Shown: piece by piece, positions 1 through 64,000 of the stretch | Layout of the letters: every line of letters starts with the position of its first letter | Position numbering within the stretch: the first letter of the stretch is position 1 | Assembly (NCBI GenBank): GCA_022483015.1 | Contig: JAKVOB010000001.1 | Coordinates: forward strand, 2,008,902-2,072,901 | Direction of reading: 5' to 3' | DNA from: Atopobiaceae bacterium | Lineage (GTDB): Bacteria; Actinomycetota; Coriobacteriia; Coriobacteriales; Atopobiaceae | DNA: 64,000 nt | Notes under the pieces: model-generated | The model's input: only the letters and a program-made list of their open reading frames with translations | The model's database searches: none | What the model was told of the DNA's origin: nothing | Translations under genes and position numbers: made by a program

Positions 1-257
1 TCGGCGACGTTCTCGCCGTTGAAGAAGACCTTGCCTCCCGAGGGATTGGTGAGGCGCATGATGCAGCGGCCGGTGGTCGACTTGCCACAGCCGGACTCGC
101 CCACGAGGCCGAAGGTCTCGCCGGGGAAGATGTCGAACGAGATGTCATCGACGGCCGAGACCTTCTTGGAGATGCGGCTCGCGAACACGCCGGAGTCCAC
201 AGGGAACGCCTTGGAGAGGTGCTGCACGGAGAGCAGCGGCTTCTTCTCGTCTGCCAT
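1..257 (-). CDS. Peptide ABC transporter ATPase, OppF/DppF type (3' end beyond window)
   Basis: Second ATPase of the first peptide ABC locus; it would hydrolyse ATP on the cytoplasmic face to drive import. About 85 residues are visible, starting MADEKKPLLSVQHLSKAF, with the Walker A motif GESGCGKST about 60 residues in. The rest lies beyond the left edge. The start ATG (257-255) overlaps the TGA stop of the corrected upstream ATPase frame (259-257, TGATG), so the two are translationally coupled. The N-terminus matches OppF/DppF, which follow OppD/DppD in such operons. The substrate cannot be told from this fragment. Confidence 0.88.
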   Translation of the reverse strand, partial: MADEKKPLLSVQHLSKAFPVDSGVFASRISKKVSAVDDISFDIFPGETFGLVGESGCGKSTTGRCIMRLTNPSGGKVFFNGENVA

Positions 258-287
258 CAGCGCTCACCCCCATTCTTGGTCGCGTCG

Positions 288-1418
288 TCAGTCGCCGAGG
301 AAGCAGGTGCCTCGGACGAGCTCTGTGCCTTCGTCTTGGTACGGGAGTTGGCCGGTGCGTTCTTGGCCACGAAGTCGGCATCCATCGAGTAGTGGCACCT
401 GGAATAGTGGCCCTGTCTCGGTGGTATAGGTCTCAGGACGCTCCGAGCGGCACTTGTCCGTGGCATACGGGCACCTCGGGCTGAAGGAGCAACCGGCGGG
501 AACGTTCACGAGCGAAGGCGGGTTGCCCTTGATGGGTGTCAGGGGGACCTTCTCGTTCGCGAGAGGCTTGGGGATCGAGCGGACCAGGCCCCAGGTATAG
601 GGATGCATCGGGTTGTAGAAGATGTCATCGGCCGAGCCGAACTCCACGGGGCGGCCCGCATACATGACCATGATCTTGTCGGCGACGTCGGCCACCACGC
701 CGAGGTCGTGCGTGATCATGACGATGGCGTTGCCGTTCTTCTCCTGCATCTCCTGCATGAGCTCGATGATCTGGGCCTGGATGGTGACGTCCAGGGCCGT
801 GGTCGGCTCGTCGGCGATGAGGATGTCCGGGTCACAGGCAAGGGCCATGGCGATCATGACGCGCTGACGCATTCCGCCAGAGAACTGGTGAGGGTAATCC
901 TTCACGCGTTGCTCCGGGTTGGGGATGCCGACCATGTCGAGCAGCTCGACGGCGCGGGCCAAGGCCTCCTTCTTGGAGTACCCACGATGCAGGCGCAGAC
1001 CCTCGCCAAGCTGACGCCCGATGGTATAGACGGGGTTCAGCGAGGTCATGGGGTCCTGGAAGACCATGGCAATGTCGTTGCCACGGATGTCCTGCATCTG
1101 CTTGTCGGTCATCTCGAGCAACGAGTGGCCACGATAGCGGATGTCGCCGCCCTCGACCCTTCCCGGCGGCATGTCGATGAGGCCCATGATGGTCATGGCC
1201 GTGACCGACTTGCCGCTTCCGGACTCCCCCACCACACCGAGGGTCTCGCCGCGGTCGAGGGTGTACGAGACGCCATCGACGGCCTTGACGACGCCGTCCT
1301 GGGTGTGGAAGTACATCTTGAGGTCATCAAGCTCGAGCAGATGGCATCCCTCGGGGACCGGCTGGTCCTTGAGATCGACGTGCTGCTCGTTGCTGTTGTT
1401 CTTCTTCGTCATGATCAC
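288..1418 (-). CDS. Peptide ABC transporter ATPase, OppD/DppD type, with frameshifted C-terminus
   Basis: Cytoplasmic ATPase of the first peptide importer. Walker A GESGSGKS, signature FSGGMRQR, Walker B ILIADEP and the H-loop MITHDL are intact, followed by the first part of the C-terminal cysteine region ([15 protein letters not shown]). At about residue 336 the frame leaves the family: the expected tail [17 protein letters not shown] lies in the +1 frame and ends at TGA 259-257, overlapping the next start. One extra base in the ccc run at 411-413 explains it. As read, the product is 376 aa with an unrelated tail and lacks the fourth cysteine. The start is GTG 1418, overlapping the upstream TGA, or ATG 1412. 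A sequencing or assembly error is as likely as a real mutation. Confidence 0.9.
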
Positions 1419-2368
1419 GCGTCCTTCATCTTGACGTCGAGGGCATCGCGCAGACCGTCACCCAGCAGGGTGAACGCAAGCACCGTGGAGATGATGGCAA
1501 GGCCGGGCATGAGCATCAGCCAAGGCTGCGTCTGCAGGTATTGCTGGCCATCCTGAATCATGATGCCCCAGGAGGGCGTAGGCGGCGTGACGCCCATGCC
1601 CAGGTAGGACAGCGCCGACTCGGTGAGGATGGCGCCGCCGACGTTCATCGTGGCATAGACCACGATGGAGGCGACGGAGTTGGGGAAGATGTGGCGCACG
1701 ATGATGCGCGCGTCGGAGGCACCCATGGAGCGGGCGGCGTCCACGTAGTCGTTCTCCTTGACCGAGAGGATCGCGCTCCTGAAGACTCGCGCGATGCTCG
1801 GCCAGCCCAGGACGCCGATGGCTATGAAGACGTTCTGTATGCCCGACCCTATCACGGCGAGCATGACGATGACGAACAGCGTGTACGGGAACGCCAGGAA
1901 GATGTCGGCAAGGCGCATGATGATGGTGTCCCAGATGCCGCCGTAGTAGGCAGCGAGGGCACCCATGACGAGGCCGATCACCGTGGAGATCGCCGTGGCG
2001 AGGAGGCCGACGGCAAGTGAGATGCGCGACCCATAGATGACGCGGCAGAGCACGTCGCGGCCCATGGCGTCGGTGCCGAACGGATGCTCGAGCGACGGCG
2101 GCAGCTTGGAGAGCTCAGCCATCTGCGAGGAGTCGATCTGCGTGGGCGAGCCCAGCCACTGGGGGACCCAGAGGTCGGCCGTGATGGCGATGAGCGTGAT
2201 GATGATGATCCAGACGAGGCCGACCATGGCGAGCTTGTTGCGCTTGAGGCGGCTGAAGGCGTCGCTCCAGAGCGTACGTGTGGGCTTGGTCTCCTCCTCA
2301 TGGGCCTGCATGGTGTCCTCGACATGAGCTACGTACTGGTCCTCAGTCTTCTTTTCCTTCTTTACCAT
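1415..2368 (-). CDS. Peptide ABC transporter permease, OppC/DppC type
   Basis: Inner-membrane permease of the first peptide importer (317 aa). It has a charged cytoplasmic N-terminus of about 45 residues, a first membrane span (AMVGLVWIIIITLIAI), the family motif HPFGTDAMGRDVL, further spans, and the EAA cytoplasmic loop DYVDAARSMGASDARI that docks on the ATPase. It ends in the usual LLGDGLRDALD tail. The ATG start follows a GGGGGG-type ribosome site. The gene starts 11 bp after the DppB-type permease, and its stop overlaps the ATPase start (GTGA). Confidence 0.93.
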   Translation of the reverse strand: MVKKEKKTEDQYVAHVEDTMQAHEEETKPTRTLWSDAFSRLKRNKLAMVGLVWIIIITLIAITADLWVPQWLGSPTQIDSSQMAELSKLPPSLEHPFGTDAMGRDVLCRVIYGSRISLAVGLLATAISTVIGLVMGALAAYYGGIWDTIIMRLADIFLAFPYTLFVIVMLAVIGSGIQNVFIAIGVLGWPSIARVFRSAILSVKENDYVDAARSMGASDARIIVRHIFPNSVASIVVYATMNVGGAILTESALSYLGMGVTPPTPSWGIMIQDGQQYLQTQPWLMLMPGLAIISTVLAFTLLGDGLRDALDVKMKDA

Positions 2369-2379
2369 GTCACGCCCCC

Positions 2380-3417
2380 CTATGCCTTGTCCTTGGGCGC
2401 GCCATACCTGATGCGAGGATCAAGGAAGGCATAGCTCACGTCCACTATGAGGTTGATGATGAGCACGACGATGACCACCAGGGTCACGCCGCCCATGACG
2501 ATGGGCCAGTCACGTTGGGTGATGGCTCGGTAGATCTCATAGCCCACACCGGGCCAGTTGAAGACCGTCTCGGTCAGGATGGCACCCGAGAGCATCGAGC
2601 CGAAGTCGATGCCGATGTAGGTCACGACGGGGATGAGGGCGTTCTTGAGCGCGTGGTGCACGATGATGTTGCGCCGCGAGAGGCCCTTGGCCTTGGCCGT
2701 CCGGATGTAGTCCTGGTTCATGACCTCGAGGAGCTGCGAGCGCATGATGCGGGCGGCATAGGCGGTGGACACGGCCGCGAGCGTGCAGGCCGGCAGGATG
2801 TAGTAGACCCAGTCCTGGAACTCTGACCCTGGGCTTCCAGCGCCCGAGATGGGCAGGTAGAATCCCCCGCCCGTCCAATCCTTCATCCAGATGCCGAAGA
2901 ACAGCTGTAAGAGCATGCCTAGCCAGAAGGCAGGCATGGCCACCAGGAGCGAGGTGATGAGCGTCACGAGGACATCCCAGAAGGAGTATCTCTTGATGGC
3001 CGATATCATACCGGCACCTATGCCCACCACCGTCTCTATGATGATGGCGACGATAGCGAGCTTGATGGTGTATGGATACTTCTGCGCGAAGATGTCCGTC
3101 ACCGCCTCACCGCGCGTGTAGGAGGTACCCAGGTCACCGTGGAGCAGGCCGTTCATGTAGCTGAGGTACTGCTTCCACAGGGGGGTCTTTATGGTGTTGC
3201 CGTCCTCGTCATACACGATGCTGCCATCGCTGTTGGTCTCGATGAGGCCATTCGAGGCACGCAGCTGCAGCTCGACCGCAGGAGTGAGCGCCTTGTCGCC
3301 GGCGATCAACTTGATGGGGTCTCCGGGGACGACGTTCTTGACCACGAAGAGGATGATCGTGACGCCGATGAACACCGGAATGAACTGCAGGATGCGCTTG
3401 ATGATGTACTTGACCAT
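2380..3417 (-). CDS. Peptide ABC transporter permease, OppB/DppB type
   Basis: First permease of the locus, 345 aa from the ATG at 3417-3415. The open frame extends further upstream, but this start has AGGAG about 8 bases ahead and gives the canonical N-terminus MVKYIIKRILQFIPVFIGV. Six membrane spans are expected. The EAA-type loop DYIRTAKAKGLSRRNI and the C-terminal FLDPRIRYG are typical of the DppB family. It pairs with the OppC-type permease directly downstream. A perfect stem-loop (3602-3633) separates it from the upstream binding-protein gene. Confidence 0.92.
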   Translation of the reverse strand: MVKYIIKRILQFIPVFIGVTIILFVVKNVVPGDPIKLIAGDKALTPAVELQLRASNGLIETNSDGSIVYDEDGNTIKTPLWKQYLSYMNGLLHGDLGTSYTRGEAVTDIFAQKYPYTIKLAIVAIIIETVVGIGAGMISAIKRYSFWDVLVTLITSLLVAMPAFWLGMLLQLFFGIWMKDWTGGGFYLPISGAGSPGSEFQDWVYYILPACTLAAVSTAYAARIMRSQLLEVMNQDYIRTAKAKGLSRRNIIVHHALKNALIPVVTYIGIDFGSMLSGAILTETVFNWPGVGYEIYRAITQRDWPIVMGGVTLVVIVVLIINLIVDVSYAFLDPRIRYGAPKDKA

Positions 3418-3601
3418 ACGCAGGTCTCCTGACGTTCGGTGGACAGATGCCGGCCCGTTGATGCGCGAAACTGAAAGCGTATCTGCTCTTACGGGACGGA
3501 GTATGCAATCGAGGGTGAAGTATACCCGTACGAGAGCCGCTCCGCCCCGTGGGAACGGATATGTAACAAGTCCGTTAACAAACGAGAAGCGCGGCAAGCA
3601 C

Positions 3602-3633
3602 GCGGCGGGGCACCCCGAAGGATGCCCCGCCGC
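3602..3633 (-). terminator. Stem-loop between binding protein and permease genes
   Basis: Perfect 11-bp stem GCGGCGGGGCA/TGCCCCGCCGC (3602-3612 and 3623-3633) with a 10-base loop, placed about 25 bases after the binding-protein stop on the minus strand. There is no U-run, so it is more likely an mRNA-stabilising or partial-termination element than a full terminator. Confidence 0.6.
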
Positions 3634-3656
3634 AGGTCAAACACGGGCCATGCAGA

Positions 3657-5354
3657 CTACGAGGAAAGCTCGCACTGCGACATGTCGGCCTTCTTCTGCG
3701 GGTCGACATAGAGGCTCTGGATCTTGCTCGAGCCGCAGACCTGGTGCTTGTAGAACATGAGCGGGATGACCGGCATGTCCTCGGCGATCGTCTTGTTGAC
3801 CGCCTGGAGCTTGGAGATGCGCTGGTCGTCGTCGGTCGTGGTACGGGCCTCGGTGATGGCCGCATCGACGTCGGCGTTGGAGTACTGCGAACGGTTGTCG
3901 CCGTTGCCGGTGTAGAACAGCGGATACAGGAAGTTGTCCATGATCGGGTAGTCGGCGATCCAGCCGAGACGCCCCATCTGGAAGTCGCCCGCGTCATAGT
4001 CGTCGAGGATGGCCGCCCACTCCTTGGTGGTCGAGGCCACGTCGATGCCCACGGCGTTGAGGTCGGAGATGACCGACTCCATGATCTGCTTGTGCGAGCC
4101 GTCGAGGTTGTAGGACAGCGTGAGCGAGAGGTTGCGCTTGCCGTCGGAGCCTGCGGGGTAGTACTGGTCGAGCAGCGCCACGGCAGCGTCCTTGTCGTAC
4201 TTGGAGTACGCCCAGGCACCCTCCTCGTAGCCCTTGATTCCGGGCGGGACGATGTTGTCGGCGGGGTTGCGCGTGCCGGAGAACAGCGTGTCGCAGATCG
4301 CCTGACGGTTGATGGCGAGCGAGATGGCACGACGGAGGTTGACGTCGGCCATGACGGGGTCCTTCACGTTGACGGCGATGTAGTACGTGGAGAGCTCGTC
4401 GCCCAGGAGGATCTGCTTGCCCGGGGTGATGGTGAAGCCGTCGTCGGACTGGCCGTAGGTCTTGAGGGCATCGTCGATCATGGACGTCGGGACCTCGGCG
4501 ACATCGATGTTGCCGGCCTGGAACTCCTTGTAGGCGGTCTCGGCATCCTTCTGGATGTTGAAGTGCACGCCGTCGATGGTGGCCTTGGAGTCGCCGTAGT
4601 AGTCATCGTTCTTGACGATGTCGATGTACTGGCCGTCCTCCCACTTGCCGCTCATCTTGAAGGGGCCGTTGCCGATGGGGGCATAGTAGAAGGTCTTGTG
4701 GTCGTCGATCGCGGCCTGGGGCACCGGCACGAGCGCGGGGTGCGAGCAGACGTAGGGGAAGTCGGCGTAGGGAGCCGTGAGCTGGACGACGAAGGTGTTG
4801 TCGTCGGGGCAGGTGAGACCGGGCATCTCGGTGGCGTTGCCGGCCTGGAGCTCGTCATAGCCCTGGACCATGGCGAGGTGGTACGAGATGACCGAGGGAC
4901 TCGCGGACGCGGTGTCGTCACCGGTGGTGAGCGTGTTGGGGTTCACGATGCGCTCCCAGCCACGCTTGAAGGCCTTGGCGTCGACGGCATCGCCGTTCGA
5001 GAACTTCGCACCCTCGGCAAGGTGGAAGGTGAACTTGGTGGCGTCGTCGGACGCCTCCCAGGACGTGGCGGCAAGGGGAACCAGCTGGCTCTTGGAGAAG
5101 TCATAGCTCACGAGGGAATCGAACAGCTGGTAGCAGACCTGCGTGCCCTGGTCCTCCTGGCAGTTGAACGGATCGATGCACTCGGGGTTGTTGAGGTAGT
5201 AGTTGAGCGTACCTCCCGAGGTCGACGTGGTGGACGCCGTCGTGGTGTCCCCACCCTTCTTGCCACAGCCGGCAAGCGCCACGAGCGCACTCGCGGCGAT
5301 ACCTCCCTTGACGAAGGTACGGCGGCCCATCACGGGCTGCTTGAAATCTGCCAT
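3657..5354 (-). CDS. Peptide-binding lipoprotein, SBP family 5 (first locus)
   Basis: Extracytoplasmic solute-binding protein of 565 aa, first gene of the locus, which captures peptides and delivers them to the permeases. The N-terminus has twin arginines (R11-R12, RRTFVKGG), a hydrophobic stretch and the lipobox ALAGC with C30 as lipidation site, so it is a probable Tat-exported lipoprotein. The Ser/Thr/Gly-rich linker after the cysteine and the SBP_bac_5 core (for example DNIVPPGIKGYEEGAWAY) fit DppA/OppA. Its start has a very strong ribosome site, GGAGGAATTGC-ATG. Peptide rather than nickel or sugar is inferred from the family. Confidence 0.9.
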   Translation of the reverse strand: MADFKQPVMGRRTFVKGGIAASALVALAGCGKKGGDTTTASTTSTSGGTLNYYLNNPECIDPFNCQEDQGTQVCYQLFDSLVSYDFSKSQLVPLAATSWEASDDATKFTFHLAEGAKFSNGDAVDAKAFKRGWERIVNPNTLTTGDDTASASPSVISYHLAMVQGYDELQAGNATEMPGLTCPDDNTFVVQLTAPYADFPYVCSHPALVPVPQAAIDDHKTFYYAPIGNGPFKMSGKWEDGQYIDIVKNDDYYGDSKATIDGVHFNIQKDAETAYKEFQAGNIDVAEVPTSMIDDALKTYGQSDDGFTITPGKQILLGDELSTYYIAVNVKDPVMADVNLRRAISLAINRQAICDTLFSGTRNPADNIVPPGIKGYEEGAWAYSKYDKDAAVALLDQYYPAGSDGKRNLSLTLSYNLDGSHKQIMESVISDLNAVGIDVASTTKEWAAILDDYDAGDFQMGRLGWIADYPIMDNFLYPLFYTGNGDNRSQYSNADVDAAITEARTTTDDDQRISKLQAVNKTIAEDMPVIPLMFYKHQVCGSSKIQSLYVDPQKKADMSQCELSS

Positions 5355-5567
5355 GCAATTCCTCCTTCGCTTACGACAAGGGGCAGGTCAACCTGTATGG
5401 CCATGGGTCCCCTTGCCAAACCGTCGGGCTGCCGTGCATCCCCCGCCCGACCACAATCACCCGTTTACTCTCCCCTATCTGAAGGTCGATTGCAAGCAAT
5501 TGACGGCGAAGGACCTGCCTTTGACGGGGAAACGACATATGCAGGGAACGAACCTGACACAGAGGGC

Positions 5568-5602
5568 GAGGGGTCGCCCCCACACATGTGGGACGACCCC
5601 TC
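5568..5602 (-). terminator. Stem-loop after second peptide ABC locus
   Basis: Stem GAGGGGTCG (5568-5576) pairs with CGACCCCTC (5594-5602) around an inner CCCAC/GTGGG pairing. It lies about 30 bases past the stop of the last ATPase gene, a fitting end for the second transporter operon. Confidence 0.65.
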
Positions 5603-5629
5603 GAGAGGTACCTTCCTGGTGTCGACGCC

Positions 5630-6719
5630 CTATTCCTCAGGCGTCATCCCGCGCGACTCGGGTCCGGAGTGGGCCGTACGCCCGAAGGTCTGGCTTGCCG
5701 ACGTGCGCGAGAGGTCATGGGCCTTCGCCACGACGTCGTCGGGCGTGACGCCGTCATAGCGATGGCAGGCGCACCAATGGCCGGGGAGCTCCTCGTAGAG
5801 GTCGGGCATGGCCACGTCGCACGCGCCGATCTTGGCGAAGCAGCGGCTCGCGAAGCGGCAGCCTGCCGGCGGGTCGATCGGGCTGGGGACGTCGCCCTCG
5901 AGGATGATGCGCTTGCGGCGGAGCTTCGGGTCGACCGACGGGATGGCCGAGAGGAGCGCCTGCGTGTAGGGGCACAGGGGCTCATGGTAGAGCTCGCCCT
6001 TCTCGGCGACCTCCATGAGCTTGCCGAGGTACATGACGCCCACACGGTCAGAGATGTGCTTCACGACCGAGAGGCCGTGGGCGATGAAGAGGTAGGTGAG
6101 GCCGAACTCGTCCTGGAGGTCCCCCAGGAGGTTCAGCACCTGGGCCTGCACGGACACGTCGAGGGCCGAGACCGGCTCGTCGCAGACGATGAGCTTCGGG
6201 TTCACGGCCAGGGCACGGGCGATGCCCACACGCTGACGCTGGCCGCCCGAGAACTCATGCGGGTAGCGGTTGCGCATGTATGAGGCCAGGCCCACGCACT
6301 CGAGCAGCTCGTCCACGCGGTCGTCGACCTTGTCGGCGGGAAGCACGTTGTTGGTGCGGATGGGCTCGGCGATGATGTTGCCTACCGTCATGCGGGGGTT
6401 GAGGCTCGCATAGGGGTCCTGGAAGATGAGCTGGATGTCGCAGCAATGGCTCCTGCGCTCGCGATCGCTCATCGCCGTGAGGTCCTGGCCGTCGAAGGTG
6501 ATGGTGCCCGACGTGGGCTTGAGCAGCCCCACGAGCATCTTGCCGATGGTCGACTTGCCGCAGCCCGACTCGCCCACGAGGCCGAAGCACTCGCCACGAT
6601 GGATCTGGAAGGACACGTCATCCACGGCCTGAACGAACGAGGTCGGCTTGCCGAAGAAGTTCGAGTCGGCCACGAAGCTCTTGGTGAGGTGCTGCACGTC
6701 GAGAAGGACGTCGTCATCC

Positions 6720-6727
<8 letters not shown>
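5630..6727 (-). CDS. Peptide ABC transporter ATPase, OppF/DppF type (second locus)
   Basis: Cytoplasmic ATPase of 365 aa, last gene of the second peptide locus. The start is the ATG at 6727-6725 with GAGGGGAGGAACA just ahead; the longer open frame upstream is not used. It shows Walker [10 protein letters not shown], the signature FSGGQRQR, Walker B LIVCDEP, H-loop AHGL, and the C-terminal oligopeptide domain with [15 protein letters not shown] and a final WCACH, giving the cysteine set of this family. It overlaps the upstream OppD-type gene by 8 bp. A tail of about 45 residues after WCACH is longer than usual and low in complexity. Confidence 0.92.
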
Positions 6728-7708
<981 letters not shown>

Positions 7709-7712
<4 letters not shown>

Positions 7713-8650
7713 TTCCTTCTCGACTTGGGATCGATGGCATCGCGGATGCCGTCACCGAGCAGGTTGAACGCGAGCACGGTGAGGGTGATGGCGAGGCCGG
7801 GATAGATCATGGTGTACGGGGCCGAGAAGATGTAGTTGCGGCCACGTCCGAGCATGTCGCCCCACTCTGCCGCAGGCGGCTGCACGCCGAGGCCCAGGAA
7901 GCCCAGCGCCGCGCAGTCGAGGATGGCGCCCGAGATGCCGAGCGTCGCGCGCACGATGATGGAGGGCATGACGTTGGGAAGGATGTGCCTGAAGATGATG
8001 GCGCTGTCCTTGTCGCCGATGACGCGGGCGGCGGCCACGTAGTCGTCCTGCTTGACCGACAGGATCTGGCTGCGCACGATGCGCGCGTACTCGGGGATGG
8101 AGACCAGGCCGATGGCCACGACCGCCTTGTCGATGCCGGTCCCCAGCGCGGCCATGAAGGCGATGGCCAACAGGATCGACGGGATGGCGAGCATGACGTC
8201 CATGATGCGCATGATGACGGTGTCGACGATGCCGCCCTTGTAGCCGGCGATGGCCCCCAGGGTCACACCGATGCTGAGCGAGATCGCGACGGCGAGGAGA
8301 CCGACCGTGAGCGAGATCTGGGTACCCACGAGGATGCGGCTGAAGATGTCGCGGCCCTGCTGGTCGGTGCCGCACCAGTGCGCGGCCGAAGGTGCCGCGA
8401 AGGACTGCGAGAGGTCCTGCTCGTAGGGGTCGTATGGGAGTATCGACGGGAACAGCGCCGTGGTGACGGCGATGACCACGAGCAGCGCGATGAAGACCAG
8501 GCTGATCATGGCCGCCTTGTTGCCGCAGAGCGAGTACCAGACGTCCTTCCAGAGCGACTCGGGCTTCTCCTTGGCCTCCGCCTCGGGCGGGGTGTCGTTG
8601 GGGACCATGCCGGGCTTCTCGTCCAGCGTGGCCGAAGCGGTATCTGCCAT
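7709..8650 (-). CDS. Peptide ABC transporter permease, OppC/DppC type (second locus)
   Basis: Inner-membrane permease, 313 aa from the ATG at 8650-8648. It has an acidic N-terminal segment of about 40 residues, a first span ([16 protein letters not shown]), the motif [13 protein letters not shown] that is the family version of GTDxxGRD, and the EAA loop [16 protein letters not shown]. The C-terminus [13 protein letters not shown] is standard. It starts 5 bp after the DppB-type permease stop, behind GAGGGGTGAG. Confidence 0.92.
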
Positions 8651-8655
8651 TGCGC

Positions 8656-9672
8656 TCACCCCTCTTCCTTCGAGTACTTGATGCGGGGATCGAGGTAGGC
8701 ATAGATGATGTCGACCACGAGGTTGATGATCACGAAGATGCATCCGATGAGAAGGACCACGCCCTGTACCACGGGGAAGTCGCTCTTCAGGATGCATTCG
8801 ACGGTGTACTTGCCGATGCCCGGCCAGGCGAAGACCGTCTCGGTGAGGACGGCGCCGCCGAGGAGGCTCCCCAGCTGGAGGCCGATGACGGTGGTGATCG
8901 GGAGCATGGCGTTGCGCAGCGCATGGTGTCGAGTCACGACGCCCTTGCGCAGGCCCTTGGCGCGCGCGGTGCGGACGTAGTCCTCGTTCAGGGTGTCGAG
9001 CATGCTCGAGCGGGTCATGCGCGTGATGATGGCCATGGAGTACATCGAGAGCGCGAGCGCCGGCAGGATGATGTGCTGGAGGGCGTTGCCAAGCGCCTCG
9101 AAGTCACCCGAGAGCAGGGTGTCGATGAGGTAGAACCCAGTGCCTCCCACGGGCTGCAGCAGCGGGTCGATGCGGCCGCCCGAAGGCAGCAGGTGGAGCT
9201 GGCCGGCGAACAGGATGATGAGCAGGATGCCGAGCCAGAAGATGGGCATCGAGACGCCGACGAGCGCGATCACCATGGAGATGCCGTCGATGGCCGTCCC
9301 CTTGTGGACGGCGGAGACCACACCGAGCACGAGGCCCAGGATCGTGGCGATCACGATGGCGACGAGCGCGAGCTCGATGGTGGCCGGGAAGCGGCTCATG
9401 ATCTCGGTCGTGACCGAGGTGTGCGTGTAGTACGACGTCCCGAGGTCACCATGGAGCGCTCCCCCGATGAAGTTGAGATACTGCACGACGATCGGGTCGT
9501 TGAGGCCGTTCGCATCCCTCCACGCCTGCATGGCGTCGGCAGTCGCATGCTCGCCGAGCACGACGGGCGCCGGGTCGGCAGAGAAGACGCGCATGATGAG
9601 GAACACGACGATGGACACGCCGAAGAGCACGAGGATCGACTGGAGGATTCTTCTGATGATGTACTTCGCCAC
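8656..9672 (-). CDS. Peptide ABC transporter permease, OppB/DppB type (second locus)
   Basis: Inner-membrane permease of 338 aa beginning MAKYIIRRILQSILVLFGV from a GTG start at 9672-9670, behind an AAAGGGGG ribosome site. It has six predicted spans and the EAA loop DYVRTARAKGLRKGVV. It is the partner of the OppC-type permease directly downstream. A perfect stem-loop at 9725-9755 separates it from the binding-protein gene upstream. Confidence 0.92.
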   Translation of the reverse strand: MAKYIIRRILQSILVLFGVSIVVFLIMRVFSADPAPVVLGEHATADAMQAWRDANGLNDPIVVQYLNFIGGALHGDLGTSYYTHTSVTTEIMSRFPATIELALVAIVIATILGLVLGVVSAVHKGTAIDGISMVIALVGVSMPIFWLGILLIILFAGQLHLLPSGGRIDPLLQPVGGTGFYLIDTLLSGDFEALGNALQHIILPALALSMYSMAIITRMTRSSMLDTLNEDYVRTARAKGLRKGVVTRHHALRNAMLPITTVIGLQLGSLLGGAVLTETVFAWPGIGKYTVECILKSDFPVVQGVVLLIGCIFVIINLVVDIIYAYLDPRIKYSKEEG

Positions 9673-9724
9673 TGGGCAGACCCCCTTTCCGTTATAGGGC
9701 CCTTTCAGGCTTCTTCACGTGACA

Positions 9725-9755
9725 CGACAGGCCGAGCGCAAGGCCCGGCCTGTCG
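9725..9755 (-). terminator. Stem-loop between binding protein and permease genes (second locus)
   Basis: Perfect 10-bp stem CGACAGGCCG/CGGCCTGTCG (9725-9734 and 9746-9755), 11-base loop, about 40 bases after the binding-protein stop. It has the same position and shape as the element at 3602-3633, without a U-run. Confidence 0.6.
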
Positions 9756-9797
9756 CATGACACCTCTGGCGCGGCATCGAGCCGCGGACAGGGGTTC

Positions 9798-11420
9798 CTA
9801 CTTGGTCTTCGTGGCGCCCCACATCCAGACGTCGCCCGTCGGGTGGATGACGAAGTCCTTGACCTTGGGGTTGTAGCCGGCGAGGTTCTTGGAGTGCGAG
9901 ATGAGCAGCCACGGCTGCTTCTCGGCAGCCATCTGCTCGCACTGGAGGTAGACGTCGTTGCGGTCGTCACCGTCAGGCGTGGCCACGCCCTTGGCGATGA
10001 GGGCCTTGTAGTCGGCATCGTCGAAGCGGGCGACGTTCATGGATACGTTGCTGTCAGCCAGCAGGTTCATGAAGTTGTCGGGGTCGCCATTGTCGCCGAC
10101 CCAGCCATAGAAGCAGATGTCGTAGGCCTCGGTCTGGACCTTGGTCTTGTACGTGGTCCAGTCATAGGTGTCGATGGTGACCTCGACGCCCACCTTCTTG
10201 AGGTAGCCCTGGATGGCCTCGGCGAGGACCTGGCCGCCCTTGGTGTTGTAGGGACGCGAGTTGGAGTAGGTGATGCACTTCACGCTCGTGACGCCTGCGG
10301 CGGCGAGCTCGGTCTTCGCGGCATCGGCGTCATAGGCGGTCTGCGAGACGGCAGAGTCGTACGGTGCCATCCAGAGCGGCATGATCGAGGTGGCGACGGA
10401 GGCGTAGTCGCCGTAGAGCGAGCTCACCATCTCCTCGACGTTGACGGCCTTGGCGAAGGCCTTGCGGGCCTCGGCGGTCTTGAAGGTGTCGGAGGTGGTG
10501 TTGAACGCCATGTAGTTGATGTTCATGCCGTCCTCGTCATAGAGCGAGTTGCCGGCATCCGTGATGGTCTGGACCACGGAGTCGTCGATGCCGTCGATGA
10601 TGTCGGCCTCGCCGTTGTTGAGGGCGGTCACACGGCTCGCGTTCTCCGAGATGAACTTGAAGATGATGTTGGGTGTCTTGGGGGCGTTGTCGGTGTCCCA
10701 ATAGGAATCGTTGGCCTTGAGGACGACGTTCTGGCTCTTGGTCCACGAGACGAACGTGTAGGGGCCTGTGCCGCAGGGGGCCTCGTTGATGTTGCCGCCT
10801 GCCTTCTCGACGGCCGTGGGGCTCACGATGGGGGCAGCGAGTGCCATGGCGAGGTTCTTGAGGAACGGCGTGGAGGCGGCGACCAGGGTGATGACGAGCG
10901 TGGTGTCGTCGGGAGCCTCGACCTTCGAGACGCCGTTGCCCTCAGAGGCGGTGCCGAAGACGAAGGACGCGTAAGGCATGTCGTCGTTGCGGCTGCCCTC
11001 GAGCTGGCGCTCGATGGAGGACTTGCAGGCGGCGGCGTTGCAGTCGGTTCCGTCATGGAACTTCACGCCCGAGTGGAGGGTGAGCGTGTAGGTGAGGCCG
11101 TCATCGGAGACCTTGTACTCGCTGGCAAGGCCGGGCAGGATGTCGCAGTTGGTCTTGTCATAGCGGAGCAGGGTGTCATAGATGTTGCACATGATCTTGG
11201 CGGACTCGCCGTCGTCGACGTATGCAGGGTCAAGGCCACGAGGGTCGGAGCCCTGGGCGAAGGTGATGGTGTCGGCGAGGTCGCTCGACGTGCTCGAGGT
11301 CGTGGTATCGCTCGCACGCGTGCTGCCGCAGCCAGACGTGAACAGTGCCGCGCTTCCGGTGGCGCATACCGCCCCGAACAGCTCAACGAACTTCCGCCTG
11401 GACATGGTGGTCTGGTCCAT
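9798..11420 (-). CDS. Peptide-binding lipoprotein, SBP family 5 (second locus)
   Basis: Solute-binding protein of 540 aa that heads the second peptide locus. The signal has SRRKFVELFG (R8-R9), a short hydrophobic core and the lipobox TSGC with C31, so Tat export and lipidation are likely. The mature part starts with a Ser/Thr linker and continues as SBP_bac_5 (ITFAQGSDPRGLDPAYVDDG near the start of the core). The ribosome site is AAGGAGGAACCC-ATG. It is clearly a paralogue, not a copy, of the first-locus protein, so the two importers probably differ in peptide preference. Confidence 0.9.
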   Translation of the reverse strand: MDQTTMSRRKFVELFGAVCATGSAALFTSGCGSTRASDTTTSSTSSDLADTITFAQGSDPRGLDPAYVDDGESAKIMCNIYDTLLRYDKTNCDILPGLASEYKVSDDGLTYTLTLHSGVKFHDGTDCNAAACKSSIERQLEGSRNDDMPYASFVFGTASEGNGVSKVEAPDDTTLVITLVAASTPFLKNLAMALAAPIVSPTAVEKAGGNINEAPCGTGPYTFVSWTKSQNVVLKANDSYWDTDNAPKTPNIIFKFISENASRVTALNNGEADIIDGIDDSVVQTITDAGNSLYDEDGMNINYMAFNTTSDTFKTAEARKAFAKAVNVEEMVSSLYGDYASVATSIMPLWMAPYDSAVSQTAYDADAAKTELAAAGVTSVKCITYSNSRPYNTKGGQVLAEAIQGYLKKVGVEVTIDTYDWTTYKTKVQTEAYDICFYGWVGDNGDPDNFMNLLADSNVSMNVARFDDADYKALIAKGVATPDGDDRNDVYLQCEQMAAEKQPWLLISHSKNLAGYNPKVKDFVIHPTGDVWMWGATKTK

Positions 11421-11520
11421 GGGTTCCTCCTTGATGGGGTTTCGACCTTTCCTCGGTCTTGGTTATGTTAGGCGTAACCCATCGACCCCACGAGATATGG
11501 AACCATTTCATACGCAATTG

Positions 11521-11556
11521 TTAACCGTGACGAAACGCTTGTAACCGATTCGCAAC
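11521..11556. promoter_or_regulatory. Two GlnR-like half-site pairs upstream of binding-protein gene
   Basis: The plus strand reads TTAAC-6-GAAAC (11521-11536) and, four bases on, GTAAC-6-GCAAC (11541-11556). Each pair is one mismatch from the actinobacterial GlnR box GTnAC-6-GAAAC. The spacing between the pairs is 4, not the usual 6. It lies about 100-135 bases upstream of the second-locus binding-protein start. Tentative. Confidence 0.25.
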
Positions 11557-11558
11557 GA

Positions 11559-11595
11559 AAGGGCCACCCGCCGCGCGATGCGGCAGGTGGCCCTT
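11559..11595 (-). terminator. Terminator of the glycolytic operon after secG
   Basis: Outer stem AAGGGCCACC/GGTGGCCCTT (11559-11568 and 11586-11595) encloses an inner GCCGC/GCGGC stem. On the minus strand the stem is followed by a short T-rich stretch. It is placed 25 bases past the secG stop. Confidence 0.75.
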
Positions 11596-11620
11596 GGTTC
11601 GATGCAGGAATCCCGCGAGG

Positions 11621-11872
11621 CTACCCGATGGTGCCCACGGGGAACGTGAGCATCATGACCACGATCGTGACCGCGAAGACACAGGCAGCGATGACCGTGA
11701 GGCGATCGAGGTTGCGCTCCCAGACGCCAGAGCCCGCGTTGGAGTTATACATCGAGCTTGCGATCATGTCTGACACGCCCGTTCCCTTGCCCGAATGCAT
11801 GAGGACGAGGACGATGACGGCCACGGCCGAGATGGCCCAGAGCACGACGCAGATGATATTGAGCACGCTCAC
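11621..11872 (-). CDS. secG: Protein translocase subunit SecG
   Basis: Small membrane subunit of the SecYEG channel, 83 aa from the GTG at 11872-11870, which has AAAGGTT seven bases ahead; an upstream GTG at 11887 would add five residues. Two membrane spans (about residues 5-25 and 55-75) flank the conserved cytoplasmic segment LMHSGKGTGVSDMI. It is the last gene of the glycolytic operon, a position secG also holds in many actinobacteria and firmicutes. Confidence 0.9.
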   Translation of the reverse strand: MSVLNIICVVLWAISAVAVIVLVLMHSGKGTGVSDMIASSMYNSNAGSGVWERNLDRLTVIAACVFAVTIVVMMLTFPVGTIG

Positions 11873-11891
11873 GTTTGAACCTTTCACCCAA

Positions 11892-11920
11892 AGACCGGCG
11901 CCGTATACCGGCGCCGGTCT
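11892..11920 (-). terminator. Stem-loop between gpmI and secG
   Basis: Perfect 12-bp stem AGACCGGCGCCG/CGGCGCCGGTCT (11892-11903 and 11909-11920) with a 5-base loop, about 50 bases after the gpmI stop. TTT follows on the minus strand. It is likely a partial terminator inside the operon. Confidence 0.65.
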
Positions 11921-11968
11921 CGAATACGTCTGACCTGGTGGAGCTTACCACAGGTACGGCACCGAGCG

Positions 11969-13542
<1,574 letters not shown>

Positions 13543-13543
<1 letters not shown>

Positions 13544-14325
13544 TACTCCGCCGCCTTCTTGATCATCTCGGTGAAGTCGGGGGCCTTCAGCGAGCAGCCG
13601 CCGACGAGTGCGCCGTCGACGTCGGTCTTCTCGAGGAAGCCGGCGATGTTGCCGGGCTTGGCGGAGCCACCGTAGAGCACGCGGATGCCCTGGGCGATGG
13701 CCTCTCCGTAGATCTGGGCGAGCGTGGCACGGATGGCCCCGCAGACCTCCTGGGCGTTGTCGGCCGTGGCGGTCTTGCCCGTGCCGATGGCCCAGATGGG
13801 CTCATAGGCGACGACGAGCTTGGAGGCGTCAGGGACCTCTACGCCGTCGAGGGCGGCCTTGATCTGTGCCACGACGAAGTCGACATGCGTGCCGGCCTCG
13901 CGGACCTCGAGGGACTCACCGCAGCAGAGGATGGGGACGATGTCATGCGCAAGCAGGGCCTTGGCCTTCTTGTTGATGTCCTCGTCGGTCTCATGGAAGT
14001 AGCCGCGACGCTCGGAGTGACCGATGATGCAGTACGTGGCGTTGACGTCCTTGAGCATGTCGGGGGCCGTCTCGCCCGTGTAGGCGCCAGACTCCTCCCA
14101 ATAGCAGTTCTGCGCACCGAGCGCGAACGGGGCGTGATCGAACTCGATGACGCCGGAGACGCCCTTGAGGTCGACCGTGGGCGGGCAGACGACGACGTCG
14201 ACACCCGAGACCTTGGCCTCCTTGAGCTCGTCGGACAGGTTCTGCGCGAGCTCGACGCCCTCGCTGTAGGTCTTGTTCATCTTCCAGTTGCCCGCGATCA
14301 TACGGGTACGGCTGTTGTTAGGCAT
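13543..14325 (-). CDS. tpiA: Triosephosphate isomerase
   Basis: Interconverts dihydroxyacetone phosphate and glyceraldehyde 3-phosphate. 260 aa from the ATG at 14325-14323, preceded by GGAGG; the longer open frame upstream is inside pgk. Seen: AGNWKMNK with the catalytic Asn and Lys, the catalytic His in IGHSERR, the catalytic Glu in AYEPIWAIGTGKTA, and the phosphate-gripping GGSAKPGN and GALVGGCSL. It overlaps pgk by 8 bp and gpmI by 1 bp. Confidence 0.96.
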
Positions 14326-15511
14326 CGAGCAGCGCCTCCACTCCGGGAAGGGCCTTGCCCTCGACGAGCTCCATGGAGGCTCCGCCACCGGTGGAGATCC
14401 AGCTCATCTTGTCTGCAAGACCGAACTTGTTGATGGCCGCGACGGAGTCGCCACCACCGATGATTGACGTGCAGGACTCGTTCTCGGCGATGTCCTCTGC
14501 CACGGCCTGCGTGCCGTGCGCGAACTGGTCCATCTCGAAGACACCCATGGGGCCGTTCCAGAAGATGGTGGCAGCACCCTTGATGGCCTCTGCATAGAGG
14601 GCCTCGGTCTTGGGGCCGATGTCCATGCCCATGCGGTCGTCGGGGATCTTGTTGGAGTCGACGACGGTGCCCGTGGCGTCCTCGCCGAAGTGGTCGGCGA
14701 CGATGTTGTCAACGGGAAGCAGGAGCTTCACGCCCTTGTCCTCGGCCTTCTTCATCATCTCACCAGCGCGCTCGACCCAGTCGGGCTCCTGGAGCGACGT
14801 GCCCACGGTGTAGCCCTTGGCCATGAAGAACGTGTAGGCCATGCCGCCACCGATGATGAGGGTGTCAGCGGAGTCGATGAGGTGGTCGAGGACGCCGATC
14901 TTGGACGAGACCTTCGAGCCACCGACGATGGCGACGAACGGACGCTTGGGGTCGGCGAAGATGCCCGTGAGGGTGTCGACCTCCTTCTCGAGCAGGAAGC
15001 CCGCGACGGCCGGGATGTAGGCGGCGGGGCCCACGACAGAGCCCTGTGCGCGGTGCGCGGTGCCGAAGGCATCGAGCACGAAGATGTCGCCGTAGCTCGC
15101 AAGGCGCTTGGCGATCTCGGGGTCGTTCTTCTTCTCGCGCTTGTCGAAGCGGACGTTCTCGAGCACGAGCACCTGACCGGGCTTCACCGCGTCGACGGCA
15201 GCCTTGGCCTTGTCGCCGTAGGTGTCGTCGCAGAAGATGACGTCGAAGCCGGTGAGCTCGCGGAGCTTGTCAGCAGCGGGCTTGAGCGAGAGCTCGGGCT
15301 CGGGGCCGTCGCCCTTGGGGCGACCGAGGTGGCTCATGAGGATGACGCGGGCGTTGTGCTCCACGAGGTACTTGATCGTGGGGATGGCAGCCTTGACGCG
15401 GGTGTCGTCGGTGACGACGCCGTCCTTCAGGGGCACGTTGAAGTCGACGCGCTCGAGCACGCGCTTGCCGTCGACGTCGATGTCGCGGACGGTCTTCTTG
15501 GTGAATGCCAT
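14318..15511 (-). CDS. pgk: Phosphoglycerate kinase
   Basis: Transfers phosphate from 1,3-bisphosphoglycerate to ADP in the cytoplasm. 397 aa from the ATG at 15511-15509, preceded by AAGGAGG. Typical features are RVDFNVPLKDG, the substrate-binding SHLGRPKGDGP, the hinge region with GGSKVSSKIGVLDHL, and the C-terminal nucleotide site NGPMGVFEMDQFAHGT and IGGGDSVAAI. It is the second gene of the operon, separated from gap by a stem-loop at 15533-15568. Confidence 0.97.
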   Translation of the reverse strand: MAFTKKTVRDIDVDGKRVLERVDFNVPLKDGVVTDDTRVKAAIPTIKYLVEHNARVILMSHLGRPKGDGPEPELSLKPAADKLRELTGFDVIFCDDTYGDKAKAAVDAVKPGQVLVLENVRFDKREKKNDPEIAKRLASYGDIFVLDAFGTAHRAQGSVVGPAAYIPAVAGFLLEKEVDTLTGIFADPKRPFVAIVGGSKVSSKIGVLDHLIDSADTLIIGGGMAYTFFMAKGYTVGTSLQEPDWVERAGEMMKKAEDKGVKLLLPVDNIVADHFGEDATGTVVDSNKIPDDRMGMDIGPKTEALYAEAIKGAATIFWNGPMGVFEMDQFAHGTQAVAEDIAENESCTSIIGGGDSVAAINKFGLADKMSWISTGGGASMELVEGKALPGVEALLDA

Positions 15512-15532
15512 GCTTTCCTCCTTCAAGGAAAA

Positions 15533-15568
15533 GGGCGCGGCCGCGCAACGTGTGCTGCGACCGCGCCC
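15533..15568 (-). terminator. Stem-loop between gap and pgk
   Basis: An 8-bp stem GGGCGCGG/CCGCGCCC (15533-15540 and 15561-15568) about 40 bases after the gap stop. It is probably an attenuating or processing element that keeps gap mRNA above the rest of the operon. Confidence 0.5.
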
Positions 15569-15608
15569 TACTTCGTCTACTTCGGGCTTTGCCACGGAGC
15601 AGATATGC

Positions 15609-16634
15609 TTAGGCGACGAACTTCTCGAAGTACTTGATGGTACGGACCATCTGCGAGGTGTAGGAGTTCTCGTTGTCGTACCAGGAGACGACCTGGACGA
15701 GGTACTCGCCGTTGTCGAGCGGCTGGACCATGGTCTGCGTGGCGTCGAAGAGCGAGCCATAGGTCATGCCGATGATGTCGGAGGAGACGATCTCGTCGGT
15801 GTTGTAGCCGAAGGTCTCGGGGTCGGAGGCGGCCTTCATGGCAGCGTTGACGGAGTCGACGGTGACCTCGGAGTCGGACTTCACGACGGCATAGAGGAGC
15901 GTGGTCGAGCCGTCAGCCACGGGGACGCGCTGGGCGGAGCCGATGAGCTTGCCGTTGAGGTCGGGGAGCACGAGGCCGATGGCCTTGGCGGCACCCGAGG
16001 AGGCGGGGGTGATGTTCATGGCGCCGGCACGGGCACGACGCAGGTTGCCCTTGCGCTGGGGGCCGTCGAGGATCATCTGGTCGCCGGTGTAGGCGTGGAT
16101 GGTGCTCATGATGCCGCTCTGGATGGGGGCATAGTCGTTGAGCGCCTTGGCCATGGGGGCGAGGCAGTTGGTGGTGCAGGAGGCGGCGGAGATGATGTCG
16201 TCGTCAGCCGTCAGGATGTCATGGTTGACGTTGTAGACGATCGTGGGCAGGTCGTTGCCTGCGGGAGCGGAGATGACGACCTTCTTGGCGCCGGCATCGA
16301 TGTGAGCCTGGCTCTTGGCCTTGGAGGTGTAGAAGCCGGTGCACTCGAGGACGACGTCGACACCGAGCTTGCCCCAGGGGAGGTCCTTGGCGTCCTTCTC
16401 CTTGTAGATGGTGATCTGCTTGCCATCGACCGTGATGGAGGAGTCATCGAAGGTGACCTCGTGCTCACGGGCATAGTTGCCATGCATCGTGTCGTACTTC
16501 AGAAGGTGGGCGAGCATCTCAGGGGAGGTGAGGTCGTTGATGGCGACGATCTCGGAGCCCTCATGGCCAAACATCTGCCTGAAGGCGAGACGGCCGATAC
16601 GACCAAAACCGTTGATAGCAACCTTGACTGCCAT
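15609..16634 (-). CDS. gap: Glyceraldehyde-3-phosphate dehydrogenase, NAD-dependent type
   Basis: Oxidises glyceraldehyde 3-phosphate to 1,3-bisphosphoglycerate. 341 aa from the ATG at 16634-16632 with AAAGGAG ahead. Rossmann fold [13 protein letters not shown] at the N-terminus, D34 after the second strand (NAD preference), catalytic C153 in [10 protein letters not shown], and the C-terminal SWYDNENSY motif. It is the first gene of the glycolytic operon, with a promoter at 16704-16732. Confidence 0.97.
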
Positions 16635-16703
16635 TCTTTCTCCTTTCGGGGGCCCTTCCGAGACGCTCTTTGCGCCGTTCCGGACCACAACTGAACCACG
16701 GTG

Positions 16704-16732
16704 ATGATACTACCGCTTTATCGGGCGCTCAA
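16704..16732 (-). promoter_or_regulatory. Sigma-70-type promoter of the gap operon
   Basis: On the minus strand TTGAGC (16732-16727) and TATCAT (16709-16704) are spaced by exactly 17 bases. The match to TTGACA and TATAAT is 4/6 and 5/6. Transcription would start near 16697, giving a leader of about 60 bases before gap. Confidence 0.65.
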
Positions 16733-16790
16733 ATCACTCATCAGGCAATCGACTGAAAAACTCACCCAAAACCGCAGCGCAACGCAATAG

Positions 16791-16812
16791 TTGACCACGT
16801 CTGGGTGGTCAA
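16791..16812 (-). terminator. Stem-loop after whiA
   Basis: Perfect 8-bp stem TTGACCAC/GTGGTCAA (16791-16798 and 16805-16812) with a 6-base loop, about 40 bases past the whiA stop and before the gap promoter. It is a modest terminator candidate without a U-run. Confidence 0.4.
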
Positions 16813-16853
16813 GATGGCCGGCTCGTCCCCGGAGGTGCGGCCTGCCGCGCGAG

Positions 16854-17787
16854 TCAGCCGCGCGCCTCGGCGAGAAGGGCCTCGAGCCTCAGGACACGGT
16901 GATACAGGGCGGACTTCGAGAGGATGGGGTCGCTCATCTGCCCCAGGTCCCTGAGCGACAGCTCGGGGTACTCCCGACGCAGGTCGCAGAAGGCGCGCAA
17001 CGCCGGCGGCAGGGCGTCGAGACCCACCTCCTGCTCGACCTGGTCGATCAGGTCGAGCTGGTCGGCCGCCGCACCGCACGAGCGGGCCTGGTTGGCCATC
17101 TCTGCGTTGACGCGACGGTTGACGTCGTTCTTCACCGACTTGAACCTGCGTGCCTGCCCGACGGCCAGGGCCGTACGCGTCGCCCCCAGCGCCATGAGCA
17201 GACGCACGACGTCATCGAAGCTCTTGAGGTAGATGGCAAACGCCCCACGCCGGCGGTTGAGCCGCGCCTTGACGCCAAGGCGCGAGCAGAGCGAGACGAG
17301 GTCGAGGGCGAGGTCCTCCCCCGTCACGGCCATCTCGAGGTGGAAGTCGCCCCGGGGGTCGGCGACGAAGCCGCCAGCCATGAACGCACCCCGCACGAAG
17401 GAGGCACAGCAGCAGTCGCGCTCGACGAGCCGACGGGGGATGCCCTGGGCGAGGCCGCGCCCCGGGACGAGGACCCCCATGCGCACCAGGGCCTTCTCGA
17501 GGTCCGCCTGGTCAGGGCACCTCGATGAGGTAGTTCCGGGTCTTGTGCAGCACCGACCTGCGCACCGTCAGCTGCGTGTCGAGGTCGAAGCACTTGTGGA
17601 CCAGCTTGATGACCATCCGCGCGACGGCCCCCGTCTCGGTGGCCACCTTGAGCGAGTAGTTCCCCGAGCCCCTGAACGAGAGGGTGCCGCACACACGCAC
17701 GAGGGCGGCGAGCTCGGCGATGTCGCATTCCGGGCAGGTACCCTCCACGCGCGAGAGCTCGTCCTTGACCTCTGCCGTGAACGACAC
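16854..17787 (-). CDS. whiA: DNA-binding regulator WhiA, split by a +1 frameshift at CCC-TGA
   Basis: WhiA is a conserved regulator with a LAGLIDADG-like N-terminal domain and a C-terminal HTH. The first part (GTG 17787, SFTAEVKDELSRVEGTC) reads to NYLIEVP and then meets TGA at 17514-17512. The rest (DQADLEKALVRMGVLVPG to the HTH segment LRDLGQMSDPILSKSALYHRV) continues in the +1 frame to 16854. Joined, it gives about 310 aa, the normal length. The junction reads GAG-GTG-CCC-TGA-CC: dropping one C or the T restores the frame. CCC-TGA after an SD-like GAGGTG resembles the prfB programmed site, but a homopolymer error is equally possible. The start lies one base after the rapZ stop. Confidence 0.9.
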
Positions 17788-17788
17788 G

Positions 17789-18745
17789 TCAGGCCCTCTC
17801 GGCACGAGGGAGGTCACGATGGGTGACCTCGACCTGGTAGCCCTGGGCCGCGAGGTAGCCGGCCGTGGAGTTGGCGAGCGTGACCGAGCGATGCTGCCCG
17901 CCGGTGCATCCGATGCCTATGGAGAGCTGTGACTTCCCCTCGGAGACATAGCCGGGCATGACCGCGTCGAGCAGGTCGTACCAGGCCTTGAGGAAGCGCT
18001 TGGTCTCGGGGCGCTCGAGGACGAACGTCGAGACCTTCTCGTCCATGCCCGTGAGGTGCCGCATCTCGGGGTCATAGAAGGGGTTGGGCAGGAAGCGGAC
18101 GTCGATGACGAGGTCGGCCTCGTCGGGCATGCCGTACTTGAAGCCGAACGAGAAGACGTGCACCTCGAGGAGCTGCTGGTCCGAGAGCTCCGAATAGAGC
18201 GACTGGATCTTCCGCCTGAGCTGGAGCGGCTTGAGCGAGGAGGTGTCGATGACATAGTCGGCACGCGCGCGGACGTCCGCGAGCTGGACGCGCTCGCGCT
18301 TGATCGCCGAGAGCGTCGACTCGCCCTCGGACGCGATGGGATGCCTGCGTCGCACGGAGCTGAACCGGCGACGCAGGACCTCGTCCGTGGCGTCGAGGAA
18401 GAGGATGCTGTAGCTCATCTCATGGTCGTAGAGCTCGTCGAGCGCCCCAAGGAGCTCGTCGAACAGGCCCTGGCTCCTGAGGTCGCACACGATGGCGAGA
18501 TGCCGCCCCACCCCCGTGTTGATGCCCACGACCCGCGCGAGCGTGAGGATGAGCGAGGGAGGGAGGTTGTCGATGACGTAGTAGCCGAGGTCCTCGAAGG
18601 TATGCATGGCCTCGGTGCGACCGGCCCCGCTCATGCCGGTGATGATCACGACGTCGGAGGCCATGCCGTCGCCCTGGCGGCGGACGTCGTCAGGGACCTG
18701 CGCCACCTCCCGGGGACCCATGCCCCTCTCGGAATCCTCTGCCAT
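17789..18745 (-). CDS. rapZ: RNase adapter/nucleotide-binding protein RapZ
   Basis: P-loop protein of the RapZ/YvcJ family, 318 aa from the ATG at 18745-18743 (AGAGG ahead). In E. coli RapZ directs RNase E to small RNAs that control amino-sugar synthesis; in Gram-positives its role is less defined. Seen: Walker A GMSGAGRTEAM, the DLGYYVIDNLPPSL motif, and the conserved C-terminal GIGCTGGQHRSVTLA. About 28 extra residues precede the P-loop region. It is followed directly by whiA; the yvcK gene that commonly sits between them is absent here. Confidence 0.93.
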   Translation of the reverse strand: MAEDSERGMGPREVAQVPDDVRRQGDGMASDVVIITGMSGAGRTEAMHTFEDLGYYVIDNLPPSLILTLARVVGINTGVGRHLAIVCDLRSQGLFDELLGALDELYDHEMSYSILFLDATDEVLRRRFSSVRRRHPIASEGESTLSAIKRERVQLADVRARADYVIDTSSLKPLQLRRKIQSLYSELSDQQLLEVHVFSFGFKYGMPDEADLVIDVRFLPNPFYDPEMRHLTGMDEKVSTFVLERPETKRFLKAWYDLLDAVMPGYVSEGKSQLSIGIGCTGGQHRSVTLANSTAGYLAAQGYQVEVTHRDLPRAERA

Positions 18746-18809
18746 GACCTCTCCCTCTGAAGACCCGCCACGAGTGCGCGGTCGCCTGCCCCATCGAGCC
18801 GTTGGTCTG

Positions 18810-18815
18810 AGTATA
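18810..18815 (-). promoter_or_regulatory. Possible -10 element for rapZ
   Basis: TATACT on the minus strand (18815-18810), 5/6 match to TATAAT, about 65 bases upstream of the rapZ start. No convincing -35 hexamer lies at 16-18 bases. Confidence 0.35.
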
Positions 18816-18895
18816 CCCGCTCGCCCCCCGGCCAGATGCCCGGTCACCATGCGCCCACGCCCGATGGCGGCCACGTGAATAGATGCCGCCCCCGT

Positions 18896-18911
18896 CGGCA
18901 ATATATTGCCG
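18896..18911. promoter_or_regulatory. Perfect 16-bp palindrome upstream of ppk2
   Basis: CGGCAATATATTGCCG is its own reverse complement. It sits 41 bases before the ppk2 ATG in the divergent rapZ-ppk2 region and contains an A/T core in a GC-rich stretch. It is probably an operator for a dimeric regulator overlapping the ppk2 promoter; the regulator is unknown. Confidence 0.5.
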
Positions 18912-18952
18912 TAAGGCGTGCTCCGAGGCGCCCAGGCGGACAAGGAGACACC

Positions 18953-19855
18953 ATGGAACTCAAGGACTGCCGCATCGACGGATCGACCCACTTCAAGATC
19001 GACGAGCACCCCACCTGCATGCACATGGACAAGGCCCTGAAGGCAGACTACGTGGCACGGACCGAGGCCAACAACCAGCGCATGAGCGAGCTGCAGGACA
19101 AGCTCTATGCCGAGGGTCGCGAGGGCGTGGTGATCCTGCTCCAGGCCATGGACGCAGCTGGCAAGGACTCGACGATCAAGCATGTCATGAGCGGCGTGAA
19201 CCCCCAGGGGGTCGACGTCTTCAGCTTCAAGCAGCCCTCGACCGAGGAGCTGGCACACGGCTACCTCTGGCGCGCGTCGCGCGAGCTTCCCCGCCGAGGC
19301 AAGATCGCCCTCTACAACCGTTCGTACTACGAGGACGTGCTCGTGGTGCGCGTGCATGACCTGAGGAAGGGCTATTCCATGCCCGACCGGTGCCTCGACC
19401 TCCCCGAGAAGGAGTTCTTCGACCACCGGTTCGACCAGATCAGGTCGTTCGAGGAGTATCTCTATGACAACGGGTACCGCGTGCTCAAGATCTTCCTGAA
19501 CGTCGGCCTCGAGGAGCAGAAGCGGCGCTTCCTCGCGCGCATCGACGACGAGAGCAAGAACTGGAAGTTCTCGAGCTCCGACCTCAAGGAGCGCGCCCGT
19601 TGGCCCCAGTACATGCAGGCCTACGAGGATGCCATCAACGGCACGTCCACCAAGCACAGCCCCTGGTTCTGCATCCCAGCCGACCAGAAGTGGTTTGCCC
19701 GTTGGCTCGTCTCGGAGGCCGTGGTCGACGTCCTCGAGGAGTGCGACCCGCACTATCCCAAGCTCCCCAAGGAGCAGCGCGAGCAGCTGGCAAGCTACAA
19801 GAGCGAGCTCATGGGCACGGCCGAGGAGGACGGGCCGACCGAGGGAACCGAGTAG
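18953..19855 (+). CDS. ppk2: Polyphosphate kinase 2 family protein
   Basis: PPK2 enzymes move phosphate between polyphosphate and nucleotides (AMP, ADP or GDP). 300 aa from the ATG at 18953, with AAGGAG five bases ahead. Walker A is AMDAAGKDSTIKH, the Walker B/lid region IALYNRSYYEDVLVVRVH, and the family stretch FSSSDLKERARWPQYMQAYEDAI is present. This is a single-domain PPK2. The class (AMP- or ADP-phosphorylating) is not decided by sequence reading. It runs opposite to rapZ and uvrC and ends 2 bp from the uvrC stop, so it looks inserted into an otherwise common uvrC-rapZ-whiA order. Confidence 0.88.
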   Translation: MELKDCRIDGSTHFKIDEHPTCMHMDKALKADYVARTEANNQRMSELQDKLYAEGREGVVILLQAMDAAGKDSTIKHVMSGVNPQGVDVFSFKQPSTEELAHGYLWRASRELPRRGKIALYNRSYYEDVLVVRVHDLRKGYSMPDRCLDLPEKEFFDHRFDQIRSFEEYLYDNGYRVLKIFLNVGLEEQKRRFLARIDDESKNWKFSSSDLKERARWPQYMQAYEDAINGTSTKHSPWFCIPADQKWFARWLVSEAVVDVLEECDPHYPKLPKEQREQLASYKSELMGTAEEDGPTEGTE

Positions 19856-19857
19856 GG

Positions 19858-21801
19858 TCAGCCCCTCCCGTCGTCATCCCCTGCCGCCTTGCGGCCCTTC
19901 GCGAGCTCGGCGTCCCATCCACGCAGGGTCTCGAAGACGTTCCGGGCCACCGCATCGGGGATGCCGTCCACGGCCGAGATTTGCTCCAGGGTCGCCCCGC
20001 GTAGCCTCCGCATCCCGCCGAATGCCTTGAGCAAGGCCTTCTTCCTCTTGGGACCGAGGCCCTCCACCTCGTCGAGGACGGACTTGGTCATGGCCTTGTC
20101 GCGAAGCTCGCGATGGAAGGTGATGGCGAACCGGTGGGCCTCGTCGCGCACGCGCTTCACGAGGTAGAGCGAGGCGGACCCGCTGGGAAGGACCACGGGC
20201 GTGTCGTCCCACGGCACGAACAGCTCCTCGTCCGACTTGGCGAGACCTGCCACGGGGATATCGAGGCCAAGCGCCGCAAGCTGTTCCATGGCTGCGGTGA
20301 GCTGGGGCTTCCCGCCATCGAGAATGAGCAGGTCGGGCTTCGACCCGAAGCGCTCGTCAGCCATGCGCTCAGGCGAGTAGCGCCTTGCCAGGACCTCGCC
20401 CATCGAGACGAAGTCATTGGCCTCGTCGAGCTCCGTGCGCACCTTGAAGCGCCGGTACTGGCCCTTGTCGGGGTGCCCTCCCGTGAAGACGACCATCGAC
20501 GCCACCGTGAAGTTGCCATGGATGGTCGACACGTCGAAGCATTCGATGCGCATGGGTGCCTCGTCCAGGGCGAGCGCGCTCTCGAGCTCGGTGAGCGCGA
20601 GGTTGGAGCGCCGGTCCTCATAGCCCGTACGCAGCTCGTAGCGCATGAGGGCATGGTGCGCGTTGGCATCGGCCATCTGTCGGAGGTGGGCCTTCTCGCC
20701 CCGCTTGGGGACATGGAGGCAGACCTTGCGCCCGCGCAGGTCGGAGAGCCATGCCTCGAGCGCCTCGGCATCGTCGAGGGCCACGGACACGTCGACCTCG
20801 AGGGGGAGGTCGCCGGTATGGCCGTAGTAGCGCTTGACGAAGCCCGAGACCAGCTCCTGCTCACCCACGTCGAGACCTTTGTCGAGGATGAACTCGCAGG
20901 TGCGGACCACCCTGCCCTCGCGGACCACGAAGACGCAGGCGCCCGCGATCGTCTCCTCGCGCCAGAAGCCGAGCACGTCGGCATCGAGGGCGGTCGGGAA
21001 CACCACCTGCTGCTTGTCGTCGAGGCCCTCGATGACCTCGAGCCGGCGCTTGATGCGCGAGGCCCTCTCGAAGTCGAGGCCGTCCGCCGCCTCCTGCATC
21101 TCGGACGTGAGCTCCGAGACGAACCCGCCCCGATGACCCGAGAGGAACCGCTCCACCTGGGCGACGTTGTCCGCATACTCCTCGGGCGAGATGGCCCCGC
21201 AGCAGACCCCGGGGCCGCGCCCCACGTGGTAGTCGAAGCATGGCCTTCCATCCTCGGAGCACGACATGGTGAGGAGGCTGGCGTCGTCGGGGTGCGCGTC
21301 CGCCATGCGCTTGACGCGACGCCACTCGGCACAGCCTGCCGAGCACAGGGGCACGACCCGCCGCACGATGTCCACCGTCTCGCGTGCGGCACGGGCATCG
21401 GTATAGGGACCGAAGTACCTGGTCCCCGCCTTGTGACGCTCGCGCGTGTACTTGATGGCCGGGAACACGTCGCCCTTGGTGAGCGCGATGAACGGGTAGC
21501 TCTTGTCATCCTTGAGGTCGACGTTGTAGGGAGGGCGGTACTGCTGGATGAGGTTGATCTCGAGCACGAGGGCCTCGTGCTCCGAGGTGACCACGACGTA
21601 GTCGAAGCTCGCGACCTCGGCCATGAGGAGCGGTATCATCGCCCGGTCGTCGGTCTGCTGCACGTACTGGCGCATGCGTGCACGGAGGTTCTTGGCCTTC
21701 CCCACGTAGAGGACGTTGCCGGACGCGTCCTTCCAGAGGTAGCAGCCAGGGTCCGTGGGCACGGACTCCACCTGCCTCGCCAAAGATGGTGCCTCGGACA
21801 C
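19858..21801 (-). CDS. uvrC: Excinuclease ABC subunit C
   Basis: Dual-incision nuclease of nucleotide excision repair. I choose the GTG at 21801-21799 (647 aa) because GGGAGG lies five bases ahead; an ATG at 21855 would add 18 low-complexity residues. Domains in order: GIY-YIG nuclease (GCYLWKDASGNVLYVGKAKN), a cysteine cluster around residues 150-200 (CSAGCAEW, CFDYHVGRGPGVCCG), the UVR region binding UvrB, the RNase H-like nuclease (IECFDVSTIHG, ILDGGKPQL), and tandem helix-hairpin-helix motifs at the end. uvrA and uvrB are also in this window. Confidence 0.95.
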   Translation of the reverse strand: MSEAPSLARQVESVPTDPGCYLWKDASGNVLYVGKAKNLRARMRQYVQQTDDRAMIPLLMAEVASFDYVVVTSEHEALVLEINLIQQYRPPYNVDLKDDKSYPFIALTKGDVFPAIKYTRERHKAGTRYFGPYTDARAARETVDIVRRVVPLCSAGCAEWRRVKRMADAHPDDASLLTMSCSEDGRPCFDYHVGRGPGVCCGAISPEEYADNVAQVERFLSGHRGGFVSELTSEMQEAADGLDFERASRIKRRLEVIEGLDDKQQVVFPTALDADVLGFWREETIAGACVFVVREGRVVRTCEFILDKGLDVGEQELVSGFVKRYYGHTGDLPLEVDVSVALDDAEALEAWLSDLRGRKVCLHVPKRGEKAHLRQMADANAHHALMRYELRTGYEDRRSNLALTELESALALDEAPMRIECFDVSTIHGNFTVASMVVFTGGHPDKGQYRRFKVRTELDEANDFVSMGEVLARRYSPERMADERFGSKPDLLILDGGKPQLTAAMEQLAALGLDIPVAGLAKSDEELFVPWDDTPVVLPSGSASLYLVKRVRDEAHRFAITFHRELRDKAMTKSVLDEVEGLGPKRKKALLKAFGGMRRLRGATLEQISAVDGIPDAVARNVFETLRGWDAELAKGRKAAGDDDGRG

Positions 21802-21921
21802 GCGGGCCTCCCCTCCCCTGGCCCCTCGTGCCGCGAACCGCCCGGGGGACGTCATCTGACAGAGTGTAGCCGAGTCGAGGTGGGCGTCCGGTGCATGGGC
21901 GACGTCGCGGGAAGAAACCCG

Positions 21922-21927
21922 TAGAAT
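21922..21927 (+). promoter_or_regulatory. Possible -10 element for the ATP-grasp gene
   Basis: TAGAAT, 5/6 match to TATAAT, 51 bases before the ATG at 21979. No clear -35 hexamer. The same TAGAATG string recurs upstream of mrp at 55610. Confidence 0.35.
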
Positions 21928-21978
21928 GTGTGGGGCAAGGGCCGTTCAGGCCGGAGGCGCGAGCGTAGGAGACAAGGG

Positions 21979-23256
21979 ATGTCGAAGACGGGACCGATGG
22001 CAGGGCAAGGAACCTCTGGGAAGTCCCAGGGGCCGCGACATGACCTGGTCCCCGTCGTCATCGGAGGTGACATCGGGGTCTATGCCATAGGCCGCGAGTT
22101 CCATGAGGCCTTTGGGACCAAGGTCGCCTGCGTCTCGGACGGCTGCATCGGGGCCATCCGCCACTCCTCCATCTTCGAGCAGCATGAGGTCCCCGACCTC
22201 GAGCCCGACACCATCGCCCGCGCGCTGTCACAGATCGGCGAGGCTGCGCCCGACGCGCACGTCGTCGTGATGCACAACACGGACCATCTCGTCGACGTCC
22301 TCGGCCAGGTCGCTGACGACCTCCCGTCCAACGTCACCTGCGCGATTCCCGGCAAGGAACCCTGCAGGCTCCTCTCGGACAAGGTCACGTTCGCCCAGTG
22401 CTGCCGCCAGCACGGCCTGGACGTCCCCGAGACCGAGGTCGCCCACCTTGCCGGCAGCTCGCCGATCGAGCCGACGTGCATACCCTTCCCGCTCGTGGCC
22501 AAGCCCGCCGTCTCGGCAGCCTATGCGCACCTCCTGCGCCAGGGGTTCAAGAAGGTCTACTTCATCCATGCCCAGCATGAGCTCGACGAGCTCTGGGGGC
22601 AGCTGCGCGACGTCGGGTTCGAGGGGGACTTCCTCGTCCAGGAGCTCATCGAGGGCGACGACACCTACATGGACTCGCTCACCATCTATATGGGGGCCAA
22701 CGGCAAGGCGACCATGCTCGGCAGCGCGCAGGTCCTTCTCGAGGACCACGCCCCCACCATGCTCGGCAATCCCGTGGTCATGGTCACGCGCCCGATGCCC
22801 GAGCTCTGGGAGAAGGTCGAGGCGATGCTGGCCGACGTCGGCTATCACGGCTTCGCGAACTTCGACATCAAGCGCAACAGGAGGGATGGCCGCTCGGTCT
22901 TCCTCGAGATGAACCCCCGCATCGGGAGGAACTCGTTCTATAACCTCGCCGCCGGAGTGAACCCGATGCGCGTGCTCGTCGACGATGTGGTCGACGGCAT
23001 CGACGCGGGCTGCCTCAAGGCGGAGGAGAAGATCCTCTACACGCTCGTGCCCACGAGCCTCATCCCGACCTACCTGCGCGACCCCGACCTGCTTGCCGAG
23101 GTGCGCGCCCTCATCGCCGAGAAGCGGGTGTTCGACCCCCAGCGCTACCAGGCCGACTCAGGTCCGAGGCGCATGCTCGACGTCGAGCTCACGGAGCGCA
23201 ACCAGGTCAGGAAGTTCGCCCGGTACTACCCCGAGCCCACGGACACCTCGTTCTAG
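21979..23256 (+). CDS. ATP-grasp carboxylate-amine ligase, D-aspartate ligase-like
   Basis: ATP-grasp enzymes join a carboxylate to an amine through an acylphosphate. 425 aa from the ATG at 21979, behind AGGAGACAAGGG. Seen: a Rossmann-like N-terminal domain (VPVVIGGDIGVYAIGREFHEAFG), an ATP-grasp core with FPLVAKPAVSAAY and FLVQELIEGDD, and the metal-binding end FLEMNPRIGRNSFYNLAAGVNP. The layout recalls the D-aspartate ligase (Aslfm) group that activates D-Asp for peptidoglycan cross-bridges, but other ligases share it. A FemAB-type transferase lies 18 kb away. It is convergent with nanE, with a 10-bp gap. Confidence 0.65.
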   Translation: MSKTGPMAGQGTSGKSQGPRHDLVPVVIGGDIGVYAIGREFHEAFGTKVACVSDGCIGAIRHSSIFEQHEVPDLEPDTIARALSQIGEAAPDAHVVVMHNTDHLVDVLGQVADDLPSNVTCAIPGKEPCRLLSDKVTFAQCCRQHGLDVPETEVAHLAGSSPIEPTCIPFPLVAKPAVSAAYAHLLRQGFKKVYFIHAQHELDELWGQLRDVGFEGDFLVQELIEGDDTYMDSLTIYMGANGKATMLGSAQVLLEDHAPTMLGNPVVMVTRPMPELWEKVEAMLADVGYHGFANFDIKRNRRDGRSVFLEMNPRIGRNSFYNLAAGVNPMRVLVDDVVDGIDAGCLKAEEKILYTLVPTSLIPTYLRDPDLLAEVRALIAEKRVFDPQRYQADSGPRRMLDVELTERNQVRKFARYYPEPTDTSF

Positions 23257-23266
23257 GCCTCCCCTG

Positions 23267-23953
23267 CTATGCCTTCGCGGCCTCTGCGAACCAGGCCGTG
23301 ATGGATGTGGGATGCGTGATGGCCGTACCGGCCACCACGGCCCAGGCCCCCGCCTCGAGCGCGGCCGTGACGTCGGCCGGGGTGTGGACCCTCCCCTCGC
23401 AGACCACCGGGCGGCCAGGAAACTCCTGCGCCGCCTGATGGAGCAGGACGAGGTCAGGACCGTCGTCCCGGGTGCAGTCGACGGCAGCGACGCCATGCGA
23501 GAGGGTCGTCGAGCACAGGTCGCAGCCGGCGGCAAAGCCACGCCGTATGTCCTCGATGGAGGCGCAGTCCGCCATGAGAATGGCGCCCTCGTCCTTGAGG
23601 GCCCCGACCGTCTGCTCGAAGGTGAGGCCGTCCGGTCGAGGGCGCGCGGTCGCGTCGAGGGCCACGACGTCGGCGCCGGCCATGATGCAGGCACGGGCAT
23701 GTCGGAGCGTGGGCGTGATGTAGACGCCCTCATGCCCCTCCTTCCACAGGCCGATCACCGGTATGTCGACGCAGCCCTTGATGGCGGCGATGTCAGAGAG
23801 GCCCTGACACCTGATGGCGGCGGCACCGCCGAGCTCGCAGGCACATGAGATCTGTGCCATGGTCTCGGGATGTCGCATCGGCTCACCTGGGTAGGCCTGG
23901 ACGCTCACGATGAGCTGATGCCTGAGCGAGTCGATGATCTCTGTGGAACGCAT
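23267..23953 (-). CDS. nanE: N-acetylmannosamine-6-phosphate 2-epimerase
   Basis: Converts ManNAc-6-phosphate to GlcNAc-6-phosphate, the third step of sialic-acid catabolism. 228 aa from the ATG at 23953-23951 with TTGGAG ahead; in-frame upstream starts lack a ribosome site. TIM-barrel features of NanE are VSVQAYPGEPM, IRCQGLSDIAAIK, PVIGLWK, VVALDAT and the phosphate-binding VCEGRVHTP and AGTAITHP. It is the last gene of the nan operon, directly after nanK. Confidence 0.93.
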   Translation of the reverse strand: MRSTEIIDSLRHQLIVSVQAYPGEPMRHPETMAQISCACELGGAAAIRCQGLSDIAAIKGCVDIPVIGLWKEGHEGVYITPTLRHARACIMAGADVVALDATARPRPDGLTFEQTVGALKDEGAILMADCASIEDIRRGFAAGCDLCSTTLSHGVAAVDCTRDDGPDLVLLHQAAQEFPGRPVVCEGRVHTPADVTAALEAGAWAVVAGTAITHPTSITAWFAEAAKA

Positions 23954-23986
23954 CGGGTTCTCCAATCGCATCAACGAAGTCGGAAC

Positions 23987-24952
23987 TTATCCGCGCAGCT
24001 CTGCATAGGCAGGCACACGGAGGTTCTCCGCGGCGCCCACGAGCGGTGCGTCGCCCCCAAGAGCCCCCTCGAGTATGGGCGTTGCCGCCACGGGGTCCAT
24101 CGCCTGTGAGGCGAACCCTTCCGCGAGGGCCTCGTGCCAGACGCGCCCGGACTGCGCGACGGACCCCGAGAGGATGATCCCTGCCGGGTCGAGCGTGTTG
24201 CAGAGCGATCCGAGCACGCCGCCCAACGCACGGCCGGCGCGCTCCTCGGCCGAGACGGCAGACGGGTCGCCGGCATCGGCAAGACGGCTCACCTCGGCCC
24301 CGCCTATCGGCATGCCGTCAGGGCGACAGGACGTGCCCGACGCAGCCACGTAGGCAGCGACGATGCCAGGGCCGGACGCGATGGGCTCGAGGTGGCCGCT
24401 CCTGCCGCACGAGCAGGGGATGCCCTTGGCCTCGAGGCAGGAGACGTGGCCCACGTGGCCCGCCACGTCATGGGCGCCGAGCATGATGGTACCCCTTTCG
24501 ACGAAGGCCCCGCCGATGCCCGTGCCCACAGCCACCACGAGGCAGCTCCCCAGGTCACGGCCGGCCCCCCAGCGTGCCTCGCCGAAGGCATGGGCGTGGA
24601 CGTCGCCCATCACCCGGACGGGGACGCCGCAGGCACCGGACAGCTCCGCCGCCAGGTGCGTGCCGCCCCAGCCGGGCATGAGGTCGTTGGCAAAGGTGAC
24701 GTCGCCCGACCGGGGGTCGATGACGCCCGCGCTCGACACACCGATGCCCGCGACGTCACCGCCTGCCGTCGAGAGGACGGCCTTCGCGAGGTCGATGACC
24801 CGGGAGAGCACGGCCGCACCACCACGCAGGGCATCGGTCGGGACCTTCTCGACGGACCCCACGAGGGGCACGTCCCCTCCGAGGTCCACGATGCCGCACG
24901 CTATCTTGGTGCCACCGATGTCGAGGGCGACGACCTTCGTCTTGTCTGGCAT
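23987..24952 (-). CDS. nanK: ROK-family sugar kinase, probable N-acetylmannosamine kinase
   Basis: Would phosphorylate ManNAc released by the lyase. 321 aa. ATP site DIGGTK (residues 11-16), second phosphate motif GVSSAGVIDP, catalytic region VGTGIGGAFVERG, and a ROK zinc site H169, C180, C182 and H187 (CSCGRSGHLE). The last ligand is a cysteine in most ROK kinases; here it is histidine, which can still bind zinc. Its place between nanA and nanE supports NanK over glucokinase. Confidence 0.85.
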   Translation of the reverse strand: MPDKTKVVALDIGGTKIACGIVDLGGDVPLVGSVEKVPTDALRGGAAVLSRVIDLAKAVLSTAGGDVAGIGVSSAGVIDPRSGDVTFANDLMPGWGGTHLAAELSGACGVPVRVMGDVHAHAFGEARWGAGRDLGSCLVVAVGTGIGGAFVERGTIMLGAHDVAGHVGHVSCLEAKGIPCSCGRSGHLEPIASGPGIVAAYVAASGTSCRPDGMPIGGAEVSRLADAGDPSAVSAEERAGRALGGVLGSLCNTLDPAGIILSGSVAQSGRVWHEALAEGFASQAMDPVAATPILEGALGGDAPLVGAAENLRVPAYAELRG

Positions 24953-25005
24953 GTCCTCTCCTCCCGGACGCCTGCCCGGATCCTCCCGAGCAGACGGGAC
25001 GATGG

Positions 25006-25932
25006 TTAGTTGATGAGCCCTGCCTTGCGCAGGACGACACGTATGGCCTTGACGTTCTCTCCCTCGAGGGCCTCGACCGGCAGCGACATCTGGTTGGTCG
25101 GGAAGATCCCCATCTCGCGCAGCGCCGTCTTGAAGGCGCCCACGCCGGCACCGAAGCCGCCGACGCCCTTGGTCACGGACGTGATGGACATGAGCTTGGC
25201 GAGGCGGTCCTGCTCGGCCGCGACCTGCTTCCAGTCACCGGCCTGGTAGGCCTTCCACTGGCGGACGTAGCCGTAGGGGTCGATGTTGGCCAGACCCGGC
25301 ACCGAGCCGTCAGCACCCGACAGGTAGGCCCCGTCGACCACGATCTCATGGCCGGTGAGGACGGAGAGGGGGTGTCCTGCCTCCCGGTTGTAGATGCAGA
25401 GGTAGCGGAAGGCGATGTCGTCCGCCGAGGAGTCCTTCACGCCGGCGAGCACGCCGTCGCGGCCCAGGCGTACGAGCATGTCCGTGTCGAGCTTCTGGTG
25501 CACGCAGACCGGGATGTCATAGGCGAACATCGGGGTGTCGACGTGCTCGTGGATCGCACGGAAGTGGTTCTCGACGTCATGGGGCCCGGGAAGCGCGTAG
25601 AAGGGCGCCGTCACGACGATGGCATCCACGCCGAGCTCGGTCATGGCATCGGCGTGCCGGATGACGCGCTGGGTCTCCGTGTCGATGCATCCCGCGAGCA
25701 CAGGCACGCGATGGTCGACGATCCTCAAGGCCTCCTTGATGACCTGGGCGCGACGCTCGTCATCGGAGAAGGCCACCTCGCCCGAGGAGCCGAGGAAGAA
25801 CAGTCCGTTGACACCAGCCGAGATCAGCCGTTCTATGTGGCGCTCGAATGCCTCGACGTCGAGCTCCCGGTCCTGCGTGAGCGGCATGACGACGGGAGGG
25901 ACGACACCTGAGATCTTGAAGCTTTGAGCCAT
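25006..25932 (-). CDS. nanA: N-acetylneuraminate lyase-type aldolase (DHDPS/NAL superfamily)
   Basis: Would cleave sialic acid to ManNAc and pyruvate by a Schiff base. 308 aa. Pyruvate-binding motif GSSGE (48-52), Tyr138 in AYDIPV and the Schiff-base Lys166 in GVKDSS are all present. GSSGE is closer to GSTGE of lyases than to GTTGE of DapA. The gene lies between a transporter and nanK-nanE, so sialic-acid cleavage is the best reading. A 2-keto-3-deoxy sugar-acid aldolase is the alternative. Confidence 0.8.
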   Translation of the reverse strand: MAQSFKISGVVPPVVMPLTQDRELDVEAFERHIERLISAGVNGLFFLGSSGEVAFSDDERRAQVIKEALRIVDHRVPVLAGCIDTETQRVIRHADAMTELGVDAIVVTAPFYALPGPHDVENHFRAIHEHVDTPMFAYDIPVCVHQKLDTDMLVRLGRDGVLAGVKDSSADDIAFRYLCIYNREAGHPLSVLTGHEIVVDGAYLSGADGSVPGLANIDPYGYVRQWKAYQAGDWKQVAAEQDRLAKLMSITSVTKGVGGFGAGVGAFKTALREMGIFPTNQMSLPVEALEGENVKAIRVVLRKAGLIN

Positions 25933-26012
25933 GAGACCCAGTCCTTTCGGTATGGAATGAGATGGGTTCGGGATAGATGACGGTCAGGACGAACGCGGCT
26001 CTGGGGGCGACG

Positions 26013-26888
26013 TCACGCCTCGTCCTTGCCGAGGTTCGGGTGGAGCAGGGACGGCGCAGCGCCGAGCAGGAGTCGGGTGTAGTCATCCTGGGGGTGCTCG
26101 AACACCTGCTTGGATGGCCCCTGCTCGGCGATGAGCCCATCATGCATGACGATGATGTCGTCCGAGATGTAGCGGACGGTCTGGATGTCATGGCTGATGA
26201 ACACGAGGGCAAGGCCGAGGTCACGCTTGAGGTCGGTGAGCAGGTTCAGGATCTGTGCGCGCACCGACACGTCGAGGGCGCTCGTGGGCTCGTCGGCGAT
26301 GATGGCATCGGGGCCGACGGCAAGTGCACGGGCGATGGCCACACGCTGACGCTGCCCACCCGAGAGCTGGCCGGGAAGGGCCTCCAGCGAGCTTGCGGGC
26401 AGGCCGACCATCGAGATGAGGTCGCGCACGCGGTGCTCCCGCTCGGCGGGGGTGTCGATCTTGTGCACGAGCATGGGATCCATGAGCTGGTCGTGGACGG
26501 ACATGCGCGCGTTCAGGGCCGTGGCGGGGTCCTGGAACACGACCGAGATGACGCGGCCGATCTTGAGACGCTCGGCTGCCGTGCGCTTGGTGACGTCAGT
26601 GCCTTTGAAGAACACCTTGCCCTCGGTGGGAGGCTGCAGGCCACACATGACGTTGGCCGTGGTGGACTTGCCGCAGCCCGACTCGCCGACGATGCCCAGG
26701 GTGCGCCCGGGCATGAGCCGGAGCGTCACCCCTTGGACCGCATGGATCAGGTTGGGATGGATGAGGCTTCCCGTACGCGTCTTGAACGTGACATGTACGT
26801 CATCGAGGAAGATAATCGGGGTGACACCGTCGATGGTACCGTCGTTCAGCGTGACCGGCAGGTTCGCCTCGGTGGTCGTTCCGCTCAT
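26013..26888 (-). CDS. ABC transporter ATPase, OppF type, of the sialic-acid locus
   Basis: Cytoplasmic ATPase of 291 aa with Walker [11 protein letters not shown], signature LSGGQRQR, Walker B AIIADEP and ISHDIQTV. It ends soon after the nucleotide-binding domain and lacks the cysteine-containing C-terminal oligopeptide domain seen in the two peptide loci. Its start overlaps the stop of the permease-ATPase fusion (26885), so the two ATPase domains are made together. It is followed by nanA. Confidence 0.88.
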   Translation of the reverse strand: MSGTTTEANLPVTLNDGTIDGVTPIIFLDDVHVTFKTRTGSLIHPNLIHAVQGVTLRLMPGRTLGIVGESGCGKSTTANVMCGLQPPTEGKVFFKGTDVTKRTAAERLKIGRVISVVFQDPATALNARMSVHDQLMDPMLVHKIDTPAEREHRVRDLISMVGLPASSLEALPGQLSGGQRQRVAIARALAVGPDAIIADEPTSALDVSVRAQILNLLTDLKRDLGLALVFISHDIQTVRYISDDIIVMHDGLIAEQGPSKQVFEHPQDDYTRLLLGAAPSLLHPNLGKDEA

Positions 26889-28903
26889 GCCGCACCTCCC
26901 TCTGAGTAGGGCTCGAGTCCGGCGGCCTCAAGGTCGGCATCGGGGAGCTCGGCGTAATAGTGGTGTGAACCAGGGATGACCTTGAGCTGCGGGCGTACGT
27001 CGAGACCCACGTCGGGGTGGCTCGAGCGCGGGGCGAAGCGGTCGCCCTTGGCGAAGTCGGACGGGCTCGGGACGGTTCCTGGCACCTGATGGAGCCTGCC
27101 GGCGCCGCCCTCGATCGAGATGACCGAGCCGAGAAGCCCACGCGTGTACTCGTGGATCGGGTTGCAGAGGAGCTCCCTGGTGGGGGCCTGCTCCACGACC
27201 TGTCCGGCGTACATGACGGTGATGCTGTTGGCGACCTCGGCCACCAGGGCCAGGTCGTGGCTCACGAAGAGCATGGCGAAGCCGAGCTTGGCCTGGAGGT
27301 CGTTCAGGAGCTTGATGACCTGCTTCTGGACGGTCACGTCGAGGGCCGTGGTAGGCTCGTCGCAGATGACGAGCTTGGGGTCACGCGTGAGCGCCATGGC
27401 GATGAGGACGCGCTGGCGCTGGCCGCCCGAGAGCTCATGGGGATAGCTCTCGAGGGTGCGCTTCGGGTCGAGCCCCACGAGCGTGAGGAGCTCCTCGGCG
27501 GAGCGCGTGCCGCCGCGGTCGGTGAGCTGCTTCATCTGGTTCTTGATGAGCATCGAGGGGTTGAGCGACGAGAGCGCGTCCTGGTAGACCATGGCCATCT
27601 CATGGCCGCGCAGGTCGTTGCGCTGCTTGTCGGTCATCTCGAGCAGGTTCTTGCCACCATAGAGCACCTCTCCCGATATCTCGGCCTTCGAGTCGATGAG
27701 GCCCATGATCGTGAGCGCCGTGATCGACTTGCCACAGCCGGACTCGCCGACGAGGCCCATGGTCTGGCCTGGGCGCACGTCGAAGCTCACGTGGTCGACC
27801 ACGTTGACGTCGCCATGCCTCGGGAACTTGATGCAGAGGTCCTTGACCTCGAGGAGCGGCGGCACTGAGTCGTCGGCCACATGTCGGTCATGGCGGGACT
27901 CCTCGACGTCATGGAGCGCCGTGAGGGACTTCTTGAGCGAGGCCGCCTGCGCCTTGTAGGCTGCCACGGGGTTCGCGATGAGACGGTCGGCCTCACGCGT
28001 GGCCTCGGGGTCGGCATCCTCGACCGGGGCGTTGGGGGCCGCGACCATGGCATCGGTCACGCCCTCCGAGACGATGTTGAGGCACAGGACCGTCACCATG
28101 ATGGCGAGGCCGGGGAACATCGCCTGCCACCAGCGACCGGCAAGCACGCCGGCGCGGGCGTCGGAGAGGATGTTGCCCCAGGTGGGCGTGGGCTCCTGGA
28201 TGCCTGCCGAGATGAACGACAGGGAGGCCTCGAACACGATGGCGTCGGCCACGAGGACGATGACGTAGACCATGATGGGGGCGATGCAGTTGCGCATGAC
28301 GTGCTTGAAGAGGATCCAGGGCGCACGTGCGCCCGAGACGATGACGGCACGCACATAGTCCTCGCCATACTCGGAGACCACGTTGGCCCGCACGACACGC
28401 GTGATCTGCGGGATGTAGAGGAAGCCGATGGCGAACGTGATGGAAGGCAGCGAGTTTCCGAAGACCGACACGAACACGGCGGCCAGGGCGATGCCCGGGA
28501 AGCTCATGATGACGTCCATGACACGCATGATGACCTCGGAGATGCCCTTGCGCGTGACCGCCGCGAGGCAGCCGAAGAAGACGCCGAACACGAAGGCCAT
28601 CGCCGTGGCACCGATGCCGATGACGAGCGAGTAGCGGGCACCGTACATCATGCGTGACAGGACGTCACGTCCCTTGTCGTCGGTGCCGAAGAGGAAGTCG
28701 GACGAGGGCGCCTGCCGGGCGACGAAGATCTCGAGCGGGTTGTGAGGTGCGAGGTAGTTCGCGAAGACGGCTATGAGCACGACGGCGATGAGCACGACGA
28801 GCGCGATGCGGGAGCCGATGCTCATGGCACGCCACCTGCGGAAGCGCACGTGGCCGGCGTTCTCGACCATCTTGTCAGAGAGGCCCTTTCTCCAGGTAGT
28901 CAT
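26885..28903 (-). CDS. Permease-ATPase fusion (OppC-OppD type) of the sialic-acid locus
   Basis: A 672-aa fusion. Residues 1-290 form an OppC-type permease with FLFGTDDKGRDVLSR near residue 70 and the EAA loop EDYVRAVIVSGARAPW at 181-196. A charged linker (about 290-348) leads to an OppD-type ATPase with Walker A GESGCGKS (386-393), signature LSGGQRQR (491) and Walker B VICDEP (512). The C-terminal tail keeps the shape of the cysteine domain but its cysteines are replaced (GDRFAPRSSHPDVGLDVRPQ). Together with the neighbouring permease, ATPase and binding protein it makes a four-protein importer resembling the SatABCD sialic-acid system. Confidence 0.9.
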   Translation of the reverse strand: MTTWRKGLSDKMVENAGHVRFRRWRAMSIGSRIALVVLIAVVLIAVFANYLAPHNPLEIFVARQAPSSDFLFGTDDKGRDVLSRMMYGARYSLVIGIGATAMAFVFGVFFGCLAAVTRKGISEVIMRVMDVIMSFPGIALAAVFVSVFGNSLPSITFAIGFLYIPQITRVVRANVVSEYGEDYVRAVIVSGARAPWILFKHVMRNCIAPIMVYVIVLVADAIVFEASLSFISAGIQEPTPTWGNILSDARAGVLAGRWWQAMFPGLAIMVTVLCLNIVSEGVTDAMVAAPNAPVEDADPEATREADRLIANPVAAYKAQAASLKKSLTALHDVEESRHDRHVADDSVPPLLEVKDLCIKFPRHGDVNVVDHVSFDVRPGQTMGLVGESGCGKSITALTIMGLIDSKAEISGEVLYGGKNLLEMTDKQRNDLRGHEMAMVYQDALSSLNPSMLIKNQMKQLTDRGGTRSAEELLTLVGLDPKRTLESYPHELSGGQRQRVLIAMALTRDPKLVICDEPTTALDVTVQKQVIKLLNDLQAKLGFAMLFVSHDLALVAEVANSITVMYAGQVVEQAPTRELLCNPIHEYTRGLLGSVISIEGGAGRLHQVPGTVPSPSDFAKGDRFAPRSSHPDVGLDVRPQLKVIPGSHHYYAELPDADLEAAGLEPYSEGGAA

Positions 28904-28905
28904 GG

Positions 28906-29862
28906 CTACACCGACCTTATCCGCGGGTTGACCAGGATGTAGAGCATGTCAACCACGATGTTGATGACAATGAACGCCAGGGCGACCACGAGGGTCACGC
29001 CCTGCACGAGCGTCGGGTAGTTCTCCTGGACGCCCTGCAGGATCGCCATGCCCATGCCGGGGAGGTTGAAGATGACCTCGATGACGACGGCGCCTCCCAT
29101 GAGGTAGCCGATCCTGAGGCCGAGCACGGTGATGGGCGTGATGAGGGCGTTCCTGAGCACGTTGCGGGACACGACGACGCCCTTGGGCACGCCTGCACCG
29201 ATGGCGGTGCGGACGTAGTCCTTGTCGAGCTCCTCGACCATCGAGGTCCTGATCACACGCGTGAGCTGGCCGGCGACAGGCACGCCCAGCGCGAAGGCGG
29301 GCATGAGCATGCGTCGGAACCACCCGCCTGGGTCAGCCGCGAAGTCCGGGAGCGCGCCAGATGCCGGCAGCAGGTGCAGCGTCGACGAGAGGAGCAGTAT
29401 GAGCAGCACCGCCAACCAGAACGAGGGTGTGGCTATGCAGGCTATCGAGACCACTCGTATGATCTGGTCGGGCCATCGGTCGCGGTAGAGTGCCGCGAGG
29501 GTGCCCAGCACGAACGCGAAGACGACCGCGATGAGCAGCCCCATGAAGGTCAGCTGCATCGTGATCGGGAAGGCGCCTGCGACCTTGTCGGCGACGGAGC
29601 TCTCGTTGGCACCGTAGGTGCCGAGGTTGCCCTGGCACATGTTGCCCAGGAAGCTCCCGTAGCGGACGAGCCAGGGGTCATTGAGGCCATGCGTGTCACG
29701 ATAGGAGGCGAGCGCCTCCTGCGACGCCCCCTCGCCGAGGGCGGAGTACGCAGGGTCAATCTTTGAGAAGGACATCAGGAAGAAGACCAGGAAGGTCACG
29801 CCGAGGACCATGATGGGCAGGGCGATGAGCCTTCTCCCGATGAGTCTCAAAAGGTTGTTCAC
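28906..29862 (-). CDS. ABC transporter permease, OppB/DppB type, of the sialic-acid locus
   Basis: Inner-membrane permease of 318 aa from a GTG start (29862-29860) with AAAGGAGTG ahead. N-terminus LLRLIGRRLIALPIMVLGV, six expected spans and the EAA-type loop DYVRTAIGAGVPKGVV. It is the partner of the permease half of the fusion protein, which starts 2 bp after its stop. A stem-loop at 29901-29939 precedes it. Confidence 0.9.
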   Translation of the reverse strand: MNNLLRLIGRRLIALPIMVLGVTFLVFFLMSFSKIDPAYSALGEGASQEALASYRDTHGLNDPWLVRYGSFLGNMCQGNLGTYGANESSVADKVAGAFPITMQLTFMGLLIAVVFAFVLGTLAALYRDRWPDQIIRVVSIACIATPSFWLAVLLILLLSSTLHLLPASGALPDFAADPGGWFRRMLMPAFALGVPVAGQLTRVIRTSMVEELDKDYVRTAIGAGVPKGVVVSRNVLRNALITPITVLGLRIGYLMGGAVVIEVIFNLPGMGMAILQGVQENYPTLVQGVTLVVALAFIVINIVVDMLYILVNPRIRSV

Positions 29863-29900
29863 GGCGATCCACTCCTTTCATGTGGTGGTTCCTACAGAGT

Positions 29901-29939
29901 GCGGGCCCCGTCGCACAGGAATTGCCCGACGGGGCCCGC
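29901..29939 (-). terminator. Stem-loop between binding protein and permease genes (sialic-acid locus)
   Basis: Perfect 13-bp stem GCGGGCCCCGTCG/CGACGGGGCCCGC (29901-29913 and 29927-29939) with a 13-base loop, about 30 bases after the binding-protein stop. It is the third such element in this window in the same position. Confidence 0.65.
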
Positions 29940-29970
29940 TTGAGCTACGCCTCGAGGCGCGCGGGCTACG

Positions 29971-31563
29971 CTACTTGGTGATGCTCCCCACGAGGTCGAC
30001 ACCAGTGGTGCCGATGCCGGAGAAGTTCGAGATCTTGTCCGCGTAGTAGCCGGTCGCGACGGTGCGGTGGAAGAGCGGGTACAGGGGCACCTGCTCGGCC
30101 AGGAGGTCGAAGCACTTGTTCCAGGCATCCTGCTGCGCGGTGCCCGTGCCCTCGACGGCCGTCTGCATGTAGCCGTGGAGCTCGGTGTACTTGTCGGAGC
30201 CGTTCCACTGCGTGCGCTTCTTGGTCCAGGTGTTGTCGCCGTACCACCAGTTCATGAGGAGGTCGGGGTCGTTGCCGAAGACCGAGGGGTCACCAGGGGC
30301 GAGCGCCACGTCGAACGTCGGGCTGTCGACGTCGGTGTAGTTGGCATAGAGCGCGCTCGACGCCATGGAGTTGATGGTGACGGTGAGGCCTGCGGCCTCG
30401 AGGTCGTTCTTGATCTGCGGTGCGAGGGCCGTGATCCAGCTGTGGTCGGTGGTGATGAGCTCGACCGCGGCACCTGCGGCGCCACCGGCGGTGAGGAGCT
30501 CCTTGGCCTTCGCGGTGTCATAGGTGTAGACCGTGGCGGCCTTGTGGTAGTTGGGGTGGTTCTCGGGCAGGAAGCAGCTCGCGGCCGTGGCCTTGCCGCT
30601 CATGGCGTTGGAGATGAGCTTGTCCATGTCGATGGCATAGAAGAACGCCTGGCGGACCTGATAGTTGTCGAACGGGGCCTTCTTGGTGTTGAACATCAGG
30701 AACGGGAGGTTGAAGCCCTGGACCTCGTCGACGGTGGCACCGGAGGACTTGACCTGGTCGGCCACGTCTGCGGGAACCGACTCCATGACCATGACCGTGC
30801 CCTCGTTCATGGCCGTGGTGCGGGCCGTGTCGTCCTTGATGATGGACCAGTCCATCTCGTTGTCCTTGACCGACACCGAGCCGTTGTAGTTGGTGTTGGG
30901 CTTGAAGACGATGGTCTTCTCGTCGATGGAGTCATACATCCAGGGGCCGGAGCCGACGGGCTTGGCCGTGAGGGTCTCGTCGGTGGCGGAGGTGGGGACG
31001 ACCTTGATGATCGTGAGGCGCTTCTTGATCAGCGTGGGGTCGAAGGCGTAGTTGAGGGTGATGTCGAGCGTCGTGTCGTCGGTCGCCGCGATCTCCTTGA
31101 TGAAGGAGAGCATCGAGGTGTACAGGCTGCCCTCGGCGGTCGAGCGCTGCCAGGAGCTCACGACGTCGGCAGCGGTGACGCTCGTGCCGTCGGAGTACTT
31201 GGCACCGTCGCGAAGGGTGACGGTGTACTCGGTGTCGCTCTTCTTGGTGGGGTCCCCGGAGGCCAGGGCCGCGTACGGCTCCATGGTGTGCATGTCGAAC
31301 TCATAGAGGCCTTCGACGACGTGCCAGTTGGCACCGAGCGCGAGCGCGGAGGACGTGGTCGAGGGATGGTAGTTCTTGGTCTCGTAGGCGACCGCTGCGG
31401 TGAGCGTGCCGCCGCCCTTCGCCTCCGTGGAAGCCGCGGTCGTGTCTGCGGTCGAGCTGGAGCTGGAGCTTCCGCAACCCACGAGGCCGAGTCCTGCAAA
31501 GGCTGCCGTGGCACCCGCGAGGCTGAGGAACGTCCTACGAGTCATGCCCTGCTTGTTCTGCAT
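29971..31563 (-). CDS. Solute-binding lipoprotein, SBP family 5, of the sialic-acid locus
   Basis: Binding protein of 530 aa from the ATG at 31563-31561 (ACAGGAGATAGAC ahead). Twin arginines in TRRTFLSLAG (R9-R10), lipobox GLVGC with C30, then a Ser-rich linker, so a Tat-type lipoprotein is likely. The core is SBP_bac_5 of the peptide/nickel class. In the SatA precedent such a fold binds sialic acid, and the nanA-nanK-nanE genes downstream point the same way, but direct binding evidence is lacking and a glycopeptide is possible. It is the first gene of the operon. Confidence 0.85.
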   Translation of the reverse strand: MQNKQGMTRRTFLSLAGATAAFAGLGLVGCGSSSSSSTADTTAASTEAKGGGTLTAAVAYETKNYHPSTTSSALALGANWHVVEGLYEFDMHTMEPYAALASGDPTKKSDTEYTVTLRDGAKYSDGTSVTAADVVSSWQRSTAEGSLYTSMLSFIKEIAATDDTTLDITLNYAFDPTLIKKRLTIIKVVPTSATDETLTAKPVGSGPWMYDSIDEKTIVFKPNTNYNGSVSVKDNEMDWSIIKDDTARTTAMNEGTVMVMESVPADVADQVKSSGATVDEVQGFNLPFLMFNTKKAPFDNYQVRQAFFYAIDMDKLISNAMSGKATAASCFLPENHPNYHKAATVYTYDTAKAKELLTAGGAAGAAVELITTDHSWITALAPQIKNDLEAAGLTVTINSMASSALYANYTDVDSPTFDVALAPGDPSVFGNDPDLLMNWWYGDNTWTKKRTQWNGSDKYTELHGYMQTAVEGTGTAQQDAWNKCFDLLAEQVPLYPLFHRTVATGYYADKISNFSGIGTTGVDLVGSITK

Positions 31564-31894
31564 GTCTATCTCCTGTCTGTGTGGCCCCGACAGACGCGGT
31601 GCGCCTGCCATATGACAAAACTCGGAACACGTGCATCCTATGATGCGCAGACTGATATGCAGCTATGAAGGGTTTTCTCTCGGCGAGCGGTTCTTCTTTA
31701 AGGGCGTACGGTCAAAAGTAGTCTTTTACCAGGTAGTATTAACATTCCTTAGCGGTAAAAGGATATGTCTTTACGTGTATCAATCGCCAATAGAACACGC
31801 TCGCAGGCGCACAATCTTCCTTATGCCATACTCAGGGAGGCCCTCGGCGCCCCTGCCGCGGCCATGATCCGCACGAGGTACCCCTGGAGGTCCC
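31564..31894. promoter_or_regulatory. Divergent AT-rich regulatory region, sialic-acid operon / hisJ
   Basis: A 331-base gap between divergent genes, the longest in the window. Positions 31620-31800 are clearly richer in A/T than the surroundings. It holds an inverted repeat CTTTTACC (31733-31740) and GGTAAAAG (31754-31761), 13 bases apart, suitable as an operator. I could not fix a convincing -35/-10 pair on either strand. A short AT-rich open frame inside is not supported as a gene. Confidence 0.45.
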
Positions 31895-32710
31895 ATGGCA
31901 CCCATCGTCGACTGTCACACCCACACGCGCTACTCCGACGGGACCGGTGAGGTCGCCGACATCGTGGGCGCGGCCGCAGCGGCGGGATGCGCGGTCCTGG
32001 CCCTCACCGACCACCTCACCCTCCCCCGCACGATGGACCCCACCTGCGAGTGCAGCGTCCCCGAGGCCGACCTCGCCTCGCGCGCCCGTGACATCGACGC
32101 GGCCATCGCGACATGCGGCGATGGCACCCCCGAGGTGGTCCATGGCTATGAGTGTGACTGGTACGAGGGGTGCGAGAGGAACATCGCGTCGTGGAGCCGC
32201 GGGGCGACCTTCAGGCTCGGGTCCGTCCACTGGGTCGCCGGCGGGTGGATCGACGACCCGTGCGACCGCCACGTCTGGGACGAGCTCGGCTGCGACGAGG
32301 TCTGGCGACGCTACGTCGACGCCTGGTGTGCCGCCTGCGAGAGCCCCGCGCGCTTCGACTCGATGGCACACCCCGACCTCGCGCGCCGCTGGGAGCGCGA
32401 GGGATATGCCACCACGCTCGACCTCGCCCCCCTCTGGGAGCGCATGGCCACCTGTGCCCATGACACCGGCGTCCACGTCGAGGTGTCGACCGCGGGCCTG
32501 CGCAAGTCCGTGGGAGGGTACTACCCCGCCCCCGGCCTGCTCCTGGCATTCCGCCACGCGGAGGTGCCGATCACCGTGGGGTCTGACGCCCACCGTCCCC
32601 AGGACGTGTGCTGGGGCATCCGCGACGCCTACGCCTATGCGGCGGCCGCGGGCTACGCCAGCATCGACGCCCCACGGACGCACGGCGGCTGGCAGACGTT
32701 CGAGCTGTAG
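31895..32710 (+). CDS. hisJ: PHP-domain histidinol-phosphatase
   Basis: Would hydrolyse histidinol phosphate, the step missing from the adjacent his operon because its HisB is dehydratase only. 271 aa, ATG 31895 behind TGGAGG. PHP metal motifs are DCHTHTRYSDG at the N-terminus, ALTDHLTLP, the HGYECDWYEG region, FDSMAHPDL, and the C-terminal SDAHRPQ. It is convergent with hisE, 12 bp apart, and lies outside the operon on the opposite strand. Another PHP phosphoesterase role is possible, but context favours HisJ. Confidence 0.83.
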   Translation: MAPIVDCHTHTRYSDGTGEVADIVGAAAAAGCAVLALTDHLTLPRTMDPTCECSVPEADLASRARDIDAAIATCGDGTPEVVHGYECDWYEGCERNIASWSRGATFRLGSVHWVAGGWIDDPCDRHVWDELGCDEVWRRYVDAWCAACESPARFDSMAHPDLARRWEREGYATTLDLAPLWERMATCAHDTGVHVEVSTAGLRKSVGGYYPAPGLLLAFRHAEVPITVGSDAHRPQDVCWGIRDAYAYAAAAGYASIDAPRTHGGWQTFEL

Positions 32711-32722
32711 GACCAGCGGCCC

Positions 32723-33040
32723 CTATCGCATGCGGGCGTTGAGCTCCCCCGCGAGGTCGGCCGTGGTGACGCCATAGCGCTCGAGGGTCACGAGCAGGTG
32801 GTAGACCAGGTCGGCGGCCTCGTAGCGGATGTGGTCATGGTCGTCATCCTTGCAGGCCATGATGACCTCGCTCGCCTCCTCGGCAAGCTTCTTCAGCAGC
32901 TCGTCCTCCTCGCCGGAAAGGAGCCGGGCCGTGTAGCTCGTCTCGGGGCTCGCCTCCCTGCGACCATGGATCGTCGCGGCAAGGCTGTCGAGCGTCTCGC
33001 CGATATCCCCGGGCTCCACGTTGGCGGTTCTCACTCCCAT
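32723..33040 (-). CDS. hisE: Phosphoribosyl-ATP pyrophosphatase
   Basis: Second step of histidine synthesis: PR-ATP to PR-AMP. 105 aa from the ATG at 33040-33038 with AGGGAGGGAG ahead. The MazG-like helical motif LLKKLAEEASEVIMACKDDD and YEAADLVYHLLVTL carry the metal-binding acidic residues. It is the last gene of the operon, separate from hisI. Confidence 0.94.
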   Translation of the reverse strand: MGVRTANVEPGDIGETLDSLAATIHGRREASPETSYTARLLSGEEDELLKKLAEEASEVIMACKDDDHDHIRYEAADLVYHLLVTLERYGVTTADLAGELNARMR

Positions 33041-33053
33041 GGGTACTCCCTCC

Positions 33054-33458
33054 CTAGATGGTGTGGTCGGCAGGAGCGCCGGCCAACGGCAGTTCGCGAT
33101 AGAAGCAGCTCCTGTGCCCCGTATGGCACGCAGGACCCGGCGAGTCCACGACCACGACGAGCGTGTCGGCGTCACAGTCGACGAGCACGCGGCGCACCTG
33201 CTGGAGGTTGCCGCTCGTCGCGCCCTTGTTCCAGAGCTCCTGGCGGGAACGCGACCAGAACCAGGTGGTTCCCGTCGAGAGCGTCCGCGCGAGCGACTCG
33301 GCGTTCATCCAGGCGACCATGAGGACCTCGCCCGAGCCCTCCTGCTGCACGACGGCAGGCACGAGCCCCGCCGCGTCATAGGTCACCGGCGTCGAGTCGA
33401 GCGTCGCGAGCCCCACGGGCTCGCCCGCATAGGCGCCTCCTGGCGTTCCGTCAACCAT
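33054..33458 (-). CDS. hisI: Phosphoribosyl-AMP cyclohydrolase
   Basis: Third step of histidine synthesis: opens the adenine ring of PR-AMP. 134 aa, ATG 33458 behind TAGGAGG. Seen: [33 protein letters not shown], the metal/active-site [10 protein letters not shown], and the zinc cysteines in [10 protein letters not shown]. It sits between hisF and hisE. Confidence 0.95.
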
Positions 33459-33467
33459 GCCTGCCTC

Positions 33468-34235
33468 CTAGAAGTCGAGCCGCACGGGAATGCCCTGCGA
33501 TGCCATGTATTCCTTGACCTGGCGGATCGAGTACGTGCCGAAGTGGAAGACGCTCGCCGCGAGCACGGCGTCGGCCTCCCCCTCGATGATGCCCTCCGCG
33601 AAGTGCTCAAGGGTCCCCACGCCGCCGCTCGCGATCACCGGGATGGGGACGGCACGGGCCACCGCGCGCGTGAGCGCCAGGTCGAAGCCCTCCTTGGTCC
33701 CGTCGCGGTCCATGCTCGTGAGCAGGATCTCGCCGGCGCCGCGACGCGCCGCCTCCTCGGCCCAGGTGACGACATCGATGCCGGTAGGCGTGCGGCCGCC
33801 GGCCACATAGACCTCCCAGCGGTCGCCCGGCGCGACATGACGGGCGTCGATGGCCACGATGACGGCCTGGCTCCCGAAGGCGTTCGAGGCCGCCGTGATG
33901 AGGCCGGGGTCGGCCACCGCCGCAGAGTTGAGCGAGATCTTGTCGGCGCCTGCCGCCACCATGCGCCGCATGCCGGCAAGGTCATGGAAGCCGCCGCCCA
34001 CGGTGTAGGGGATCCGCAGGCTCTCGGAGGCACGGCTCGCAAGCTGCACCGTGGTCGCACGGTCGTCCGAGGTGGCGGTGATGTCGAGGAACACGACCTC
34101 GTCGGCGCCCTCATGGTCATAGAGGGCGGCGAGCTCGACCGGGTCGCCCGCGTCACGCAGGCCCACGAAGTTGACGCCCTTGACGACACGACCGTCCTTG
34201 ACGTCCAGGCACGGTATGACCCTCTTAGTGAGCAC
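33468..34235 (-). CDS. hisF: Imidazole glycerol phosphate synthase, cyclase subunit
   Basis: Makes IGP and AICAR using ammonia passed from HisH. 255 aa from the GTG at 34235-34233, with GGGAGG ahead; it overlaps hisA by 11 bp. TIM barrel with catalytic Asp in [14 protein letters not shown] and the second catalytic Asp in [13 protein letters not shown], and the phosphate sites GGGFHD and [10 protein letters not shown]. Confidence 0.96.
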
Positions 34236-35010
34236 TGTTGCCTCCCTCGTCCGTGGGAACGTCGCCCTTGGCCTGGCCCCAGGCCGCGGCAAGGGCCTCC
34301 TCCAAGGTGAACGCCCCCTCGTAGAGCGCCCTGCCCGTGATGGCTCCCTCGATGACGCCGGGGCCGACGGACGCGAGCGCCGCGATGTCGTCAAGCGAGG
34401 CGATGCCGCCCGAGGCCACCACGGGAAACCCCGCGGTGGCAGCCACCGCGCGGTAGGCATCGACGTCGATGCCCGTCTGCATGCCGTCCCGGGCGATGTC
34501 GGTGTAGACGAGATGGTTGAAGCCGACCTGCGCGAGCGAGGCCACGAGCTCGTCAACGGTGAGGCCGGCCCCCTCGCGCCAGCCGTTCACGCGGACGCGG
34601 CCGTTGCGCCCGGCGACGTCGGCCACGAGCAGCTCGCCGAACCGCTCCTGGGCCTTCTGGGCGAACACCGGGTCACGCACGAGCACCGTGCCCAAGGCGA
34701 TGCGGAAGGCACCCGCTCGCTCGAGCTCGTCGATGCGTTCGAGCGAGCGCACGCCGCCGCCGACGTCGACTCGGATGCCCTTGACCGCGCAGATGTCACG
34801 GATGGCCGCGGCGTTGGCCGCACGCGCGTCCTCGTCCTCCTCGAAGGCGCTCGAGAGGTCCACCACATGCACCCAGGTGGCGCCTCGATGGACGAAGTCC
34901 TCGCAGACGGACACGGGGTTGTCGGAGTAGACGTCCATGTGGGAACGGTCGCCGCGCTCGAGGCGGACGACCTTGCCGGCGATGAGGTCGATGGCTGGGA
35001 ACAGGATCAT
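34225..35010 (-). CDS. hisA: ProFAR isomerase
   Basis: Fourth step: Amadori rearrangement of ProFAR to PRFAR. 261 aa from the ATG at 35010-35008, overlapping the hisH stop (ATGA). Catalytic Asp in [14 protein letters not shown], second catalytic Asp in [12 protein letters not shown], phosphate loops VGGGVRS and ASGGIAS. In some actinobacteria HisA (PriA) also serves tryptophan synthesis; that is not decided here. A tail of about 20 residues follows the barrel. Confidence 0.94.
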
Positions 35011-35663
35011 GCCTGCGCCACCACCCTTGCGAACCCGGCCAGGATGGCCGCCCCCGCACCGGAGCTCTTCTCGGGATGGAACTGGCAGCCGAAGACGTTG
35101 CCACGCCACACCACGGAGGGGAAGCTCCTCACATAGTGCGTGCGCGCGACGACCACGTCAGGGTCGCAGTCGGCGTCGACGGCATAGGAGTGCGTGAAGT
35201 ACATGTTGGTCCCATCCGCGAAGTCCCGGAGCAGTGGGCAGGCACGACCGGCCTGTGTGACGTGGACCTGGTCCCACCCCACATGAGGCACCTTGAGCCG
35301 GTCAGAGACGAGCCGTGTGACGGACCCCTCGAGCACGCCGAGGCCCGGGACCCAGCGGTCCGTGGCGGCACCCTGCCCGCTCGTGCGCTCGTCGCCACGC
35401 TCGAAGAGGAGCTGGAGTCCCAGGCAGATGCCCAGGAAGGGAACCCCACGCCCGAGCGACGCACGGACGGCGTCCGCCTGGCCGCTCCCGTTCATGAAGT
35501 CCATCGCGTCCTCGAACGCGCCGACGCCGGGCAGCACGATGCCGTCGGCCTCGGCGATGTCGGTCGGCGAGTCGGTGACCACGACCTGGGCACCCACCGC
35601 CTCGAGGCCACGTTGGACCGAGAGGAGGTTGCCCTTGTGGTAGTCGATGAGCGCGATGGCCAT
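35007..35663 (-). CDS. hisH: Imidazole glycerol phosphate synthase, glutaminase subunit
   Basis: Class I glutamine amidotransferase feeding ammonia to HisF. 218 aa from the ATG at 35663-35661, which overlaps the hisB stop (TAATG). Nucleophile Cys80 in GICLGLQLLFE, catalytic His and Glu in FHPEKS, and the oxyanion region LPGVGAFEDAM. The ribosome site is weak, so expression probably relies on coupling to hisB. Confidence 0.95.
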   Translation of the reverse strand: MAIALIDYHKGNLLSVQRGLEAVGAQVVVTDSPTDIAEADGIVLPGVGAFEDAMDFMNGSGQADAVRASLGRGVPFLGICLGLQLLFERGDERTSGQGAATDRWVPGLGVLEGSVTRLVSDRLKVPHVGWDQVHVTQAGRACPLLRDFADGTNMYFTHSYAVDADCDPDVVVARTHYVRSFPSVVWRGNVFGCQFHPEKSSGAGAAILAGFARVVAQA

Positions 35664-36250
35664 TACAGGGATCCCTTGGTCGAGGGAATGCCCTGGACGC
35701 GGGCATCGTCCTCGCACGCGAAGCGCAGGGCGCGGCCGCAGGCCTTGAAGCAGGCCTCGAGGATGTGGTGGGCGTTCTCGCCCGTCACCTCGCGGACGTG
35801 GAGCGTGACACCGGCGTCGCGCGCCAGGCCGCAGAAGAACTCATGACCGAGCTGGGTGTCGAACGTGCCTACGAAGTCGGGACCGATGGGGACGTCCCAG
35901 AAGAGCTCTCCCCTGCCTGACAGGTCGACGGCGGCCATGACGAGCGCCTCGTCCATGGGGATGGCCACGTCCGAGAAGCGCGTGAGGCCGGCCTTGTCAC
36001 CCAAGGCCTCGCGGAACGCCTGTCCCATCACGATGCCCACGTCCTCGACGGTGTGATGGGCGTCGACCTCGAGGTCGCCCGTCGCCCTCACCGTGAGGTC
36101 AAACAGGCCGTGTCGTCCGAAGGCCGAGAGCATGTGGTCGAAGAAGCCGATGCCTGTCGAGACATCGACCTTGCCCGTGCCGTCGAGGTCGAGCGTGACG
36201 GTGATGTCCGTCTCGCCCGTCGTACGGGTCAGAGTGGCGGTCCTGGTCAT
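35663..36250 (-). CDS. hisB: Imidazoleglycerol-phosphate dehydratase
   Basis: Dehydrates IGP to imidazole acetol phosphate. 195 aa, the length of the monofunctional enzyme without phosphatase domain. Metal-binding histidine motifs are DAHHTVEDVGI and AHHILEACFKACGRAL. A separate PHP-type phosphatase gene (31895-32710) fills the missing phosphatase step. It overlaps hisC by 4 bp. Confidence 0.96.
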   Translation of the reverse strand: MTRTATLTRTTGETDITVTLDLDGTGKVDVSTGIGFFDHMLSAFGRHGLFDLTVRATGDLEVDAHHTVEDVGIVMGQAFREALGDKAGLTRFSDVAIPMDEALVMAAVDLSGRGELFWDVPIGPDFVGTFDTQLGHEFFCGLARDAGVTLHVREVTGENAHHILEACFKACGRALRFACEDDARVQGIPSTKGSL

Positions 36251-37347
36251 GACTCCTCCTTTAAGAGGGTTGCGAGCGCATCGAGCAGTGCATCGTCCTC
36301 GGCAGGCGTGCCGACGCTGACCCTGAGGCAGTCAGCGAGACCAGGCGTCGCGGAGAAGTCGCGCACGAGAATAGAGTACTCGTCACGCAGCCGCGCGCGT
36401 ACCTCGGATGCGTGCGGGAGGCGAACGAGCAGGAAGTTTGCAGAGCTGGGCCATACCCGGACCGCGTCGCCGCCTGCGAGGGCGGCCAGACGGGCCGAGA
36501 GCCGCTCGCGCTCGGCCACGATGCCCGAGATGGTGGGCGCGAAGGCGTCACGCCTGGCCACGACCGTGGCGGCCACGGCCTGCGTGAGGACGTTCACCGA
36601 GTAGGGCTGGCGCACCGCCGCGAGCGCGTCGACCACGTCGGCCGGTGCGAGCAGGTAGCCGCAGCGGATCCCCGCACACGAGAAGGCCTTCGAGAGCGTG
36701 TGCAGCACGATGACGTTGTCATAGGTCCCCATGAGCGATGCCGCCGAGGTCCCTTCAGGCGCGAACTCGCCATAGGCCTCGTCCACGAGCACGAGGCCGG
36801 GGCAGGCCCGCGCGAGCCGCTCCACGCCGTCAAGCCCGAAGAGGTCCCCCGTGGGGTTGTTGGGCGAGGTCACGACCACGATGTCCGCCGAGGCAGCACC
36901 CTCCACGAGGGCATCGACGTCGGGTGCGAGGGTCTCGGCATCACGCGGCACCGAGGCATAGGTGGTACCGACCATCGTGGAGTAGAGCTCATAGACCGAG
37001 AAGGACGGCGGGCAGTCGAGCAGCGTCCTGCCAGGGCCACCGAAGGCGAGGAACAGGTCGAACAGCGCCTCGTCCCCGCCGTTCGAGACGAACACGTTCT
37101 CCCGGGAGACCCCATGCCAGGCAGCGAGCTCGTCGCGCAGGGCGTTCGACATCGGGTCGGGATAACGGTTGGTGGGCGTCGACGCGAGCGAGGCATCCAT
37201 GGCCCCGCGCATGCCCTGCGGCAGCGGCCAGGTGTTCTCGTTTGCCGAGAGGTTGATGCGGCAGGGCTTGAAGCCCGGGTCGTATGGCTCGAAGTCGGCG
37301 AGCTGGGGCTGCACCAGCGCCCGCACGCGCGGGGAGAGGCCGGCCAC
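36247..37347 (-). CDS. hisC: Histidinol-phosphate aminotransferase
   Basis: PLP enzyme converting imidazole acetol phosphate to histidinol phosphate. 366 aa from the GTG at 37347-37345, one base after the hisD stop; upstream in-frame starts lie inside hisD. Seen: LSANENTWPLPQ, the cofactor loop VSNGGDEALFDLF, TSPNNPTGDLFG, DEAYGEFA and the PLP lysine in HTLSKAFSCAGIRCGY. Confidence 0.94.
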   Translation of the reverse strand: MAGLSPRVRALVQPQLADFEPYDPGFKPCRINLSANENTWPLPQGMRGAMDASLASTPTNRYPDPMSNALRDELAAWHGVSRENVFVSNGGDEALFDLFLAFGGPGRTLLDCPPSFSVYELYSTMVGTTYASVPRDAETLAPDVDALVEGAASADIVVVTSPNNPTGDLFGLDGVERLARACPGLVLVDEAYGEFAPEGTSAASLMGTYDNVIVLHTLSKAFSCAGIRCGYLLAPADVVDALAAVRQPYSVNVLTQAVAATVVARRDAFAPTISGIVAERERLSARLAALAGGDAVRVWPSSANFLLVRLPHASEVRARLRDEYSILVRDFSATPGLADCLRVSVGTPAEDDALLDALATLLKEES

Positions 37348-37348
37348 C

Positions 37349-38761
37349 CTACTGCCCTGCCTTGGGCGTCCCGCCCGCGAGGTTGGGGATGCCCGGCTCA
37401 TCGAGCGTGCGCGGCCAGGCGGTGGAACCGGCATCAGCCACGGCCGCCGCAGGGTCGGCGAACGTGTCGGCCCCCTGCTCCACGAGCTTGCGCCTGAGGC
37501 CGACCGACAGGGCATGCGCCCAGAGGCCCTCGGCCTGCGCCAGGGCCTGCACGGCAGGGGCGTCGTTCATGAGGCCCTCGCGGGTGTAGGCGATGACACT
37601 CGAGCGCGTGACGAAGTCATAGACCCCGAGGGGGTTCGAGAAGGCCGCGGTGCCACCGGTGGGCAGCGTGTGGTTGGGACCGGCCACGTAGTCGCCGAGC
37701 GGCTCGGAGCTCCAGGGGCCCACGAAGATGGCCCCGGCGTTCTGGATGCGGCCGAGGAGCGACATGGCGTCGTCACAGTGCAGCTCGAGGTGCTCGGGCG
37801 CGATGACGTTCACGGCATCGACGGCGCAGTCGAGCCCGTCGCAGACGACGCAGGTGCCGTTGTCGGCGAACGACGAGGCCACGATGCTGGCGCGCGGGCT
37901 CTGCGCGTTGAGGTCACGGGCGGCCGAGGCCACACGGTCCGGCAGGGTCGCGTCCGTGGTCACGAGGTAGCAGGCCGCCATGGGGTCATGCTCGGCCTGG
38001 GCCATGAGGTCGGCAGCAACCACGACGGCATCGGCCGTGGCATCGGCCAGGACGCAGACCTCAGAGGGGCCGGCGACCATGTCGATGCCCACGTCACCCG
38101 AGACATGGCGCTTGGCAGCGGCCACATAGGCGTTTCCGGGACCGGTGATCTTGGCGACCGAGGGGATGGACTCCGTGCCGTAGGCGAGCGCGGCGATGGC
38201 TTGGGCCCCGCCCACCGCATAGACCTCGTCGACCCCGGCCACGGCAGCAGCGGCGAGCGTATAGGCCGAGAGCGACCCGTCCTTCTGGGGCGGCGTCACC
38301 ATGACGATGCGCCCCACGCCGGCCACCTTGGCGGGGATGGCATTCATGAGCACGGTCGACGGGTACTGGGCACGACCGCCCGGCACATAGATGCCCACGG
38401 AGGCGAGGGGCGTGACCTTCACGCCGAGGATGGTGCCGTCCGGTCGCGTGGTGAACCATGACTGCGAGGCCTCTCGCAGGTGGAAGTCACGGATCTGCTC
38501 GTGGGCCTTCTCGAGGGCGGAGAGGAACTCGTCGTCGACCATGGCGAGCGAGCCCTGGACGACCTCGTCCGGCACGCGGAACGCGTCTGGGCAGGCGCCG
38601 TCGAACTTGAGGCAGTACGAACGGACGGCCGCGTCGCCGTGGGCACGCACGTCGTCGACGATGGCCGCCGCCGACGTCATGACGTCGGCAGGCAGGGCTC
38701 CCGTGCGGGACAGGTCCTGGGACGTGAGCCTCTGGTCCCCAGAAAGGGTGATGGTCCTCAT
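37349..38761 (-). CDS. hisD: Histidinol dehydrogenase
   Basis: Oxidises histidinol to histidine in two NAD-dependent steps with zinc. 470 aa, longer than the usual ~430 because of an extended C-terminus (DEPGIPNLAGGTPKAGQ). Family motifs: VGIYVPGGRAQYPSTVLM, YAVGGAQAIAALAYG, KITGPGNAYVAAAKR, DMVAGPSEV, and the His-rich APEHLELHC and GPNHTLPTGG. Its ATG overlaps the hisZG stop (ATGA). Confidence 0.95.
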   Translation of the reverse strand: MRTITLSGDQRLTSQDLSRTGALPADVMTSAAAIVDDVRAHGDAAVRSYCLKFDGACPDAFRVPDEVVQGSLAMVDDEFLSALEKAHEQIRDFHLREASQSWFTTRPDGTILGVKVTPLASVGIYVPGGRAQYPSTVLMNAIPAKVAGVGRIVMVTPPQKDGSLSAYTLAAAAVAGVDEVYAVGGAQAIAALAYGTESIPSVAKITGPGNAYVAAAKRHVSGDVGIDMVAGPSEVCVLADATADAVVVAADLMAQAEHDPMAACYLVTTDATLPDRVASAARDLNAQSPRASIVASSFADNGTCVVCDGLDCAVDAVNVIAPEHLELHCDDAMSLLGRIQNAGAIFVGPWSSEPLGDYVAGPNHTLPTGGTAAFSNPLGVYDFVTRSSVIAYTREGLMNDAPAVQALAQAEGLWAHALSVGLRRKLVEQGADTFADPAAAVADAGSTAWPRTLDEPGIPNLAGGTPKAGQ

Positions 38762-40425
38762 TGCTCCGTGCTCCCTCCTGCGACCTCGGCCAGACGGGAG
38801 GCAAGGTCGCGAATGCGTGTGTCACAGCGATAGGCGGCAGGGCCCGCGAAGAAGCGGGCGGTGCACTCCATGACGTCATCGACGATGACGAGGTCGTTCT
38901 CTGCGAGCGTGGTCCCCGTGGCCGTGATGTCGACGATGCGGTCGGCCATGCCCACGATGGGTCCCAGCTCGATGTTGCCGTGGAGCGCCAGGATGTCGAC
39001 CTGCTGGCCGATGCGGTCGTAGTACATCTGCGTGATGCGCGGGTACTTGGTGGCCACGCGCATGGTGCCACGCCAGGCGTAGGCGCGCTCGGCCTGGCCC
39101 GCCGCGGAGGCAGGCTCGGCCACGATGAAGCGGCAGCCACCGTAGCGGAGGTCGACGAGCTGGAGCAGGTCGAAGTCCGCCTCTATGAGCGAGTCCGACC
39201 CGCAGATGCCGCAGTCCGCGCCGCCGAAGGCGACGAAGGCGGGGGCGTCGGTGGCTCGCACGATCACATACTCGACGTCGCCGGCCGGGATGATGAGCTT
39301 GCGACCGGGGTCCTTGAGCCCCTCGACCGGCAGGCCCGCCGCCTCGAGCGTGGCGATGGTGTCCGCGTTGAGCGAGCCCTTGGGGACGGCGATGCGCAGG
39401 GGACGTCCTGCCATGCGCACCCCCGGCGTCGGGACGCCGGATCCGCCCTGCTTGCCCAGGACCTCCTCGAGGCGCTCGAGCGAGAGTGCGAAGCCGCAGG
39501 CGCAGGTGTCAGGGACGCCCAGGTTGGCGAGAACCGCGTCATAGCGCCCGCCCGAGGCGAGGCTCGCGGCCATGCCCTCGGCATAGGCCTTGAAGACGAT
39601 GCCCGTGTAGTAGTCGAAGGAGTTGATGATCGAGAAGTCGAAGGACACCTTGTCGGCCGCCGGCGTGGCTGCCAGGCCACAGACGAGATCCTTGAGCTCG
39701 CGCGTCCCCCGTGCCGACTCGGCCACGCCCGCACGTGCGAGAAGGGCGTCCAGCTGGTCTATGACGTCCGGCCCCCCATGGAGGCGCGGGATGGCATGGA
39801 GCGCCGAGGCGACGTCCGGGGCGAGCCCGGCCTTCTCGATGGTCTCGTCCAAGGCGACGAGGTCGGAGGCGTGCACCAGCGAGAGGACCTGGTCACGGAG
39901 GGCCTCGTCGACACCCGAGGCGTCAAGCAGGGCCATGAGCGGACGCACGGACCCCATCACGATGCGCCATCCGGCGACGTCGAGCGCGTCCAGGGTCGTG
40001 GCGAGCAGGGAGACGACCTCGCACTCGGCCGAGACGTCCTCGCCGCCGATGAGCTCGACGCCCATCTGGGTGAACTGTCGGGGCTGGCCCTTGAGCGACT
40101 CCTGCTCGCGCACGACCGGGGCCTGGTAGCGCAGGCGCTGCGGCTCGTGCGTGATGGCCAGGCGGGTGGCGGCCAGGCGCGCGATGGGCAGCGTGAGGTC
40201 GGGGCGGAGCATGAGGAGGCGATCGTCCGAGTCGAAGAGCTGGAAGGGCGAGCCCTTGAGGCGCCCCGCACGAACGAGGACGTCGCGGTCCTCGAGGAGC
40301 GGCGTCTCGACGGGGAGGTACCCCTGGGCCGAGAAGGTCGCGCTCACATGGGAGGAGATCTCCTCGCGGGCGAGGGCCTCCTCGGGAAGGATGTCACGGA
40401 AACCTCTGGGAGTGCCGTTGATCAC
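38758..40425 (-). CDS. HisZ-HisG fusion: ATP phosphoribosyltransferase with regulatory domain
   Basis: First and committed step of histidine synthesis: ATP plus PRPP to PR-ATP. The 555-aa protein joins two parts that are normally separate. Residues 1 to about 325 are HisZ, a histidyl-tRNA synthetase-like regulatory domain (RGFRDILPEEA, LRPDLTLPIAR, RYQAPVVREQES, SFDYYTGIVFKAY, GGRYDAVLANLG). After a short Gly/Pro linker, about residue 341 begins a short-form HisG (RIAVPKGSLNADTIATLE, VFVAFGGADCGICGSDSL-like region at 398-412, and the PRPP loop DITATGTTL at 499-507). It heads the operon with promoter and palindrome upstream. Confidence 0.93.
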   Translation of the reverse strand: MINGTPRGFRDILPEEALAREEISSHVSATFSAQGYLPVETPLLEDRDVLVRAGRLKGSPFQLFDSDDRLLMLRPDLTLPIARLAATRLAITHEPQRLRYQAPVVREQESLKGQPRQFTQMGVELIGGEDVSAECEVVSLLATTLDALDVAGWRIVMGSVRPLMALLDASGVDEALRDQVLSLVHASDLVALDETIEKAGLAPDVASALHAIPRLHGGPDVIDQLDALLARAGVAESARGTRELKDLVCGLAATPAADKVSFDFSIINSFDYYTGIVFKAYAEGMAASLASGGRYDAVLANLGVPDTCACGFALSLERLEEVLGKQGGSGVPTPGVRMAGRPLRIAVPKGSLNADTIATLEAAGLPVEGLKDPGRKLIIPAGDVEYVIVRATDAPAFVAFGGADCGICGSDSLIEADFDLLQLVDLRYGGCRFIVAEPASAAGQAERAYAWRGTMRVATKYPRITQMYYDRIGQQVDILALHGNIELGPIVGMADRIVDITATGTTLAENDLVIVDDVMECTARFFAGPAAYRCDTRIRDLASRLAEVAGGSTEQ

Positions 40426-40471
40426 GTCTGCCCCTCTCCACTCATGGCACGCATGCCAGCTCAGGTGAGGT

Positions 40472-40491
40472 CACTTTAGCACACTAAAGTG
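40472..40491. promoter_or_regulatory. Palindromic operator at the his promoter
   Basis: CACTTTAGCACACTAAAGTG: 8-bp arms (40472-40479 and 40484-40491) around CACA. It covers the -10 and most of the spacer of the predicted his promoter, 47 bases before the hisZG start. This is the layout of a repressor site; the regulator is not in the window. Confidence 0.6.
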
Positions 40492-40502
40492 CTCCTGTTC
40501 AA
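40473..40502 (-). promoter_or_regulatory. Predicted promoter of the his operon
   Basis: On the minus strand TTGAAC (40502-40497) and TAAAGT (40478-40473) are 18 bases apart, each 4/6 to consensus. The start site would be near 40466, leaving a leader of about 40 bases, too short for a leader-peptide attenuator or T-box. Confidence 0.5.
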
Positions 40503-40644
40503 CCCGGAGGCGACACAGGCCGACGGCCCGCACGCCCTTACTGCAACGATAGCGCAAAGGGTGGCGTTTCAGGGGATTGCGCAGGAGCGCCGTCACATGC
40601 GTGTATGCTTTCAGGGCACGCACCACACCCGTCGAGGAGACCAC

Positions 40645-41649
40645 ATGATCAGCGTTGCCAGGATTTCCTTCGAGCAGCTCGAAGACACCGCGGCCCAGCA
40701 TGACGTCACCCTTCCCATCGAGCAGACCGGCCTCTGGGCCGACTACCAGAAGACCATCCCCGGACGCACCCCCTGGGGATGCGTCTCGCTGACGAGGGAC
40801 GACGACGTCCTCGCGGTCGCGTCGTTCCACGACTACGAGACCCACGGCTACCACTTCCTCAGGAGCTGCCATGGCCCCGTCTGGCTGGCGGCACCGTCCG
40901 AGGCCGATGAGGCCGAGGCGGTCGAGGCGCTGCGCGCGTTCGTGCACGAGGCCGACCATGACCAGGCGTTCATCAGGATGTCGGTCGCGCATGACGTCCC
41001 GCAGTGCCGGCCGACCCTCTCCACGGTCCCCTACGACCACACCCTCGTCATCGACCTCGCCGGCGGCGAGGAGGACGTCCTCTCGCGCATGAAGCCGCGA
41101 GGCCGACGCGACGTCCGCAAGGCCCTCCGCGAGAGCCCAGCGACCTGCGCCGACGAGACCGACCAGGCAGCGGCCTCGTTCGAGGAGTACTACGACGTCA
41201 TGCGCGAGACGGGCGAGCGCGACGGCTTCGCCCCCTCCCCCATCTCGGACTACGAGGACATGCTCCGCATACTCGGCCCCGACCACTGCCGCGTCTTCGC
41301 CGGGCGCATCGACGGCAAGGTGGTCACCTGGTCGATCGTCACCATCTCGGGCACGCGCGCCGTCCGCTACTACGGGGCCTCGCGCACCGACACCATGCGC
41401 TCGCACGTCACCGACAAGCTCGTGCTCTTCGAGTGCGTCTCGCTCGGCGAGCGGGGCTGTGCCGACTATGACATGATGGGCATCGGGAGCGACTTCGCCC
41501 CCAGCCTCATGGGACTCAACGAGTTCAAGACCAAGTTCGCGAAGGAGGGCACCATCGAGGTCGCCCCCGATCGCGACATCCCCGTGAGGGACGGCTTCTA
41601 CACGGCGCTCACCAAGGCGAAGGCGCTCAAGGACAAGCTCGCGCGCTAG
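40645..41649 (+). CDS. FemAB-family peptidoglycan aminoacyltransferase
   Basis: Fem enzymes add amino acids from aminoacyl-tRNA to the lipid-linked peptidoglycan stem peptide at the membrane. 334 aa from the ATG at 40645 with GAGGAGA ahead. Typical traits: the N-terminal QTGLWADYQKTI with the QS/T-x-W pattern, the basic stretch MKPRGRRDVRKALRE, and the C-terminal GNAT half ending DYDMMGIGSDFAPSLMGLNEFKTKF. One compact transferase without the coiled-coil arm of FemA, closer to FemX/MurM-like short forms. The residue added is unknown. It is divergent from the his operon. Confidence 0.82.
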   Translation: MISVARISFEQLEDTAAQHDVTLPIEQTGLWADYQKTIPGRTPWGCVSLTRDDDVLAVASFHDYETHGYHFLRSCHGPVWLAAPSEADEAEAVEALRAFVHEADHDQAFIRMSVAHDVPQCRPTLSTVPYDHTLVIDLAGGEEDVLSRMKPRGRRDVRKALRESPATCADETDQAAASFEEYYDVMRETGERDGFAPSPISDYEDMLRILGPDHCRVFAGRIDGKVVTWSIVTISGTRAVRYYGASRTDTMRSHVTDKLVLFECVSLGERGCADYDMMGIGSDFAPSLMGLNEFKTKFAKEGTIEVAPDRDIPVRDGFYTALTKAKALKDKLAR

Positions 41650-41686
41650 CCTGCCACGCACGGCACGCCCAGGCACCGCACATGAC

Positions 41687-41719
41687 ACGGGCCCGCCGGC
41701 TTCACGCCGGCGGGCCCGT
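41687..41719. terminator. Bidirectional terminator between femX-like gene and livF
   Basis: Perfect 14-bp stem ACGGGCCCGCCGGC/GCCGGCGGGCCCGT (41687-41700 and 41706-41719), 5-base loop TTCAC, between convergent genes. It can serve both transcripts. Confidence 0.75.
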
Positions 41720-41755
41720 CATTCGCTCTTGCCTGATCCAAGCCCGCTTGCGGCC

Positions 41756-42457
<702 letters not shown>

Positions 42458-42468
42458 GCTCACAGGCC

Positions 42469-43347
42469 TCATGCCTCCTTCTGCTTGCCGAGATAGGCCT
42501 CGATGACCTGTGGGTTTCCCTGGATGTCGGCAGGGGTGCCCTTGGCGATGATCTTGCCGTAGTTGAGCACGGCGATGCCCTCGCAGATGCCCATCACGAG
42601 GTCCATGTCGTGCTCGATGAGCATGACCGCGATGCCGAACTGGTCGCGGATCTTGCGGATGTTGGTCATGAGGTCGGCCGTCTCGGACGGGTTCATGCCG
42701 GCAGCCGGCTCGTCGAGGAGGAGCAGCTTCGGGTTGGTCGCGAGCGCGCGGACGATCTCGAGCCTGCGCTGGGCCCCATAGGGAAGCGACCCCGCGACGT
42801 GGCCCGCATAGACGGCCATGTCGAAGACGTCGAGCAGCTCGAGGGACCTCTCGTGGAACTGCCGCTCGCTCTTCCAGTAGCGAGGCGTACGCAGGATGCC
42901 GCTCCACATGCCGCAGGAGACCTGGTTATGGAGGCCGATCTCGACGTTCTCCTCCACCGTGAGCGACGAGAAGAGCCTGATGTTCTGGAAGGTGCGGGCG
43001 ATGCCTGCCGAGCTGGCCTTGGCCACGCTCATGCCGGCCGTGTCGGTGCCGTCGAGCAGGATGGTGCCGCGCGTGGGCTGGTAGACCTTCGTGAGCAGGT
43101 TGAAGACCGTGGTCTTGCCGGCACCGTTGGGGCCGATGAGGCCCGCGATCTCGGTCTTGCCCACGGTGAGGTTGAAGTCCTCGACGGCATGGAGGCCACC
43201 GAAGTCGATGCCGAGGTGTCGGCACTCGAGCACGGGCGTCTCGTCCACGTCGCGCTCAGGGACGATGTAGTCGCTGGGCAGCGGCACCATGCGGGTCTGC
43301 TCCCCGGCCTTCTCGGCGCGCTCCACCTCGTGGATGGGCTCACTCAT
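42469..43347 (-). CDS. livG: Branched-chain amino-acid ABC transporter ATPase LivG
   Basis: Second cytoplasmic ATPase, 292 aa from the ATG at 43347-43345, overlapping livM by 8 bp. About 38 extra N-terminal residues precede the ATPase fold. Walker A GPNGAGKTT, the LivG-specific GIARTFQNIRLF and the inserted helical segment, signature-like LPYGAQRRLE, Walker B LLLLDEPAAGMNP and IEHDM are seen. Confidence 0.94.
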   Translation of the reverse strand: MSEPIHEVERAEKAGEQTRMVPLPSDYIVPERDVDETPVLECRHLGIDFGGLHAVEDFNLTVGKTEIAGLIGPNGAGKTTVFNLLTKVYQPTRGTILLDGTDTAGMSVAKASSAGIARTFQNIRLFSSLTVEENVEIGLHNQVSCGMWSGILRTPRYWKSERQFHERSLELLDVFDMAVYAGHVAGSLPYGAQRRLEIVRALATNPKLLLLDEPAAGMNPSETADLMTNIRKIRDQFGIAVMLIEHDMDLVMGICEGIAVLNYGKIIAKGTPADIQGNPQVIEAYLGKQKEA

Positions 43348-44431
43348 CGACCTCGCCCCCTTCCGTAGACAGGCCCTTCGAACGTCTGAACGAGCCAAGC
43401 AATCGGTTCTTGAGACCATGGAAGAACAGCCTCAGCGTGGGGTTGTTGGTCACGATCATGACCAGGATCAGCACGATGGCATAGATGAGCATGCGGTAGT
43501 CGGAGATGACGCGGAGCATCTCGGGCAGGAGCGTGAGGACCGTCGCCGAGACGATGGAGCCACGGATGTTGCCCATGCCGCCGAGCACCACGAAGACCAG
43601 GATGAGGATCGAGGTGTTCATGTCGAACTTCTTGGGCACGATCGTGGAGTAGTTCATGGCGTAGAGGGCCCCGGCCATGCCCGCGAGCACCGCCGACACC
43701 ACGAAGGCCATGAGGCGGTACTTGGTGACGTTGATGCCGACCGACTCCGCCGCGATGCGGTTGTCCCGCACGGCCATGATGGCACGGCCCGACCTCGAGT
43801 GGATGAGGTTCAGCACCACGAAGAGGCAGAAGAGGATGAGCACGAAGCCGGCGACGAAGGTCGACAGCTTGTCGATGCCGACCGCCCCCTGGGGGCCGTT
43901 GATGAGGATCGTGCCCCCGTGCATGCCGAGCGAGTTGGCATCATGCATCGAGAAGTGCAGGCCGGCGTCATCAAGGCCCACATAGAAGTTGTTGAGCAGG
44001 TTCTTGATGATCTCGCCGAACGCCAGCGTCACGATCGCGAGGTAGTCGCCGCGCAGGCGCATGACAGGAATGCCGATGACGAAGCCGGCCACGCCCGCGA
44101 GGATGCCGCCGATGACGAGCCCGCAGACGAGGAGGAGCGCGCTGTTCGCGATGCTCCCCTTGAGGCAGGCCACGGCCACGACGCCCGAGAAGGCGCCGAT
44201 GCTCATGAAGCCGGCATGGCCCAGGGAGAGCTCCCCCGAGATGCCGACCACCAGGTTGAGCGAGATGGCCATGCAGATGTAGGCGCAGATGGGAACCAGC
44301 AGGCCCGTGAGCGAGTTGGTGAGCGAGCCCGTCGACACGAGCGTCTGCACGATGATGAAGGCGACGGTGACCATGAGGTAGGTCACGAGGTTCGAACGAC
44401 TCGTCTTGCTTATCCCCTTGAGGGCTCCCAT
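43340..44431 (-). CDS. livM: Branched-chain amino-acid ABC transporter permease LivM
   Basis: Inner-membrane permease of 363 aa with about 9-10 hydrophobic segments. LivM traits: LNLVVGISGELSLGHAGFMSIGAF, VMRLRGDYLAIVTLAFGEI, and the cytoplasmic coupling loop SGRAIMAVRDNRIAAESVGIN. ATG 44431 is 3 bases after the livH stop. The tail after the last span is basic and cytoplasmic. Confidence 0.94.
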   Translation of the reverse strand: MGALKGISKTSRSNLVTYLMVTVAFIIVQTLVSTGSLTNSLTGLLVPICAYICMAISLNLVVGISGELSLGHAGFMSIGAFSGVVAVACLKGSIANSALLLVCGLVIGGILAGVAGFVIGIPVMRLRGDYLAIVTLAFGEIIKNLLNNFYVGLDDAGLHFSMHDANSLGMHGGTILINGPQGAVGIDKLSTFVAGFVLILFCLFVVLNLIHSRSGRAIMAVRDNRIAAESVGINVTKYRLMAFVVSAVLAGMAGALYAMNYSTIVPKKFDMNTSILILVFVVLGGMGNIRGSIVSATVLTLLPEMLRVISDYRMLIYAIVLILVMIVTNNPTLRLFFHGLKNRLLGSFRRSKGLSTEGGEVDE

Positions 44432-44434
44432 CGT

Positions 44435-45316
44435 CTACACCTTCTCCCTGATCTGCTTGCCGAGAAGGCCTGCAGGCTTGATGAGCAGCACGACGATGAG
44501 GACGCCGAAGACGATGGCATCCGAGAGCTGCGTGCCGATGTATGCCTTGGCGAAGATCTCGATGATACCGAGAAGGACGCCACCGAGGACGGCGCCGGGG
44601 ATCGACCCGATGCCACCCAGGACGGCGGCCGTGAAGGCCTTGATGCCCGGCATGGAGCCCGTGGTGGGCATGAGCGTCGGGTAGGCGCTGCAGAGGAGGA
44701 CGCCTGCGATGGCGGCAAGGCCGCTGCCGATGGCGAACGTGAGCGAGATGGTGGAGTTGACGTTGATGCCCATGAGACGGGCCGCGCCCTGGTCCTCGGA
44801 GCAGGCGCGCATCGCCTTGCCCATGCGGGTCTTGGTCGTGAACAGGGTGAGCCCGACCATGATGACGGCACACGAGAGGACCGTCACGACCGCGACCGCG
44901 GTGATGGTGAGCTGCCCGTCGAAGAGGACGAGCGAGGGGAGGTCCACCACCGAGGTGAACGACTTCGGGTCAGACCCCCAGATGAGCAGGGCCGCGTTCT
45001 GCAGGAAGTACGACACGCCGATGGCCGTGATGAGGACGTCGAGCGAGGGGGCGTTACGCAGGGGCTTGTAGGCCAGCCGCTCGATCACGATGCCGGCCAC
45101 GGTGCATCCCGCGACGGAGAGCAGGACCGCCAGGAACGGGTTCAGGTTGAGGTAGCTCATCGCGCAGAAGCAGATGTAGCCACCCACCATGATGACGTCG
45201 CCATGGGCGAAGTTGAGCATCTTGGCGATGCCATAGACCATCGTGTATCCCAGGGCGATGATGGCATACACGCTCCCGAGTGAGAGTCCGTTGATCAGGT
45301 TCGAGAGAAAGTCCAT
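44435..45316 (-). CDS. livH: Branched-chain amino-acid ABC transporter permease LivH
   Basis: Inner-membrane permease of 293 aa with multiple spans. LivH traits: LINGLSLGSVYAIIALGYTM, GIAKMLNFAHGDVIMVGG, the coupling loop MGKAMRACSEDQGAARLMGI, and FTAAVLGGIGSIPGAVLGG. It is paired with LivM. A 184-base gap containing a stem-loop separates it from livJ. Confidence 0.94.
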   Translation of the reverse strand: MDFLSNLINGLSLGSVYAIIALGYTMVYGIAKMLNFAHGDVIMVGGYICFCAMSYLNLNPFLAVLLSVAGCTVAGIVIERLAYKPLRNAPSLDVLITAIGVSYFLQNAALLIWGSDPKSFTSVVDLPSLVLFDGQLTITAVAVVTVLSCAVIMVGLTLFTTKTRMGKAMRACSEDQGAARLMGINVNSTISLTFAIGSGLAAIAGVLLCSAYPTLMPTTGSMPGIKAFTAAVLGGIGSIPGAVLGGVLLGIIEIFAKAYIGTQLSDAIVFGVLIVVLLIKPAGLLGKQIREKV

Positions 45317-45437
45317 CCATCCCTCCTCACTTGAGGTTTCGAGATCCTACGTTCGATCGTGCGACCCGTCCCACCATAGCCGAGAGGGACCTGCGCCATT
45401 GCGACATATGGCATATGTTGTCCATCCCGAAACAGGG

Positions 45438-45467
45438 CTGGCGGAGGTCGGTTGCGACCCCCGCCAG
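45438..45467 (-). terminator. Stem-loop between livJ and livH
   Basis: Stem CTGGCGG/CCGCCAG (45438-45444 and 45461-45467) continued, after one mismatch, by GGTCG/CGACC with a GTTG loop. It lies about 35 bases after the livJ stop and is followed on the minus strand by CCCTGTTT. This is the fourth binding-protein gene in the window with such an element. Confidence 0.6.
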
Positions 45468-45500
45468 GCGTGAGACCATAATTATTGCAGGTGCTCGGCC

Positions 45501-46739
45501 CTACATGGCCGCGTAGGCACCGTTCTTGATGACCATGCCCTTCGGGGCCTTCGAGACCTCGCCGGTGTCCGACCAGGTCATGCCCGTGCCGGTGAGCCCG
45601 TCATAGGTGAAGTCGGAGGAGGTGATGGCCTCGACCAGCTTGTCGCAGAGGTCCGAGATCGACAGGTCGGCCGTGGCCGACGACTTCTCGATGGCCTGCT
45701 TGATGACGTAGACGCAGTCGTAGGCATCGGCCGCGAACTGGTTGGGCGTGTCGTCGTAGTTCTTCTTGTAGGTGGACACGAACGTCTGGGTCTTGTCGTC
45801 GGTGGCATCAGCCGTGAACGGCGTGAGGAGCATGACGCCCTCGGCGAGCGTCGTGTCGAATCCCTCGAGCGTGAGGAGTCCGTCGAGGCCGTCGGTGCCG
45901 AAGAACTTGGGTGCGTAGCCGAGCGTGGAGGCCTGCTTCAGGATGAGCGATGCGGGCGTGTAGTAGATCGGGAAGAAGATCAGGTCCGCGCCGTTGTTCT
46001 TGGCATCGTTGATCTGCACGGAGAAGTCGGTCGCCGTGTCGTCGGTGAACGTGGTGGTCGAGACGATGCTGAGGCCCACCGTGGCCGCCTCCGAGGCGAA
46101 CTTCTTGTAGATGCCCGTGGAATAGGTGTCGGAGTTGTTGTAGATGACGGCGATCTTGGTGCCCAGCGACTGCTTGGAGATGTAGTCAGCCGATGCCGTG
46201 CCTTGGTTGGGGTCGGTGAAGCACATCTGGAAGACGTTGCTCTTGCGCGGCGTCGAGACGTTGCCGTTGTCGTCAGGCTGGCCGCCGATGACGTCGGTCG
46301 AGCTGGCCGAGGGCGTGAGCTCGAACATGTTGTCGGAGTTGGTCTCGGCCGAGACGGCCACGCAGGGCGCCGTCGTGGTGGTGCCCACGAGCACCTGCAT
46401 GCCCCAGTCCTTGAGGTTGTTGTAGGCGTTGACGGACTTCTCGGGGTCGTGCTCGTCATCCTGGAAGTTGTAGTCGAACTGCACGGACCCCGCGGCGGCG
46501 TTGATCTCGTCGATGGCCACCTGCGCACCGTTCTTGCAGGCGCCACCGTAGATGGCGGCAGCACCCGTGACGGGGCCGATGCCGCCGACCTTGAACTTCG
46601 CGGTGCTTCCCGACTCCGAGCTCGACGAGCTGGACGAGCTGCCGCAGCCTGCAGTGGTGAGGGCTGCGGCGCCGACGACGCCTGTGGCCCCGACGAGCTC
46701 GACGAACTTCCTACGAGAGATCGACTTTGCTGATGCCAT
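45501..46739 (-). CDS. livJ: Branched-chain amino-acid-binding lipoprotein LivJ type
   Basis: Periplasmic-binding-protein type 1 fold (Peripla_BP_6), 412 aa from the ATG at 46739-46737 behind AAGGAGGAGCAC. Signal with SRRKFVELVG (R9-R10) and lipobox TTAGC, C32, then a Ser-rich linker. The mature part starts VGGIGPVTGAAAIYG. The signal is strikingly like that of the second peptide-binding protein (SRRKFVELFG). It heads the liv operon. Exact amino acid not determined. Confidence 0.92.
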   Translation of the reverse strand: MASAKSISRRKFVELVGATGVVGAAALTTAGCGSSSSSSSSESGSTAKFKVGGIGPVTGAAAIYGGACKNGAQVAIDEINAAAGSVQFDYNFQDDEHDPEKSVNAYNNLKDWGMQVLVGTTTTAPCVAVSAETNSDNMFELTPSASSTDVIGGQPDDNGNVSTPRKSNVFQMCFTDPNQGTASADYISKQSLGTKIAVIYNNSDTYSTGIYKKFASEAATVGLSIVSTTTFTDDTATDFSVQINDAKNNGADLIFFPIYYTPASLILKQASTLGYAPKFFGTDGLDGLLTLEGFDTTLAEGVMLLTPFTADATDDKTQTFVSTYKKNYDDTPNQFAADAYDCVYVIKQAIEKSSATADLSISDLCDKLVEAITSSDFTYDGLTGTGMTWSDTGEVSKAPKGMVIKNGAYAAM

Positions 46740-46897
46740 GTGCTCCTCCTTGCCCCTGACGCCACGTCCTCCCGAGTGCTCCCCCTGGGACGCGGTGCCT
46801 GACCGTCCGCTTAAGATGCGGTGCCACGCATGGTAGCGCATCCATGGCAGGGGGACGCCCACATCGAGGTGCCGTTAACACGCTCGAATCCCAGGCC

Positions 46898-48619
46898 TCA
46901 GCGATGCAGGACCCTGGCGACCATCGTGCGGATGGAACGGGCCTCGGGCATGTGCAGCGCGGTGGCGAGGCCGAACGTCACGAGGACGGCAGGTATGCCA
47001 CCCCCGATGATCGAGGAGAGGGCCGCCACGAGGTTCGGGACGTCATCAGGCAGGAACCCTGCGATGAGGGCCGAGACGAGCATCCCGACGATGCCACCGA
47101 CGATGCCGAGGCCGAGGGCCTTGAGACCCGTGCCGATGATGCCCCTCATGCCGATGTGGCCGAGCTCCTTCCTCAGGCTCACGAGCGTCACCGCGTCGAC
47201 CGCCAGGAAGAAGGCGGCAGACGAGTAGGCGACGATGTTGAGGCCGAACACCGGGGCGGCCGCGAGGCAGACCACGATCTGGATGACGCCGGCCACGACG
47301 CTCGCCGCGGCATAGATGCCCATGCGACGCAGCGACGAGCAGACCTTCTGCAGGTAGGTGCACACGCCATAGAGCGGCAGGGAGAGCGCGAGGGCACCCA
47401 GGTAGGAGGCCGTGGTCCCGATCTCTGCCGTGTCGAACTTGCCGAACGCGAGCAGCGAGATGAGGCTGTCCGAGAAGACCGCCAGGAAGATCGAGAACGG
47501 GATGAGGAAGAAGAGGATCTGGGAGATGCCCGACGAGATCCCCGAGACGAATCCCCGGTGGTCGTGCTTGCTCACCATGGTCGAGAGCTCGGTGAACATG
47601 GCCGTCGTGATGGGGACGGCGATGATGGCATAGGGCAGCGTGTACCAGAGCCGGGCATAGTAGGCGATCGATGCCCCCTGGTCGGTCACCGCCAGCGCCG
47701 CCGTCGACTGGACGGAGCAGGTAGCGAACGAGACGACAGTGGCTATGAGGGTCGGGGCGCCGATGATCAGGGTCTCCTTGAGGAGGTGGTCGTGCCAGTC
47801 GATGTGGAGCGTGAGGTGGACCCCGTGGCGGCGCATCGCAGGGAGCTGGACCACCACCTGCATGGCGACGCCTGCCGGGTTGCCGATGGCGAGGATGAGC
47901 ATGGCCAGGCCCGGGTTGGAGGACGAGAGCGCCGCATAGGCGAAGAACGACGCGGTGCACACGACGTTGTTGATGATGGGCGCCGCGTTGCTCCAGAAGT
48001 AGTCGCGCTCGGCGTTGAGGATGCCCGAGACGACCGCCGAGAGGCCATAGAGCACGATCTCTATCGCGAAGAAGCGGAAGAAGTAGACGGCACGGTCGGC
48101 GTCGAAGGTGGACGACGCGGTGAACGACTGGGTCCAGATGAACTGCACGGCGAAGACGATGCCCAGCACCGAGAGGGCGCCCATGAGCAGCAGGACGATG
48201 GAGAGGAGGTTGGATGCGTACGCGTTGGCCGACTTCCTCCCCGAGCGCTCCTTGCACGAGAGGTAGACCGGGAGGAAGGACGTCGCCAGGAGGCCACCCA
48301 TCACGAGCTCGTAGAGCTGGTTGGGCAGGTTCGAGGCCACGGTGTAGCAGCTCGAGAGGAGGGTCGTCCCCAGCGCGAAGGCCTGGCCCCAGGTCCTCAG
48401 GAACCCCGTGAGGCGGCTCACGATGACGAGGGCGCCCATCATCGCCGCCGAACGCCCGACCTCGTCTCCAGCGGCGCCTTCGGAAGGTCGGTCGGCCTGG
48501 ACCTCGTCTCCCTCCGGGCTTGCCAAGGAGGTGTCGGGGTCCTCGGGCACGGGGTCCTGGCAGGCGGGGGCCACGTCGGTCGGCCGCTGCCCCTTCTGAT
48601 GCTTCGGTTGGTGGATCAT
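46898..48619 (-). CDS. murJ: Lipid II flippase MurJ
   Basis: Moves lipid II across the cytoplasmic membrane for cell-wall synthesis. 573 aa with about 14 hydrophobic segments of the MviN/MurJ family, beginning MMGALVIVSRLTGFLRTWGQAFALG at about residue 59. The first ~58 residues are an acidic, Pro/Ser-rich cytoplasmic extension not found in short MurJ proteins; a later start would remove it. Its ATG lies next to the ybaK stop. Confidence 0.9.
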   Translation of the reverse strand: MIHQPKHQKGQRPTDVAPACQDPVPEDPDTSLASPEGDEVQADRPSEGAAGDEVGRSAAMMGALVIVSRLTGFLRTWGQAFALGTTLLSSCYTVASNLPNQLYELVMGGLLATSFLPVYLSCKERSGRKSANAYASNLLSIVLLLMGALSVLGIVFAVQFIWTQSFTASSTFDADRAVYFFRFFAIEIVLYGLSAVVSGILNAERDYFWSNAAPIINNVVCTASFFAYAALSSSNPGLAMLILAIGNPAGVAMQVVVQLPAMRRHGVHLTLHIDWHDHLLKETLIIGAPTLIATVVSFATCSVQSTAALAVTDQGASIAYYARLWYTLPYAIIAVPITTAMFTELSTMVSKHDHRGFVSGISSGISQILFFLIPFSIFLAVFSDSLISLLAFGKFDTAEIGTTASYLGALALSLPLYGVCTYLQKVCSSLRRMGIYAAASVVAGVIQIVVCLAAAPVFGLNIVAYSSAAFFLAVDAVTLVSLRKELGHIGMRGIIGTGLKALGLGIVGGIVGMLVSALIAGFLPDDVPNLVAALSSIIGGGIPAVLVTFGLATALHMPEARSIRTMVARVLHR

Positions 48620-48620
48620 G

Positions 48621-49121
48621 TCAGACCCCCTGGGTCAGGTCGGCGAGCTTCGCGTGGGTGAACGCCACGAGCGCGGCAGGAGCGACCTCGAGCTGGATGC
48701 CCCGCGCGCCACCCGAGACGCAGATCGTGTCGAAGAGCTGGGCCGTCTCGTCGATGAGCGTGGGGAAGGCCTTGCGCATCCCCACGGGCGAGCAGGCCCC
48801 CCGCTGATAGCCGCAGACCGGCTCGAGGTCGGCCACGTGCATCATCGAGAGGGACTTCTCCCCTGCCGCTGCCGCGGCCCGCTTGAGGTCGAGCTCGAGG
48901 TCCACGGGGATGCAACAGACCACATGGTCGCCCGCGGGGCTCACGCAGACGAGCGTCTTGAAGTCTCGGTCCGGGTCCTGCCCGAGGCTCCGCGCGATCT
49001 CGACGCCCAGGCCGTGGCCCGGGGTCTCGGCCGCCTCGTAGGTATGGAGCACATAGGGAACGCCACCGCGCTCGAGCTCGCGCATGGCATTGGTCTTGGG
49101 TGCCCTCTGCCTGCGGGACAT
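48621..49121 (-). CDS. ybaK: YbaK/EbsC-type Cys-tRNA(Pro) deacylase
   Basis: Hydrolyses mischarged Cys-tRNA(Pro). 166 aa from the ATG at 49121-49119, three bases after the uvrA stop. YbaK fold traits: KTNAMRELERGGVPYVLHTYE, DFKTLVCVSPAGDHVVCCIPVDLELDLK, the MHVADLEPVCGYQRGACSPVG core with the catalytic-pocket Gly-rich loop, and ICVSGGARGIQLEVAP. It sits between uvrA and murJ. Confidence 0.92.
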   Translation of the reverse strand: MSRRQRAPKTNAMRELERGGVPYVLHTYEAAETPGHGLGVEIARSLGQDPDRDFKTLVCVSPAGDHVVCCIPVDLELDLKRAAAAAGEKSLSMMHVADLEPVCGYQRGACSPVGMRKAFPTLIDETAQLFDTICVSGGARGIQLEVAPAALVAFTHAKLADLTQGV

Positions 49122-49123
49122 GC

Positions 49124-52012
<2,889 letters not shown>

Positions 52013-52243
52013 GTGCCTAGCTACCTCGCTGTCCTTCGTCTCTCCGTGACTGGTGCGTCAGGGGCCTCCTCCGAAGAGGCCAAGCCTTTAGTTTAGCCAC
52101 TGGGGCAGGACCGACGTCGCGACATGGCGCGCTCCATGGTATCCGCGTGCGAGAGGGGCGAGGTTTACGGAGCCGCCCGTTGGGGAATGCTGTTATTGTA
52201 CTTCCCGTAGTAACATATACGTCCCGACAGAGAGGAACCGCAC

Positions 52244-52990
52244 ATGCTACTCGAAGGAAAGGTCGCCGTCGTCACCGGAGGAACGCGCGGCATCGGCTAC
52301 TCGATCGTGACCACATACCTGCGAGAGGGCGCGAAGGTCGCCCTGTTCGGCAGCCGTCAGGAGACCGTCGAGGCGGCGCTGGCGAACGTCCGCGCGGAGC
52401 TCCCGGACGCAGAGGTCATGGGGCTTGCCCCGGACCTCAGGTCCGCAGCTGCGGTCACGGACGCCCTCGACCAGGTCAAGGCGGCCTTCGGCTCGCTCGA
52501 CATCCAGGTCAACAACGCCGGCATCTCGCAGTCGACGCCGCTGCTCGACTACACGCAGGACGACTTCGACAAGGTCCTCGGGATCAACGTCGAGTCCGTC
52601 CTCGTCTGCAGCCAGGCAGCCGCACGGGTCATGGTCGAGGAGGGCGGCGGCGTCATCCTCAACACCAGCTCGATGGTCGGCACCTACGGCCAGGCCTCTG
52701 GCGTTGGCTACCCCGCGTCCAAGTTCGCCGTGAACGGCATCACGCGCTCGCTCGCCCGCGAGCTCGGCCCCAAGCACATCAGGGTCAACGCCGTGGCCCC
52801 CGGCGTCACCGCCACCGACATGGTGACGGCGCTGCCCCAGGAGTGGCAGGACAAGCTCGCGGCCTCGGTGCCGCTGGGACGCATCGGCACACCGCAGGAC
52901 GTGGCGAACGCCTTCCTCTTCCTGGCGAGCGACATGGCGAGCTACGTCACGGGTGCGGTGCTCCCCGTTGACGGCGCCACGCAGGTCTAG
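52244..52990 (+). CDS. Short-chain dehydrogenase/reductase, FabG-like
   Basis: NAD(P)-dependent oxidoreductase of 248 aa behind GAGAGGAACCGCAC. Cofactor loop TGGTRGIG (11-18), NNAG at 90-93, catalytic Ser142/143, Tyr156 and Lys160 (YPASK), and the C-terminal PVDGATQV. The substrate is unknown: acetoacetyl-ACP reductase, sugar alcohol or steroid dehydrogenase are all possible. It is convergent with the YhcH-type gene (5 bp) and stands alone, so it is unlikely to be the fatty-acid operon FabG. Confidence 0.85.
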   Translation: MLLEGKVAVVTGGTRGIGYSIVTTYLREGAKVALFGSRQETVEAALANVRAELPDAEVMGLAPDLRSAAAVTDALDQVKAAFGSLDIQVNNAGISQSTPLLDYTQDDFDKVLGINVESVLVCSQAAARVMVEEGGGVILNTSSMVGTYGQASGVGYPASKFAVNGITRSLARELGPKHIRVNAVAPGVTATDMVTALPQEWQDKLAASVPLGRIGTPQDVANAFLFLASDMASYVTGAVLPVDGATQV

Positions 52991-52995
52991 GGTCC

Positions 52996-53436
52996 CTAGT
53001 CCACTGCCACCTTGACGACGACCTTGCGCTCGGCCACGGGGCCGGCCACGCAGCAGGCGGGCTTGTGTGCCTCCTCCGGGCTCACGGCCACGAGGTCGCC
53101 AGGGGCAAGGATGACGGTCGTGGCCACGTCCGGCCCCGCATAGAGCGCGAAGTCGCCTTCCTCGTCATAGGGCTTGGTCTCGGCAAGGCCGCAGACGGGC
53201 GTGACAAGGAAGGCCTCCGTGCCCGACACCACGTACTGGACGTCGAAGTAGCGCCTGTGGGCCTCGTAGTCCTTGGACTCGGCAGGCACCGTCGTGACGT
53301 CCATCACCTTGGCGAAGACCCTCTCGCCGTCGATGTCGTAGCGACCGGGGTCGAGGGTCGCGAGGTCGTCACGCCCCAGGAACGCATAGGCCGCGCGGAA
53401 GCGGTCCGAGAGGTAGTCGTACTTCGTTGCGAGCAT
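52996..53436 (-). CDS. YhcH/YjgK/YiaL family protein, NanQ-like
   Basis: Small cupin-fold protein of 146 aa. Family traits: KVMDVTTVPAESKDYEAHRRYFDVQYVVSG (metal-binding His and Glu), and LAPGDLVAVSPEEAHKPACC (second His). E. coli YhcH (NanQ) interconverts sialic-acid anomers; other members act with beta-galactosidase. The nan genes 21-28 kb away make a sialic-acid role attractive but it is not linked here. It has its own start with AAGGAGAACCG ahead. Confidence 0.85.
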   Translation of the reverse strand: MLATKYDYLSDRFRAAYAFLGRDDLATLDPGRYDIDGERVFAKVMDVTTVPAESKDYEAHRRYFDVQYVVSGTEAFLVTPVCGLAETKPYDEEGDFALYAGPDVATTVILAPGDLVAVSPEEAHKPACCVAGPVAERKVVVKVAVD

Positions 53437-53550
53437 CGGTTCTCCTTATGGGTCGGTCATGGCCCCAGCCACAGACGGCCGGGTTCTGCCGTCCCCGATG
53501 CTACCCGCTCCGCCGCGCGTCTCAGGCCATGGTGCGGCGAGCGGTATGAC

Positions 53551-53578
53551 AAGGGGCCCCGACGAATCGGGGCCCCTT
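53551..53578 (-). terminator. Terminator after the GGGtGRT gene
   Basis: Perfect 12-bp stem AAGGGGCCCCGA/TCGGGGCCCCTT (53551-53562 and 53567-53578) with tetraloop CGAA, about 33 bases past the stop of the GGGtGRT gene. It closes the two-gene unit. Confidence 0.75.
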
Positions 53579-53610
53579 GGTTCACGCGAAGCATGGACGG
53601 GTAGCGGACG

Positions 53611-54618
53611 CTACTTGTTCATGGCCTCCTCGACCGCGACGGCGCAGGCCACGGTGGCACCGACCATGGGGTTGTTGCCCATGCCGATGAGACCCATCAT
53701 GTCCACGTGCGCAGGCACGGAGGAAGAGCCGGCGAACTGGGCGTCGGAGTGCATACGGCCCATCGTGTCGGTCATGCCGTAGGAGGCAGGGCCGGCACCC
53801 ATGTTGTCGGGGTGCAGCGTACGGCCGGTGCCGCCGCCGGAGGCCACGGAGAAGTACTTGAGGCCCTTCTCGACGACGCGCTCCTTCTTGTACGTGCCCG
53901 CGACGGGATGCTGGAAGCGGGTGGGGTTGGTGGAGTTGCCGGTGATGGAGATGTCGACGTCCTCATGCCACATGATGGCAACGCCCTCGCGGACGTCGTC
54001 GGCACCGTAGCAGTTGATGGCCGCACGCGGGCCATCGGAGTACGAGATGGTCTCCACGACCTTGAGCTCGCTCGTGTAGTAGTCGAACTGCGTCTTCACA
54101 TAGGTGAAGCCGTTGATGCGGCTGATGATCTGCGCCGCATCCTTGCCCAGGCCATTGAGGCAGACGCGGAGCGGGGTCTTGCGGGCCTTGTTGGCGTTCA
54201 TCGCGATGCCGATGGCGCCCTCGGCGGCCGCGAAGGACTCGTGGCCCGCGAGGAAGCAGAAGCACTTGGTGTCGTTGCCCAGGAGCATGGCACCGAGGTT
54301 GCCGTGGCCGAGGCCGACCTTGCGGTCGTCGGCGACGGAGCCCGGCACGCAGAAGGCCTGCAGGCCCTCGCCGATGCACTTGGCCGCCTCAGGGGCGGTC
54401 TTGACGCCGCGCTTGATGGCCAGGGCGCAGCCGCAGGTGTAGGCCCAGACGGCGTTCTCGAACGCGATGGACTGGACGCCCAGCACGAGGGCGCGGGGGT
54501 CGATGCCCTTGTCCTTGCAGATCTTCTCGCACTCCTCGAGAGAGGAGATGCCGTTCTCGGCGAGAGCCTTGTTGATCGTGTCGATACGGCGCTCGTAGCC
54601 TTCGAAAGTAACTGCCAT
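53611..54618 (-). CDS. GGGtGRT protein, uncharacterised family
   Basis: 335 aa, named for the motif GGGTGRT, here residues 261-267. No known enzyme fold recognised by eye. It has eleven cysteines, including CGC (62-64) and CFC (119-121), and Gly-rich stretches GLGHGNLGAMLLG (102-114) and MGLIGMGNNPMVGAT near the end; neither a signal nor membrane spans, so cytoplasmic. The upstream gene, 18 bp away, is a NifU-like scaffold and the pair ends at a terminator. In anaerobes these two families commonly travel together. A role with an Fe-S or other metal cofactor is inference. Confidence 0.9.
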   Translation of the reverse strand: MAVTFEGYERRIDTINKALAENGISSLEECEKICKDKGIDPRALVLGVQSIAFENAVWAYTCGCALAIKRGVKTAPEAAKCIGEGLQAFCVPGSVADDRKVGLGHGNLGAMLLGNDTKCFCFLAGHESFAAAEGAIGIAMNANKARKTPLRVCLNGLGKDAAQIISRINGFTYVKTQFDYYTSELKVVETISYSDGPRAAINCYGADDVREGVAIMWHEDVDISITGNSTNPTRFQHPVAGTYKKERVVEKGLKYFSVASGGGTGRTLHPDNMGAGPASYGMTDTMGRMHSDAQFAGSSSVPAHVDMMGLIGMGNNPMVGATVACAVAVEEAMNK

Positions 54619-54636
54619 TTGTATGTCCCTCCCTCT

Positions 54637-55371
54637 CTACTCGGTGACCGGGAACGTGCTGGCGACGGAGTGGGTCTCCTTGTCGGTACGCGGGTCGATG
54701 TACTTGGCGGCGTTGTCCCACTGGCCATAGTGGCCCATGGCACCCTGGATGGCGTCGGCGGGGGCGTCACCCTTCTTGAGGGCGTCGGTGAACTTGCCGA
54801 GGTTCAGGAACTCGAAGGCGATGATCTCGTCCTTGTCGTTCAGCGCGATGCGCGTGACGTAGCCCTGGGCGAGCTCGAGGTAACGGGCGCCCTTGGCCGC
54901 GGTGCCGTACATGGTGCCGACCTGCGAGCGCAGGCCCTTGCCGAGGTCGTCGAGGCCGGCGCCGATGGGAAGGCCGCCCTCGGAGAAGGCGGTCTGCGTG
55001 CGGCCGTAGACGATCTGCAGGAACAGCTGACGCATGGCGACGTTGATGGCATCGCAGACGAGGTCGGTGTTGAGCGCCTCGAGGATGGTCTTCTTGGGGA
55101 GGATCTCAGCCGCCATGGCGGCGGAGTGGGTCATGCCGGAGCAGCCGATCGTCTCGATCAGGCACTCCTCGATGACACCCTCCTTGACGTTCAGCGTGAG
55201 CTTGCAGGCGCCCTGCTGGGGTGCGCACCAGCCGATGCCATGCGTCAGACCGGAGATGTCCTTGATCTCCTTGGCCTGGACCCACTTGCCCTCCTCAGGG
55301 ATTGGGGCAGGACCGTGGTATGCGCCCTTGGCAACCGGGCACATGTTCTCCACTTCAGTCGAATACTGCAT
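54637..55371 (-). CDS. NifU-like iron-sulfur cluster scaffold protein
   Basis: 244 aa from the ATG at 55371-55369 (GAGGAG ahead). The segment LTLNVKEGVIEECLIETIGCSGMTHSAAM (57-85; C70, C77) resembles the NifU/IscU N-terminal scaffold, with further cysteines C11, C49, C56 and C106. It has a C-terminal part of about 110 residues absent from IscU, so it is a distinct, longer family. Co-transcribed with the GGGtGRT gene. Fe-S assembly is inferred from the fold; the recipient could be its partner. Confidence 0.85.
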   Translation of the reverse strand: MQYSTEVENMCPVAKGAYHGPAPIPEEGKWVQAKEIKDISGLTHGIGWCAPQQGACKLTLNVKEGVIEECLIETIGCSGMTHSAAMAAEILPKKTILEALNTDLVCDAINVAMRQLFLQIVYGRTQTAFSEGGLPIGAGLDDLGKGLRSQVGTMYGTAAKGARYLELAQGYVTRIALNDKDEIIAFEFLNLGKFTDALKKGDAPADAIQGAMGHYGQWDNAAKYIDPRTDKETHSVASTFPVTE

Positions 55372-55442
55372 GCCTCTCCTCTCATCTTTCCCACAAGCGA
55401 CCGCAGGAGAGGACTCCCGCGCCGCATCGGACAAACCTCTCA

Positions 55443-55448
55443 GATGAT
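55443..55448 (-). promoter_or_regulatory. Possible -10 element for the NifU-like/GGGtGRT pair
   Basis: TATCAT on the minus strand (55448-55443), the same hexamer as in the gap promoter, about 75 bases before the NifU-like start. The -35 is unclear. Confidence 0.4.
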
Positions 55449-55529
55449 AACGCGAATCCGAGGTCGCCGACACGGCGACGAGGCATATCCACCGAGCGAA
55501 CGGGCGGATGTCGCCCGACGTGACGTACC

Positions 55530-55549
55530 TGTACAGCCCTGGCTGTACA
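55530..55549. promoter_or_regulatory. 20-bp palindrome between NifU-like gene and mrp
   Basis: TGTACAGCCCTGGCTGTACA: 9-bp arms (55530-55538 and 55541-55549) around CT. It lies between two divergent transcription units, 82 bases upstream of the TATCAT element and 60 bases upstream of the TAGAAT element, so it could control both. The regulator is unknown. Confidence 0.55.
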
Positions 55550-55609
55550 ACCTTGGCAGCGCTCTTCCGATGGCGTGCCGCGCAGGCATGCCCCACGGGT
55601 AGAATGACT

Positions 55610-55615
55610 CTCGAC
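55610..55615 (+). promoter_or_regulatory. Possible -10 element for mrp
   Basis: TAGAAT, 48 bases before the mrp ATG, without a clear -35. The context GTAGAATG is shared with 21921-21928. Confidence 0.35.
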
Positions 55616-55662
55616 GAACAGGTTGCCGGCCTCTTGGGACCGGCTTGGAAGAAGGGCGAGAG

Positions 55663-56556
55663 ATGGCAGCACAGGACCAAGGAGCCGAGAGGGACGAGCA
55701 GGGTGTCCCGACCTTTGACGCGAACGCGCTCTCGAGCGTGCACCATGTGATCGGCGTCGTCTCGGGCAAGGGTGGCGTGGGCAAGTCGCTCGTCGCGGGC
55801 ACGCTCGCCGTCGAGCTGGCACGGGCCGGCAAGCGCGTCGGCGTCCTCGACGCCGACATCACCGGCCCCTCGATCCCCCGCATGTTCGGGATGGGAGGGG
55901 CACATGCCACGGCGCTCGGGAACCTGTTCCTGCCCGAGGCCACCGAGGGCGGCATCAAGGTCATGAGCGCCAACCTCCTGCTCGAGCACGAGGACGACCC
56001 GGTGATCTGGCGCGGGCCCATCCTCGCCGGGGCCATCAAGCAGTTCTGGAGCCAGACCGACTGGGGCACCATCGACTACCTGCTCTGCGACATGCCCCCC
56101 GGAACGGGCGACGTGGCGCTCACGGTGTTCCAGAGCCTGCCGGTGGACGGCATCGTCATCGTCACGAGCCCCCAGGACCTCGTGAGCATGATCGTGGGCA
56201 AGGCCGTGAACATGGCCGAGAAGATGGGCGTCCCCGTGCTGGGCCTCGTCGAGAACATGAGCTACGTCACCTGCCCCGACTGCGGCGCGAGGATCGAGGT
56301 CTTCGGCGAGTCCCACCTGGCCGAGACGGCCGAGGGCTACGGCCTCGACGTCCTGGGCCGCATGCCCATCGACCCCGCCTTCGCGCAGATGTGCGACGCC
56401 GGTACCATCGAGGCCGACCTGCCCGCCGACCTTCTCCCCGACGCCGTGGCCACCATCCTCGACCTCCCCGAGCATGAGGTGGCGCACCCCAACGAGGAGG
56501 TCGACGCCGACGCCGGCACCACCGTGGGCGGCTGCCCCAGCGAGAGCAGCAGGTAG
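55663..56556 (+). CDS. mrp: Mrp/NBP35-family Fe-S carrier ATPase
   Basis: P-loop ATPase (ApbC/Mrp) that binds and transfers Fe-S clusters. 297 aa from the ATG at 55663, behind AAGGGCGAG. Deviant Walker A SGKGGVGKSLVAG near residue 35, Walker B CDMPPGTGDVALTV, and the cluster-binding CPDC at C204-C207. It lacks the N-terminal DUF59 domain of E. coli Mrp. A further Cys lies near the end (GGCPSESSR). It opens a three-gene unit and is divergent from the NifU-like scaffold. Confidence 0.93.
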   Translation: MAAQDQGAERDEQGVPTFDANALSSVHHVIGVVSGKGGVGKSLVAGTLAVELARAGKRVGVLDADITGPSIPRMFGMGGAHATALGNLFLPEATEGGIKVMSANLLLEHEDDPVIWRGPILAGAIKQFWSQTDWGTIDYLLCDMPPGTGDVALTVFQSLPVDGIVIVTSPQDLVSMIVGKAVNMAEKMGVPVLGLVENMSYVTCPDCGARIEVFGESHLAETAEGYGLDVLGRMPIDPAFAQMCDAGTIEADLPADLLPDAVATILDLPEHEVAHPNEEVDADAGTTVGGCPSESSR

Positions 56557-56557
56557 C

Positions 56558-57805
56558 ATGCCGAGGGTGCACGCTCAGACGAGGGCGAAGGCCCACCAGG
56601 AGGCGATGCGCAAGGCTGCCGGGACGGCGGTCCCCGACGCCTGCGACGTCTGCGTGGTAGGCGGCGGTGCCGCGGGGATCGTGGCGGCCATCGCCTCGGC
56701 CGAGGCCGGCGCCACGACGGTCGTGCTCGAGGCGGCACCCGAGGCAGGGCGGACCATCCTCGCCACCGGCAACGGCCGCTGCAACTTCTGTAACGCGGAC
56801 CTCGACCCCGCCCGCTACAACGACCCCGCCTTCGTGGGTGCCGTCATGGGGGCCGACCCGCTCCATGACGTCCTGGGCCTGTTCGCCGACTCCGGCCTCA
56901 TCTGGACCGTCGAGGACGGCCGCTACTACCCCCGGAGCCTCTGCGCGACGTCGGTGCGTGACGTCCTCCTCGCCCGTGCCGAGGCCGCAGGCGTCGTGAT
57001 GGCCTGCGCCCGACCGGTCGGGCGCGTGAGCCACGACGCAGGAGGCATGTGCGTCGGATACGAGGGGTCCTTCTCGCCAGGCACGTCGCATGTCCTGCAT
57101 GCCGCGACCGTCATCGTCGCCACCGGGGGCACCTCCGTGCCCCAGGGCCTCGAAGGGTCCGTGGTACCCCGCTCGCCCGTGCTGTGCTCGCTCTCCTGCA
57201 CCACGCCCATGGTCGACCTGGCACGGCTCGACGGCAGGCGCGTCCGCGGCGAGGCACGGCTCCTGCGCGCCGGCACGCCCATCTACCACGAGTCCGGCGA
57301 GGTCCTCCTGCGCACCTATGGCATCTCGGGCATCGTCACCTTCGACCTCTCGAGAAGGGCGTCGGCCGGCGACGTCATCGAGCTCGACCTCGTGCCCGAG
57401 CTCGATGACACGTCGCTCGCGGCACACGTCCGCGCCCATGGCTCGCTCGACGGTGCCCTCGACCCGATGGTCGCCTCCGAGCTCGCACGCCATACGCACG
57501 ACCCGGCGGAGCTCGCCCATGCCGCCAAGCACCTCACGCTCCTCGTGGACGGCCCGGCCGACGCCGAGCACGCCCAGGTCACGCGAGGCGGTCTTGCCAC
57601 GAGGTGCTTCTCGGCATCGACGCTCGCGTCCCATGAGGAGCCGACGCTGTTCGCCTGCGGCGAGGCCCTCGACGTGGATGCCGACTGCGGCGGGTTCAAC
57701 CTTGCCTGGGCCTGGACGAGCGGCATGGTCGCCGGGCGTTCCGCGGCGGCCACCGCCCTCTCCCCATCCCACACACCCGCACCCACGGAAGGTCCATCCC
57801 TATGA
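56558..57805 (+). CDS. FAD-dependent oxidoreductase, HI0933/BaiN-like
   Basis: Flavoprotein of the HI0933 (YhiN/BaiN) family, 415 aa from the ATG at 56558, one base after the mrp stop. FAD-binding DVCVVGGGAAGIVAAIASAEAG, the family-defining TGNGRCNFCNADL, and VIVATGGTSVPQG; near the C-terminus FACGEALDVDADCGGFNLAWAWTSG. The family includes BaiN, proposed to reduce bile-acid intermediates in gut clostridia, but most members are uncharacterised. It overlaps the next gene by 4 bp. Confidence 0.88.
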   Translation: MPRVHAQTRAKAHQEAMRKAAGTAVPDACDVCVVGGGAAGIVAAIASAEAGATTVVLEAAPEAGRTILATGNGRCNFCNADLDPARYNDPAFVGAVMGADPLHDVLGLFADSGLIWTVEDGRYYPRSLCATSVRDVLLARAEAAGVVMACARPVGRVSHDAGGMCVGYEGSFSPGTSHVLHAATVIVATGGTSVPQGLEGSVVPRSPVLCSLSCTTPMVDLARLDGRRVRGEARLLRAGTPIYHESGEVLLRTYGISGIVTFDLSRRASAGDVIELDLVPELDDTSLAAHVRAHGSLDGALDPMVASELARHTHDPAELAHAAKHLTLLVDGPADAEHAQVTRGGLATRCFSASTLASHEEPTLFACGEALDVDADCGGFNLAWAWTSGMVAGRSAAATALSPSHTPAPTEGPSL

Positions 57806-59481
57806 TCGAGGTCTCTGGCATCCGCATCCCCGCCTACAAGCTCGACGGCTCCGCCGACAAGGAGCACCGTCTGGTGATGCGGGCCGTGCTCAACAAGGTC
57901 CACGAGGCCCCCGACGCCATCACCTCCATCGAGCTGCGACGCCGCTCCGTCGACGCCCGCAAGAAGGCCAACGTCCACCTCACCTACACCGTCCGCATGA
58001 CCTTGAGGGGCGGGGCCAACGCCGAGCGCGACCTCCTCGCACGCCTCGAGGCGCACCATAACGCCGGAGGCGTGAGGCAGGTCACGGACGAGACGCCCCA
58101 CCTCCCCCTGCGCTCCACGTGGTCCCTCGAGGGGCGCCCCGTGGTGGTGGGCGCGGGGTGTGCCGGCCTCTTCTGCGCCCTGGCGCTCGCATCGGCGGGC
58201 CTCGAGCCGTTGCTTGTCGAGCGCGGCGATGACGCCGAGCGAAGGGGCTCGACCGTGCATGGCTTCAACGCCACGGGGACGCTCGACCCCGAGAGCAACA
58301 TCCAGTTCGGCCTCGGCGGCGCCGGGACCTTCTCGGACGGCAAGCTCTCCACGGGCACCAAGGGCCCGCGCAACCGCCTCGTCCTCGAGACGTTCGTGGA
58401 GGCAGGGGCCCAGCGCGAGATAGCCTGGGACGCAAAGCCCCACATCGGCTCAGACGTCCTCCCCGGCGTGGTCACCAACCTCGTGCGACGGATCACCGAG
58501 CTGGGCGGCGAGGTCCGCTGCCGCTGCCGGCTCACCGGGCTCGACCTGGCGGACGGGACCGTGCGCGGAGTCCGCCTGGAGCGGCGCGAGGAGGGAGGCC
58601 TCGTGGTGGAGGAGCGCGTCCCCACCTCACAGGTGGTCCTCGCCTGCGGCCACTCCGCACGTGACATGTTCGAGCTCCTCCGTGACTCCGGCGTCGCGCT
58701 CGAACGCAAGACCTTCGCCATGGGCGTGCGCATCGAGCACCTCCAGGCAGACATAGACCGTGCCCAGTACGGCGACGCGGCCGGCAACCCCGCCTTGGGA
58801 GCTGCCCCCTACAAGCTCGTGGCGCACCTCGGCGAGGGCAGGAGCGCCTACTCGTTCTGCATGTGCCCCGGCGGCTTCGTGGTGGCGGCCGCGTCCGAGC
58901 CGGGCGGCGTCGTGACCAACGGCATGAGCTATGCCGCGCGCGACGGCCTGAACGCCAACGCGGGCCTCCTCGCCAACGTGCGCCCGCAGGACCTCGACGG
59001 GGACGACCCCCTGGCGGGCGTCCGGCTGCAACGCCGCTGCGAGCAGGCGGCCTTCGCCGAGGGAGGCGGCGCGTTCGTGGCACCGGCGCAGCTCGTCGGC
59101 GACTTCCTCAAGGGACAGCGCTCGAGCGCGGCGGGGCGCGTATGCCCCACCTACCCGCGCGGCGTCTCGTGGGGATCGGTCGAGGGGTGCCTGCCCGACC
59201 GGATCGTCGAGACCCTCAGGGCCGGCATCCCCGCCATGGCCCGCCACCTCAGCGGCTTCGACGCCCCTGACGCCGTGCTCACCGGGGTCGAGACCCGCTC
59301 GAGCTCACCGGTGCGCGTGCCCCGCGGGACCGACGGCCAGTCCGTGAGCTGCCGAGGCCTCTTCCCTGCAGGCGAGGGTGCGGGATACGCCGGTGGCATC
59401 ATGAGCGCCGCGGTGGACGGCCTCGCGGCTGCCGATGCGGTCATCGCAGCAGCGAAGGACGCGGCCTCAGGCCTGTCCTAG
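57802..59481 (+). CDS. FAD-dependent protein of the COG2509 family
   Basis: 559 aa. The N-terminal ~110 residues form a small domain with RRRSVDARKKANVHLTYTV, typical of this family. FAD-binding VVVGAGCAGLFCALALASAGL follows at about residue 113, then NIQFGLGGAGTFSDGKLSTG, and a C-terminal GLFPAGEGAGYAGGIMSAAVDG. The function of the family is not established. It is the last gene of the mrp unit, convergent with the flippase-like gene. Confidence 0.87.
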   Translation: MIEVSGIRIPAYKLDGSADKEHRLVMRAVLNKVHEAPDAITSIELRRRSVDARKKANVHLTYTVRMTLRGGANAERDLLARLEAHHNAGGVRQVTDETPHLPLRSTWSLEGRPVVVGAGCAGLFCALALASAGLEPLLVERGDDAERRGSTVHGFNATGTLDPESNIQFGLGGAGTFSDGKLSTGTKGPRNRLVLETFVEAGAQREIAWDAKPHIGSDVLPGVVTNLVRRITELGGEVRCRCRLTGLDLADGTVRGVRLERREEGGLVVEERVPTSQVVLACGHSARDMFELLRDSGVALERKTFAMGVRIEHLQADIDRAQYGDAAGNPALGAAPYKLVAHLGEGRSAYSFCMCPGGFVVAAASEPGGVVTNGMSYAARDGLNANAGLLANVRPQDLDGDDPLAGVRLQRRCEQAAFAEGGGAFVAPAQLVGDFLKGQRSSAAGRVCPTYPRGVSWGSVEGCLPDRIVETLRAGIPAMARHLSGFDAPDAVLTGVETRSSSPVRVPRGTDGQSVSCRGLFPAGEGAGYAGGIMSAAVDGLAAADAVIAAAKDAASGLS

Positions 59482-59508
59482 GGACGGCCCCGCGACAGCG
59501 TAGGCACC

Positions 59509-60747
59509 TCAGTGGTGCCGGCCCCTCCCCTTGAGCGCCCGCTTGAGGTCCACGCTCGCGCTCTGCCGCCGCGCCGAGTGCCTGCGCAGACGTGACGCGG
59601 CGCTCCCCGACCGGCTCGCCAGTCGGTGCCAGCGGTAGTTGAGGCTCTCGTTGGCATCGGACCTGAGACCAAGGAGCGGGGTGGCCGCCAGCACGGGCAG
59701 GAAGTACTCGACCATACGCCAGACCACGAAGCCGGCCGCGCCCTCCCCCGCGAACAAGGGACCGAACAGGAGCGCGAACCCGCCCTCGGCACCGAAGGTG
59801 CCACCTGGGAGCGGGATCGCCGACGTCAGCAGCTCGAGCATGGACCCCGATGCCAGACAGGTGAGCAGGTCGGCGGGCTTGCCGAAGGCATTCAGGACGA
59901 ACCAGGGAAGCGCATACAGGCAGCCGAGCTGGAACAGGGTGAGCAGCAACGTGGCAACCATGTTGCCGACGTTGCTCGCAGCAGCCTTGAAGCCGTCGGA
60001 GAACTCGAGCACCTGCGTGTTCACGACCTCGTTCCAATGGTCGAAGTCCTTGAGCCAGCCCCGCTTCGAGAGGAAGCGCAGGACCCAGTTGCCGAGCTTG
60101 ACGATGAAGTTGGGGAAGAGGCAGACCACGAGAAGGGCTGCGACCTCGAGGATCTTGAACACGAACAGGAGCGCCCCGATGATGACGAAGCCCCCGAAGT
60201 TCTCGAGGAAGTAGTCAAGGCGGAAGATCAGCATGAGGGCCGCGAAGATGCCCTCGCCGGCCTCGTACATGATGAAGCGCGTGTACTGGACGGCACCGGC
60301 GCTGCCCATCGAGAGGCCCGCGCGCGTGAGCCGATAGATCTGGGCAGGGGCACCCCCCGTGCCGTTGGGCGTCAGGTTCGAGAAGAAGATGCCCGAGGCC
60401 TCGACGCTCATGAGGTCACGGATGCCCAAGGGACAATGGGGGTCCGAGATGATGGCCATGACATAGGCCATGACGCCCACGGCGTAGTAGACCACGTAGG
60501 CGAGCATGGCGGCCACGACCCAGGCCTTGTCCACGGTTGCGATGGAGGAGAGGAACTCCCCCATCTGACCGGAGAATACGAGGTAGCAGACATAGGCCAC
60601 GGCGACGGCGGCCAGGAACAGGATGCTCTTGCGAACGGTGGAGTAGTTATCGGCCTCGGCCTCGGCCTGCGCGGTCGGGACGGCATGGTTCGAGGAGACC
60701 TTGGTGGTCACCTTGGACTGCGTCTTCTGCTTGTATGACCGGGCCAT
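59509..60747 (-). CDS. Flippase-like membrane protein (lysylphosphatidylglycerol synthase TM / UPF0104 family)
   Basis: 412 aa with about eight hydrophobic segments. A basic N-terminus precedes the first span (ILFLAAVAVAYVCYLVF), and the family motif LTPNGTGGAPAQIYRLTRAG lies near residue 130, followed by IPLPGGTFGAEGGFALLFGPL. This is the lipid-flipping half of MprF without the synthase domain. Lipid or glycolipid transport is a guess from the family. The tail is strongly basic. Confidence 0.83.
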   Translation of the reverse strand: MARSYKQKTQSKVTTKVSSNHAVPTAQAEAEADNYSTVRKSILFLAAVAVAYVCYLVFSGQMGEFLSSIATVDKAWVVAAMLAYVVYYAVGVMAYVMAIISDPHCPLGIRDLMSVEASGIFFSNLTPNGTGGAPAQIYRLTRAGLSMGSAGAVQYTRFIMYEAGEGIFAALMLIFRLDYFLENFGGFVIIGALLFVFKILEVAALLVVCLFPNFIVKLGNWVLRFLSKRGWLKDFDHWNEVVNTQVLEFSDGFKAAASNVGNMVATLLLTLFQLGCLYALPWFVLNAFGKPADLLTCLASGSMLELLTSAIPLPGGTFGAEGGFALLFGPLFAGEGAAGFVVWRMVEYFLPVLAATPLLGLRSDANESLNYRWHRLASRSGSAASRLRRHSARRQSASVDLKRALKGRGRHH

Positions 60748-60979
60748 CGCACCTCATCTCGGGGCAGGAACGCGCTAGGCATCCATACTACAAGAGTCCC
60801 TGAACCCGCGAGTCGCGAAAGGTGGCAGGCGGGGTTAGTCCATGCCGTGCCCTCGCCCTTTGCAGGCAGCGACACCTCAGAGACCATGAGACGGCACGCA
60901 TGTCGGTATCCGAATCATCCCGCGCCCTGAGCGGCGAGGACGTGAGCCGGGAACACCTGACACCGCCTCACCCCGTGAC

Positions 60980-61258
60980 CTACGAGATCGCCTTGATCAG
61001 CTTCTCCAGCTCCTCGTCCTGGCCCATGCCGGTGAGGAAGCACACCCCGTCGAGGACGGGGATGTTGAAGGTGTCGTCGGTCTTCACCACTGAGATGTAG
61101 GCATCCGCCGTCTTGAGGTAGTGGCGCAGCGACTTGATGTCAACGGCCTCGACGTCCGCCTCGATCCCACGGTCCTTGAGGAGCCTGGTGACCTTGCTTG
61201 CGACCGTCTGCGAGGTGGCCACGCCCGATCCGCAGGCAACGATTATCTTTGGAACCAT
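60980..61258 (-). CDS. PTS sugar transporter subunit IIB, galactitol type
   Basis: 92-aa phosphocarrier with the active-site Cys9 in ACGSGVATSQTVASKV, as in GatB. It receives phosphate from IIA and passes it to sugar at a IIC permease. It starts 12 bp after the IIA stop. No IIC gene follows: the next gene on this strand is the flippase-like protein 230 bases away. Confidence 0.9.
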   Translation of the reverse strand: MVPKIIVACGSGVATSQTVASKVTRLLKDRGIEADVEAVDIKSLRHYLKTADAYISVVKTDDTFNIPVLDGVCFLTGMGQDEELEKLIKAIS

Positions 61259-61270
61259 CTGATCCTCCTG

Positions 61271-61765
61271 TCAGCGAGCGGGGCGCACGTCATCGTCCAC
61301 GAGGTAATCCGTGAAGGCACGGACCATGCCCTCGCCTGTCGTCTGTGCCATGATACCAGCCACGACCGACGCGTCCATGAAGAGGTTCATGAGGCCTTGG
61401 AGCATCTCGACCTGTGCGCCGTCGCTCGTGATGCCGAGGTTGATGATGAGCCGGGCGGACACGTCGCCTCCCATGCCTGCCATGGCCTCGAACTCGATGG
61501 GATTGGTCGGCCGCACGATGGCCACATAGGGCCTGAGCACGAAGGACGGGTCCGTATGCGGGATGGCGATCTGGGCCCCCTTGGTCACGAGCCCCGTGGG
61601 ATAGCTCACCTCGCGGGCGATGACGGCCTCGAGCCAGCCTTCGCCCACATAGCCGCCATCCCTGAGCTGTGGCTCGATCCTCCTGAAGACCGTCTCCCGG
61701 TCCTGCGAAACGTCATCGAAGAAGACGAGCTCGGGCTTGAACAAGGAAGAATCTATCGGGGTCAT
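61271..61765 (-). CDS. PTS sugar transporter subunit IIA, fructose/galactitol type
   Basis: 164 aa from the ATG at 61765-61763 with GAAGGG ahead. Phosphorylated His70 lies in GAQIAIPHTDP. GatA-like rather than FruA-like by length and partner. It forms a pair with the IIB gene. The sugar is unknown, and the membrane IIC must be encoded elsewhere or the pair has a regulatory job. Confidence 0.88.
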   Translation of the reverse strand: MTPIDSSLFKPELVFFDDVSQDRETVFRRIEPQLRDGGYVGEGWLEAVIAREVSYPTGLVTKGAQIAIPHTDPSFVLRPYVAIVRPTNPIEFEAMAGMGGDVSARLIINLGITSDGAQVEMLQGLMNLFMDASVVAGIMAQTTGEGMVRAFTDYLVDDDVRPAR

Positions 61766-61844
61766 GCGTTGCATCCCTTCGGGGTATGGCACTCAGATGA
61801 CCGTGCCATCGTACCATCTGCCAGCGCGGAAGGGGACCGAGCCC

Positions 61845-63980
61845 TCACTTCTTATGCGGATGGTAACGTCTGCGCGTGGCGTGGGCGCTCCCCTTGCGGG
61901 CCCCGGCCTTGAGGCGGGCCATGACCTCCTCCTCCGAGGTCCCCTCGGCCGCGCTCTTGAGGCTCACGAGCTGGTCGCGCAGGGCGGCTGCCTCCTCGTA
62001 GTCCATGTCGGCGCTCGCGGCGGCCATGTCCTCCTCGAGGGTCTGGATGAGACGCGCCATCTCCTCCTTGGGAAGGTCTTTGAGCTCCGAGGCCACCGAA
62101 GCCGCAGCCTCCGCCGCAGGGGTCGTGAACTCGCCGTTCACGCGGTCGCGCTTGTCCACGTTGGCCGACGCCTCCGAGATGAACCCCGAGATGTCGTTGA
62201 TCGCCTTGCGCACCGTGCGCGGCTCTATGCCGTGCTCGGTGTTGTAGGCCTCCTGGATCGCGCGTCGACGACGGGTCTCGTCGATGGCGACGCGCATGGA
62301 GTCCGTGACGTCATCCGCATACATGATGACCTCGCCCGAGACGTTACGCGCGGCGCGTCCCATCGTCTGGATGAGGCTCCGCCGGTTGCGCAGGAACCCC
62401 TCCTTGTCGGCATCGAGGATCGCCACGAGCGAGACCTCGGGGATGTCGAGGCCCTCGCGCAGCAGGTTGATGCCCACCAGGCAGTCGATCTTCCCCTGGC
62501 GCAGGTCCCTGATGATGTCCACGCGGTCGAGGGTCTTGGTGTCGGAGTGCATGTAGTTGACCTTGATGCCCTCGTCGAGCAGGTGGTCGGTGAGGTCCTC
62601 GGCCATCCGCTTGGTGAGCGTGGTCACGAGCACGCGCTCGTGCCGGGCAGCGCGGGCCCGGATCTCGTCCACGAGGTCGTCGACCTGCCCGCGAACGGGG
62701 CGCACGTCGATCCTTGGGTCGAGGAGCCCCGTGGGACGGATGAGCTGCTCGACCGTCTGCTGGCTCACGGACTCCTCGTAGTCGCCGGGCGTGGCCGAGA
62801 CATAGAGGAACTGGGGGATGCGGCTCTCGAACTCATCGAAGCGCAGGGGCCTGTTGTCGAGCGCCGAGGGAAGCCTGAACCCGTGTTCCACGAGCGTGAC
62901 CTTGCGCGAGCGGTCGCCCTCGTGCATGCCACGGATCTGCGGGATCGTGACGTGGCTCTCGTCGATGATGCAGAGCATGTCCTTGGGGAAGTAGTCGATG
63001 AGGGTGTATGGGGGCTCGCCGGGCTTCCTGCCGTCGAGGTGGCGCGAGTAGTTCTCGATGCCGTTGCAGTAGCCCATGTTCTCGAGCATCTCGAGGTCGT
63101 AGGCGGTGCGTTCCTTCAGACGCTGGGCCTCGAGCAGCTTGCCCTCGCCCTTGAGCTGTGCCAGGCGGCTAGTGAGCTCGTCGTTGATGGTCTCCAGGGC
63201 ATGGTTCACCTTGGGTCGCTCGGTCACGTAGTGCGAGGCAGGCCAGATGGGGATGGCGTCGTACTCGCGCAGGACCTCACCCGTGACCTCGTCGACGTCG
63301 GCGATGAGCTCGACCTCGTCGCCGAAGAACGAGACGCGCAGGGGATGCTCCGCATAGGGAGGGAAGACGTCGATGACGTCCCCGCGCACGCGGAAGGTCC
63401 CGCGCGAGAGGTCGAAGTCGTTGCGGTCGTACTGGATGTCGATGAGGTTGCGGATGAGCTCGTCGCGCTCGAGCGGGACCTCCTTGTCGACGTTTGGGGC
63501 GAGCCCCGCGTAGTCCTGGGGGCTGCCGATGCCATAGATGCACGAGACGGAGGCCACGCACACCACGTCGCGCCGCGAGAGCAGGCTCGAGGTGGCCTGG
63601 TGCCTGAGCTTCTCGACCTCCTCGTTGATGGAGGCGTCCTTCTCGATGTAGGTGTCCGACTGCGGGACGTAGGCCTCGGGCTGGTAGTAGTCGTAGTACG
63701 AGACGAAGTAGACCACGGCGTTGTGGGGGAACAGGTCGCGCATCTCGCCGGCCACCTGGGCGGCGAGCGTCTTGTTGGGCTCGATGATGAGCGTGGGCTT
63801 GTTCACGGCCTCGATGGTCTTCGCCATCGAGAAGGTCTTGCCGCTGCCCGTGACCCCCATGAGGGTCTGGTAGCGCAGGCCGTCGTCTACGCCCCTTGCC
63901 AGCTTGGCGATGGCCTGCGGCTGGTCGCCGGAGGGCTCGTAGGGAGCCACCACCTCGAGGGGTACGCCCCCCTGCTCCAT
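61845..63980 (-). CDS. uvrB: Excinuclease ABC subunit B
   Basis: Helicase-like damage verifier of nucleotide excision repair, at least 711 aa. Walker [15 protein letters not shown], the beta-hairpin region [20 protein letters not shown], motif II IIDESH, helicase motifs ATPGDYEES and MGRAARN, and the UVR motif for UvrC near residue 660 ([15 protein letters not shown]). The ATG at 63980 has no ribosome site, and the frame stays open to the window edge (ELKRFG precede it), so the true start may lie beyond 64000. Confidence 0.95.
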
Positions 63981-64000
63981 CCCGAAGCGCTTGAGCTCGC

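Follow-up and report, generated by a model that had tools for sequence, protein, structure and literature searches.

The whiA gene lies on the minus strand of the window, that is, the whole 64 kb stretch of DNA analysed here, and is divided between two reading frames. The first frame starts near position 17787, runs to ...NYLIEVP and closes with a TGA at 17514–17512 (minus strand); this N-terminal part (17515–17787, minus strand) comprises 91 codons and its frame ends CCC-TGA. The rest of WhiA resumes one base further on, from 17513, as DQADLEKALVRMGVL..., and this C-terminal part extends up to its stop (16854–17513, minus strand). The junction reads GAG-GTG-CCC-TGA-C (17523–17511, minus strand), with GAG-GTG directly 5' of CCC-TGA-C, and the whiA alignment places one extra base there relative to every relative. 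In the NCBIfam profile for WhiA (TIGR00647), the N-terminal half matches positions 1–86 and the C-terminal half positions 94–302 of 304; the profile positions are consecutive and both halves score above the family cut-off. Normal WhiA sequence is retained on both sides of the junction, and no other decay was seen in the alignment with relatives and with the TIGR00647 profile. Both halves thus match this family of LAGLIDADG-related regulators, and the split is found only in this assembly. The frames adjoining whiA read as rapZ-like and uvrC-like proteins, which we take to be its usual neighbours.

The whiA frame break is far beyond chance, whereas the recoding ingredients at the junction are not. 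A codon-usage frame scan of the window detected only two clear intragenic frame breaks, one in whiA and the other in an oligopeptide ABC transporter ATPase gene (259–1418). The latter is a single-base break near the 3' end of the gene, in the context ACAGGGCC at 411–417 (minus strand; genome position 2009314), recorded by both the frame scan and tblastn. The last approximately 50 codons of this gene lie in another frame. The original prediction had described an N-terminal frame ending GAG-GTG-CCC-TGA-C, with WhiA continuing after a one-base skip, and a second +1 break at 411–413. The frames and the two TIGR00647 halves confirm the former, and the latter is real, lying near 411–417 in the ATPase gene; the strand of whiA, left out of that description, is the minus strand.

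Among relatives, the junction is spanned in one frame, with no stop, in all 93 other whiA loci retrieved by tblastn (29 in whole genomes and 64 on genome contigs; some may stem from one and the same organism). Codons at the junction were compared for 29 of these loci; the prevailing reading in relatives is LIE-[IMV]-P-[ED]-Q, and neither a codon nor a base is added. The pattern ...NYLIE-x-P-stop, with TGA as the stop, was present in one of 140 family genomes, namely this genome alone. Another broken whiA, a short open frame in family genome G025 (L021), was rejected as an apparent scaffold join at an undetermined base and not a frameshift; there, ...GGFIADPR is followed by the undetermined base and then by unrelated sequence. 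With the pattern confined to one genome and all 93 loci uninterrupted, conservation of a recoding signal across the family is rejected for this junction, and the conservation of CCC-TGA across related whiA genes that the original prediction had named as support for recoding was not found. The upstream hexamer fared no better as a mark of recoding. In the congener G001, the only other species of the genus compared, whiA is intact and GAG-GTG likewise precedes the junction; the hexamer is therefore not specific to the break and follows from conservation of the protein sequence. Across 800 kb of this genome, GAG-GTG is found in frame 224 times.

The genome-wide load of frameshifts was assessed by tblastn in both directions, using 1.2 Mb of this genome and 1.2 Mb of the congener, whose assembly is Illumina-derived, and the candidates of both genomes were sorted by eye. 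This genome yielded 26 candidates across the 479 kb of its coding sequence that homologs cover. Setting aside candidate 1548204 as a gene border, and candidates 1413985 and 1462683 as low-identity and uncertain, leaves about 23 clear indel frameshifts, 19 of which are single-base insertions. The frame-switch candidates 2001751, 1747747, and 2252098 were also dismissed, being gene borders or poor alignments. The congener gave six formal candidates in 462 kb, none of them judged real: three mirror the breaks of this genome, having been found with the broken gene as query, and the other three are weak or located at stop-to-stop frame ends. Additionally, a homology-free frame scan of 800 kb of each genome recorded 16 breaks in this genome against 2 in the congener.

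The broken genes, named by NCBIfam from their intact copies in the congener, include leuS (leucyl-tRNA synthetase, three breaks), ftsZ, smc, yloV, trpS (tryptophanyl-tRNA synthetase), cca (CCA-adding enzyme), and an IMP dehydrogenase-like gene. The sole bacterial-type leuS (genome positions 1699423–1701945) lies in several frames, with single-base breaks at 1701570, 1701191, and 1700980, one of them at CCC-TGA-C. The sole ftsZ (genome positions 1841775–1842714) lies in two frames split at a CCCTTT run and falls below its family cut-off. Searches of the whole genome returned no unbroken copy of either gene. A cell in which ftsZ, leuS, and the other genes were really broken could not live; the breaks are therefore errors, unless almost every one is bridged by the ribosome.

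The break at CCC-TGA-C is shared by three genes of this genome, whiA, leuS, and yloV. Further junctions read NCC-TGA or GGC-TGA, and most have no stop. Moreover, some breaks are losses of one base, and the junction contexts are heterogeneous. The 19 single-base insertion junctions lie between genome positions 1283345 and 2026418, and 13 of them carry CCTG (7) or its complement CAGG (6), as compared to 2.7 ± 1.6 at random coding positions, a motif picked post hoc. This excess is a lead and not proof, since the word was chosen after looking; a hold-out stretch (genome positions 676001–1076000) had few homologs and provided only 35 kb. As the motif is about equally frequent on either strand, it does not behave like a ribosomal signal, which would be restricted to the sense strand. 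With insertions falling mostly at CCTG or CAGG, several by coincidence produce what looks like a ...CC-TGA-C stop. A modified base at these sites, or some other PacBio error tied to the sequence in this organism, could account for the concentration at this motif.

Judging from the sequence comparisons, the extra base in whiA is very probably a residual single-base insertion error of a long-read (PacBio) metagenome assembly, with no recoding involved. The organism's true whiA would run to about 310 codons without interruption, like that of every relative. The assembly would contain many such errors, mostly single-base insertions and in the majority at CCTG or CAGG, and polishing with few reads may have left them behind. 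This genome consists of 2,276,002 bases in one contig. Table 1 of PMC9302107 describes UW_MP_ATO2_1 as an Atopobiaceae genome sequenced by PacBio Sequel II, with 2.276 Mb in one contig, a GC content of 65.2%, and 9 thousand aligned reads; it was assembled by metaFlye and polished by GCpp. From its size, contig number, GC content, and family, we infer that this genome is that published PacBio MAG. For the species of UW_MP_ATO2_1, the study also reports six Illumina MAGs, UW_MP_ATO2_2 to UW_MP_ATO2_7, with an ANI of 0.999 (PMC9302107).

As is characteristic of long-read indel errors, the frameshifts affect conserved genes that are unrelated to one another, essential genes among them, and are absent from the Illumina-derived congener. 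The gene-fragmenting indel errors of long-read assemblies of small genomes, the subject of Kastor (PMC12007338), are likewise single-base indels that break conserved genes left intact in relatives. The errors found here differ in being mostly insertions, with a post hoc excess at CCTG/CAGG, and are not confined to long homopolymers. The original prediction had weighed recoding and a base-calling or assembly error equally. The error is strongly supported by the breaks in ftsZ and leuS, whereas recoding finds no support, the pattern being present in one of 140 genomes and whiA intact at 93 of 93 loci.

Alternatively, the insertion may be genuine, whiA being a true pseudogene or polymorphic in this strain. 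Some Gram-positive bacteria can do without WhiA, and the loss of whiA alone would accordingly be viable. However, breaks of the same type are found in this assembly in ftsZ, in trpS, and at three places in leuS, which a living cell would not survive, and the two halves of whiA are otherwise normal, without further decay. We thus regard a genuine insertion as highly unlikely.

A programmed +1 ribosomal frameshift at CCC-UGA-C, through which full-length WhiA would depend on RF2 or another signal in the manner of prfB, is more doubtful still and has hardly any probability. The whiA junction does resemble the prfB (RF2) site in having a pyrimidine-rich codon before TGA-C, an SD-like hexamer upstream, and the +1 direction, and CCC-TGA-C is also a break point in leuS and yloV. 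The ingredients noticed in the original prediction, namely CCC, TGA-C, GAGGTG, and the +1 shift, are therefore present, but the spacer, CTTT, and conservation are missing. In a prfB-type site, 3 nt separate the SD-like sequence from the slippery codon and 6 nt separate it from the stop downstream, and CTTTGA occurs in nearly every prfB motif (PMC12421855). At whiA, GAGGTG abuts CCC with zero spacer, the slippery sequence is CCC-T, and only the TGA followed by C (17514–17511, minus strand) agrees. Furthermore, the site lies in a different gene and is conserved in no relative, the uninterrupted whiA of the congener has GAG-GTG before the junction as well, the majority of breaks lack a stop where the frame shifts, and the motif is about as often antisense, where a ribosome could not read it. 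The prfB gene of this genome is itself uninterrupted, open throughout. A survey reported prfB frameshifting to be absent from Actinomycetota (none in 2,658), with an efficiency of about 6% in M. smegmatis (PMC12421855). A literature search on whiA and frameshifting, judged from titles and abstracts, returned nothing bearing on a recoding site in whiA. The same evidence makes it equally hard to credit that whiA is truly interrupted in this species and that a +1 shift peculiar to the lineage restores its reading at CCC-UGA-C.

Least credible of all is pervasive +1 recoding, in which the ribosome would shift frame in many interrupted genes; although there are many +1 breaks in conserved genes, several of them at NCC-TGA-C, the junctions are heterogeneous (CCCTTT in ftsZ), some breaks are one-base losses, the motif is sense in 7 cases and antisense in 6, and the congener has no break judged real.

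Residual insertion error in the assembly is hence the preferred reading: the split of whiA is a real observation, and the recoding site is almost certainly not a real feature. Caution is needed in this MAG wherever a +1 shift coincides with a stop and looks like a recoding site, as such sites are most likely insertion errors favouring a short DNA motif. Other apparent frameshifts, pseudogenes, and missing genes in this assembly should similarly be given no biological meaning unless short reads support them.
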